Made by a program: the position numbers and the translations under genes. This document shows, one piece after another, positions 1 through 39,621 of a stretch of 39,621 nt of DNA. The stretch is from Pseudomonadales bacterium (lineage in GTDB: Bacteria; Pseudomonadota; Gammaproteobacteria; Pseudomonadales; Azotimanducaceae): assembly GCA_028281005.1 (NCBI GenBank), contig JANQKS010000073.1, forward strand, positions 1 through 39,621, in the 5' to 3' direction. Under the pieces are notes generated by a model, which saw nothing but the letters and a program-made list of their open reading frames with translations, was not told where the DNA came from and searched no databases. How positions within the stretch are numbered: position 1 is the stretch's first letter; every line of letters begins with the position of its first letter.

Positions 1-6
1 GGAGAT

Positions 7-91
7 CGCCAGCTTTACGCTAACTGCGTCATTGCTCGTCGCAATATCCGGATATTACTCCTCACTCTTCCTTGCCAACCCAAAGCTGGCG
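7..91. repeat. Concentric palindromic intergenic element
   Basis: Non-coding DNA downstream of the oxidoreductase gene. The outer arms at 7-16 (CGCCAGCTTT) and 82-91 (AAAGCTGGCG) are perfect 10-bp inverted repeats. A perfect 14-bp palindrome (AATATCCGGATATT) lies at 43-56, almost exactly at their midpoint. A smaller hairpin, ATTGC at 31-35 with GCAAT at 41-45, competes with it. The concentric symmetry suggests a MITE-like or REP-like element, or a transcript-end structure. No coding potential is seen, and the window edge hides what lies to the left. Confidence 0.5.
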
Positions 92-125
92 AACTCTGAT
101 CCTAAGTTTTCAAGGGGTTTGAGCA

Positions 126-1052
126 CTAGCCGTTTAACGCATACAGTTCCGGCAGCAGCTTTTCGATCAGTAGCCGGGTTTGCTTAAGCATGTCTTCGGT
201 GCCGGTTGCGATCGGGCGGAAGACAAATTTGTAAACGTCTGCTTGTCTGAAACGATGCACCATCTCCATCATTTCACTCACCCCACCCACGGCAGCATAA
301 GCCGTGGGATCTTTACCCAAACGCTCGCCCATAAAGGCGTTGTACTTCGCCACTACCGGCTCGTCGTTGGTACCGAAGCGAAAGCTGAAACCGGCGCCGA
401 AATGGTCGTCGTCGATGCTGCGCCCCAATTCCGCTGCGCGGGTTTTGATGGCCGCTATCACCGGCGCAATTTCTTCCGCGGTTTCGATGCCAGCTTGCCA
501 GCCTGTACTCCATCTCGCGGTGCGTTCGATGGCTTGTTTGGAAGAACCGCCCACCCACAGTGGTAGTGGTTGCTGCACCGGTTTAGGGGCGATGGACGCG
601 TCCTTCAACTGATAGTATTCCCCTTCAAAAGTGACATGGTCCTCCTGCCACAGCCGCGCCATAATTTGTATGCCTTCATCGGTGCGTTTGCCGCGCCCCT
701 TGGTCGGGGTGCCGGTCGCCACATAGTCCATGGAGCGCGCGCTACCGATCCCAAACGCCGGCAGCAGCCGTCCCTCACTTAATATATCGATGGTGGCGCA
801 TTGTTTGGCCATCAACACCGGGTGGCGTAAGCCGAGGCTGGCAACGTTCATGCCAAACTTGAGATGTTTGCTGCCGCCGGCCAGGGCTGCCATGACGCTC
901 ATGGTTTCGAGGTTGGGTGTGGCGTCGATAATGCGGTCACTTTGCCACACCGAACCGAGGCCGCCGTTGTCGCATAAATCTATCCAGCTCCAAAACCCTC
1001 TGGCGTCATTGAAGGTGAAGTTGGCTATGCCGATACCGGCGCCGATGCCCAT
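126..1052 (-). CDS. LLM-class flavin-dependent oxidoreductase
   Basis: A 308-residue protein of the bacterial luciferase-like monooxygenase superfamily (TIM-barrel enzymes using FMN or F420). Visible family features are the N-terminal GIGIANFTF strand, the LKFGMNVASLGLRHPV segment, the TIDILSEGRL...GIG region, the LWQEDHVTFEGEYY stretch typical of LLM oxidoreductases, and PLPLWVGGSS near residue 170. Length is normal for the family. It starts 9 bp after the OppC-like permease gene on the same strand and is probably its last operon partner. The substrate cannot be read from sequence; the neighbouring importer may supply it, but that is inference. The gene is complete, with its stop at the left edge of the coding block. 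Confidence 0.85.
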   Translation of the reverse strand: MGIGAGIGIANFTFNDARGFWSWIDLCDNGGLGSVWQSDRIIDATPNLETMSVMAALAGGSKHLKFGMNVASLGLRHPVLMAKQCATIDILSEGRLLPAFGIGSARSMDYVATGTPTKGRGKRTDEGIQIMARLWQEDHVTFEGEYYQLKDASIAPKPVQQPLPLWVGGSSKQAIERTARWSTGWQAGIETAEEIAPVIAAIKTRAAELGRSIDDDHFGAGFSFRFGTNDEPVVAKYNAFMGERLGKDPTAYAAVGGVSEMMEMVHRFRQADVYKFVFRPIATGTEDMLKQTRLLIEKLLPELYALNG

Positions 1053-1061
1053 GTAATCTCC

Positions 1062-1907
1062 TCAGCTTGATTGACGGTGGGTGGTGCGGTTGTCCAGGTA
1101 ATCGCGCAGCCGGTCACCTAAGGTGTTAAGGCACCAAATGGTTATCGCCAGGCAGGTACCTGGGAAAACCAGCAACCATGGTGAGCTTTCCATGGTTTGG
1201 GTGCCGTCCGATACTAACACGCCCCAACTGGTGTCCGGCTCTTGTATCCCTAAACCCAAGAAGCTGATAAAAGACTCCGCCAAGATGACGCCGGGAATGG
1301 CGAGGGTGGTGTACACCACTATCGGTCCAATGACATTGGGAATCACATGTCGGCGTAAGATATGTGAGGTGGACAGCCCCATACTGCGGGCCGCTTCGAT
1401 AAACGCCGCGTTGCGTAGGCGCAAAGTCTGGCCGCGCACAATGCGCGCAAGGGTTAGCCAAGAAATAGCGCCTAACGCCCCGAATAGTAAATACTGGTTA
1501 CGCCCAAACATCACCACCAGCAAGATCACGATCAGGATACCCGGTAGGCAGTAGATGCCATCGACGATACGCATCATCAGTTGATCCGTGCGCCCGCCAA
1601 TTAAACCCGCCGCGGCGCCCCAGGGAATCCCGATACACAGGCTCACAGTGACTGCGATGATGGCCACCGTAAAAGACACTCTGGCGCCTTCCATGGTGCG
1701 CACAAATAGATCCCGTCCGACCAGGTCGGTACCAAACCAGTGGCTGGCGGAAGGTGGTGCTTCAAGCGCCTCCCAGTCCATGGCTTCACCATCCCACGGA
1801 CTGATGATTGGACCAAACACAGCCGCAAGCACCACGCTTAACAGCAGCGCGCTGGCAAACATCACCAGCTTCGACGACCTGACAAAATCCAATGCGGTGT
1901 TAAGCAC
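1062..1907 (-). CDS. ABC peptide/solute importer permease, OppC/DppC type
   Basis: An inner-membrane permease of the DppC/OppC family (281 aa). It has an N-terminal transmembrane segment (residues about 14-34), the HWFGTDLVGRDLF motif characteristic of OppC-type subunits, several further hydrophobic helices and the cytoplasmic EAA loop EAARSMGLSTSHILRRHVIP, which docks onto the ATPase. The start overlaps the end of the upstream oppB-like gene by 8 bp, implying translational coupling. It would form a heterodimer with that OppB-like subunit. No OppD/OppF ATPase gene lies in the window, so the energising subunit must be encoded elsewhere. Whether the substrate is a peptide, nickel or another small solute is not determined. 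Confidence 0.92.
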   Translation of the reverse strand: MLNTALDFVRSSKLVMFASALLLSVVLAAVFGPIISPWDGEAMDWEALEAPPSASHWFGTDLVGRDLFVRTMEGARVSFTVAIIAVTVSLCIGIPWGAAAGLIGGRTDQLMMRIVDGIYCLPGILIVILLVVMFGRNQYLLFGALGAISWLTLARIVRGQTLRLRNAAFIEAARSMGLSTSHILRRHVIPNVIGPIVVYTTLAIPGVILAESFISFLGLGIQEPDTSWGVLVSDGTQTMESSPWLLVFPGTCLAITIWCLNTLGDRLRDYLDNRTTHRQSS

Positions 1908-2826
1908 GGCTGGCCACGCGGATGCGGGGGTCGATGATGCCGTAGGCGATGTCGACCAACAGATTTAGAGTGAGAATGGCAAAGGCATAGACGATGGTTA
2001 CCCCCATCACCAAGGTGTAGTCGCGATTAAGCGCGGCTTGTACGTAGTAACGGCCGATGCCGGGTAGATCGAACACCTGTTCCGCCACCACGGTGCCGGT
2101 CAGCAGCACCGCCACCGCGGGACCCAGGTAGGAAATCAATGGGGTGCTCGCAATCGGTAACATATGCCGATATATGATGCGCGGTAACGGTAATCCCTTG
2201 GAGTGCGCGGTTTTCACATGGGGCTCTAAACTCACCTCCGCCATACCACCGCGCATGATGCGTGCAATGTCTGCGGACAGCGGAATGGCCAGCGCGATGC
2301 TGGGTAGGACAAAGTGCCAGGCTGTGTCCGCCCCGCCCGCGGGAAACCAGGCGAGGCTGACGCTGAATATCAGCACCATCAAAGGCGCGGCGACGATGGT
2401 CGGGACGGCTAGATTAATGTTACTGACCGTCATTAACATGCCGTCGAACGCACTGCCCGGGCGTAAGCCGGCGGCGATGCCAATGCTCATGCCGATGACA
2501 AGTGCCATCACTAAGGCAGCTGCTCCCAGCGTTGCGCTCACCGGTAAACCGGCGGCAATCAGATCGTTGACGGAAAAGTCTTTCTGTTTAAAAGACGGCC
2601 CCAGGTCACCTTGCACCAGCCGCATGAGAAACTTGCCATACTGCACCACCAATGGCGCATCCAGGTCATAGGCTGCTTTGAGGTTGGCTTCGATCTCCGG
2701 TGGCATGCGGCGCTCGCCGTCGAAAGGTCCGCCAGGCGCGAGGCGCAGTAGGAAAAATACCACCGTGACGATGACAAAAAAGGTGATCGCCGCAAACAGC
2801 AGGCGCTTGATGACATACTGGCGCAC
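1900..2826 (-). CDS. ABC peptide/solute importer permease, OppB/DppB type
   Basis: An inner-membrane permease of the DppB/OppB family (308 aa). The N-terminus MRQYVIKRLLFAAITFFVIV is the standard first helix of this family. A periplasmic stretch with the LAPGGPFDGER motif follows, then an EAA-type coupling loop (KTAHSKGLPLPRIIYRHMLP) and the terminal VDIAYGIIDPRIR motif. It lies 10 bp after the binding-protein gene and overlaps the oppC-like gene by 8 bp, so the three genes form one operon. It is complete and of normal length. Family assignment is secure; substrate is unknown. Confidence 0.92.
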   Translation of the reverse strand: MRQYVIKRLLFAAITFFVIVTVVFFLLRLAPGGPFDGERRMPPEIEANLKAAYDLDAPLVVQYGKFLMRLVQGDLGPSFKQKDFSVNDLIAAGLPVSATLGAAALVMALVIGMSIGIAAGLRPGSAFDGMLMTVSNINLAVPTIVAAPLMVLIFSVSLAWFPAGGADTAWHFVLPSIALAIPLSADIARIMRGGMAEVSLEPHVKTAHSKGLPLPRIIYRHMLPIASTPLISYLGPAVAVLLTGTVVAEQVFDLPGIGRYYVQAALNRDYTLVMGVTIVYAFAILTLNLLVDIAYGIIDPRIRVASRA

Positions 2827-2836
2827 GCTGGCTTAA

Positions 2837-4420
2837 CTATGGTTCAAATCGCAGGTAACGCACCTGGTGGACATCGCGCAGATTTGGATACCAACCGGAC
2901 AATTGTGGTGAAACCAGGCGGCGCACGGCCGAAGTGTACAAAGGTATCACCGCATAATCGTTGACCACCAGGGCCTCGGCCTGCCGCAAACGCTGATTTC
3001 GCTCGGTCAAGGAAGCCATGGTTTGGGCGTCTCGCAGAATTTCATCAAACGCTGGTGAATTAAAGCGCCCGTAGTTGACGTTACCGATATCGGATTGCAG
3101 TAAGGTCAAATAGTGCTCGGGGTTGTTCTCACCGACCCAACCTGCCCAGGCCACATCAAAGTTCGCTTGGCGTAGCTCCGCAAAGTGATTACGCAGCTCT
3201 GCCTGCTGCAAACTGGCTTGTACCCCGAGTTGCCGCCACATGCCGGTGATCGCCAGGTTTATTTTCTTGTTTTCAACACCGTTGACATGCTTTAGGACCA
3301 GTTTAAGTGGGTTGCTGCGATTGAACCCTGCAGCTTGTAGCAGCTCACCGGCGGCTGCCAAGCGTTGAGCCGATGTTTGAGATTGATGCGGCAGCTCCAC
3401 AGCGTCGTAGCCGGCCAGCAGGGCGGGCGCAAAACTATAGGCGGGTTTGGCGCCGGAGCGCAGAACTTTGTCGGTCAGGATGGCTTGATCGATGACCAAG
3501 GACAACGCCTGCCTGACCCTAACGTCGTCGAACGGAGCTCGCTCGGTGTTAAACACCAGGTACATCATAGACAGCAGGTCTGACACCTGCAGGGCGTCGG
3601 CATAGTTTTCCCGGGCATTGTCCAACTCACCGATGGGAAACGCGCCGATGGCGTGCAACTCACCGCTACGATAGCGGTTGTAGGCGCTTTGTTCGTTGAC
3701 CACCGGGTAGTAGCGCACTTGGCTGATACCCACTTCCGCGTAGAAATGTGGGTTGCTGGCCATATTCACATAACCCTGAGGCTGCCAGTCGGTGAGTACG
3801 TAAGCCCCGTTGGATACCCAATGTTGTGGCTTTACCCAATCGTCACCGTGTTCGGCAATGATGTGCCGTGGTACCGGAAATGCGGTTGGGTATAACAAGC
3901 GTTCTAACAGATACGGGTAAGGTTGGCTCAGGGTCAACTCCAGCGTGGTGGGTGTCGGTGCGCGCACACCCAGCGCTTCCAGGGGCAGCGCCCCGCGGTT
4001 GATCGCGGGAGCGTTGTTTAGCATGTACATGAAGTAGGCGAGAGATGCCGCTGTGTTGGGATCTTGCAGGCGCCGGAAGGAATAGACAAAGTCCTCTGCA
4101 GTAAGCGGGGTACCATCGGACCACTGTAGACCTTCGCGCAGCGTAAAGGTCCACACCAGACCGTCATTTGACACTTGCCAAGACGCTGCCGCGCCGGGCA
4201 CCAACTGACCGCGAGCGTCGAAGGTGGTCAAGCCCAGGAACAGGTCGTTGAGCAGGGTCTCTTCCAACCTCAGATTGTAGCGGTGGGGATCGAGGGTCTG
4301 TGGCTCACCGGTATTGCCGATGTGCAGGACTTGCGCGCTGACAGGGGCGGTAAACAACACCCCGGCGATACACGCCAAGATCACTTTCAAGCGAAGCCAA
4401 TGGAGCCTTCTCAGATGCAT
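2837..4420 (-). CDS. Periplasmic solute-binding protein, OppA/SBP_bac_5 family
   Basis: A 527-residue extracytoplasmic binding protein of family 5. A Sec signal peptide (n-region LRRLHWLRLK, hydrophobic core VILACIAGVLFTAP, probable cleavage after VSA) precedes the mature start QVLHIGNTGEPQTLDPH, a hallmark of OppA-type proteins. The signature W-T-F-T-L-R-E-G-L-QWSDGTPLTAEDF follows near residue 90. A longer ATG-initiated frame reaches 4462, but the start at 4420 has an AGGAA ribosome-binding site and gives a clean signal peptide. It is the first gene of an operon with oppB-like, oppC-like and LLM oxidoreductase genes, and is divergent from glucokinase. No lipobox is seen, so the protein should be soluble in the periplasm. 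Confidence 0.9.
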   Translation of the reverse strand: MHLRRLHWLRLKVILACIAGVLFTAPVSAQVLHIGNTGEPQTLDPHRYNLRLEETLLNDLFLGLTTFDARGQLVPGAAASWQVSNDGLVWTFTLREGLQWSDGTPLTAEDFVYSFRRLQDPNTAASLAYFMYMLNNAPAINRGALPLEALGVRAPTPTTLELTLSQPYPYLLERLLYPTAFPVPRHIIAEHGDDWVKPQHWVSNGAYVLTDWQPQGYVNMASNPHFYAEVGISQVRYYPVVNEQSAYNRYRSGELHAIGAFPIGELDNARENYADALQVSDLLSMMYLVFNTERAPFDDVRVRQALSLVIDQAILTDKVLRSGAKPAYSFAPALLAGYDAVELPHQSQTSAQRLAAAGELLQAAGFNRSNPLKLVLKHVNGVENKKINLAITGMWRQLGVQASLQQAELRNHFAELRQANFDVAWAGWVGENNPEHYLTLLQSDIGNVNYGRFNSPAFDEILRDAQTMASLTERNQRLRQAEALVVNDYAVIPLYTSAVRRLVSPQLSGWYPNLRDVHQVRYLRFEP

Positions 4421-4445
4421 AACAATTCCTGTACAACCGCGGCCC

Positions 4446-4475
4446 ACCATACTAAAAAGCACATGAGAACTTCAA
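4446..4475 (-). promoter_or_regulatory. Candidate sigma70 promoter for the opp-like operon
   Basis: On the minus strand a TTGAAG -35-like hexamer (4475-4470) and a TATGGT -10-like hexamer (4451-4446) are separated by 18 nt. They sit about 25 bp upstream of the chosen oppA-like start. Each hexamer matches consensus at four of six positions. Position is sensible, but the call is sequence-only. Confidence 0.35.
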
Positions 4476-4540
4476 AATACGAAGATGTGGCTTACGCCAA
4501 ATGACGGCAAGTAACCAAATGACCGCCAACAACAAATGAC

Positions 4541-4570
4541 AGTAAATAACAGTAAATAACAGTAAATAAA
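4541..4570. repeat. Three tandem 10-bp repeats before glucokinase
   Basis: AGTAAATAAC occurs at 4541-4550 and 4551-4560, and AGTAAATAAA at 4561-4570. The preceding 40 bp contain looser copies of an AAATGAC/GTAA theme (CAAATGAC near 4500, 4517 and 4533). The tract is AT-rich and ends immediately before the glucokinase ribosome-binding site. It could be a slippage-prone tract or a translation enhancer; its function is unknown. Confidence 0.7.
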
Positions 4571-4583
4571 TAGGAGCACCTGC

Positions 4584-5534
4584 TTGGATTTGGTTGCAGA
4601 CATCGGTGCCACCAACGCCCGTTTTCAATACTGTCGGCAAGGCGATCTGCAGGGTCAAACAGTGACCTTACCGACGGCGGACTTTGCCGATGCGGAACAA
4701 CTGCTGCAGGCAGCCATCGCTGCGCTGGCCGGCGAAACTCCGCAGCGCGCACTGTTGGCGGTGGCTGGGCCTGCGCATCGCGTTGATCAAATTCAAATCA
4801 CCAACACGGGTCTGGTGCTGGATGCGCAGCGCTGCAGCACGGTGCTGGGCTGCACAGCCCGCCTTGCCAATGACTTTTTTGCCCTCGCACACGGGGTACC
4901 TTACTTTGCCCAACTGCATCAACTTGGCGGCGGCGCGCCCCAAGGGTCGACCAAGGCACTGCTCGGTCCGGGCACCGGTTTGGGTATGGCGACAGTCGCG
5001 CGTACCGGCGCATCTGCTGATGATTCGTGGTTGGTGATTGCTTCAGAGGGTGGGCACGCCGATCTGGCGCCGGGTACCCACCTGGAAGCGGAGTTGTGGG
5101 GTGTGTTGATGGAACATCACCATCACGTTTGTTGGGAGACGGTACTGAGCGGACAGGGTTTGGTGCGTTTGTACAAAGCCATGTGTACGGTTTGGGGTAT
5201 GCGGCCAGGAGAGCTGACACCGGCAGACATCACCGAACAAGGTCAGGACATGGCGGACCCGGTGTGTCACCAAACGCTAGAGACGTTTTGTGCTTTATTG
5301 GGTGCTGCCGCCGCCAACCTAGCGGTGACGGTGGCGGCCACGGGTGGTGTTTACATCGGCGGTGGCATCGTCACGCGTATGCTCGACTTCGTCGACGCAA
5401 GTGCCCTGCGCCGGCGGTTTGACGAGCGTGGATTGATGAGCGATTTTGTGAAGCAGATTCCCATCTTAGTGATCTTGGACCAAGAACCTGGGTTGATCGG
5501 GGCTGCGCGTTGTTTGCACGCGCGTGGGTGTTAA
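4584..5534 (+). CDS. glk: Glucokinase
   Basis: A 316-residue ATP-dependent glucokinase of the bacterial Glk family, which phosphorylates cytosolic glucose to glucose-6-phosphate. Visible motifs are the N-terminal phosphate-binding DIGATNARF, the GPGTGLGMA loop, ASEGGHADLAP, the sugar-binding ETVLSGQGLVRLY segment, and VYIGGGIVTRMLDF near the adenosine site. The C-terminus EPGLIGAARCL matches the family end. Translation starts with TTG, supported by GGAG at 4573-4576 seven nucleotides upstream; no in-frame ATG would retain DIGATN. It is divergent from the opp-like operon and convergent with the serine hydrolase. The tandem repeat tract immediately upstream may affect its expression. Confidence 0.9.
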   Translation: MDLVADIGATNARFQYCRQGDLQGQTVTLPTADFADAEQLLQAAIAALAGETPQRALLAVAGPAHRVDQIQITNTGLVLDAQRCSTVLGCTARLANDFFALAHGVPYFAQLHQLGGGAPQGSTKALLGPGTGLGMATVARTGASADDSWLVIASEGGHADLAPGTHLEAELWGVLMEHHHHVCWETVLSGQGLVRLYKAMCTVWGMRPGELTPADITEQGQDMADPVCHQTLETFCALLGAAAANLAVTVAATGGVYIGGGIVTRMLDFVDASALRRRFDERGLMSDFVKQIPILVILDQEPGLIGAARCLHARGC

Positions 5535-5581
5535 CTAATAAGTTCGCTGCGCGTGTCCTGCTCACCAAATCCGCAAGCGGT

Positions 5582-6961
5582 TTAGTCCAAGGCAGCAATC
5601 ACCGCGTTAATGAACTTATCATGCGCCCAGGTTTTGCCGTTAGGATCGACACCGGTACGCACAATCACCAACTCATGTGTGGGCACAATAGTGCTGTACT
5701 GCCCCTTGTTGCCAGCGCTGGTGTAGGTGCCTTGGGGGACGCCCGGTAGCTGGTCCAGTAACCAAAATTGGGCCCCGTAGCCGCGCTTACCGGTTTCCCG
5801 CGGCAGCGCTGGGGCCGCCGCCGCTACGTAGTCGGTCCAACCGGTGGGTAGGATTCGCTCGCTCTGCCAGACCCCGTCGTTTAAGTACAGCAAGCCGAAA
5901 CGAGCCAAGTCCCTTGCGGTGGTGTACACCTGGCTCGAGCCGATGAAGTTGCCCAGGTGATCAGTCTCCATACGCGTGTGATACATGCCAATGCGATGAA
6001 ACAGGTGGTCGTATGGGTAACGTAAGTAGCTTAAGTCATCCTCCAGAACCGCGCGTAGCCCGCGCAACAGCAGCAGCGTGTCGTTGTTGGCGTATTTCCA
6101 GCGGGAGTTCGGCGACGCTTCCAAGTGGGTGGTAGTGGCGGAGCTGATCACATCTTGCCCAGCGAAATACAACGCATTGGTGTTGGCGCCTTCGCTGTAT
6201 AGCCCGGAAGACATGTGCAAGAGATGCTCCCACGTGATGGCTTGGCGCGGATCGCCTAAATACTGCCATTCGGGAATGCGGGCAGGTTCTTGCACTGACA
6301 GTAATCCCGCGTGTTGTGCAATGCCGATCAGGGTGGCGCTTATGCTTTTGGCGGTAGACCAAGTGCGGTAACCACGGTGGATGCCAAACCCAGGCCGGTA
6401 ACGTTCACCCAGCAACTTACCTCGGTGCACGATGACCACACCAGCAGTGACTGTCTGTTCGCCGAACGTTTTGCCGTCGAAGGCTTGCTCCAGGACGGCG
6501 TGAAGGGCTTCACTGGGTTGAGGGTCGGCACGATCCCCTGTGGGGAAATCGACCTCACTTAAGTCAGGCGCCGCTGGAAAGCCGACGTACGGCAGGCGGG
6601 CAGCATCCGCCTCCCGCCAATGTGGCGGCAACAACGTACAGCCCATGCTGTCGCGATACACAGCGGTGACCTGTGTGTCATCAGGGTGGGTTGCCCGAAC
6701 CAATTGCCGTGTGTGATCAATTTGCGGTGGTGGAAGGTTAAAAGGTTGCAAATCCACCAGTTCCACTTCGAGAATGTCCTCCAGGGGACGCTGCATTAAG
6801 AAGTGTGCGGAACAGGTAAATAGGGCCTGAAAACCAGCCACTACTTCGCGGATATCGGCTGCCCCGGCGGGGCGCTGCAAGGCAGGCTGTGCGTAAGCCA
6901 CATGTCCTATGCAGATTGTCAGCAGCAGCACTGCCATTAGCGGCCCGGTTACTCGTAGCAT
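5582..6961 (-). CDS. Secreted serine hydrolase, class C beta-lactamase family
   Basis: A 459-residue protein of the beta-lactamase/transpeptidase-like superfamily (Pfam Beta-lactamase). A signal peptide (MLRVTGPLMAVLLLTICIGH, cleavage probably after VAYA) directs it to the periplasm. The nucleophile motif SxxK is Ser202-Thr-Ala-Lys205, and YxN is Tyr290-Ala-Asn292. The start at 6961 has a GAGGGAGA ribosome-binding site; the open frame extends upstream to 7105 but would invade the neighbouring crotonase gene. An N-terminal region of about 170 residues precedes the catalytic domain. Such proteins include esterases, amidohydrolases and peptidases, and true beta-lactamase activity is not implied. 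Its 3' end faces glucokinase across 47 bp. Confidence 0.88.
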   Translation of the reverse strand: MLRVTGPLMAVLLLTICIGHVAYAQPALQRPAGAADIREVVAGFQALFTCSAHFLMQRPLEDILEVELVDLQPFNLPPPQIDHTRQLVRATHPDDTQVTAVYRDSMGCTLLPPHWREADAARLPYVGFPAAPDLSEVDFPTGDRADPQPSEALHAVLEQAFDGKTFGEQTVTAGVVIVHRGKLLGERYRPGFGIHRGYRTWSTAKSISATLIGIAQHAGLLSVQEPARIPEWQYLGDPRQAITWEHLLHMSSGLYSEGANTNALYFAGQDVISSATTTHLEASPNSRWKYANNDTLLLLRGLRAVLEDDLSYLRYPYDHLFHRIGMYHTRMETDHLGNFIGSSQVYTTARDLARFGLLYLNDGVWQSERILPTGWTDYVAAAAPALPRETGKRGYGAQFWLLDQLPGVPQGTYTSAGNKGQYSTIVPTHELVIVRTGVDPNGKTWAHDKFINAVIAALD

Positions 6962-6998
6962 GTTCTCCCTCTTGTTCACCCTATGTGTGTTGTTGGCC

Positions 6999-7775
6999 TC
7001 AACCGGACTGGTGGCGGCCGCGGTTTTGGATGTCGGCGCGGCGTGCTGCCACCTTCTCCGCACTAACTTCGGCTTTGGCATGGACGCGATTGGCGGCGTC
7101 TTCAATCTGCATGCCTTCGCTTAATGTAGCCTCCCAACCGGCATCCATGATGCGTTTGATTTCATCGCGGGTGGTGCGGTCGGTGGACACAATGTCCCGT
7201 GCCAGCTGTTGGCAAACGCCGAGGAGTTCGTCGGCCGGTACGACGCGATTCACTAAACCCCAGGCGCACGCCGTCTCCGCATCCAAGTAGTTGCCGGTCA
7301 GGCTGAGTTCTTTCGCGCGATTGATGCCGATTAGCCGCGGCAGCCGCTGGGACAGACCCCAACCCGGCACTACCCCCACGCGCGCATGGGTATCGGCAAA
7401 CTTAGCTTCAGGCGATGCGAGCAAAAAATCGCACATGAGCGCTATTTCAAATCCGCCGGTGATGGCAAAGCCGTTCACCGCGCCTATGATCGGTTTGCTC
7501 ATGTTGCCCAAAACGGTGCCTAGATTGCGGCTTTCTACCGCGGCCGCTGCTTCTTTCTCCCCGCCGAGTTCTTTCAGATCCAGCCCTACAGTGAAGGCAC
7601 GGCCGGCGCCGGTCAGGACAATAGCCTCGACGTGGTCATCAGCTTCCAATTCAGCAAACACCTGAGCAATTCGGTTGCGCAATGCCATGGACAGCGCGTT
7701 AAGCGCCTCAGGACGATTGAGGGTGACGGTGGCGACGCCGTCGCGGTGTTCAACTAAGACTAATTCTTCGCTCAT
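6999..7775 (-). CDS. Enoyl-CoA hydratase/isomerase family protein (crotonase)
   Basis: A 258-residue crotonase-superfamily protein. Family motifs are the N-terminal VATVTLNRPEALNALS, the CoA-binding VLTGAGRAFTVGLDLKEL, the oxyanion-hole segment KPIIGAVNGFAITGGFEIAL, and FADTHARVGVVPGWGLSQRL. In the last, the usual second catalytic glutamate region reads RVGVVPGWG, as in many hydratase-like members without confirmed hydratase activity. C-terminal residues 230-258 are rich in Ala and Arg. It is the upstream partner of the serine hydrolase (37-bp gap) and divergent from the CHAD-like gene. It probably acts on an acyl-CoA in fatty-acid or carboxylic-acid degradation; the exact reaction is unknown. 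Confidence 0.88.
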   Translation of the reverse strand: MSEELVLVEHRDGVATVTLNRPEALNALSMALRNRIAQVFAELEADDHVEAIVLTGAGRAFTVGLDLKELGGEKEAAAAVESRNLGTVLGNMSKPIIGAVNGFAITGGFEIALMCDFLLASPEAKFADTHARVGVVPGWGLSQRLPRLIGINRAKELSLTGNYLDAETACAWGLVNRVVPADELLGVCQQLARDIVSTDRTTRDEIKRIMDAGWEATLSEGMQIEDAANRVHAKAEVSAEKVAARRADIQNRGRHQSG

Positions 7776-7817
7776 ATCTTCGCTCTTATTACGGTTGTCA
7801 ATGGATTCCTGCTGGAA

Positions 7818-7891
7818 GGCCGGATGGCTGACCCTTTACTCTGGGCCGTTAGTTGCTAGCATTTATGCATTATAGAGCCGGTCATCCGGCC
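7818..7891. repeat. 9-bp inverted repeat in a divergent promoter region
   Basis: GGCCGGATG at 7818-7826 and CATCCGGCC at 7883-7891 are perfect inverted repeats flanking an AT-richer stretch (GCATTTATGCATTATAG) between the divergent crotonase and CHAD-like genes. The right arm also forms a local hairpin (GCCGG, TCAT, CCGGC). It may be an operator or an mRNA 5' structure; no regulator gene is adjacent. Confidence 0.35.
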
Positions 7892-7911
7892 AAGTCATTG
7901 GGAGTAGACCT

Positions 7912-8877
7912 GTGCGGCTTGCAGATTATGTCGTCAGCTACAGTTTGCAGATCAACAACCGTTGCCTGCGCTATTTAGCCGAGTGCGATGCGCACGGCAC
8001 GGTGGCGGATGGCAATGACATTGTTGCCTCGGAAGCGCACACGGTTTACGCCGAGAATCTGCTGGCCCGCGACAGCCGCCGCTTGGTCAGCATGTGGTCG
8101 CTCATGCAACCGGGTTGGAAAGAAACAGATCCCGCCATTGGTCAACATGTGGAGGCGTTGCTGCAAGCGACCCGCGCATTAACCGAAGCGTCCAGTGCCA
8201 GAAGGCTGGCGCTTCGACTGGCCAACGTCGCCGCTGAAGACCATGAAGCCGAAGCGATTTTACGTGTAGCGCGTTGTTTGCCTGCGGATGTACCGCTGAC
8301 TTGGGATGTGTTGAATGAGCAGTTTACCGACGACAGCCATTTCTGGCGCAGCTCGGCTAGCTTCCGCTCACTGCAAGACATCGTGGTGCAGCAACGGGTG
8401 GTGCGCAGCTATCGCAAGGCGTTTCGACAAGCGGAATTGTTGCCCTCAGAGGATGTGCACAAGTGGCTATCAAACCACGGCGGCAACTTGCACCGCTGGG
8501 TGCAACTGGCAGCCCACCAATTGGAACTTCTGCGTCCTGGGCTGTCTGACAAAGGTAAGGCGCAACTTTGGTATCTGGACAAAATGGCCGACACTTTGCG
8601 CACACGGGCCGGTTTGCAAGAACTGCAACAGGCGACCTGGGAAGTGGATGTCAAGAAAGCTGCGGCCAAATTAGTCAGCCGCTACGTTGAACAACAAATC
8701 AACAAAATGGACAAACGCATTGTGCGTTTGGCAGACGGGTGTTTTAGCAGCAAACCCAAACGTATGGACGACCTCACCCATGCTGCGGTAGCAGCCCTAG
8801 GTCTTGGCACAGTGAGTTTAATGCCGGCAACAAACCCCAACCACAATGCGCGTGACACGGAAGACAATTATGGCTAA
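7912..8877 (+). CDS. Divergent CHAD-like alpha-helical protein
   Basis: A 321-residue, His- and Arg-rich, predicted all-helical protein without signal peptide or membrane segment. The central region around residues 160-245 (VVRSYRKAFRQAELL, HKWLSNHGGNLHRWVQLAAH, LELLRPGLS, LDKMADTLRTRAGLQEL) follows the spacing of the second half of CHAD domains (conserved histidine alpha-helical domain), which bind polyphosphate or phosphate-rich ligands. The match is weak and I did not identify it by database. The start is GTG, with GGGAG at 7900-7904 seven nucleotides upstream. Its stop overlaps the start of the selenoprotein gene by 8 bp, making it the first gene of the long plus-strand array. A cytoplasmic role is likely. 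Confidence 0.7.
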   Translation: MRLADYVVSYSLQINNRCLRYLAECDAHGTVADGNDIVASEAHTVYAENLLARDSRRLVSMWSLMQPGWKETDPAIGQHVEALLQATRALTEASSARRLALRLANVAAEDHEAEAILRVARCLPADVPLTWDVLNEQFTDDSHFWRSSASFRSLQDIVVQQRVVRSYRKAFRQAELLPSEDVHKWLSNHGGNLHRWVQLAAHQLELLRPGLSDKGKAQLWYLDKMADTLRTRAGLQELQQATWEVDVKKAAAKLVSRYVEQQINKMDKRIVRLADGCFSSKPKRMDDLTHAAVAALGLGTVSLMPATNPNHNARDTEDNYG

Positions 8878-9451
8878 CAGGCGACAAGCGGCCACACCTC
8901 TGGGCTTGCTGATGATCGTGTTGTTGCTGAGCCATAACGCTGTCGCCCAGGACTATGCCGGCGCATGGGGCCCTGCGTTGGGCAGCACGCTGCCGGCGCT
9001 AGAGGCACCGGACCAAGCGGGCAACCCTCGTTCCCTGGATGACCTTGCCGGTGAGCAGGGATTGTTGTTGTTTCTAGTCCGCTCGGCGGACTGGTGACCT
9101 TATTGCAAACACCAGTTGGTCCAACTGGAATCATGGCGTGAGAAATTTGCCGCAGCGGGTGTCAATGTGGCGGGTATGACATACGACAGCCTGGAGGTAC
9201 TCAGTGCATTTCATCTGGAGCAACAATTGAATTACCCATTGCTGCAAGATCAGGACGCCAAACATGTCAATGCCTTCGGCGTTCGCAATGAGGAATACGC
9301 TCCCGGGCATGGCGCTTACGGCATTCCTCACCCCGGCATTTTTTACGTGGGCCCGGACGGAAAAATACGCGCCAAGTATGCGGTACCTGGTTACAAACAA
9401 CGCCCGCCATTTGATCGGCTGTTTGCAGACGTGGAGAGGCTAACCCAGTAA
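8870..9451 (+). CDS. Exported thioredoxin-fold selenoprotein (Sec at UGA 9095-9097)
   Basis: Read through one in-frame TGA (9095-9097), this is a continuous 193-residue AhpC/TSA-thioredoxin-fold protein. Residues 1-30 form a signal peptide (core LGLLMIVLLLSHNAVA), so the protein acts in the periplasm. The fold starts at LGSTLPALEAPDQAG; the active site is SADW-U76-P-Y-C79-K, where related proteins carry CPYC or CPFC, so UGA falls exactly on the redox cysteine. After the TGA, homology continues without frameshift through HQLVQLESWREKF, VAGMTYDSLEVLSAFH, and HPGIFYVGPDGKIRAKY. A SECIS-like hairpin follows at 9112-9128. The start ATG has GGAAG six nucleotides upstream and overlaps the CHAD-like gene. 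The alternative, a nonsense mutation, is less likely because the codon is TGA at exactly the redox position. A role in thiol-disulfide or peroxide chemistry is inferred. Confidence 0.85.
9112..9128 (+). promoter_or_regulatory. Candidate bacterial SECIS hairpin
   Basis: CCAGTT (9112-9117) pairs perfectly with AACTGG (9123-9128) around a GGTCC loop. The loop G lies 20 nt after the UGA, within the spacing known for bacterial SECIS elements. The loop resembles the GGUCU of Escherichia coli fdhF, where the GU is contacted by SelB. The hairpin is within the coding sequence, as is usual in bacteria. Confidence 0.75.
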
Positions 9452-9505
9452 CAGTGCCGGTGTGGTTGCTGTTGTAGTAACCCGCCGTTCTAGATCCGCC
9501 GCACC

Positions 9506-10381
9506 ATGACCAGTCGCTGTATAAAAAAATCGAAAGTCTCTATTCTGGCTGTGCTGCTGGGCGTTAGTTTGTCCTCAGGCTGTAGCACTTTGATCAGCTC
9601 AGTCACGCAGAGCTTTGCCGAAGATTTGTCCGCCGCCATTTTAAATAACCCGGACTTGGCGATGGTGCGTGATGGCGCACCTTCTTATCTCATTCTGGTT
9701 GATAGTTTGGTGGCGCGCGCACCGGAAGATGCCTTTATGCTGCAGCAATCGGCTCGCTTGCATTCAGCTTATGCGGCGGCCTTTGTGGTGGATGAAGAAC
9801 GGGCCAAACTCCTGCATGCCAAAGCCAAGAGCCAGGCATTAGCATCGGCCTGCCACGGCATGAAAAACGCTTGTGGCTTGGACACCCGCCCCTACCAGGC
9901 GTTTGAACGCTGGGTGAACAAACAAGGGCGGCGTAGCGTGCCGCAAATGTATGATCTGGCGGTCAGCTGGGCCGGTTGGATCCAGGCCAACAGTGATGAC
10001 TTTAGCGCCATCGCGGACTTAGCGCGGGTCAAGGCGTTGATGTTACGCGTCTCCGAAGTGCAGCCGGGTTATGATGATGGCGGCGTATTTTTGTATTTAG
10101 GGGTCATGGAAACCTTGTTACCGCCCGGTATGGGCGGCAAGCCTGACATTGGCCGGCGTTATTTCGAGCAGGCCATCGAGCTTTCGCAAGGTGCTAATCT
10201 CATGGCCAAGGTGATGTATGCCGATCAATACGCGCGCTTGATGTTCGAGCGTGAGTTGCATGACAAATTGTTGCTGGAGGTACTCGACTCTCCAGTGGAA
10301 GTTGATGGGTTGACCCTGATGAATATGGTCGCCAAAGAACAAGCTCAAACTCTCTTGGATAGTGCAGATGATTATTTCTAA
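9506..10381 (+). CDS. TRAP-associated TPR lipoprotein TatT
   Basis: A 291-residue lipoprotein of the TatT component family, which forms trimers of TPR-like helical subunits that dock to a TRAP substrate-binding protein (known from Treponema pallidum Tp0956/Tp0957). The signal peptide ends in a lipobox, LSSG-Cys26. Family features include SFAEDLSAAILNNPDLAMVRDGAPSYL, split here as ILNNPDLAMVRDGAPSYL, and the later GKPDIGRRYFEQAIELSQG helix-turn-helix near residues 215-235. Its end overlaps the DctP-like gene by 20 bp (or 14 bp if that gene starts at 10368), so the pair is translationally coupled. It should be anchored to a membrane facing the periplasm. No strong ribosome-binding site precedes this start. 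Confidence 0.88.
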   Translation: MTSRCIKKSKVSILAVLLGVSLSSGCSTLISSVTQSFAEDLSAAILNNPDLAMVRDGAPSYLILVDSLVARAPEDAFMLQQSARLHSAYAAAFVVDEERAKLLHAKAKSQALASACHGMKNACGLDTRPYQAFERWVNKQGRRSVPQMYDLAVSWAGWIQANSDDFSAIADLARVKALMLRVSEVQPGYDDGGVFLYLGVMETLLPPGMGGKPDIGRRYFEQAIELSQGANLMAKVMYADQYARLMFERELHDKLLLEVLDSPVEVDGLTLMNMVAKEQAQTLLDSADDYF

Positions 10382-11399
10382 AGCAAAGATCAATCGCAGT
10401 TTTGTACGTTTTACCCTGCTCGCGGTAGTGCTTGGCTGCCTGCCTGTCAGCCACGCTGCCACGCTTAAAATTGCCACTTTGTCGCCGGAAGGTTCAAGCT
10501 GGATGAAGGTGCTGCGAAAGCACGGCAAAGCGGTAGAGCAACGTACGGATGGCGCGGTGAAGTTCAAATTCTACCCGGGCGGGGTCATGGGTGATGACAA
10601 AGCTGTGCTGCGTAAGATGCGGGTAGGGCAATTGCACGGCGCGGTGCTCACCTCCGGCGGCATGGTGCAGGCTTATCCGGACATCGCGTTGTACAACATG
10701 CCGATGTTGTTTCGCGGCAACGAAGAGATCGACTTTGTACGTCAAACGTTGGATGACAAGTTGATGGCGGGCCTGCGAGACAACAAATTTGTTGGCTTTG
10801 GTCTGGCTGAAGTGGGATTTGCTTACCCCATGACCCAGACCCCCACCGCCAGCGTCGATCAAATGCGCCAGCGCAAAGTGTGGACACCGGATAACGACAT
10901 TGGCTCCCTGCGCGCGTTTGAAGCGTTCAAGATTGCGCCCATCCCACTGCCGATATCCGATGTATTGGCTGGCTTACAAACCGGCTTGATCGACAGTGTC
11001 GCTTCACCGCCGATTGGTGCCGTGGCGCTGCAGTGGCATACGCAGGTTCAACATGCGCTGGAGTTGCCGCTGTTGTACATCTATGGTTTGTTGGCCATGG
11101 CGGAGCGTCCGTTTGAGCGGCTGCGCCCGGAGCATCAAGTGATTGTGGCTGAAGAATTTCAGCAAGCTGTGCGCGCCGCGGACGCGACGGCCCGGCGTGA
11201 TCACAATAGCGCCAAAGATGCGCTCGGCAAACAAGGCATACAGTGGCAAACACCGTCGGAGACGGAGTTGACTGAGTGGGTACGTCTGGCGGATGAGGCA
11301 CGCCGAAAACTGATTGAGAGCAACTATGTGTCCGCGGAGTTGTACCAGGAGACCGTCAATTTGCTGAATCAATATCGCGATCGCGGCAGCAGTGGGTAG
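10362..11399 (+). CDS. TRAP transporter substrate-binding protein, DctP/TatP family
   Basis: A 345-residue periplasmic binding protein of the DctP family with a signal peptide (core FTLLAVVLGCLPVSHAA). Mature features are LKIATLSPEGSSWMKVL, FKFYPGGVMGDDKAVLRKMR, LYNMPMLFRG and the ligand-region segment QRKVWTPDND. In most TRAP binding proteins this segment reads K-x-R-x-P, and the Arg binds a substrate carboxylate; here Trp replaces it. That suits the hydrophobic-ligand proposal for TatT-linked TRAP systems, but the ligand is inference. The start may be ATG 10362 or ATG 10368. It is followed with an 8-bp overlap by the small permease. Confidence 0.9.
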   Translation: MQMIISKAKINRSFVRFTLLAVVLGCLPVSHAATLKIATLSPEGSSWMKVLRKHGKAVEQRTDGAVKFKFYPGGVMGDDKAVLRKMRVGQLHGAVLTSGGMVQAYPDIALYNMPMLFRGNEEIDFVRQTLDDKLMAGLRDNKFVGFGLAEVGFAYPMTQTPTASVDQMRQRKVWTPDNDIGSLRAFEAFKIAPIPLPISDVLAGLQTGLIDSVASPPIGAVALQWHTQVQHALELPLLYIYGLLAMAERPFERLRPEHQVIVAEEFQQAVRAADATARRDHNSAKDALGKQGIQWQTPSETELTEWVRLADEARRKLIESNYVSAELYQETVNLLNQYRDRGSSG

Positions 11400-11868
11400 C
11401 AGTCTGCTGACCTTCCTCCGCCGTGTGGAGGAAGCGCTTCTTGCGCTGTTGCTGACAGCCATGATTGGCGTGGCCGCGACCCAAGTGGTGTTGCGGAATT
11501 TCTTCGAAGGGGGCATTTACTGGGGTGACAGCGCGGTCCGCGTCATGGTGCTGTGGGTGGCGCTGCTGGGTGCCATGGTAGCGTCCCGCAAAGATGAGCA
11601 CATCCGCATCGACATTGCCGGCCGTTTTCTCCCCGACACCCTGAAACCTTACGTCAGCCGTATGGTGAGTTTGTTCACCTGTTTTGTGTTGGCGTTGTTT
11701 TGCTGGTACAGCATTGATTTTGTGCGTTACGAGTATGAAGACGGCACCCTTGCCTTTGGTCAGGTGCCGGCGTGGATCTGTGAACTGATCATGCCCATCG
11801 GATCGGGGGTGATGGCGCTACGTTATGCCCTTCTCACGATATGGCCCGAGCGGGGTACTGCCGGTTGA
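11392..11868 (+). CDS. TRAP transporter small permease, DctQ family
   Basis: A 158-residue inner-membrane protein with four hydrophobic helices (about residues 13-35, 46-66, 85-108, 123-146). It has the family motifs VVLRNFFEGGIYWGDSAVRVM and ASRKDEHIRIDIAGRFLP. DctQ scaffolds the large permease in sodium-driven TRAP transporters. The GTG start at 11392 lies inside the dctP-like stop region (8-bp overlap), and the end overlaps the large-permease gene by 28 bp, so the order is P-Q-M with translational coupling. Confidence 0.9.
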   Translation: MGSSLLTFLRRVEEALLALLLTAMIGVAATQVVLRNFFEGGIYWGDSAVRVMVLWVALLGAMVASRKDEHIRIDIAGRFLPDTLKPYVSRMVSLFTCFVLALFCWYSIDFVRYEYEDGTLAFGQVPAWICELIMPIGSGVMALRYALLTIWPERGTAG

Positions 11869-13145
11869 TCTGGTTGGGGGTAGTGGGGTTGGTGTTGATG
11901 GCAGCCGCCGGCGCGCCATTGTTTGCTGTGCTTATGGGTGCCGCGATGCTGGGTTTTTACTCGGTGGACATCGACTTGGCCATCATTGCCATCGAGTTGT
12001 ATCGCATCGTGGATACGCCGCTGCTGGTGGCCCTGCCGTTGTTTACCTTTGCCGGCTATTTGCTGAGTGAAGCTAAAACCTCGACCCGCTTAGTCAATTT
12101 AATGCAAAGCATGTTTGGCTTCTTACCCAGCGGTTTAGCGGTGGTTGGTTTTGTCGTCTGTGCTGTGTTTACCGCGTTAACTGGAGCCTCCGGCGTAACC
12201 ATTGTTGCGTTAGGTGCATTGTTACTCCCAGCCCTGCGGCAAGCGGGCTTTTCGGAACACTACAGCCTCGGACTGGTGACCTCGTCAGGCAGCTTAGGTT
12301 TGCTGTTGGTGCCTTCGGTACCGCTGATCCTCTATGGCATCATTGCCCAGCAGTTGGATGTGGGTGAACCGTTTACCATCGTTGATTTGTTTGTTGCCGG
12401 GATTGTGCCGCTCACAGTGATGCTGGTGTTACTCACAGCGTGGACCCTGTGGATACACCGCGGCGGCAAGATCCCGCGCACCCCGTTCACCTGGCCCGCG
12501 GTGTGGCAAGCCCTAGTCGCCGCGCGCTGGGAATTGCCGTTGCCGTTTATCGTGTTGGGCGGCGTTTTTGGCGGTTTTTTTGCCGTATCGGAAGCGGCTG
12601 CTGTCACGGCCTTTTATGTGCTCATCGCTGAAGTCTTTTTATATCGCGAAATTGAGTTGAAGCGCGTCCCCAAAATCATGGTGGAGTCCATGGTGATGGT
12701 AGGTGGTATTTTGCTCATCTTGGGTATTGCCTTGGCCTTTACCAACTTTCTGGTGGATGCCGAAGTGCCACAACAACTGTTTGAGTTTATGCAGACCTAC
12801 ATTTCCAGCCCGCTGGGATTCCTGCTGCTGTTGAATGTATTGTTGTTGGCGCTTGGCGCAATCCTCGATATTTTTTCCGCCATTGTCATTCTGGTCCCCT
12901 TGTTGTTGCCGGTGGCGGCCAGCTATGGCATTCATCCCGTGCACCTTGGCATTATTTTCCTCGCCAATATGCAAATTGGTTATTTCACACCGCCGGTGGG
13001 TATGAACTTATTTATCGCCAGCTACCGCTTTGATAAATCGCTGCTAGATTTATACCGCGCCACTTGGCCCTTTATGCTGGTCTTGTTAGTGGCCTTGGCG
13101 CTGATCACGTATGTGCCAGCCTTGAGTTTATGGTTTATTACCTAG
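11841..13145 (+). CDS. TRAP transporter large permease, DctM family
   Basis: A 434-residue polytopic inner-membrane protein, the sodium-coupled translocation subunit of the TRAP system. The family is recognised from MLGFYSVDIDLAIIAIELYR, TPLLVALPLFTFAGYLLSEA, the GVTIVALGALLLPAL and SSGSLGLLLVPSVPLILYGI stretches, and the C-terminal NMQIGYFTPPVGMNLFIASY motif. About twelve hydrophobic segments are visible. The start overlaps dctQ by 28 bp; its last codons overlap the MlaC-like gene. Length and motifs are normal. Substrate specificity lies with the binding protein upstream. Confidence 0.93.
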   Translation: MARAGYCRLIWLGVVGLVLMAAAGAPLFAVLMGAAMLGFYSVDIDLAIIAIELYRIVDTPLLVALPLFTFAGYLLSEAKTSTRLVNLMQSMFGFLPSGLAVVGFVVCAVFTALTGASGVTIVALGALLLPALRQAGFSEHYSLGLVTSSGSLGLLLVPSVPLILYGIIAQQLDVGEPFTIVDLFVAGIVPLTVMLVLLTAWTLWIHRGGKIPRTPFTWPAVWQALVAARWELPLPFIVLGGVFGGFFAVSEAAAVTAFYVLIAEVFLYREIELKRVPKIMVESMVMVGGILLILGIALAFTNFLVDAEVPQQLFEFMQTYISSPLGFLLLLNVLLLALGAILDIFSAIVILVPLLLPVAASYGIHPVHLGIIFLANMQIGYFTPPVGMNLFIASYRFDKSLLDLYRATWPFMLVLLVALALITYVPALSLWFIT

Positions 13146-13759
13146 CCGTCACACTTGTCCAGCGCAGCCGCCGCCTTGTGCTGTTGTTGGTAGGCATGGC
13201 GGTGGTCATGGCGACAGTCAGCAGTCATGGCAACGAGACTGCAGGTGCCGAAACCGCCAAAGCCCAGGTGGCTGACTTTCACGCCACATTGCTGCAGGCG
13301 GTCACCCTGCCGCAACACAGTGCCCGAGAAGCAGTGCTGCAACCCAGCATTAACGCGGTGTTTGACCTGCGCAGGATTGCCGCGATCAGCCTCGGCCGCA
13401 CCTGGCGTGGACTGGGCGAGTCCCAACAGCAAACCTTTGTGGACCTGTTGACGACGCTTGTGGTTGCCACCTACGCCGACCGCTTCGACAGAGACAGCGG
13501 CCAGCAGTTTGTCACTGACCGCGTTGAGGCGGTGCAATCTGGTTTTGTCGTCTACACCCGCCTGCTGCGCGACGCTGCGGAAGATGTTTCTCTGAACTAC
13601 TTTTTGCGTAACGACCTTGTGTTTAACGTGGTAGCGGACGGGGTAAGCGATCTGTCACTGAGGCGTGCGGACTACAACAGCATGATCAAAAACCAAGGTT
13701 ATGAAGTGCTGCTGGAGCATATTCGCAAAAAAATTGAGCAAGCCCGGGCCGGCGAATGA
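13130..13759 (+). CDS. MlaC/Ttg2D-family periplasmic lipid carrier
   Basis: A 209-residue protein of the MlaC (Ttg2D, toluene tolerance Ttg2) family; MlaC shuttles phospholipids between outer-membrane MlaA and the inner membrane. A signal peptide (RSRRLVLLLVGMAVVMATV) is followed by the family core: INAVFDLRRIAAISLGRTW, QQTFVDLLTTLVVATYADRF, NYFLRNDLVFNVVADGVSDL and the terminal NQGYEVLLEHIRKKIE. The open frame extends back to 13064, but ATG 13130 leaves a proper signal peptide and only a 16-bp overlap with dctM. Its stop overlaps the MlaA-like start by 4 bp (ATGA). No mlaD/E/F genes are adjacent, so its inner-membrane partner may be the downstream RND protein (inference). Confidence 0.85.
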   Translation: MVYYLAVTLVQRSRRLVLLLVGMAVVMATVSSHGNETAGAETAKAQVADFHATLLQAVTLPQHSAREAVLQPSINAVFDLRRIAAISLGRTWRGLGESQQQTFVDLLTTLVVATYADRFDRDSGQQFVTDRVEAVQSGFVVYTRLLRDAAEDVSLNYFLRNDLVFNVVADGVSDLSLRRADYNSMIKNQGYEVLLEHIRKKIEQARAGE

Positions 13760-14478
13760 TGATGCGCGGGTGGTTGCTGGTCTGCTGCGTCGTGCTGAGC
13801 GCCTGCAGCACCCTCAAAGGTGATGAATTTGCGGTATATGATCCCTTTGAGACCGCCAACCGCACCAGCTTTAACGTTACCGACCGGGTTGACCGTCATG
13901 TGTTGTTGCCGGTCGCTCAAGGCTACGACCGGGTTACGCCCAATTGGCTGCGGCGGGGGGTGCTCAACGTGTTTGTTAATTTGCGCACCATTGGCAGCGC
14001 CGTTAATGGACTGCTGCAAGGTAAACCAGCCGCCGGCGCAACTGACTTGGCGCGCTTGATGATCAACTCCAGCATTGGCGTGTTGGGTTTTTTTGATGTT
14101 GCTTCCGGCTGGGGCTTGCGCTTTCAAGAGGAAGACTTCGGCCAAACTCTGGCGGTTTGGGGCGTAGAGCGCTCGCGCTATATCTATCTGCCATTTTTGG
14201 GGCCCACCACAATACGCGATTTGCCAGGCACACTGTTGCACAGCGCCATGCCGCGATTGATTTTAGGCAGTGATTACCATTGGGGAATCAGCGTCGTCGA
14301 TGTGGTGAGTGCCCGTGCAGATCTCATTACAGCCACACGCGTGCGCGACGCCAGTGCTATAGATCCTTATGCTTTTACGCGGGATGCCTACTATCAGCGC
14401 CGCAAATTCTTAATATTTGACGGCGACCCACCGGTGGAAGATTTTTTCGACGAATTTGAAGATGAGTTCGAAGAATAA
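13756..14478 (+). CDS. MlaA/VacJ-family outer-membrane lipoprotein
   Basis: A 240-residue lipoprotein of the MlaA (VacJ) family, which removes phospholipids from the outer leaflet of the outer membrane. A short signal peptide ends in the lipobox LSA-Cys17. Family motifs are YDPFETANRTSFNVTDRVDR, WLRRGVLNVFVNLRTIGSAVNGLLQGK, the ring-forming RLMINSSIGVLGFFDVASGWGL, EDFGQTLAVWGV and LPFLGPTTIRDLPG. Length is normal. The C-terminus is very acidic (VEDFFDEFEDEFEE). It overlaps mlaC-like upstream by 4 bp and the RND gene downstream by about 17 bp. Direct linkage to a TRAP system is not part of the classical mla operon. Confidence 0.92.
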   Translation: MMMRGWLLVCCVVLSACSTLKGDEFAVYDPFETANRTSFNVTDRVDRHVLLPVAQGYDRVTPNWLRRGVLNVFVNLRTIGSAVNGLLQGKPAAGATDLARLMINSSIGVLGFFDVASGWGLRFQEEDFGQTLAVWGVERSRYIYLPFLGPTTIRDLPGTLLHSAMPRLILGSDYHWGISVVDVVSARADLITATRVRDASAIDPYAFTRDAYYQRRKFLIFDGDPPVEDFFDEFEDEFEE

Positions 14479-17026
14479 TCTGCTGGTGATGTGGGTGACC
14501 TGGGTCACCCGCCAGGCTTGGCTGTGTCTTGGCCTGCTGGCTGTGACCACGGCCATGCTCGGTTGGATTGCTGTTACTCAATTTCGCATGAATTCCGATC
14601 TGAGTGATTTGATTACTCAGAGTGCACCCTGGCGGGCGGATTTTGATCACTTTGAGCAACAGTTTCCCGATCTGGTGCGCACGGCTGTGGTAGTGGTCAG
14701 CGGTGAATCGCTGAAGCAGGTTGAGTTGGCTACCGATCAAGTGGTGACTTATCTGCGAGATAGGCCGGAGTTCTTTACCGCGGTGGCGGCGCCAGGCAGC
14801 GAGATGTTTTTTCGCGATCACGCCCTGTTATACATGGGGCTCGACGACTTAGACGACATGACTGACCGCCTGGCGGAAGCGCAACCGTGGTTAACCGCCG
14901 TTGCACAAGAACCCAGCCTGCGCGGTATTCTGCGCCTCTTAGGCAGTGGGCTTGAGAACGACCCACCGGCGGGATTTGCGCGGGTGCTCGAGTTGCTTAG
15001 CGATTCAGCAGAATCAGTGTTGCGCGGTGAAGACGGCACCATCTGGTGGAGCGACGAGTTGTTTCCGCAGGACGGCACCCGTTATCAACTGGTGTACCTG
15101 AAACCTAAATCCAGTTTCGAGCAGACCTTACCGGATGCGCGTGTTATGCAGGAGTTGCGCCACATGCGTGACAATTTGCAACTACCCTCCGGGGTTCAAC
15201 TGCAGTTCACCGGTGAATTGGCTTTACAGCATGAAGAGATAGAGGCTGCCATGACCGGCGTTGGGATGGCCGGTTGGTTGGTGTTGGTGCTGTTGTTATT
15301 GGTGATGGTGGTTGGCGTGCGTTCCGGCAAGATCATCGCTGCCACTTTTGCCATGTTGGCCATTGGCATTTTATGGACTTCAGCCTACGCCATGTTGACG
15401 GTGGGGGAATACAACACCTTGTCCCTGGTGTTTATCGTCATGTTTTTTGGCCTCGGGGTGGATTTTGCGCTGCATTTTTCGCTGCGTTTTCAAGAATCGA
15501 TTAACCACGAAGGGGTGGATGCGGCGAGCGCCCTATTAACCAGCACGCGCAGTGTTGGTCGCGCCATCACGCTTTGCACGCTAACGACGGCATTGGGTTT
15601 TCTTGGCTTTTGGCCAACAGATTATCAGGGTCTGGCGGATCTAGGTGTGATCAGCGCTGGCGGTATGGTGGTGGCTTGGTTTTTGACGTTTACCTTTTTA
15701 CCGGCGTTTTACGCGGTCTGCGGGCCGCCGCGACCTCACCGCATGGACCTGCTCACTGGCGAGCGCGTGGTGCGCGCCCTCATTGCGCGGCGTCCCTGGG
15801 TCATTACCTGTGTTGTTGTGTTAGCGCTTGCGGGGGCTTACGGCACTACGCGTGCCAGTTTTGATTACAGCGTATTGGCGCTGAAAGATCCCAATTCCGA
15901 ATCCATGCAAGCGTTGCGTACCTTGCAGCGGGAAAAGCTGTCGACGGATTATCAGCTGGTTGTGCTGGGTGAAGCGCAGATCGAAAAGGCAACCTTACAA
16001 CAGTTAGCGGTGGTGGATGAGGTGCGCAGCGCTGCCGACTGGCTGCCTGAGGACCAGCAAGACAAACTCTTCACCATCGGTGATTTACAACTGATGCTGT
16101 GGAGCGCCATAAATCCCCAACACAACCAACAACCTGCGCATCCGCAAGCCTTACGTGCGCGCGGGCAAGATCTGTTGACGCGTCTCGAGGCTGTTTTGTT
16201 AATGCCAAACGCAGCTCCCGACGTTGCGCCACAGACGCTGGAACGGTTTCGTGAGCAGTTGATGGGTATGTTGTCCGCCGCGGATGAACAATGGCTGCAG
16301 TGGCAAGACGGTGTGCTGGAGCAGCTGCTCACTGAATTGGCGTGGATTCGCCGCGCGACCCAGGTGGGTGAAGTGAGTTTCGCTGACTTACCCGGCACGG
16401 TGCGTTCAAGGTTGGTGTCTGCCGACGGCGAGTATTTAAGCATTGTGTTGCCGCAGCACGATATCGCCGATGTGGATGCGCTTTCTGACTTCATTACCGA
16501 GGTGCGGCAGATGGCGCCGCAGGCCACCGGGCGTCCGGTTATAGAATGGGGGGTAGGCGGCATAGTGGTCACTGCTTTTCAGCAGGCCCTGGTATTTGCC
16601 TTGGTCAGTATCACTCTGGTCTTGAGCATCGCGCTGCGCTCCGCTAAAGCGGTGCTGTTGATCATGCTGCCGCTGGCGCTGACTGCAATGATTACGCTGA
16701 GTCTTGGCGTAGTCTTTGGGCTTCCGATTAATATGGCCAACATTTTGGTGATTCCGCTCATATTTGGCCTAGGGGTAGATAATGGGATCCACGTTGTGGA
16801 CCGTTATTTGGGGGAAGGTGATGTTGAACACCTGATGCATTCGAGCACTCCCCGCGCAGTGCTGTTGTCCACCCTCACCACCATTGGCGCGTTTGCGGCG
16901 CTGTCGATCTCACCCCATGCAGGCACCGCCTCCATCGGTCTGCTCTTGGCTATAGCGGTTGGGCTCCTGCTGTTGATTACTTTGTTTGTACTGCCGGTGC
17001 TGTTGACTGCGAGTAAACGCGGGTGA
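14462..17026 (+). CDS. RND-superfamily exporter, HpnN/MMPL type
   Basis: An 854-residue inner-membrane protein with duplicated RND architecture: a membrane helix (about residues 17-38), a large periplasmic domain, a five-helix bundle (about 270-425), another single helix (about 447-467), a second periplasmic domain and a terminal bundle (about 705-850). Sterol-sensing-like segments FFGLGVDFALHFSLRFQES and IFGLGVDNGIHVVDRYLGEG each carry Asp in helix 4, the proton-relay position. Members include HpnN, which moves hopanoids to the outer membrane. The frame opens at 14417, but ATG 14462 gives the usual N-terminus; no strong ribosome-binding site is seen. It probably exports a lipid-like molecule with the adjacent MlaC and MlaA proteins (inference). 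Confidence 0.87.
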   Translation: MSSKNNLLVMWVTWVTRQAWLCLGLLAVTTAMLGWIAVTQFRMNSDLSDLITQSAPWRADFDHFEQQFPDLVRTAVVVVSGESLKQVELATDQVVTYLRDRPEFFTAVAAPGSEMFFRDHALLYMGLDDLDDMTDRLAEAQPWLTAVAQEPSLRGILRLLGSGLENDPPAGFARVLELLSDSAESVLRGEDGTIWWSDELFPQDGTRYQLVYLKPKSSFEQTLPDARVMQELRHMRDNLQLPSGVQLQFTGELALQHEEIEAAMTGVGMAGWLVLVLLLLVMVVGVRSGKIIAATFAMLAIGILWTSAYAMLTVGEYNTLSLVFIVMFFGLGVDFALHFSLRFQESINHEGVDAASALLTSTRSVGRAITLCTLTTALGFLGFWPTDYQGLADLGVISAGGMVVAWFLTFTFLPAFYAVCGPPRPHRMDLLTGERVVRALIARRPWVITCVVVLALAGAYGTTRASFDYSVLALKDPNSESMQALRTLQREKLSTDYQLVVLGEAQIEKATLQQLAVVDEVRSAADWLPEDQQDKLFTIGDLQLMLWSAINPQHNQQPAHPQALRARGQDLLTRLEAVLLMPNAAPDVAPQTLERFREQLMGMLSAADEQWLQWQDGVLEQLLTELAWIRRATQVGEVSFADLPGTVRSRLVSADGEYLSIVLPQHDIADVDALSDFITEVRQMAPQATGRPVIEWGVGGIVVTAFQQALVFALVSITLVLSIALRSAKAVLLIMLPLALTAMITLSLGVVFGLPINMANILVIPLIFGLGVDNGIHVVDRYLGEGDVEHLMHSSTPRAVLLSTLTTIGAFAALSISPHAGTASIGLLLAIAVGLLLLITLFVLPVLLTASKRG

Positions 17027-18858
17027 AGAGTTTTTGGTGGCGCTGGTTGGTGCTCTGGCTGTTGCTGGGAGTAGTGCTGCGTGGCTTTATTCTCCTGGCT
17101 CTGCCGCCGGATGCACCCAGTCTGGGGGTAACTGATTTTTTGTTGGGTCTGGTAAACGACCTCCAGGCGTTTGTTTTGGTAGCGGGTGTGGTAGCGCTAA
17201 TCGGGTTGATTAACGAGCGCTGTTTACACGTCACGGCCTACCTGGTGCTGGCGGTCACCTTGGTGGTGTTTGCCGCCGAAGTGTTCTTCTGGTTAGAGTT
17301 TGAAAGCCGTCTCGACCGATTGGTGTTTCATTACCTGGCTTTTCCCAAAGAAGTATTGGTGTTCTTGGAGGATCAGTTCTTCTTGAGCTTGTTTGTTTTG
17401 CCGTTGGTCTTGGTGACTTGGGGTTTCATGTGGCTTCTGGGTTGGCCGCAACGCACTGCAGGCCGGCCAACGCTACAAATCGCCATGGTGGGTGCGGCTT
17501 TGGCTGCTCTGCTGTTTGGTCAACCTCTAGGGCAGTCCGCTAGCCGGATCAGCAGTGAGTTTGTCAGCAATGGTTATCTGGGTGTGTTGGTGGATGCCCG
17601 TTTCGCAGAAGATGACATTGCTTGGCTGGCTGCAGGGGCTTTGGTATCGGATCAGAATTTGCCGGTGGTGCCGGTGGTATTGAACGACAGTTCACTGGCT
17701 GCGAGCCTGGGTCGAGAAGTGGCGGATAAACGTCACGTGGTGCTGATCATTGAAGAATCGTTTGCCGGACCAGTATGGGAGGACCCTCAACAGCGACAAC
17801 AGTACCTGCCCAACTTTGTCGCGTTGGAGCAAACATCCGTTAGCTTCACCGAGCTTTATGCCAGCGGTAGCCGCACTACGCGTGGCTTAGAAGCATTGTT
17901 GAATGGTTTTCCGCCGCTGCCCGGGATATCAACTACCCAGCGGCCCAACTTCGAACGTCTTCCGTCCCTGGCGCGCGCGATGCAAGATGGTGGCTTCTAT
18001 CCGGCGTTTTTATACGGTGGGTGGCCGGACTTTTCCAATTTTCATGCTTACTGGGAAGCGATCGGGTTTCGCAAACTGTGGTCCCGGCACGACTTCACAG
18101 ATGTGTTTGAAACCAGCTGGGGGGTGGACGACGGTGCTCTGTTCGAGCGCTTGATCAAAGAGATGGATAACTTGACGGTGCAGCACCAGAGTGTGTTTTT
18201 AGCCACTCTTACAGTCAGTCATCATCGGCCGTACGATTTTCCCGCGGGCAGCGTGCCGTTTCCTTCAGCCGAACGACGCAGCGAATATGCCATGGCGTAT
18301 GCCGATCACGCCTTAGGAGAATTGTTTGCTGCCGCGCAAGCGACTTCATGGTACGACGACACCTTATTCATCGTGGTGGCCGATCATGGTCTGCACCCCC
18401 ATGGTGATGCGCTGGTGCCCGCCAGTAGTTACCGAATTCCCATGTTGTTGCACGGCACCGGTATATCGCCGCGAAGGCTGTCCCACCTAGGCTCTAGTGT
18501 GAGTTTGCCTAAAACCCTCATGAACCTATTACGTATTGAGACCCGGGAGAGTTTTTGGGGTGAAGATCTGCTGTGTGAATGCGACACCGTGGTGCCCGTG
18601 GAGGCGGGTTACCATATAGGCTTGTTGCAGCGAGACTGTCTACACGTGGTGACGCAGCAGGGAGTCTACAAAGCTTGGCGTGTCACAGACGACGCTGACC
18701 TCGCCTACACACCTGTTGCGGCGGCGGATGCTGCGATACGGCGCCAGCAGGTCATCAACGTATTTGCCCCAGCCTATCAGTGGTTTTATGGTCTGACCCA
18801 CCATGCCGAGCAGGGTTTAGCCGGCGGCGTGCACCATGCCAACGTCGCTGGAGAGTAA
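17023..18858 (+). CDS. LtaS-type sulfatase-fold membrane phosphoglycerol transferase
   Basis: A 611-residue protein with about four to five N-terminal transmembrane helices (residues 1-165) and a periplasmic alkaline-phosphatase-superfamily domain of the LTA synthase/sulfatase family. Visible metal and catalytic motifs are HVVLIIEESFAG, the nucleophile loop ASGSRTTRGLEALLNG with candidate Thr285/Thr286, LTVSHHRPYDFPAG, and FIVVADHGLHPHGD. Family members transfer phosphoglycerol or phosphoethanolamine from phospholipids to glycans or lipids. GTG 17023 overlaps the RND stop (GTGA). Its last 42 bp overlap the 3' end of the opposite-strand GGDEF/EAL gene. As the last gene of the array it may modify or supply a lipid handled by the upstream transporters; this is inference. 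Confidence 0.85.
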   Translation: MKSFWWRWLVLWLLLGVVLRGFILLALPPDAPSLGVTDFLLGLVNDLQAFVLVAGVVALIGLINERCLHVTAYLVLAVTLVVFAAEVFFWLEFESRLDRLVFHYLAFPKEVLVFLEDQFFLSLFVLPLVLVTWGFMWLLGWPQRTAGRPTLQIAMVGAALAALLFGQPLGQSASRISSEFVSNGYLGVLVDARFAEDDIAWLAAGALVSDQNLPVVPVVLNDSSLAASLGREVADKRHVVLIIEESFAGPVWEDPQQRQQYLPNFVALEQTSVSFTELYASGSRTTRGLEALLNGFPPLPGISTTQRPNFERLPSLARAMQDGGFYPAFLYGGWPDFSNFHAYWEAIGFRKLWSRHDFTDVFETSWGVDDGALFERLIKEMDNLTVQHQSVFLATLTVSHHRPYDFPAGSVPFPSAERRSEYAMAYADHALGELFAAAQATSWYDDTLFIVVADHGLHPHGDALVPASSYRIPMLLHGTGISPRRLSHLGSSVSLPKTLMNLLRIETRESFWGEDLLCECDTVVPVEAGYHIGLLQRDCLHVVTQQGVYKAWRVTDDADLAYTPVAAADAAIRRQQVINVFAPAYQWFYGLTHHAEQGLAGGVHHANVAGE

Positions 18859-21800
18859 GGTAATCGCCTCATCCAGGGGTAACGCCTTGGCGAACAGCCA
18901 GCCCTGGGCGTATTCGCACTCTTGTCGGGCCAGGAAGTCGAGCTGTTCCGGGGTCTCAACACCTTCTGCCACGACTTCCATCTTCAGCTGATGCGCCATG
19001 GCAATCACAGCGCTGGTGATGGCCATATCGTCGGCACTACCGGGTAATCCCTTCACAAAGCTGCGATCAACTTTGACGGTGTTGATGGGGAAACGTTTCA
19101 AATAGTTCAAAGACGAGTAGCCCGTGCCGAAATCATCGATGGCGAGGCTCACACCCAGTTCAGACAAACGTTCTACCGTGTCCTGGGCTGCAGCGACGTC
19201 TTGCATCAACATGGTTTCGGTGATTTCTACTTCGATGTGTTTCGGATCCAAGCGTGCTTCGCGCAGGCTACGACGCATGGTGGCGACCAGGTTGGGGTCA
19301 CGGAACTGACGTGGTGAGATATTGATGGCCACCTGGATCGGCCGGCCCACCTGTTGAGACAGGGTTCGGCAGGCGCGACAGGCTTCTTCGATGACCCAAC
19401 TACCGATATCGATTATGGTGCCGGTTTCTTCGGCCACCTCGATGAACTCGTCCGGACCGAGAATACCGCGTTCCGGGTGGTTCCATCGAATTAAGCTCTC
19501 TACGCCGACAATACGTTTGTCCGCCAATGCCACCTTGGGTTGGAAGAACAACACAAATTCTTGGTTTTCCAAAGCACGGCGAATTTCGTACTCGGTGCGT
19601 AAACGTTTCACCGCGTTGGTGTTGAGGTCTTCCGAGTAAAACTGGAAGTTATTGCGCCCACGTTCTTTGGCTTTGTACATGGCTAGATCCGCGTTGCGCA
19701 TCAACACGTTCGGGTCTTCTGAATCTGCCGGCAAAATGGTGATACCGATGCTGGTGGTCACGATCAGAGGGTGGCCGGATATGTGAATTGGCTCACGCAG
19801 GTGATTCAGAATTTTCTGAGCAACGATGCCTGCATCTGCCGGGGTGTTGATTTCTGCCAGCAGGATGGTGAATTCGTCACCACCGGTGCGCCCTACGGTG
19901 TCTTCCCCACGCACGCACTGCTGTAACCTTGCTGCCACTTCGCGCAGCAGATGGTCACCCACTTGGTGGCCGAGGGTGTCGTTGACGCGTTTAAAATTGT
20001 CTAGGTCGAGGTACAACAGCGCCGCGGTACGTTGGGTGCGGGCCGAGTGTTCGATGGCGTGTTCCAAGCGTTCGTGGAACAAACGTCGGTTGGCCAAGTT
20101 GGTTAACGTGTCGTAGAACGCCATCTGTTCCATGCGTTCCTGGTTGCGCTTAATGTCGGTGATGTCGGCGATTTGCACGATGTAATACAGCGGTTCGCCA
20201 ACGGAGTTACGCTGCAGCACAACGTGGAAATTGGTCCATATCTCCAAACCGTTCTGACACACCATGCGCCGCTCGGCGCGATCAGTTTTGCGTACGTCCG
20301 CATTCATTTGCGTAAACGCATCCTTCAACGCGGGCCGATCGTTGGTGGGTACCAGGCGAGAGATGTGGATGCCGTACATATGCTGTTCGTCGTAAGCCAG
20401 CAATTCGGCAGCGGTGCGGTTGGCCTGGAAAATGCGTCCGTTCATGTCGACTAACATGATGCCAAACGGAGCGTTGGCAAAGATGCCGCGGAAGCGCTCT
20501 TCACTGCTGCGCAGCCTCTCTTCCGTGCGCCGCTGTTTGCTGATGTCTTTGGCCAATACCATGATGTGTTCTTCACCGGACAGCTCGACGATGTTGGCGG
20601 ATATCAAGGCAGGCACCCGCTCGCCGCTTTTGGTGATGAACGTAACGGCTCGGTTGGTAAGCTTGGCATCGGAAGATAAATCGCCTGTGGCGCGCTCCAA
20701 ATCACTGCCGTCCATGAAGTTCTGGAATTCGTAGATGGATTTGCCGATGACCTCGTCACGATCGTATTCGCTGCGTCGCAACATCGCGTCGTTGAGGTCG
20801 GTGATGATGCCGTCTGCCAAACGCAAGATGACAATCCCGTCAGGGCTTTGGCTAAAGACCTTTTCGAATTTCTCCTCGGATTCCACCAAGGCGGCTTCCG
20901 CGGAGAGACGTTTGGTAATGTCGCGGCCAATACACAGTACGCACAATTCGTTGTCGATCTCGATGTAGCGCAGCGCTAACTCCACATGGCGAATTTGACC
21001 TTGGGCCGTGCGTAAAGTGGTTTCGAAATCGACGGTTTCCCGGGCCGCGAGGACTTTGTCTCGCAACGTTGCGCGCTCGCTGATGTTTGCGAAAAACCCC
21101 AGTTCAGTTTCCAGTTCGCCAATGGCTTGTTCGCGCGTATAACCGAGCAGGCAGGTAAAACCCTCGTTGAAATCGAGAATCATGGTGTCGGATGCACGCA
21201 ACAGCAGGATAGCGTCGGGAGAGCGGTGGAAGATCTGCGAAAAGCGAGATTGCGACAGTTTTGCATCCGCCAACGATTTGAGTTGTTGGCTGTTGATGCC
21301 AAAGTTTATCGCATAACCTTTGGCTTCAGGTTCGCGCAGACGGATGACGCTAACGCTGGCGGATGTGTCCTTTAAACCAATGAGCTTGAGGCTGTTAATG
21401 TTTGCCTCGTTGCGCCCGGTTTGGGTAAACAACTCCATGGTTTTCATAAATTTGGCGCGGTCATCGGCATCAATTAGTTGATATACCGGGGTGCCCAAAA
21501 GATCGGTGTTGGCGCTGCCAAGCGTGGTGCGAGCGCTGTCGTTTAAATAGGTGATGCATAAGCGGTTGTCGGTAAACAGCATCAGGTCCGAGGTTTTCGC
21601 CAACAGGCGGCGCAACTGAGCGGCGGCGTTGGTGCAGATCTGTTCCGCCAGCTTGCGATGGGTGATGTCTGTCATCTCCAAGATGAAGTAGGCCAGACGC
21701 CCGGATGGGTCGTGCGCACCGTTAGCGAGGCACGCCAGCGTCACCACCGAACCGTCTTCGCGCTCCACCTCAAAATCAAGTTTTACGGTATCGCCACGTG

Positions 21801-22200
21801 CCACTGCTTGCTGTTCACCGCTGACCGAGCTCCACAGGTCATTGGTGAACAGGCTGGCTAACGTGGCGCCGCCAAGTTCTTCTGGATCGCGTTGAAACAT
21901 TTGCGCAATCTTGTCGTTTGCGGCCAGGATTTCGCCTTCACGGGTGGCGATGAGCAAGCCTGATTTGGCTTCTTTGAGGGCAGTTGAAAACTCAGCGGGC
22001 GTAATCACACGACGGCGGTCCTGCAGCCAGATATAGCAGGCGCCTGCGCATAAACCTGCGGCGCTAAGGGTGGAAATGATCTTATATAAGGTGGGCAGGG
22101 TGGGCGTGGCGAACAACAACCAGGCGATGGCCAATCCACCGCTCAGTAAAGCTAGAGCTATACCTGTAGCGACATGTCGTCGCATGCTAGTTGATGTCAT
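18817..22200 (-). CDS. Membrane PAS(5)-GGDEF-EAL cyclic-di-GMP signalling protein
   Basis: An approximately 1127-residue protein. Two N-terminal transmembrane helices are followed by five PAS-type sensor domains, starting near SGLLIATREGEIL, SDLMLFTDNRLCI, PDAILLLRASDTM, PDGIVILRLADGI and PFGIMLVDMNGRI. A GGDEF domain then has an intact GGDEF at residues 773-777, preceded at the canonical distance by RGED, an RxxD inhibitory site. A C-terminal EAL domain carries the variant E901-S-L with the conserved EITETML, IDDFGTGYSSL, KVDRSFV and AEGVET motifs. Both cyclase and phosphodiesterase activities look possible. The start at 22200 is chosen over 22263, which would overlap the divergent yjbQ leader. 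Function in motility or biofilm control is general knowledge only. Confidence 0.9.
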   Translation of the reverse strand: MTSTSMRRHVATGIALALLSGGLAIAWLLFATPTLPTLYKIISTLSAAGLCAGACYIWLQDRRRVITPAEFSTALKEAKSGLLIATREGEILAANDKIAQMFQRDPEELGGATLASLFTNDLWSSVSGEQQAVARGDTVKLDFEVEREDGSVVTLACLANGAHDPSGRLAYFILEMTDITHRKLAEQICTNAAAQLRRLLAKTSDLMLFTDNRLCITYLNDSARTTLGSANTDLLGTPVYQLIDADDRAKFMKTMELFTQTGRNEANINSLKLIGLKDTSASVSVIRLREPEAKGYAINFGINSQQLKSLADAKLSQSRFSQIFHRSPDAILLLRASDTMILDFNEGFTCLLGYTREQAIGELETELGFFANISERATLRDKVLAARETVDFETTLRTAQGQIRHVELALRYIEIDNELCVLCIGRDITKRLSAEAALVESEEKFEKVFSQSPDGIVILRLADGIITDLNDAMLRRSEYDRDEVIGKSIYEFQNFMDGSDLERATGDLSSDAKLTNRAVTFITKSGERVPALISANIVELSGEEHIMVLAKDISKQRRTEERLRSSEERFRGIFANAPFGIMLVDMNGRIFQANRTAAELLAYDEQHMYGIHISRLVPTNDRPALKDAFTQMNADVRKTDRAERRMVCQNGLEIWTNFHVVLQRNSVGEPLYYIVQIADITDIKRNQERMEQMAFYDTLTNLANRRLFHERLEHAIEHSARTQRTAALLYLDLDNFKRVNDTLGHQVGDHLLREVAARLQQCVRGEDTVGRTGGDEFTILLAEINTPADAGIVAQKILNHLREPIHISGHPLIVTTSIGITILPADSEDPNVLMRNADLAMYKAKERGRNNFQFYSEDLNTNAVKRLRTEYEIRRALENQEFVLFFQPKVALADKRIVGVESLIRWNHPERGILGPDEFIEVAEETGTIIDIGSWVIEEACRACRTLSQQVGRPIQVAINISPRQFRDPNLVATMRRSLREARLDPKHIEVEITETMLMQDVAAAQDTVERLSELGVSLAIDDFGTGYSSLNYLKRFPINTVKVDRSFVKGLPGSADDMAITSAVIAMAHQLKMEVVAEGVETPEQLDFLARQECEYAQGWLFAKALPLDEAITLLSSDVGMVHAAG

Positions 22201-22246
22201 ATCATGTCCGAGACATACGCACAGCGCAGCCGCGAGGAGCCTATCC

Positions 22247-22663
22247 TTGAATGCAACTCTCAAATTATCCGTGCAACAGCAGGGCCTCTACGACATCACG
22301 CACAAAGTGAATGAGATATTGCGCGGGTTTGACGCGAGTGAGGGATTGGTCACACTTTTCATCCAACATACGTCAGCCAGCCTGCTTATCCAGGAAAACG
22401 CCGACCCGGCCGTACAACGTGACCTGGAGAACTGGCTGAACCGCCTAGTCCCCGAATTAGACCCCCTCTACACCCACACCCAAGAAGGCCCCGACGACAT
22501 GCCCGCCCATATCAAAGGCGCCCTCACCGCCACCAGCCTCTCCATTCCCCTCATAAACCACCGCCTCGCCCTAGGCACCTGGCAAGGCATCTACCTGTGG
22601 GAACACCGCCACAACCCCGGCCCCCGCCAAATCATCGTCAACGTCCTCTCCAACAGTCCGTAA
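22247..22663 (+). CDS. YjbQ/UPF0047 family protein
   Basis: A 138-residue protein of the widely conserved YjbQ (UPF0047) family, some of whose members have weak thiamin phosphate synthase activity. Motifs are GLYDITHKVNEIL, LVTLFIQHTSASLLIQENADP, DDMPAHIKGALTATSLSIPL and the C-terminal GTWQGIYLWEHRHNPGPRQI. The start TTG at 22247 has GAGGAG (22233-22238) eight nucleotides upstream and gives the family's normal length. The open frame to 22070 runs into the divergent GGDEF/EAL gene and is rejected. From about 22440 onward the coding DNA is unusually rich in C (CCC and CACC runs), unlike its first third. Its cellular role is unclear. Confidence 0.88.
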   Translation: MNATLKLSVQQQGLYDITHKVNEILRGFDASEGLVTLFIQHTSASLLIQENADPAVQRDLENWLNRLVPELDPLYTHTQEGPDDMPAHIKGALTATSLSIPLINHRLALGTWQGIYLWEHRHNPGPRQIIVNVLSNSP

Positions 22664-22784
22664 CCCCAAAACCTCGGATCCACGGTGCAAGTGTTCTCGC
22701 CCAACTCACCGGCCAAGAGGATTGGTTCACCTAGATAGGTGCTCCCAAATCGAGCTGAATCAAACAAATCCTTGGCGAACACCA

Positions 22785-22896
22785 GGCCAGGGTGCCGGGA
22801 GCGGTTTTCAGGAGGCTCTGCGCCATGGATGGCGCAGCGCCAGCGTCCATGGATGGATTCACAGCGGTCCTGAAAACCGCTCCCGGTAGCCTGGCC
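22785..22896. repeat. Long palindromic repeat element, copy A
   Basis: Outer arms at 22795-22813 (CCGGGAGCGGTTTTCAGGA) and 22868-22886 are perfect 19-bp inverted repeats. They extend by seven more pairs (22785-22791 with 22890-22896) after a 3-nt internal loop. The core holds a second hairpin, TGCGCCA-TGGA-TGGCGCA, and then CCATGGATGGATTCA. It lies between convergent genes, where it could end transcription from both sides. The same core with different arms recurs at 32514-32623. Confidence 0.85.
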
Positions 22897-22921
22897 GAAG
22901 CAGGTCGAAAGATAAGGGACT

Positions 22922-23380
22922 TCAGCGCTTCTGCTTCTCCCGAATCTCCTCCATATACCTCTTATGCCCCTCCGGATCCAAAATCATCGACGCAAAATAC
23001 TCCAACAAATCTTTGTGCGACTGCGTCAACCGCGCCTCCGCCATGGCCTTCTCGCCAGCCTTGGACGCAATAAACTGAAACACCGGATGCAGCGATTCGT
23101 GCGGCCCTATGGCATCTGAAATTTCTTCCAGCAGCAGGTCGTGCAAATCCTCCAAGTCTTCCTCTAACAGCCCAACCTCATCGGGTGACAAGACAACGTT
23201 GGCCCACAAGGTAGCGACGTACACGCGGTAAAGATCCCGGTCGATGAACCGTTCCGCCACGCTGGAACGTTCACGGATGTCGGCGAAAACGGGTGCAAAA
23301 CTGTTGGCGAGGGTTGTATTCAAGGTGGCTGGATGTAGATGTGTAGGGCACATCTTATTGCATCTGCACCGCTTGGGCAT
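22922..23380 (-). CDS. Hypothetical acidic helical protein
   Basis: A 152-residue protein that I do not recognise. It is predicted to be helical and acidic through the middle (SPDEVGLLEEDLEDLHDLLL), and ends with a basic tail (EEIREKQKR). Residues 1-20 contain three Cys and three His (KRCRCNKMCPTHLHP), although the true start may be the second Met at 23353, which would remove two of the cysteines. No signal peptide or membrane helix is seen. It is divergent from the acyl-CoA dehydrogenase gene with a gap of only 41 bp, and convergent with yjbQ across repeat copy A. Coding is supported by sensible composition and lack of any competing gene. Confidence 0.65.
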   Translation of the reverse strand: MPKRCRCNKMCPTHLHPATLNTTLANSFAPVFADIRERSSVAERFIDRDLYRVYVATLWANVVLSPDEVGLLEEDLEDLHDLLLEEISDAIGPHESLHPVFQFIASKAGEKAMAEARLTQSHKDLLEYFASMILDPEGHKRYMEEIREKQKR

Positions 23381-23421
23381 TACGGTTGTGGGCCTTTTTT
23401 CGACGATGAAACTCTCTCGCT

Positions 23422-24552
23422 ATGTTGCAGTTCGACCGCATCAGTCTTGCCGAGCAGACTGAGTCCCTGCGCGCGGAAGTGCGCGAATTTCTGAAAGACA
23501 ACGACCAACATTTCCCGTTGCCGATCTCCGATTTCACCACCGGCCACGACCCGGAATTTAGCCGCAAAGTCGGCGACAAAGGCTGGATCGGGATGTGCTG
23601 GCCACAGCAATACGGCGGCAGTGAACGCTCGTTTTTTGAACGTTACGTAGTGACTGAAGAACTGGTGTCTGCCGGTGCACCGGTCAGTGCCCATTGGATA
23701 GCCGACCGCCAAAGTGGGCCATTGTTGTTACGTTTTGGCACCGAACAGCAAAAGCAAACCTACCTGCCGCAAATCGCCCGGGGTGAAGCCTATTTCTCCA
23801 TTGGCATGAGTGAACCCGACAGTGGCTCGGATCTGGCTTCGGTGCGGACCACCGCGGTGAAAGAAGGGGACCAATATCGCATTAACGGCACCAAAATCTG
23901 GACCACGGATGCCCATCGTAACCACTACATTATTTGCCTGGTGCGAACCGAACCGCCGTCGGAGAATCGGCATGCGGGTTTGTCGCAAATCATCGTCGAC
24001 TTGAAAAACGACGGCGCGCAAGCTAAACCGATCAAGAACATCGCCGGCAATGAAGAATTTAACGAAGTGGTGTTTGAAGACGTGATGGTTCCCGCCGACC
24101 GGATCGTCGGTGAACCGGGCAACGGCTGGACCCAAGTCACCTCGGAACTGGCTTACGAGCGCAGTGGCCCGGAACGGTTCCTGTCCGCTTACCGGGTCTT
24201 TGTCGAACTGGTGCGCGCCTGTGGTGAGTCGCCTGCGCCCCACGAAGCCGCCGCCATTGGACGCATCGCCGCGCACTTTATGACGTTGCGCCGCATGTCG
24301 ATTTCGGTGGCTGGGATGCTCGAAAATGATAAAGACGCAGTGGTGGAAGCAGCCTTGGTGAAAGAGTTGGGCAACAACTTTGAAAAAGAAGTGGTGGAGG
24401 TGGCGCGCTTGGCGGCACCGATGGCCGCCCGGAGCCCGCGCTTCCGTGACACCTTTGAACAAACCCTGTTATTGTCACCGTCCTTTACTCTACGCGGCGG
24501 CACGCGTGAGATACTGCGGGGCGTGATTGCGCGCGGCTTGGGGTTACGATAA
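23422..24552 (+). CDS. Acyl-CoA dehydrogenase, long subunit
   Basis: A 376-residue FAD-dependent acyl-CoA dehydrogenase. Family motifs are GWIGMCWPQQYGGSERSFFE, YFSIGMSEPDSGSDLASVRT (flavin- and substrate-binding), the ING-TKIWTTDAH strand, VFEDVMVPADRIVGEPGNGW, the catalytic-base region YERSGPERFL, and the terminal GGTREILRGVIARGLGL. It overlaps the next dehydrogenase-family gene at TAATG, so the two are translationally coupled and probably form a heteromeric enzyme, as do FadE-type pairs acting on steroid side chains or branched acids. The substrate is unknown. Confidence 0.92.
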   Translation: MLQFDRISLAEQTESLRAEVREFLKDNDQHFPLPISDFTTGHDPEFSRKVGDKGWIGMCWPQQYGGSERSFFERYVVTEELVSAGAPVSAHWIADRQSGPLLLRFGTEQQKQTYLPQIARGEAYFSIGMSEPDSGSDLASVRTTAVKEGDQYRINGTKIWTTDAHRNHYIICLVRTEPPSENRHAGLSQIIVDLKNDGAQAKPIKNIAGNEEFNEVVFEDVMVPADRIVGEPGNGWTQVTSELAYERSGPERFLSAYRVFVELVRACGESPAPHEAAAIGRIAAHFMTLRRMSISVAGMLENDKDAVVEAALVKELGNNFEKEVVEVARLAAPMAARSPRFRDTFEQTLLLSPSFTLRGGTREILRGVIARGLGLR

Positions 24553-25514
24553 TGAGTGAAGCACAAAGCACACAACAGCTGATCCTAGACACCGCCGGTC
24601 GTATCTTTAACGACCACTGCAACAAGCCATTGTTGGATCGCGCAGAACAGGGGCACTTGGCGGAAACCCTCTGGGGCCAGATTGCTGAAAACGGTTTTAA
24701 TCTGTTAGGTACCGCGGACAGCGGCACCAGCGCCCAGGATATGTTTGCCTTTATCCAGTTGTGCGGCAATCACGCAGTGCCGCTGCCGATCGCTGAGACG
24801 CTTTTGGTCAATCGCTGGTGCGGTCCCGGCGATGGTTTGTTTTCTGTCGGTGAAGTGGCGGACGGCCGCATCGTGGAGGTGCCTTGGGGGCGCGCCGTGC
24901 AAAAGGTGGTGGGTGTACAACGCAACAGCGACACCGTCTTTGTAGTAAATGCCCCGGAAGTGGTGGAGCAGGGGGTAAACATGGCGGGGGAGCCGCGCGA
25001 TGTCGTATCCCTGCCTGACACGGCTGAACAGCTCACCGTCGCTGATGCATGGGCGCAAATGGCGGTGGCGCGCAGCAACCAAATTGCCGGGAGCCTGTTG
25101 AAGCTGCTGGACTTGGGTATCTTGTATAGCTCCGAACGTATTCAATTTGGTCGTGCTATCTCTAAATTCCAGGCCATCCAACACAGTCTCGCCATCGTGG
25201 CGGCGGAGGCTGCGGCGGCGAAGCGCGCCGCGGACGCGGCAGTTGATGCGCTAGACGGCGACCGCTTTGTGTTTGAAGTGGCTGCCGGCAAAGCGCGGGT
25301 CGGGGAAGCGGCCGGCTTGGTGGCTGAGCAGATTCATCAAGTCCACGGCGCGATGGGATTCACCCATGAACATCAGTTACACCACTATAGTCGGCGTGCA
25401 TGGGCCTGGCGCGATGAATACGGCAACGAGTTTTATTGGCAGGCGTTGTTGGGCAGTCATTTGGCCAACCTCGGCGCAGACCAGGTATGGTCCTTTATCG
25501 CCACTCGCGGATAA
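24552..25514 (+). CDS. Acyl-CoA dehydrogenase family protein, short partner subunit
   Basis: A 320-residue, shorter and more divergent acyl-CoA dehydrogenase-like protein. Its C-terminal half is recognisable (GILYSSERIQFGRAISKFQAI, AAGKARVGEAAGLVAEQIHQ, VHGAMGFTHEHQLHHYSRRA), whereas the middle beta-domain is reduced and the strict flavin motif of the partner is absent. Such short subunits occur in alpha2-beta2 acyl-CoA dehydrogenases where only one subunit type carries a full active site. It starts one base inside the upstream stop codon. The pair may oxidise an unusual acyl-CoA; this is inferred from subunit architecture, not motifs for substrate. Confidence 0.88.
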   Translation: MSEAQSTQQLILDTAGRIFNDHCNKPLLDRAEQGHLAETLWGQIAENGFNLLGTADSGTSAQDMFAFIQLCGNHAVPLPIAETLLVNRWCGPGDGLFSVGEVADGRIVEVPWGRAVQKVVGVQRNSDTVFVVNAPEVVEQGVNMAGEPRDVVSLPDTAEQLTVADAWAQMAVARSNQIAGSLLKLLDLGILYSSERIQFGRAISKFQAIQHSLAIVAAEAAAAKRAADAAVDALDGDRFVFEVAAGKARVGEAAGLVAEQIHQVHGAMGFTHEHQLHHYSRRAWAWRDEYGNEFYWQALLGSHLANLGADQVWSFIATRG

Positions 25515-25522
25515 GCGTTTAA

Positions 25523-26503
25523 ATGGCCATGCGTAAGGCGGTTGATATCCCCCCGCGTCCGGATGCGCCCCTGCAGATTGGCATCAGCGAGTGTTTAATG
25601 GGTGAAGCCGTCCGTTACGATGGTAGCGGCGCGCGCTCGTCGATGCCCCACGCCGCGTTGCAAGGCTTGTTTGAGTACCGTTCTTTTTGCCCGGAAGTGG
25701 GGATCGGCATGAGCGTCCCACGCGAGCCGATTCGGTTGGTGGGCACCGCGCAAGATTACCGCGTGGTTGGGGTAAAAGACCCGAAGATGGACAAAACGGA
25801 CGAGCTGGTGGCTTATGGCCACGCGCAGCTGGCCGGTATGAGCGACCTTGCCGGCTACATATTTATGCACAACTCACCGAGCTGTGGGCTTATGCGGGTG
25901 AAGGTTTACCCCAAGGCGGATGCACCCGCGTCGCGCCAGGGGATGGGGATATTTGCGCGCACGGTCACTGAAGCGCTGCCAAACTTACCCGCCGAAGATG
26001 CCGGCCGTTTGTTTGACGTGGTGTTACGCGAAAACTTTGTGACTCGCGCGTTTACCTACGCACATTGGCAACGTGTGTTACCGCAATTGGATGCGGCGCG
26101 TTTGATTGCCTTCCACAGCCGCTACAAATATCTGCTGATGGCCCACAGTATACCGGCGTACCAAACAGCCGGACGTCTACTCAGTGATCTACGCGGTGAC
26201 ATTGAACCGTTGGCGCAACGGTACATTGGCGTGCTGATGAACGGCCTGCGAAAAGTTGCCACGCGCAAAGGCCACGCCAACGTGTTGTCGCATTTACAGG
26301 GCTACCTCAAAAAACATTTAGACAGCGCCAGCCGGCAGGAGCTGGATGACCTGATTAAAGCTTATCGGCTTGGTGAACAACCGTTGCTGGCGCCGTTGGC
26401 CTTACTCAAACACCACTTCCGTCAGTTCCCGGACGAATACGTGCTGAGCCAGAGCTATTTCGAACCACATCCCAGTCAGGCGGCGTTGCGCCGGCCGTTG
26501 TAG
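25523..26503 (+). CDS. DUF523-DUF1722 fusion protein (TudS/YbgA-like)
   Basis: A 326-residue two-domain protein. Residues about 10-160 match DUF523, with cysteines in ISECLMGEAVRYDGSG, SFCPEVGIGMSVPREPIRLV and FMHNSPSCGLMRVKVY; in the related TudS thiouracil desulfurase, three cysteines hold a [4Fe-4S] cluster. Residues about 195-315 match DUF1722 (YbgA), with HSRYKYLLMAHS and LLKHHFRQFPDEYVLSQSYF. DUF523-DUF1722 fusions are common and often sit by photolyase genes, but here the neighbours are acyl-CoA dehydrogenases (8-bp gap). Desulfurase or sulfur-handling activity is inferred from the domain, not shown. It is convergent with the ABC exporter genes. Confidence 0.88.
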   Translation: MAMRKAVDIPPRPDAPLQIGISECLMGEAVRYDGSGARSSMPHAALQGLFEYRSFCPEVGIGMSVPREPIRLVGTAQDYRVVGVKDPKMDKTDELVAYGHAQLAGMSDLAGYIFMHNSPSCGLMRVKVYPKADAPASRQGMGIFARTVTEALPNLPAEDAGRLFDVVLRENFVTRAFTYAHWQRVLPQLDAARLIAFHSRYKYLLMAHSIPAYQTAGRLLSDLRGDIEPLAQRYIGVLMNGLRKVATRKGHANVLSHLQGYLKKHLDSASRQELDDLIKAYRLGEQPLLAPLALLKHHFRQFPDEYVLSQSYFEPHPSQAALRRPL

Positions 26504-26519
26504 CCAGCGCCCCGGGCCC

Positions 26520-28412
26520 TCAACTGGCCGGTTGAGGATCGTCCAACAGATCACGGCTGGCTTCTTGCAGACTCTGCTGTCGATAAAGATCAAAGTAGTG
26601 GCCACGGGCCGCCATCAGCTCCGCGTGACTCCCTTGTTCTTTGATACGGCCTTCCTCAATCACGATGATGCGGTGTGCACCCCGGATGGTCGACAAGCGG
26701 TGGGCAATGACAAAGGCAATGCGTCCGGCCAATACCCGCTGCATACCCTCCTGGATGCGCTGTTCCGTTTCGGTATCAACCGAAGAAGTGGCCTCATCCA
26801 TGACCAAAATCTGCGGGTCCGCCAACACGGCGCGCGCAAACGACACCAACTGTTTCTGCCCTGCTGACAAGCGGCTGCCGGACTCCCCGGCGTCGCTGGC
26901 ATAACCTTGCGGGAATGCCGTAATGAAATCGTGGGCACCAGCAATTTTGGCGGCTTCGATGACTTCAGCGTCGCTGGCGTCGAGACGCCCGTAACGGATG
27001 TTCTCCATAATGGAGCCGGAAAACACGTGGGCGTTTTGCAGCACCATGCCAATGTTGGATTGCAGCCAGTGCAAACTGCGGTTGCGGTAGTCTAGTCCAT
27101 CAATTAACAGCTGCCCGCCAGTGGGTTCGTAAAAACGGCAGATGACGTTAACCAAGGTGGATTTACCACCCCCGGTGGGGCCGACGATGGCAATGGTCTC
27201 GCCGCGCTGGACCTTGAGGTTGATGTTATCCAGTACTGGTTTGGCCGGGTCATAGGCAAAACTGACATTGGCCAGCTCAATGTCATGGATGGCGGCAGCG
27301 CCGCCGTCCGCCGCAAATTGTCGGCTTTCGTCTTGGCGTTGGGCTTGGATTGCCATCGCCGCCTCCACCTCGGGAGAGTCTTTGATGGCGGGTTCCGCCT
27401 CAATCAGGCTGAGGATACGTTCCGCGGAAGCCTGTGCCATCTGCATCTCCGCAAACCAATGCCCCAGTTGCTCGATAGGGTCGAAGAAGTGCCGTGTATA
27501 CGCCATGAAAGCAATCAAGGTACTGACCGCCATGGTGCCCGCAATCATATCCATGCCGCCCACGGCCAACGCCAAACCGGTGGCGAGGCTGGCCATGGTG
27601 ATGACCAGCGGAAGGTACACGGCGGCGTGGCGCAGGTTGGTCACCGAGGCGCCGTGCATCTTGTTGGTCAGCGTGCTGAATTCCTGCTGGTTGGCATCTT
27701 CGCGTACAAACGACTTGCTGGTTAATACCCCCATGATGGCTTCGTTAAAGCTGCCGGTGATGCGCGAGTTGGTGGCACGCACCATGCGCGCGCTTTTGAG
27801 GATGCGGCGCTGAAAGCGCGCGGATATCCAGGCTAAAAACGGCAGGATGGAAAACACCACTAGCGCCAGCTTCCAATCCATGACAAACATGGCGATAGCA
27901 ATGCCGATCATCATGGTGAAGCCCCACACCAGATCGAGAAACCCCCAAGCTAAGATGTTAGACAGGCGTTCTGAATCGGAGGTCATGCGCGCCATCAACC
28001 ACCCCACCGGGCGGTAGTCGTAGAAACTGAAGCTTAAGCGCTGCAGGTTATGAAAACCGTCTTCGCGGATATCGTGGGAAATGTGCGTGCGTATTTTGCC
28101 CGCCATCCAGATGAAACCGCCGATGGAGAAGCATATAATTATCGTACACACCAGGTAGCCGAGGCCCCAGACCCACAGCTGCGGATCTGTCCCGTGCTTG
28201 AGGTGTCCATCCACCGCATCTACAACACCCTTGGTCAACAGTGGATAAGCCACCTCCATCAGGGCGGTAAAAAACGCGCAGGTGGCCAACCATTTCAATT
28301 CCGTGGGATAGCGGCGCGCGTAAGCGAACAGCTTCTTCCACAGATCGAGATTGATGCGTGCGGCCAGGGCTTCTTCATCAAAACCGTCGTCGTAATTTTC
28401 GTCGTCGTACAT
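26520..28412 (-). CDS. ABC exporter half-transporter, catalytic (BmrD/YheH-like) subunit
   Basis: A 630-residue fusion of a six-helix ABC exporter membrane domain (residues about 35-320) and an ATPase domain (about 375-610). Motifs are Walker A GPTGGGKSTL, signature RLSAGQ, which departs from canonical LSGGQ, Walker B ILVMDEATSSVD with the catalytic Glu, and H-loop IAHRLS. The N-terminus is strongly acidic (MYDDENYDDGFDEEA). It follows the partner gene by 15 bp. The combination of a variant signature here with a degenerate Walker B in the partner is the pattern of heterodimeric exporters such as BmrCD and LmrCD. It probably exports drugs, lipids or peptides; the substrate is unknown. Confidence 0.92.
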   Translation of the reverse strand: MYDDENYDDGFDEEALAARINLDLWKKLFAYARRYPTELKWLATCAFFTALMEVAYPLLTKGVVDAVDGHLKHGTDPQLWVWGLGYLVCTIIICFSIGGFIWMAGKIRTHISHDIREDGFHNLQRLSFSFYDYRPVGWLMARMTSDSERLSNILAWGFLDLVWGFTMMIGIAIAMFVMDWKLALVVFSILPFLAWISARFQRRILKSARMVRATNSRITGSFNEAIMGVLTSKSFVREDANQQEFSTLTNKMHGASVTNLRHAAVYLPLVITMASLATGLALAVGGMDMIAGTMAVSTLIAFMAYTRHFFDPIEQLGHWFAEMQMAQASAERILSLIEAEPAIKDSPEVEAAMAIQAQRQDESRQFAADGGAAAIHDIELANVSFAYDPAKPVLDNINLKVQRGETIAIVGPTGGGKSTLVNVICRFYEPTGGQLLIDGLDYRNRSLHWLQSNIGMVLQNAHVFSGSIMENIRYGRLDASDAEVIEAAKIAGAHDFITAFPQGYASDAGESGSRLSAGQKQLVSFARAVLADPQILVMDEATSSVDTETEQRIQEGMQRVLAGRIAFVIAHRLSTIRGAHRIIVIEEGRIKEQGSHAELMAARGHYFDLYRQQSLQEASRDLLDDPQPAS

Positions 28413-28427
28413 GCTCTTCTCTCCACC

Positions 28428-30290
28428 CTAGTGGCTTTCGCCGCCGCGGCTGTCCGCTAAATCTTGCGCAATCTGTTCGTCCAGCGCCCCTTGAATCTCG
28501 CAAAGCCTGCGGTAGCAGCCGGGTTGTGCGGCCAACTCTTCGTGTGTGCCCAGTTGGACGCAGCGGCCGTTGTCGAGCACCATGATGCGATCCGCATGCA
28601 TCACCGAACTGAGACGATGCGCAATGATCAAGGTGGTTTGGCGCCCTTTACGTGCTTTTAACGCGGACAAAATGAGTTGTTCGGTGCCGGTGTCCACCGC
28701 AGACAACGAGTCGTCCAACACCAATACCGGCGGATCTTTGAGCAAGGCACGCGCCAACGCCAAACGTTGACGCTGGCCGCCGGACAAAGTCACCCCGCGC
28801 TCCCCAACCATTTCTTCAAAGCCTGCCGGGAACGATTCGATGGCGCCGTGAATGGCGGCTTCTTGACACGCCCGCACAATGTCCGCGTGGGGTGCTTGGG
28901 GGCGCCCCACGGCAAGGTTGTCGCCGATAGAACGGGAGTAGAGGAAGGGATCCTGCAGCACAACACCTACCTGTGCGCGCAGCCAGAAACGATCTAGATC
29001 TGCCACTTCTGTGCCATCCAGCTTCAGGCTGCCGCTTTGATAGGGATACAGGCGCAGCAGCGCGCGCACAAAACTGGTTTTACCCGAACCGGGCGGGCCT
29101 ACAATCGCCAGCGTTTCTCCTGCCGGGATGTCGATACTTAAATCGCGCAGCACCGGCTCACCGTCGGCGTAAGCAAAGTTCAGTGTCTCTGCCTGTATGT
29201 GGCCCGCTGCGCGCCCGCTGGCGGGGGCATAGCGGACAGGTTCCTCAGGTTCTTCGAGGATGTGGTTAACCCGGCCGAGAGAAATCACCGCCTTGCCCGT
29301 GTCGGTTAACACGCGCCCAAGCTGCCGTACCGGCCAGATGACGATGGAAGCGCAGGTCATAAAAATGAACAGATCTCCCACCGTCAGGCTGCCCTGTAAC
29401 GCAAAGTAGCCGCCGGCCAGCAAAACGATGCCCAACTGAGACATGGAGAAAAAGTCGGAAATACTCCAGTAGTACGCCATCAGCTTCATCAGATGAAAGT
29501 TCTTATTGCGAAAATCGGCGTTCTTCGTGCCAAAGCGTTCAATTTCATGCGCTTGACGCGCAAACGCCCGCACCACACGAATACCGGTGAGGTTTTCCTG
29601 CAGGGTGGCGGTCATGGCACCTTCAGATTCGTCGGTCACCTGAAACGCTTGCTTCACCTTGCTAAAGAAGATGTAGGCGCCGACGACCAGGAACGGCATC
29701 ATGCACAGCGACCACATCGCCAGCTCGACGTGGATAGAAAACAGAATGGGCATCACGCAGAGGATGAGCATGATGGCTCGACCGATTTCGATGACGTCGC
29801 TGACCAAAAACACGCGCAACGTTTCAACATCGGAGCTACAACGCTGTACCAAATCGCCGGTGTCCGCGGTGTCGTAGAACTGGGCCTGTACATGGTGTAA
29901 ACGTTTGTACAACGCTTCGCGCACGCGGCGTGCGATGTTCTCTGATGCCTGAGCCGCCATGCGCCCGCGCACGTACAAGAACACTCCGCCAACGGCGGTG
30001 ATCACCAGACTCGCGGCCGCTGACAGCCAGATATAACCGGTATAACTGAGCTCGCCGGTTAGGTTTTCAGTGAGCCACAGCAGGGTGCTGTGGCCGTAGC
30101 TGAAATCTTCTTTGTTGATGACGTCGATGGCGTGGCCACCGATGATCGGCGCGCCGAACATACACAAATTGGTAAACGCCATGGCCACGATGGCGACGAG
30201 GTAACGTACGCGTTCCCCCTGGGTGATACGCCATAAGCCACCGTAGTTGGTGTTGGTGGTGTCCGTATTGTCGACAACGGTAGTGTTCAT
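28428..30290 (-). CDS. ABC exporter half-transporter, degenerate-site (BmrC/YheI-like) subunit
   Basis: A 620-residue membrane-ATPase fusion. The ATPase part has Walker A GPPGSGKTSF, a canonical signature LSGGQRQRLALARALL, Walker B VLVLDDSLSAVD and H-loop IAHRLSS. Asp replaces the catalytic Glu, as in BmrC, LmrC and TM287, so one of the two ATP sites of the heterodimer should be non-hydrolytic. The open frame begins at 30305, but ATG 30290 has a better-placed GGGGATGGA ribosome-binding site; the first five residues are therefore uncertain. A promoter and a 38-codon small ORF lie upstream on the same strand. Confidence 0.92.
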   Translation of the reverse strand: MNTTVVDNTDTTNTNYGGLWRITQGERVRYLVAIVAMAFTNLCMFGAPIIGGHAIDVINKEDFSYGHSTLLWLTENLTGELSYTGYIWLSAAASLVITAVGGVFLYVRGRMAAQASENIARRVREALYKRLHHVQAQFYDTADTGDLVQRCSSDVETLRVFLVSDVIEIGRAIMLILCVMPILFSIHVELAMWSLCMMPFLVVGAYIFFSKVKQAFQVTDESEGAMTATLQENLTGIRVVRAFARQAHEIERFGTKNADFRNKNFHLMKLMAYYWSISDFFSMSQLGIVLLAGGYFALQGSLTVGDLFIFMTCASIVIWPVRQLGRVLTDTGKAVISLGRVNHILEEPEEPVRYAPASGRAAGHIQAETLNFAYADGEPVLRDLSIDIPAGETLAIVGPPGSGKTSFVRALLRLYPYQSGSLKLDGTEVADLDRFWLRAQVGVVLQDPFLYSRSIGDNLAVGRPQAPHADIVRACQEAAIHGAIESFPAGFEEMVGERGVTLSGGQRQRLALARALLKDPPVLVLDDSLSAVDTGTEQLILSALKARKGRQTTLIIAHRLSSVMHADRIMVLDNGRCVQLGTHEELAAQPGCYRRLCEIQGALDEQIAQDLADSRGGESH

Positions 30291-30391
30291 GTAATCCATC
30301 CCCATTGCTGGGTCGTTTCAAATCGGGTAGACGCAAAGCGAACTGCGCAGCTATGCCGGCCGCATACCTTGAGTGAGTGTTCAAACTGGGT

Positions 30392-30410
30392 GGCGGAACA
30401 ATTCTCCGCC
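30392..30410 (-). promoter_or_regulatory. Hairpin between small ORF and ABC exporter genes
   Basis: GGCGGA (30392-30397) pairs with TCCGCC (30405-30410) around a 7-nt loop, 12 bp beyond the small-ORF stop in transcript direction. It is not followed by a T-run on the minus strand, so it is not a classical terminator. It could be part of an attenuation or mRNA-processing structure in the 130-nt leader of the exporter genes. Confidence 0.35.
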
Positions 30411-30421
30411 GGGGTTACGCT

Positions 30422-30538
30422 CTAATGCTTTCGCAAGCGAGTGAGGCGCGGTTGCAGTCCAATCGAGGCAGCTGACATCCAAGCGGCATACGGATTATCC
30501 GGCGCAACGGTCTGAGCCTGGGTCGTGATAATCATCAT
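30422..30538 (-). CDS. 38-codon small ORF, possible leader peptide or exported peptide
   Basis: An ATG-initiated ORF of 38 residues beginning MMIITTQAQTVAPDNPYAAW and ending LQPRLTRLRKH. It is preceded by TAGGAGGTGTAC, the strongest Shine-Dalgarno in the window: GGAGG lies 5 nt before the first ATG and 8 nt before the second. A good promoter lies at 30589-30617, and a 6-bp hairpin in the 5' leader at 30560-30576 (CCCCTT, TGGAT, AAGGGG). The peptide has no Cys, no signal peptide and a basic C-terminus. Its stop is about 130 bp before the ABC exporter start. In Bacillus, bmrB is a translated leader that controls bmrCD, so this arrangement recalls it; the sequences are not claimed to be homologous. 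A peptide substrate of the exporter is an alternative. Confidence 0.65.
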   Translation of the reverse strand: MMIITTQAQTVAPDNPYAAWMSAASIGLQPRLTRLRKH

Positions 30539-30588
30539 GTACACCTCCTATGCGTGCTACCCCTTTGGATAAGGGGGATGGAGGCGGC

Positions 30589-30617
30589 ATGTTAGGGAAT
30601 CTTTCGGAAACTATCAA
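30589..30617 (-). promoter_or_regulatory. Sigma70-type promoter for small ORF and ABC exporter
   Basis: On the minus strand, TTGATA (30617-30612) and TAACAT (30594-30589) are separated by exactly 17 nt. The first matches the -35 consensus at five of six positions and the second the -10 consensus at four of six. It lies between the adenine deaminase stop and the small ORF, giving a predicted leader of about 45 nt. Confidence 0.55.
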
Positions 30618-30684
30618 GCGTGGTCGGAAGTTTCCTAGGTGCCCGCGTGAACACAGTTGTCAGCGTAGCGACGTCGACACTATC

Positions 30685-30706
30685 AAAAACCCGGCTTAGA
30701 ACGCCG
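30685..30706 (-). terminator. Weak candidate terminator after adenine deaminase
   Basis: On the minus strand a 4-bp stem (CGGC, loop GTTCTAA, GCCG) overlaps the stop codon and is followed by GGTTTTT. The stem is short, so termination is likely to be weak. Confidence 0.3.
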
Positions 30707-31643
30707 CGCGAAAGCTGTTGTCGATCAGGGTGGTGATGTGTCCATCTCCCAGTTCCAGAGCGTGCGCCACCGCGTGAAAATTGTCGTTGAGATAGCCACC
30801 GAAATAGGCTGGGTCGTCGGAGTTTACCGTCGCCATTAATCCATGCTCCAACATCATCCGCAGCGGGTGTTCGCGCAGGTTGTCGACCACACACAACTTG
30901 AGATTGGACAATGGACATACCGTGAGAGGCACCCCCTCGCTGGCCAGGCGTGACACCAGCGCGGCATCTTCCAAGGCGCGGTTGCCGTGGTCGATACGCT
31001 CCACCCCCAATACATCCAATGCCTGCCAGACATACTCCGGCGGACCCTCTTCACCGGCATGCGCCACCAGATGCAGGCCCATGTTGCGCGCAGCATCGAA
31101 TACCCGCGCAAACTTTTCCGGTGGGTGTCCGACTTCCGAAGAATCCAGTCCTACCCCAATGATGTCGCCCAAATGGGGCTCCATCACTTCTAACGTCGCA
31201 AACGCATCTGCTTCACTGAGATGGCGCAAAAAGCACATGATCATCTGTACCTGCAGGCCCTGTTCGCGGGCGCGCGCGCAGGCGGTAATAAAGCCACCCA
31301 TAAACACCGTTGGCTCGATGCCTCTGTCGAGGTGTGCCTGCGGGTCAAAGAAAAACTCAACGTGGCGGATATTGTCTTGCCGCGCGCGTTGTAGATAGGC
31401 CCAAGCCAAATCATCAAAATCTTCTACCTGCTGCAGCGCGTTGACACCGGCATAGTACAAGTCCAGAAAATCTTGCAGATTCGAGAAGTTATACGCTTCC
31501 CGCAGCGCAGCCGCCGACGCGTAAGGCAGCGCGACAGCGTTACGCTCGGCAATCGTAAATAACATCTCTGGCTCGAGCGTACCCTCGATGTGCACATGCA
31601 GCTCAGCCTTTGGGGTGGTATCGATGATCTGTTGTACGGTCAT
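30696..31643 (-). CDS. Adenine deaminase-type enzyme (adenosine deaminase family)
   Basis: A 315-residue metal-dependent deaminase of the adenosine/adenine deaminase family. Motifs follow the adenine deaminase subgroup: KAELHVHIEGTLEPEM (zinc-binding His pair), FLRHLSEADAF, GLDSSEVGHPP, HLVAHAGEEGPPEYVW (catalytic His and Glu), ERIDHGNRALED, TVCPLSNLKLCVV, and NSDDPAYFGGYLNDN (metal-binding Asp pair). It would convert adenine to hypoxanthine and ammonia. The start at 31643 is chosen because the longer frame to 31748 extends into the upstream gene and lacks similarity. It lies 2 bp after the sulfotransferase-like gene, so the two are probably co-transcribed. Confidence 0.9.
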   Translation of the reverse strand: MTVQQIIDTTPKAELHVHIEGTLEPEMLFTIAERNAVALPYASAAALREAYNFSNLQDFLDLYYAGVNALQQVEDFDDLAWAYLQRARQDNIRHVEFFFDPQAHLDRGIEPTVFMGGFITACARAREQGLQVQMIMCFLRHLSEADAFATLEVMEPHLGDIIGVGLDSSEVGHPPEKFARVFDAARNMGLHLVAHAGEEGPPEYVWQALDVLGVERIDHGNRALEDAALVSRLASEGVPLTVCPLSNLKLCVVDNLREHPLRMMLEHGLMATVNSDDPAYFGGYLNDNFHAVAHALELGDGHITTLIDNSFRAAF

Positions 31644-31645
31644 GG

Positions 31646-32380
31646 TTATAGCTGGGTAATGAGTGGATAGTCGAAGCGTTGTAGTAAGTCCGCGTCGAGC
31701 TCGGCGTTGATCAGATCCAATGCGGCTTGTGTCAGCTGCGCCCGCCAACGTTCATTCAGGTAATAGTCGCGGTAGTACTCACCGTCTCTGTCCGCCAGTT
31801 TTTTTGTGGAGCGTTGAAAGTCCACAAATTGCTCGCAACTGCGCGGCACGGCAAAAGTCCCTGCAATCCGCGCTACCACCGCGCTTGCGTCGAGAAAGGT
31901 ATCTTCCGTGCGCAAATGTAAGCTGCGCTCTGAGGGTAAATGAAAGTAACTGCGGTTTTTGAGATTCCATAGCTGCACCGGGTTCGCCACTTCGTCCGCT
32001 ACATTTTCGCGCCCCACCGTCTGCCACGGCAGCGTCAGAAACTCCTCCAAACTCGGCGGTTGAGCATAGTGCTGGTGATAGGGCCGTCGATACATCGACA
32101 ACAGCCAGGCGTAGGGATTTTTAGTGAGGGTGACAAACACCACCTCATCCGCATCGATCCCAGTTGGCACCGCTGCGTGTTTCCAGCCCAGCGTCTCGCT
32201 AAACGTGCGCTGAAAGTACCGGTCCCGCAGGCTTTCGCTACCCGTCCACCGCTCCAACGTGCGGATGTATGTCGGCACCACACCTTCCACCAGCTGTGCA
32301 TCGAGGTTCAGTTCGATGAGCTTACTTAAGTAGTTGGTGTTGGTATGACGCTCGCCATACAGTTTGATCTTTTGGGTCAT
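31646..32380 (-). CDS. Sulfotransferase-like P-loop protein
   Basis: A 244-residue protein resembling small sulfotransferase-family enzymes. The N-terminus IKLYGERHTNTNYLSKLIE fits the 5'-phosphosulfate-binding loop of the family, and VVFVTLTKNPYAWLLSMYRRPYH resembles the 3'-phosphate-binding strand-helix (R/K-N-P-x-x-W/R-x-x-S). The middle segment contains LRTEDTFLDA, typical of the position where these enzymes retrieve a C-terminal strand. No signal peptide. It precedes adenine deaminase by 2 bp. Substrate unknown; transfer of sulfate to a small molecule or glycan is inferred. Confidence 0.72.
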   Translation of the reverse strand: MTQKIKLYGERHTNTNYLSKLIELNLDAQLVEGVVPTYIRTLERWTGSESLRDRYFQRTFSETLGWKHAAVPTGIDADEVVFVTLTKNPYAWLLSMYRRPYHQHYAQPPSLEEFLTLPWQTVGRENVADEVANPVQLWNLKNRSYFHLPSERSLHLRTEDTFLDASAVVARIAGTFAVPRSCEQFVDFQRSTKKLADRDGEYYRDYYLNERWRAQLTQAALDLINAELDADLLQRFDYPLITQL

Positions 32381-32513
32381 GGAGAACCGAACCAGTGTTG
32401 TGGTAGCACCGAAACTTGCTAGTAGTCGGAGTGTGCGGAGCTTGCCGCGCGCGACCGTCTGGCGCCAGGGATGGCATCAACGGTTCGAAGGTAAACTTCG
32501 AATCTTGCAACGA

Positions 32514-32623
32514 GGCCCGAGCTGGAGGACCAGTTTCAAGACCATCTGGGGCCAAGGATGGCCCCAGTTGAGCCCCATGGATGGGTTCATGCGTGTCTTG
32601 AAACTGGTCCTCCAGCTCGGGCC
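32514..32623. repeat. Long palindromic repeat element, copy B
   Basis: Arms at 32514-32542 and 32595-32623 are perfect 29-bp inverted repeats (left arm begins GGCCCGAGCTGGAGGACCAG). The interior has a 9-bp hairpin, CTGGGGCCA-AGGA-TGGCCCCAG, and then CCATGGATGGGTTCA. The core matches repeat copy A (22785-22896), while both sets of arms differ in sequence but stay fully complementary. It fills most of the 283-bp gap after the reductase gene, where it could act as a transcript-end structure. Confidence 0.88.
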
Positions 32624-32663
32624 GATGGTGGGTAAACTGAATTTCATAAAACAGAAATCAGAA

Positions 32664-33656
32664 TTAGAAGTTAACAATCATCTTCCCAGTATTCGCCCCA
32701 GTAAACAGCCCAATAAAGGCATCCGCCGCCCCGTCTATCCCCTCATAAACCGTTTCCTGATACTTAATCTGCCCACTCGTCACCCATCCTTCCATATCCT
32801 TGCGAAACTGCACGGACAGATGATTAAAGTGGCTGACAATAAACCCGCGCAAAGTCAGCCCAAGCCCAATCGCCATCGCCAAGTTGTTGGGCCCCGGTGG
32901 CGGCTCCACATCGTTGTACATAGAGATGGCGCCACACAGCGGTATACGCCCAAATGGCCGCATATGCATGATCGCCGCCTGCAGGTGATCACCCCCCACG
33001 TTGTCGAAGTACACGTCTAAGCCATCCGGCGCACCCTCGCGCAGATGGCTCAACAAATCCCCTGCTTTGTAGTTAAACGCATAGTCGAAACCCAACTCGT
33101 CCTGCAACCATTCAACTTTGTCGGCCGAACCCGCGCTGCCTAATACCCGGCAGCCTTTGAGCTTGGCAATCTGCCCGACGATGCTACCCACCGCACCCGC
33201 TGCACCTGAAACAAACACCGTTTCACCCTGTTTGAGCGCACCCACTTCCAGCAAACCGACGTAGGCGGTCATCCCAGGCATGCCAATGGCGCCGAGATAA
33301 GCGGACGGCGGCGCCACAATGTCACCGAGTTTTTCGATGCCTTCTACCGGTGCGGTATAGGCTTCGCGCCAGCCGTAGTGGCTGGAGACGTAGTCGCCGA
33401 CCGCAAAGCCGGCGTGGTTGGAAGCGGTGACCTGTCCGATGCTGCCGCCGGTGAGGACTTCACCAATTTGAAACGGCGGCACGTAAGATTTGCGGTCCAC
33501 CATACGTCCGCGCATGTAGGGGTCGACAGACATACACACGTTTTTGACTTGGATTTCGCCGTCTGCGGGGTCTGCTAAATCGGTTTCGATCACCGCGAAG
33601 TCACTTTGTTTCGGCATGCCCACCGGGCGTTCCGCCAATACCACTGCCTTGGTCAT
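32664..33656 (-). CDS. NADP-dependent zinc-independent medium-chain reductase
   Basis: A 330-residue medium-chain dehydrogenase/reductase of the leukotriene B4 dehydrogenase/CurA-like group, which reduces enones or alkenals. Motifs are DPYMRGRMVDRKSYVPPF, VGDYVSSHYGWREAYTA, GMPGMTAYVGLLEVG, the nucleotide-binding FVSGAAGAVGSIVGQIAKLKG, and the group-specific YFDNVGGDHLQAAI. No zinc-binding Cys/His set is present. Length is typical. It ends just before repeat copy B and lies 38 bp after the ThDP enzyme on the same strand. Physiological substrate is unknown. Confidence 0.92.
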   Translation of the reverse strand: MTKAVVLAERPVGMPKQSDFAVIETDLADPADGEIQVKNVCMSVDPYMRGRMVDRKSYVPPFQIGEVLTGGSIGQVTASNHAGFAVGDYVSSHYGWREAYTAPVEGIEKLGDIVAPPSAYLGAIGMPGMTAYVGLLEVGALKQGETVFVSGAAGAVGSIVGQIAKLKGCRVLGSAGSADKVEWLQDELGFDYAFNYKAGDLLSHLREGAPDGLDVYFDNVGGDHLQAAIMHMRPFGRIPLCGAISMYNDVEPPPGPNNLAMAIGLGLTLRGFIVSHFNHLSVQFRKDMEGWVTSGQIKYQETVYEGIDGAADAFIGLFTGANTGKMIVNF

Positions 33657-33694
33657 GATTAGTCTCTAGTGTTGGATGAATTGTTTATCTTGCG

Positions 33695-35326
33695 TTATTC
33701 GTTGGAGATGGTGATCTCTTGATCCGTAATGAACTCCAGCAACGCCGGTTGGCCATTCTGGGTGGCTTCGATGCCCCTCTGTAACGCGGCCACAATGTCG
33801 TTGGGATCGGTAATGCGTTCTCCATAGCCGCCGAACGCTTTGGCCATATCGCCATAGTGACCGGATATTTCGATGGCGCCGTATTTCTCCTGGGAGACGG
33901 GCATGATGGGGATCTCGATCGCCATGGAGAAGTTGTTGAACAGGATCGACAGAATCGGGATTTGTTCTCGCGCCGCGGTTTCGAAATCCATGCCGGTAAA
34001 GCCAATCGCGGCGTCCCCCCACACGTTGATGCAGAGTTTTTCCGAGTGCGCAAGCTTCGCCCCCATGGCCAGCCCCAAGCCGTAGCCCAGTTGCGTGGTT
34101 TTACCCCAGCCGATATAGGACAGCGGGGTGGTGGCTTGCCAGAAAGGAGTGGTTTGATCCCTGGGGCTACCGGCGTCGTGGGTGATGACGGTGTTGGCTT
34201 TGTCCACCAGTTTGTTGAGTTCCCACAACACGCGATAAGGATTGATGGGGGCTTCGTTATTGGTTAGTTTTGGCATCCACTCAGCCAGCCACTCTTCACG
34301 CAGCGCGGCGATGCGTGCCGGTTCATCGGTCCGCGCGGTAGCCGTGGCGTTGTCATGGTTTTCCATCGCCGCGGTCAGCGCGCTTAAAGTTAACTTGGCA
34401 TCACCAATCAGACCGTACTGGGCCACAACGTCTTTGTTCAGGTCCATTGGGTCGAGGGTGGCATGGATAATAGTTTTGTCCTTGGGCATCTGCACACCGA
34501 AGCCAGTCAACGCAAAACTGCAGCCGATGCCGAAGATGACATCCGCGTCTTGCAGGTAACGTGTTACCGGCCGCGGGTTGGCACGCCCGCCGCTGCCCAG
34601 GGACAGTGGATGATCCTCCGGAAACGCGCTTTTGCCCTCGATGCTGGTGGTGACCGGGATATTCCAAGTTTCAGCGAGGGCCTTCAACTCATCCCAAGCC
34701 TTGGCATAGTGCACCCCCTGACCTGCATAAATGACCGGACGTTCGGCATTGGCCAACACCTGCGCGGCGCTAGCGATATCTGCCGGGGCGGGTGCGGTTT
34801 TGGCGCTGAACGCGGGTGTGTATTCCCAAGTGTCGGGCACATCTTCATTAAATACATCCACTGGGACTTCCAGCAGCACCGGACCGGGGCGGCCGTTGCG
34901 CAACTGAAAAAACGCCCGGCGCATGACTTCGGGGATGGCGCGCCCCATGGTGAGGGGCTCAGCCCACTTGGTGATGTGCTGCATGTTTAGCGTGGAATTG
35001 AAATTCGGATAGTAGTGCGCCAGCCGCCTTGGATAACCTGCGGGGATGACCAGGATCGGCACCGATTCCGAGTACGCCTGGGCCACACCGCCAAAGGCGT
35101 TTTCCGCACCCGGGCCGTGTTGCATGCAGAACACGCCAATTTTGTCTCCTGAGGACATGCGCGAATAAGCGTCCGCCATGTGCAAACCAATACGTTCCTG
35201 GCGCACGATGACAGTGCGAATGTCGACTTTCGCCGCGGCTTCAATGAGAGGATTCACCGGATAGGCAAACAGCACATCCACCCCTTCGGCCTTCATGGTA
35301 TGGGCAATGGCATCAACTACTTTCAT
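33695..35326 (-). CDS. Thiamin diphosphate-dependent enzyme, acetolactate synthase-like
   Basis: A 543-residue protein with the three-domain fold of ThDP-dependent decarboxylases and ligases. The N-terminal PYR domain has the cofactor-activating Glu in IVRQERIGLHMADAYSRM; the central domain includes RPVIYAGQGVHYAKAWDEL; the C-terminal PP domain shows the metal/diphosphate-binding motif GDAAIGFTGMDFETA...FNN, in which GDA stands for the usual GDG. No FAD-specific signature is clear, so a 2-oxoacid decarboxylase, carboligase or oxalyl-CoA-like activity is as possible as acetolactate synthesis. A small regulatory subunit gene is not adjacent. Confidence 0.88.
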   Translation of the reverse strand: MKVVDAIAHTMKAEGVDVLFAYPVNPLIEAAAKVDIRTVIVRQERIGLHMADAYSRMSSGDKIGVFCMQHGPGAENAFGGVAQAYSESVPILVIPAGYPRRLAHYYPNFNSTLNMQHITKWAEPLTMGRAIPEVMRRAFFQLRNGRPGPVLLEVPVDVFNEDVPDTWEYTPAFSAKTAPAPADIASAAQVLANAERPVIYAGQGVHYAKAWDELKALAETWNIPVTTSIEGKSAFPEDHPLSLGSGGRANPRPVTRYLQDADVIFGIGCSFALTGFGVQMPKDKTIIHATLDPMDLNKDVVAQYGLIGDAKLTLSALTAAMENHDNATATARTDEPARIAALREEWLAEWMPKLTNNEAPINPYRVLWELNKLVDKANTVITHDAGSPRDQTTPFWQATTPLSYIGWGKTTQLGYGLGLAMGAKLAHSEKLCINVWGDAAIGFTGMDFETAAREQIPILSILFNNFSMAIEIPIMPVSQEKYGAIEISGHYGDMAKAFGGYGERITDPNDIVAALQRGIEATQNGQPALLEFITDQEITISNE

Positions 35327-35365
35327 GACAACTCCTTGGCGTGAGGGTATTGGACTGTGTGATGG

Positions 35366-37147
35366 TTACCAGCTGATCGCGGGTTCGATGTCCGCGTTTT
35401 GCCAGGCTGTCTCACGTTGTTGTTTAAGGGCCGCGGTGTCTTCTCCCAAACCTTGCTGGGCCAACTCTTGGCCGTATAACGACCATGGGTTCTTCGGGAA
35501 GTGGGCTAAGTCTTCGGCAAAAGTCTGGTTAGCTGCGGCAAATGCGCCAGCGCGGATCTGCGCTTCGCCTAAGCTTTGGCGCACCGGGTAGTGCCACAAC
35601 GGCGGCTCCGAATAAGGCAAGGCATCTTGATGCGCAACTGCCTGCTGCAGGGCAATGAGTTCCCGATCTTGATCCCCAGTTTCGCGACTGATGCGCGCCT
35701 GTACCAAAGACTTGGCGATGCCCATGAGATCACCCACCACACCCGGCCGGCGCATATTCATGTTGGCCAGCGCTTCACTCTGGGCGAGGGTGCTCAGCGC
35801 ATCCAACTCTTGGTGTGCCGCGTCGAGATTACCCAGGGCGGCGTGGGCCAAGCCGCGGCCGTAGTGTTGCATGGCTAGGGTAAACGGCAGATTGTCGGGG
35901 GTGTCCGGCAGCGCCAAAACGTTATCCCACATGCCGAAGCGTACGTAGGTGTAGATCGGTACCGCGATGTAGCTCTGCAAAGGACCCATCTGCGCAGCCA
36001 TTGCTTTCGGGACTCGCTCGGCGAGCTTAAGCGCGCTTTCTACGGCCAGGCCGCGGCGGCCTTCCATCATCGCGGCATACCACAGGAAGTGGATGTTGTG
36101 CGGGTAGTAGGCGGCGGGATACAAACCCTGGGCGTTACACTGGGCGATATAGTCTTCATCTGCCATGGCGGCTTTGGCGTTGGCGTCCACCGCGTCTGCA
36201 TAACGCCCCACGCGCAAATAAATGTGTGATGGCATGTGTACCAGGTGTCCCGCCACCGGCACCAATGGCCCTAGTGCATCAGCCACCTGTTCGGCTTTGT
36301 GTGGCTCGAAACGTTCCATGGCGTGTATGTACAAGTGCATGGCGCCGGGATGCAGCGGGTCTTTGTCGAGCACGTACTCCAGCTCTTCGACCAAGGTCAC
36401 GGTGGCCTGGCTGGCGGGGCTGCCGTCATCATTCCAGTATTCCCAAGGCATCAAATCCATCAACGCTTCGGCGTGTAACGTGCGCGCATGCAGATCATCC
36501 GGATATGCCTCCACCAGACCCGCCATAGAACCGGCGTAAATCACATCCAAGGCTTTGCGGTCCGTGCCATCTTCGCTATAGCGCGTGGCAATGGCATCGA
36601 TGTAAGCCTGCTCCTTGGCGTTTTCAAACTGGCGCGCGGCCAGCGCCTGCTGTACCGCTTCCCAGGCGGGTGCCACGGCATCCGGGGTCATCGGCGCGTT
36701 GATGTTTGGGCCTAAGGCAAGCGCGGCGCCGGCATAGCAAATCCCGCAGGTGGGGTCACGTCGGGCGGCTTCTTTAAACGAGCGCACTGCTTCGGCATGG
36801 TTAAACCCAAACGCCAAGGTCAGCGCCTGGTCAAAGTACGCCTGCGCCTGCGGCACCTCTGTACTGATCGGGAAGTGCAGCGGTCCGATACCTTCCAGTA
36901 GCGGTGCGGTGGCTTCGCTGATGCCACTGGTCACCGGCTTGGCGGCGGATACTTCCACCGCATTGCTGGGCGCGATGCTGCCTTGGGCAGGGATGCCAAC
37001 GGGGGTGCTTTCGGTCACTTCAATGGGCGCACGCGGGCCACTGTTGCAAGCGGCCAACGTGAGCCCGAGCGCTGCTGCTATCAGTGAGCGGAGTATTCCG
37101 CGCGGCCGTGCCTGGAAACGCTGCTGGGTGTGTTTATGTGTGGACAT
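35366..37147 (-). CDS. TPR-containing lipoprotein
   Basis: A 593-residue lipoprotein. The signal peptide (RSLIAAALGLTLAA) ends with the lipobox LAA-Cys34. The mature protein contains helical-repeat segments typical of TPR proteins, for example QAYFDQALTLAFGFNHAEAVRSFKEAARRDPTC (residues about 100-135), here noted by its FNHAEAVRSFKEA part. The pair CxxC in CGICYAGAALALG follows. The C-terminal half repeats similar helices (GLAHAALGNLDAAHQELDAL). The frame extends two codons to TTG 37153; ATG 37147 is preferred because AGGAG is suitably spaced. The function is unknown; envelope scaffold or metabolite binding are possible. It lies between the ThDP enzyme and the TIGR03084-like gene. Confidence 0.85.
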   Translation of the reverse strand: MSTHKHTQQRFQARPRGILRSLIAAALGLTLAACNSGPRAPIEVTESTPVGIPAQGSIAPSNAVEVSAAKPVTSGISEATAPLLEGIGPLHFPISTEVPQAQAYFDQALTLAFGFNHAEAVRSFKEAARRDPTCGICYAGAALALGPNINAPMTPDAVAPAWEAVQQALAARQFENAKEQAYIDAIATRYSEDGTDRKALDVIYAGSMAGLVEAYPDDLHARTLHAEALMDLMPWEYWNDDGSPASQATVTLVEELEYVLDKDPLHPGAMHLYIHAMERFEPHKAEQVADALGPLVPVAGHLVHMPSHIYLRVGRYADAVDANAKAAMADEDYIAQCNAQGLYPAAYYPHNIHFLWYAAMMEGRRGLAVESALKLAERVPKAMAAQMGPLQSYIAVPIYTYVRFGMWDNVLALPDTPDNLPFTLAMQHYGRGLAHAALGNLDAAHQELDALSTLAQSEALANMNMRRPGVVGDLMGIAKSLVQARISRETGDQDRELIALQQAVAHQDALPYSEPPLWHYPVRQSLGEAQIRAGAFAAANQTFAEDLAHFPKNPWSLYGQELAQQGLGEDTAALKQQRETAWQNADIEPAISW

Positions 37148-37184
37148 GGGCAAGGACTCCTAAAATGGGTGAGGGCACGGCCTG

Positions 37185-38009
37185 TTAGGCCGGCGCGCGG
37201 CTGCCGGGTGCCGGGGGCTCTTCCGGAGGGCCTGCAAAACATTGGGCAATGGCCATCCACGCAATCGCGTTGTCGCCATGCACTTTTAACTGGGTGTCGG
37301 CAATGTTGCGCACTTGGGTGACCACCTGACAAAACTCAACCGCGTCTCCAGCAACACTGTGGCCACAGTTGGCCTCGCCCCATTCCCAAACATCACCTGA
37401 AGGTGCTTGCAAGCGCACGTAGGGAGACGGTTCGGGCACCGGGATTTTGCGGTTGGTAAAGGTCCAACCGTAGGTGCGCACCCCAATGGTGGCAATGTTC
37501 TTAATACGGTCGGTGTGGATGCGGCGTTTGGCCATAAGATCGTAGACTTCCCAGCCGTGCGCCCAGGTTTCCATCTGCCGTGCGGTAGCGAACATGCGCG
37601 CCTTCATGCCCGGACCTGCCCACAGGAATCGCTCTTGTGGACCTGCTGCTGCCAGAACGTCACATAGCTCCAAAAACATGCTGCGCCAGCGTTCGAGTAA
37701 ATCCGGACCGTTGATGGAGTGACCGTTGCTGCTCAGCCATTTATTGGTGTAGGCCTGCGCGGAGCCGGTCTTGCCGATGTCTTGTAGCAAGCTTTTAAAC
37801 GCATCGCCGCTGCGTAAGGTAGTCAGCGCCATGTGGTCGGAAAAGTGCAAGTGCGCGACCACGTCCCATATGGTCCAGCGTTTGAACGTAGAGTGCTGTG
37901 TCCAAATCCCTGTGTCGATGTCGTGCAACAGCGCGTATAGCTCATCACCTTCCACGCGCAGATCGTCGACCACAGACAGCAGGGATGCGGTGGCTTCTGC
38001 ATCAGCCAT
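37185..38009 (-). CDS. TIGR03084-like putative metal-binding protein
   Basis: A 274-residue protein resembling the TIGR03084 family, related to the DinB/mycothiol-dependent maleylpyruvate isomerase N-terminal domain. The N-terminal helical bundle has WTQHSTFKRWTIWDVVAHLHFSDHMAL, in which His residues can form the metal site, and ARQMETWAHGWEVYDLMAKRR, which supplies a further His. A C-terminal domain follows (residues about 165-260, WEWGEANCGHSVAGDAVEFC). The start at 38009 has GGGGGA upstream; the longer frame to 38198 covers the structured leader of the divergent sulfhydrylase gene and has no similarity. Function unknown. Confidence 0.82.
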   Translation of the reverse strand: MADAEATASLLSVVDDLRVEGDELYALLHDIDTGIWTQHSTFKRWTIWDVVAHLHFSDHMALTTLRSGDAFKSLLQDIGKTGSAQAYTNKWLSSNGHSINGPDLLERWRSMFLELCDVLAAAGPQERFLWAGPGMKARMFATARQMETWAHGWEVYDLMAKRRIHTDRIKNIATIGVRTYGWTFTNRKIPVPEPSPYVRLQAPSGDVWEWGEANCGHSVAGDAVEFCQVVTQVRNIADTQLKVHGDNAIAWMAIAQCFAGPPEEPPAPGSRAPA

Positions 38010-38209
38010 GTGTGTTCCCCCAAATATGCTGCATGAATTTACCAAGGTTGCCCATGGCATGCGAGGGTCATGAGCGCATCTGCCCGCGCCCGTCGCCAAA
38101 CCAAGCAGTGGGACACCTCGGCTGTGCTTGACCTGACGGCAGCAAGCCTTAATCTGCCCCTCAGTTTTAATCACTTGGCGTCCCCTTTTGGGGAGCATAC
38201 AGGGGAGCT
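38010..38209 (+). promoter_or_regulatory. Structured leader upstream of O-acetylhomoserine sulfhydrylase
   Basis: A 200-bp divergent intergenic region. CGCCAA (38094-38099) pairs with TTGGCG (38175-38180) to close an 81-nt pair of arms. Inside, TGCTTG (38125-38130) can pair either with CAAGCA (38102-38107) or, through GCTTG, with CAAGC (38143-38147), so two exclusive hairpins exist. A 5-bp hairpin follows (TCCCC 38181-38185, TTTT, GGGGA 38190-38194), and TCCCC can also pair with the AGGGGA ribosome-binding site at 38201-38206. This is the layout of a translational switch. It does not match any SAM riboswitch consensus I can recall. Confidence 0.45.
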
Positions 38210-39475
38210 ATGAAAGATCAGACCATTGCCATACACGCCGGCTACACCACGGAGCCCACCACCCACGCCGTGGCGGTACCGGTCTACCAGACGGTGGCTT
38301 ACGAATTTGACGATGCCCAACATGGCGCCGACCTGTTTAACTTGGCGGTGCCGGGCAACATTTACAGCCGCATCATGAACCCCACCTGTGATGTGTTGGA
38401 ACAGCGCGTCGCCCAGCTTGAAGGCGGTGTGGCGGGATTGGCATTGTCTGCGGGCAGCGCCGCCATCAACTACGCCATTCTAAATATTGTCGAAACGGGT
38501 GATAACGTGGTCTCCGCGCCGCAACTGTACGGTGGCACCTACACCTTGTTTGCGCACATGTTACCGAAGCTGGGCATCGAGGTTCGTTTTGCCGCGGACG
38601 ACAGTGCTGAGGCCATGGAGCAGCTCATAGACGACAACACCAAGGCTGTTTTTGTTGAAACCATCGGCAATCCCGCGGGCAACATCATCGACGTTGAAAA
38701 GGTTGCCGCTATGGCGCGCAGTCACGGGGTAGCCACGATCGCTGACAATACTGTGGCCACACCCAGTCTGTTGAAACCTATCCAATACGGTATCGACATC
38801 GTGGTGCATTCCCTTACCAAATACATGGGCGGCCACGGCACCACGTTAGGCGGTATTATTGTGGATTCGGGGCAGTTTCCCTGGGCCGAACATGCAACTC
38901 GCTACCCCATGTTGGATACGCCGGAGCCGAGTTATCACGGTGTGGTGTACAACGAGGCGTTTGGTCCCGCCGCTTATATAGGCCGTGTCCGTACGGTACC
39001 GTTGCGCAACACCGGTTCCGCATTGTCAGCCCAGAGTGCATTCCAACTGCTACAAGGGATCGAAACATTACCCCTACGCATGGAACGGCACTGTGAAAAC
39101 GCCATGGCGGTGGCGCAGCACCTGGCGGACCACAGCAAGGTTGAGTGGGTGAGTTATGCCGGGTTGCCGGACCACCCGCACCATGGCCTGGCGCAGAAGT
39201 ACATGAACGGTGTGGCTTCCGGCATCCTCACCTTTGGCGTGAAAGGGGGTTACGACGCCGGCGTAACGTTTTATGACAAACTTAAGCTGTTTAAACGCCT
39301 GGTCAATATTGGTGACGCTAAATCACTGGCTTGTCATCCGGCCTCCACCACCCATCGCCAGATGACAGCGGAAGAACAGCAAGCCAGCGGCGTGACGCCG
39401 GAAACCATACGCTTGTCCATTGGGATTGAGCACATCGACGACATCCTCGAAGACCTGGATCAAGCGCTCAGTTAG
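38210..39475 (+). CDS. O-acetylhomoserine sulfhydrylase
   Basis: A 421-residue PLP enzyme of the Cys/Met metabolism family, which makes homocysteine (or methionine) from O-acetylhomoserine and sulfide or methanethiol. Motifs are the N-terminal QTIAIHAGYTTEPTTHAVAV, YSRIMNPTCDVLEQRVAQLEGG, PQLYGGTYTLF, IADNTVATPSLLKPIQYG, the PLP-lysine region VVHSLTKYMGGHGTTLGG and the C-terminal KSLACHPASTTHRQM followed by RLSIGIEHIDDILEDL. The length fits the O-acetylhomoserine group (about 420-430) better than cystathionine gamma-synthases (about 390). AGGGGA precedes the ATG. A structured leader and a terminator flank it, so it is probably transcribed alone. Confidence 0.93.
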   Translation: MKDQTIAIHAGYTTEPTTHAVAVPVYQTVAYEFDDAQHGADLFNLAVPGNIYSRIMNPTCDVLEQRVAQLEGGVAGLALSAGSAAINYAILNIVETGDNVVSAPQLYGGTYTLFAHMLPKLGIEVRFAADDSAEAMEQLIDDNTKAVFVETIGNPAGNIIDVEKVAAMARSHGVATIADNTVATPSLLKPIQYGIDIVVHSLTKYMGGHGTTLGGIIVDSGQFPWAEHATRYPMLDTPEPSYHGVVYNEAFGPAAYIGRVRTVPLRNTGSALSAQSAFQLLQGIETLPLRMERHCENAMAVAQHLADHSKVEWVSYAGLPDHPHHGLAQKYMNGVASGILTFGVKGGYDAGVTFYDKLKLFKRLVNIGDAKSLACHPASTTHRQMTAEEQQASGVTPETIRLSIGIEHIDDILEDLDQALS

Positions 39476-39504
39476 TCGAAGCAAAAACAAAAACAGAAAC
39501 GGAA

Positions 39505-39524
39505 AGGGTGGCCGAGGCCACCCT
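39505..39524 (+). other. Stem-loop downstream of sulfhydrylase gene
   Basis: AGGGTGGCC and GGCCACCCT form a strong stem with a very small loop. It lies between the stop codon and the main terminator and is not itself followed by a T-run. It may protect the mRNA 3' end. Confidence 0.5.
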
Positions 39525-39537
39525 CAGACTGCTGACG

Positions 39538-39561
39538 AACCCCGGTATTTTTACCGGGGTT
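39538..39561 (+). terminator. Intrinsic terminator of sulfhydrylase gene
   Basis: A perfect 10-bp stem (AACCCCGGTA at 39538-39547 and its complement at 39552-39561) with a TTTT loop is followed by TGTTGTTTT. The GC-rich stem and T-rich tail are typical of rho-independent termination. After it, 39571-39621 holds no gene that I can see. Confidence 0.88.
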
Positions 39562-39621
39562 TGTTGTTTTAGTCATACACATTTAGTCTGGGGATGTTTC
39601 CGCTGAAACTCGAAACAGACC

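Follow-up and report, generated by a model that had tools for sequence, protein, structure and literature searches.

The window analysed here, a stretch of 39,621 nucleotides from a Pseudomonadales bacterium, contains a frame that runs from ATG to TAA (8870..9451, + strand) and is interrupted once, by a TGA at 9095..9097 (+), which falls on residue 76 of 193. Is this codon an ordinary stop, or is it translated, and if so as which residue and to what end? We consider, with a probability of about 0.93, that the product of the frame is exported and has a thioredoxin fold, as a member of the peroxiredoxin-like AhpC/TSA family in which UGA at codon 76 would be read as selenocysteine (Sec) through SelB, tRNA-Sec and a downstream hairpin, making Sec76-Pro-Tyr-Cys79 an oxidoreductase site.

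The TGA codon, its homologues and the Sec machinery

When translated through the TGA, the protein matched Pfam AhpC-TSA (PF00578) over residues 38-168 with 94.8 bits (cut-off 26) and Pfam Redoxin with 57.6 bits (cut-off 26.6). The protein context of the site is RSADW-U-PYCKHQLVQL, in which the TGA is the predicted Sec76, first residue of a U-P-Y-C motif, and a TGC at 9104..9106 (+) encodes the partner residue, Cys79. A sequence-only reading of this DNA had placed an in-frame TGA at the first Cys position of a CPYC-like site within one continuous protein. Both points were borne out, since the site reads W-U-P-Y-C, the PF00578 match spans the TGA and, in a 19-row alignment, invariant columns flank residue 76 on either side. 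No NCBIfam family scored above its cut-off for the window protein or for three relatives searched with it.

Seventeen named loci with 46-68% identity were found in metagenome-assembled genomes (MAGs) titled Gammaproteobacteria, Pseudomonadales or Proteobacteria, by a scan that was seeded with peptides of the window protein and reaches near relatives only. The same codon is TGA in all 17. Across the order, 390 genomes were searched by profile (E <= 1e-30, no more than 8 candidates scored in each genome, with misses possible). This returned 41 matches in 39 genomes; 26 of the matches have TGA as the codon for residue 76, and the other 15 all have a Cys codon (TGC or TGT). TGA forms are spread over five family-level groups (f1, f4, f40, f44 and f47), the weakest match (108.7 bits) being the f40 form in genome G368. 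When 369 genomes of the class were searched by profile at E <= 1e-25, the window's own genome was the sole match. A phylum-wide search of 398 genomes yielded 7 further genomes, all 7 with Cys, and because one of these is of the same class the class-wide blank reflects sampling.

Sixty loci were examined, 5 of which duplicate another at the site, leaving 55 distinct rows (40 TGA and 15 Cys); these are related by descent, and the counts are not numbers of independent events. The site region is identical in L022 and L041. The position of Cys79 is Cys in 40/40 TGA forms and 15/15 Cys forms, and the 45 TGA rows among the 60 loci share the motif R[ST]xxWU[PSG][FYIP]C, which outlines the subfamily. 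Inside the matched stretch of the 60 loci the sole in-frame stop is the TGA at the residue-76 codon; the TAA or TAG codons of L049, L050 and L057 come 114-116 codons further on, where the protein ends. The sequence-only reading had proposed aligning homologues at residue 76, and would have been undermined by stops elsewhere in the gene of close relatives. Only TGA or Cys occurs at the position, and no other internal stop was found in the 60 loci. This is the pattern by which selenoproteins are recognised, an in-frame UGA where homologues have Cys.

The genome of the window (5.1 Mb, 135 contigs, 98.67% complete) encodes the machinery for Sec insertion, the complete absence of which would have counted against the proposal. 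Contig C47 carries overlapping selA (TIGR00474, 537 bits) and selB (TIGR00475, 452 bits) genes, followed about 1.4 kb past selB, beyond one gene on the opposite strand, by a tRNA-Sec gene (selC; 71.7 bits, gathering score 47) with the anticodon loop CUUCAAA. The same contig carries selD (276.8 bits, cut-off 125). Across the order, selB scored above its cut-off in 57 of the 390 genomes (3 candidates were scored per genome, and some absences may be misses). It is present in 24/24 genomes with a TGA form, as against 5/15 with a Cys form (Fisher's exact test, p = 4.7e-6; p = 6e-23 for TGA-form genomes versus the other 366; kinship is ignored in both). However, 4 of the 5 Cys-form genomes of f44 carry selB too, and thus selB alone does not predict TGA.

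Two other loci noted in this genome also have an in-frame TGA. The first (L037/L071, C66:58358-58939) is a paralogue of the window protein with a TGA in the context SVDWUPFC. The other (L039, C112:28060-28428) is BCP/PrxQ-like and would be an exported selenoprotein of a different kind, with its in-frame TGA in TSGUTLEC (TxxU, the peroxiredoxin type).

The hairpin downstream of the TGA

A hairpin of the bacterial SECIS type lies at 9112..9128 (+), 20 nt after the UGA, with the stem CCAGUU/AACUGG and the loop GGUCC; in the minimum-energy fold a seventh pair is added and the loop becomes GUC. Folding of a 51-nt segment gave an energy of -12.5 (z = -1.32), which 18 of 200 shuffles equalled, whilst the hairpin on its own has an energy of -7.3, and 41 of the 1170 TGA triplets in the window possess a hairpin at least as stable under the same rule. 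Energy alone was therefore rejected as proof. The sequence-only reading had claimed a 6-bp hairpin with a GGUCC loop at SECIS distance; the structure is present, but taken alone it is weak evidence. A search of positions 8400-9800 against Rfam gave four matches, none close to the gathering score of its family.

Comparison among relatives was more informative. Across the 40 distinct TGA forms, 98.8% of the cells of the six-pair stem are paired, compared with 4.6-44.6% when the stem is slid by 1-3 columns. These forms contain 40 double-changed cells against a shuffled mean of 12.6 (0/500 shuffles as high), with changes on both sides in three pairs and the outermost pair seen as C-G, U-A, G-C and A-U. 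Two of five covariation measures did not exceed the shuffles, namely the count of doubly changed pairs (275/500 shuffles as high) and that of further pair types (324/500). The shuffles ignore kinship; the slid versions allow for it. RNAalifold, unaided, returned the same six pairs. Among the 15 Cys forms, pairing of these columns reaches 73.3% of cells, which equals the shuffled mean. This still exceeds the slid versions (16.7-45.6%), as is expected from the shared Q-L-x-Q-L codons.

The bSECIS rule, as worded in the accessible part of PMC13188914, calls for a loop of 3-9 nt, a stem of 4-16 bp, a start 16-37 nt after the UGA, a G in the first two loop positions and an energy of -7.5 or lower; SECIS practice and newer selenoprotein families are also treated in PMC4607533 and PMC12013277, as far as the consulted portions go. 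The window hairpin conforms either as 7 bp with a 3-nt loop and a spacing of 21, or as 6 bp with a 5-nt loop and a spacing of 20. As to energy, the 51-nt fold passes, and the hairpin alone falls just short if the limit applies to the hairpin alone. A simplified rule (loop of 3-9 nt, 5 or more uninterrupted pairs, a spacing of 16-37, G then G or U at loop position one or two, energy unlimited) was passed by 39/40 TGA forms (L048 fails) and 0/15 Cys forms, with 914/2000 synonymous-codon shuffles and 207/1170 window TGAs passing as controls. With an energy of -5 or lower also demanded, the corresponding figures were 33/40, 0/15, 344/2000 and 99/1170. The high pass rate of the synonymous shuffles (914/2000) indicates that the Q-L-V-Q-L protein motif itself favours a palindrome. 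Because so lenient a rule is permissive, the weight rests on the contrast between TGA and Cys forms and on the covariation. A further contrast concerns the codon that supplies the loop G, which starts with G in 40/40 TGA forms (38 Val, 2 Gly) but in 6/15 Cys forms (5 Ile, 4 Gln, 3 Val, 2 Ala and 1 Glu among the 15; Fisher's exact test, p = 8e-7). The residue encoded here appears to be dictated by the RNA, judging from this pattern of codons.

These results bear on two readings in which residue 76 is not Sec. The TGA could be an ordinary premature stop in a pseudogene, or a sequencing error, leaving a fragment of only 75 residues. TGA does serve as a normal stop in the window, ending 5 of the 17 frames taken as genes, and one genome alone could contain an error. 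However, TGA recurs at the identical codon in 17/17 named relatives, at 46-68% identity, and in 26 of the 41 order matches, there is no other internal stop, and invariant columns flank the site. The conserved position strongly disfavours this explanation, which we regard as extremely improbable. Hardly more credible is the decoding of the TGA as Trp, Cys or another such residue, whether through near-cognate suppression or through an altered genetic code. It draws what strength it has from the fact that the residue at 76 is named from sequence alone. Against it, the 15 homologues that lack the TGA all have Cys, selB occurs in every one of the 24 TGA-form genomes, the covarying hairpin accompanies the TGA forms, and the same normal use of TGA as a stop elsewhere in the window, which lent something to the previous explanation, is here a difficulty. 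True Sec insertion, as originally proposed, is thus supported by the sel genes, by a position confined to TGA or Cys, by the co-occurrence with selB and by the covarying hairpin, and the active site very probably carries Sec at the apparent stop codon.

Sec and Cys forms and the gene neighbourhood

On the tree of the 55 rows the Sec/Cys state requires at least two changes. Three are required on a tree of 61 rows that omits L080, in which the site is masked and the 7 Cys rows from beyond the order serve as outgroup. Within f44, five Cys forms (genus g53) are nested inside Sec forms (g71) and make up a single branch with support 100/99. The TGA form L063 joins this branch with support 96/91 in the outgroup tree and 86/53, unstarred, in the 55-row tree. 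The nested branch looks like a reversion from Sec to Cys in organisms still able to make Sec. Support for the branch leading to the outgroup is low (82/40), and for this reason a first change in the direction from Cys to Sec is no more than suggested. The Sec and Cys versions of one protein in sister genera constitute a natural experiment: the hairpin, and the valine seemingly imposed by the RNA, persist where the residue is Sec and are lost where it is Cys, though 4/5 of the Cys genomes retain selB. In a distinct branch the protein starts with what resembles a membrane anchor, and a DMF..-D.D.FDPG segment lies ahead of the domain; one part of this branch consists of Cys forms (L066-L070, L072-L074, L077 and L079) and another of TGA forms (L075, L076 and L078).

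In the window the start of the selenoprotein gene is overlapped by 8 nt by an upstream gene with no Pfam match (7912..8877, +). A similar gene was found at 7/17 named loci, and Cys18 of its product is kept in 8/8 aligned rows, window included. The next gene downstream encodes TatT, the T-component lipoprotein of a TRAP transporter (PF16811; 9506..10381, +), followed by the solute-binding protein DctP (PF03480; 10362..11399, +), DctQ (PF04290; 11392..11868, +) and DctM (PF06808; 11841..13145, +). The cluster continues with MlaC, MlaA and an MMPL protein (9506-17026 as a whole), and thus places TRAP-T genes beside lipid-transport genes. At 16/17 named loci a same-strand TatT match starts within about 0.5 kb downstream of the selenoprotein gene. 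The exception is L034, which shares with the C66 paralogue a small protein beside the gene; the paralogue is likewise not adjacent to TatT. Among the TGA-form genomes of the order, a set that overlaps the named loci, TatT lies near the gene in 9/24, all belonging to the window's family, f1. Linkage to TatT was accordingly rejected as a general property. The 7 other TGA-form genomes of f1 have TatT elsewhere (6) or not at all (G240). No TatT link was seen for the Cys forms, and the 15 Cys-form genomes are uninformative on this point, none being among the 88 genomes with TatT.

A CX6C pair of cysteines is found in TatT in 22/22 aligned linked rows, window included. It is also found in 29/30 TatT proteins from genomes without the window selenoprotein (best 30 of 88; the 30th aligns poorly). 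CX6C was therefore rejected as a signature of the link, being general in TatT. TatT-type proteins handle hydrophobic ligands. The link suggests a client among the neighbouring periplasmic proteins, and in the window's own clade this client may, by a weak inference, belong to the TRAP-T/lipid-transport cluster. We think it rather doubtful that the exported selenoenzyme is, in this one family, a dedicated redox partner of TRAP-T and the MlaC/MlaA/MMPL cluster, with TatT CX6C as a possible target; it would then keep a periplasmic lipoprotein or lipid-like cargo in the right redox state. Among literature titles, with subscription journals mostly outside the search, none dealt with a selenoprotein and a TRAP transporter or with a periplasmic or exported selenoprotein. 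The conserved TRAP-T/Mla link supplies a first candidate client for selenoproteins of this class, most of which have been assigned their functions by prediction.

Export, chemistry and relation to known selenoproteins

The protein begins like a signal peptide (8870..8947, +), with RR, a hydrophobic stretch and AVA before QD at the presumed cleavage site. Scoring with a simple hydropathy measure placed a hydrophobic stretch of 12 residues upstream of the domain in 53/55 distinct rows, window included (L037 and L080 are below the threshold), a count that may be too high since the stretch was sought from the preceding stop codon onward. Export, which had been claimed from the N-terminus, is supported by both observations and remains a prediction from sequence.

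An AlphaFold model built from the 19-row alignment has a mean pLDDT of 87.9. Its top Foldseek matches in the PDB are peroxiredoxins of the PrxQ/BCP type, closely followed by other peroxiredoxins and by AhpE, which is among the first 50. Together with the Pfam AhpC-TSA match, these predicted-fold similarities would suit a selenoprotein that works mainly as a peroxidase, of the PrxQ/AhpE kind, and not as a disulfide oxidoreductase. However, in the alignment to the peroxiredoxin 5enu the Thr of TPGC is matched by Sec and the peroxidatic Cys by Cys79, whilst the best solved relative by sequence profile is a ResA entry, with UPYC on the CxxC of ResA. Moreover, UxxC members are classed as thiol:disulfide oxidoreductases, by prediction, in the accessible part of PMC9312934. 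Disulfide chemistry is favoured over that of a canonical peroxidase because of these two alignments, and a mainly peroxidatic role seems unlikely, though far less so than a pseudogene.

Under the selenoprotein reading, SelB with tRNA-Sec would insert Sec at UGA codon 76, guided by the hairpin 20 nt downstream, and the product would be exported to the periplasm, where Sec76-Pro-Tyr-Cys79 would act as a selenol/thiol oxidoreductase site. Sec76 would attack a disulfide (or a peroxide), a selenenylsulfide would form between Sec76 and Cys79, and a periplasmic thiol carrier would re-reduce the site. The genome encodes a DsbD-type reductase (DsbD_TM match, 317.7 bits), which could be the supplier of electrons. 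Where gene prediction takes every TGA for a stop, such genes are split, and exported selenoenzymes of uncultivated bacteria are therefore easily missed; several of the relatives found here stem, to judge by their titles, from marine samples.

Lastly, the window protein was compared with known systems. Sec-peroxiredoxins (TxxU) have the fold class and Pfam family in common with it. However, its Sec precedes theirs by three residues, at the Thr of TxxC, with Cys79 at the peroxidatic Cys, and this assignment was rejected. Like ResA-type thiol:disulfide oxidoreductases it appears to be exported and has UPYC aligned with their CxxC, but it scores 30.9 bits against the ResA model (NF002854, cut-off 170). 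Similarity to the SelL-related redox protein (NF040769) is weak, at 38.7 bits against a cut-off of 120. Prx-like selenoproteins that combine an AhpC/peroxiredoxin-type domain with UxxC are described in the consulted parts of PMC1088965, PMC2398784 ('Prx-like 1'), PMC1794560, PMC9312934 and PMC13188914. As described there, they share with the window protein PF00578 (94.8 bits here, cut-off 26), the UxxC motif (here U76-P-Y-C79), a bacterial SECIS-type hairpin and Cys homologues. Compared by description, the window protein fits the class 'Prx-like thiol:disulfide oxidoreductase, UxxC'. By the same descriptions, its subfamily would differ from the published members in the R[ST]xxWU[PSG][FYIP]C outline, the export-type start and, in one clade, the link to TatT. 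What is added to the known class is the outline of this subfamily, the apparent reversion to Cys and the TRAP-T (TatT-DctPQM) cluster just downstream.
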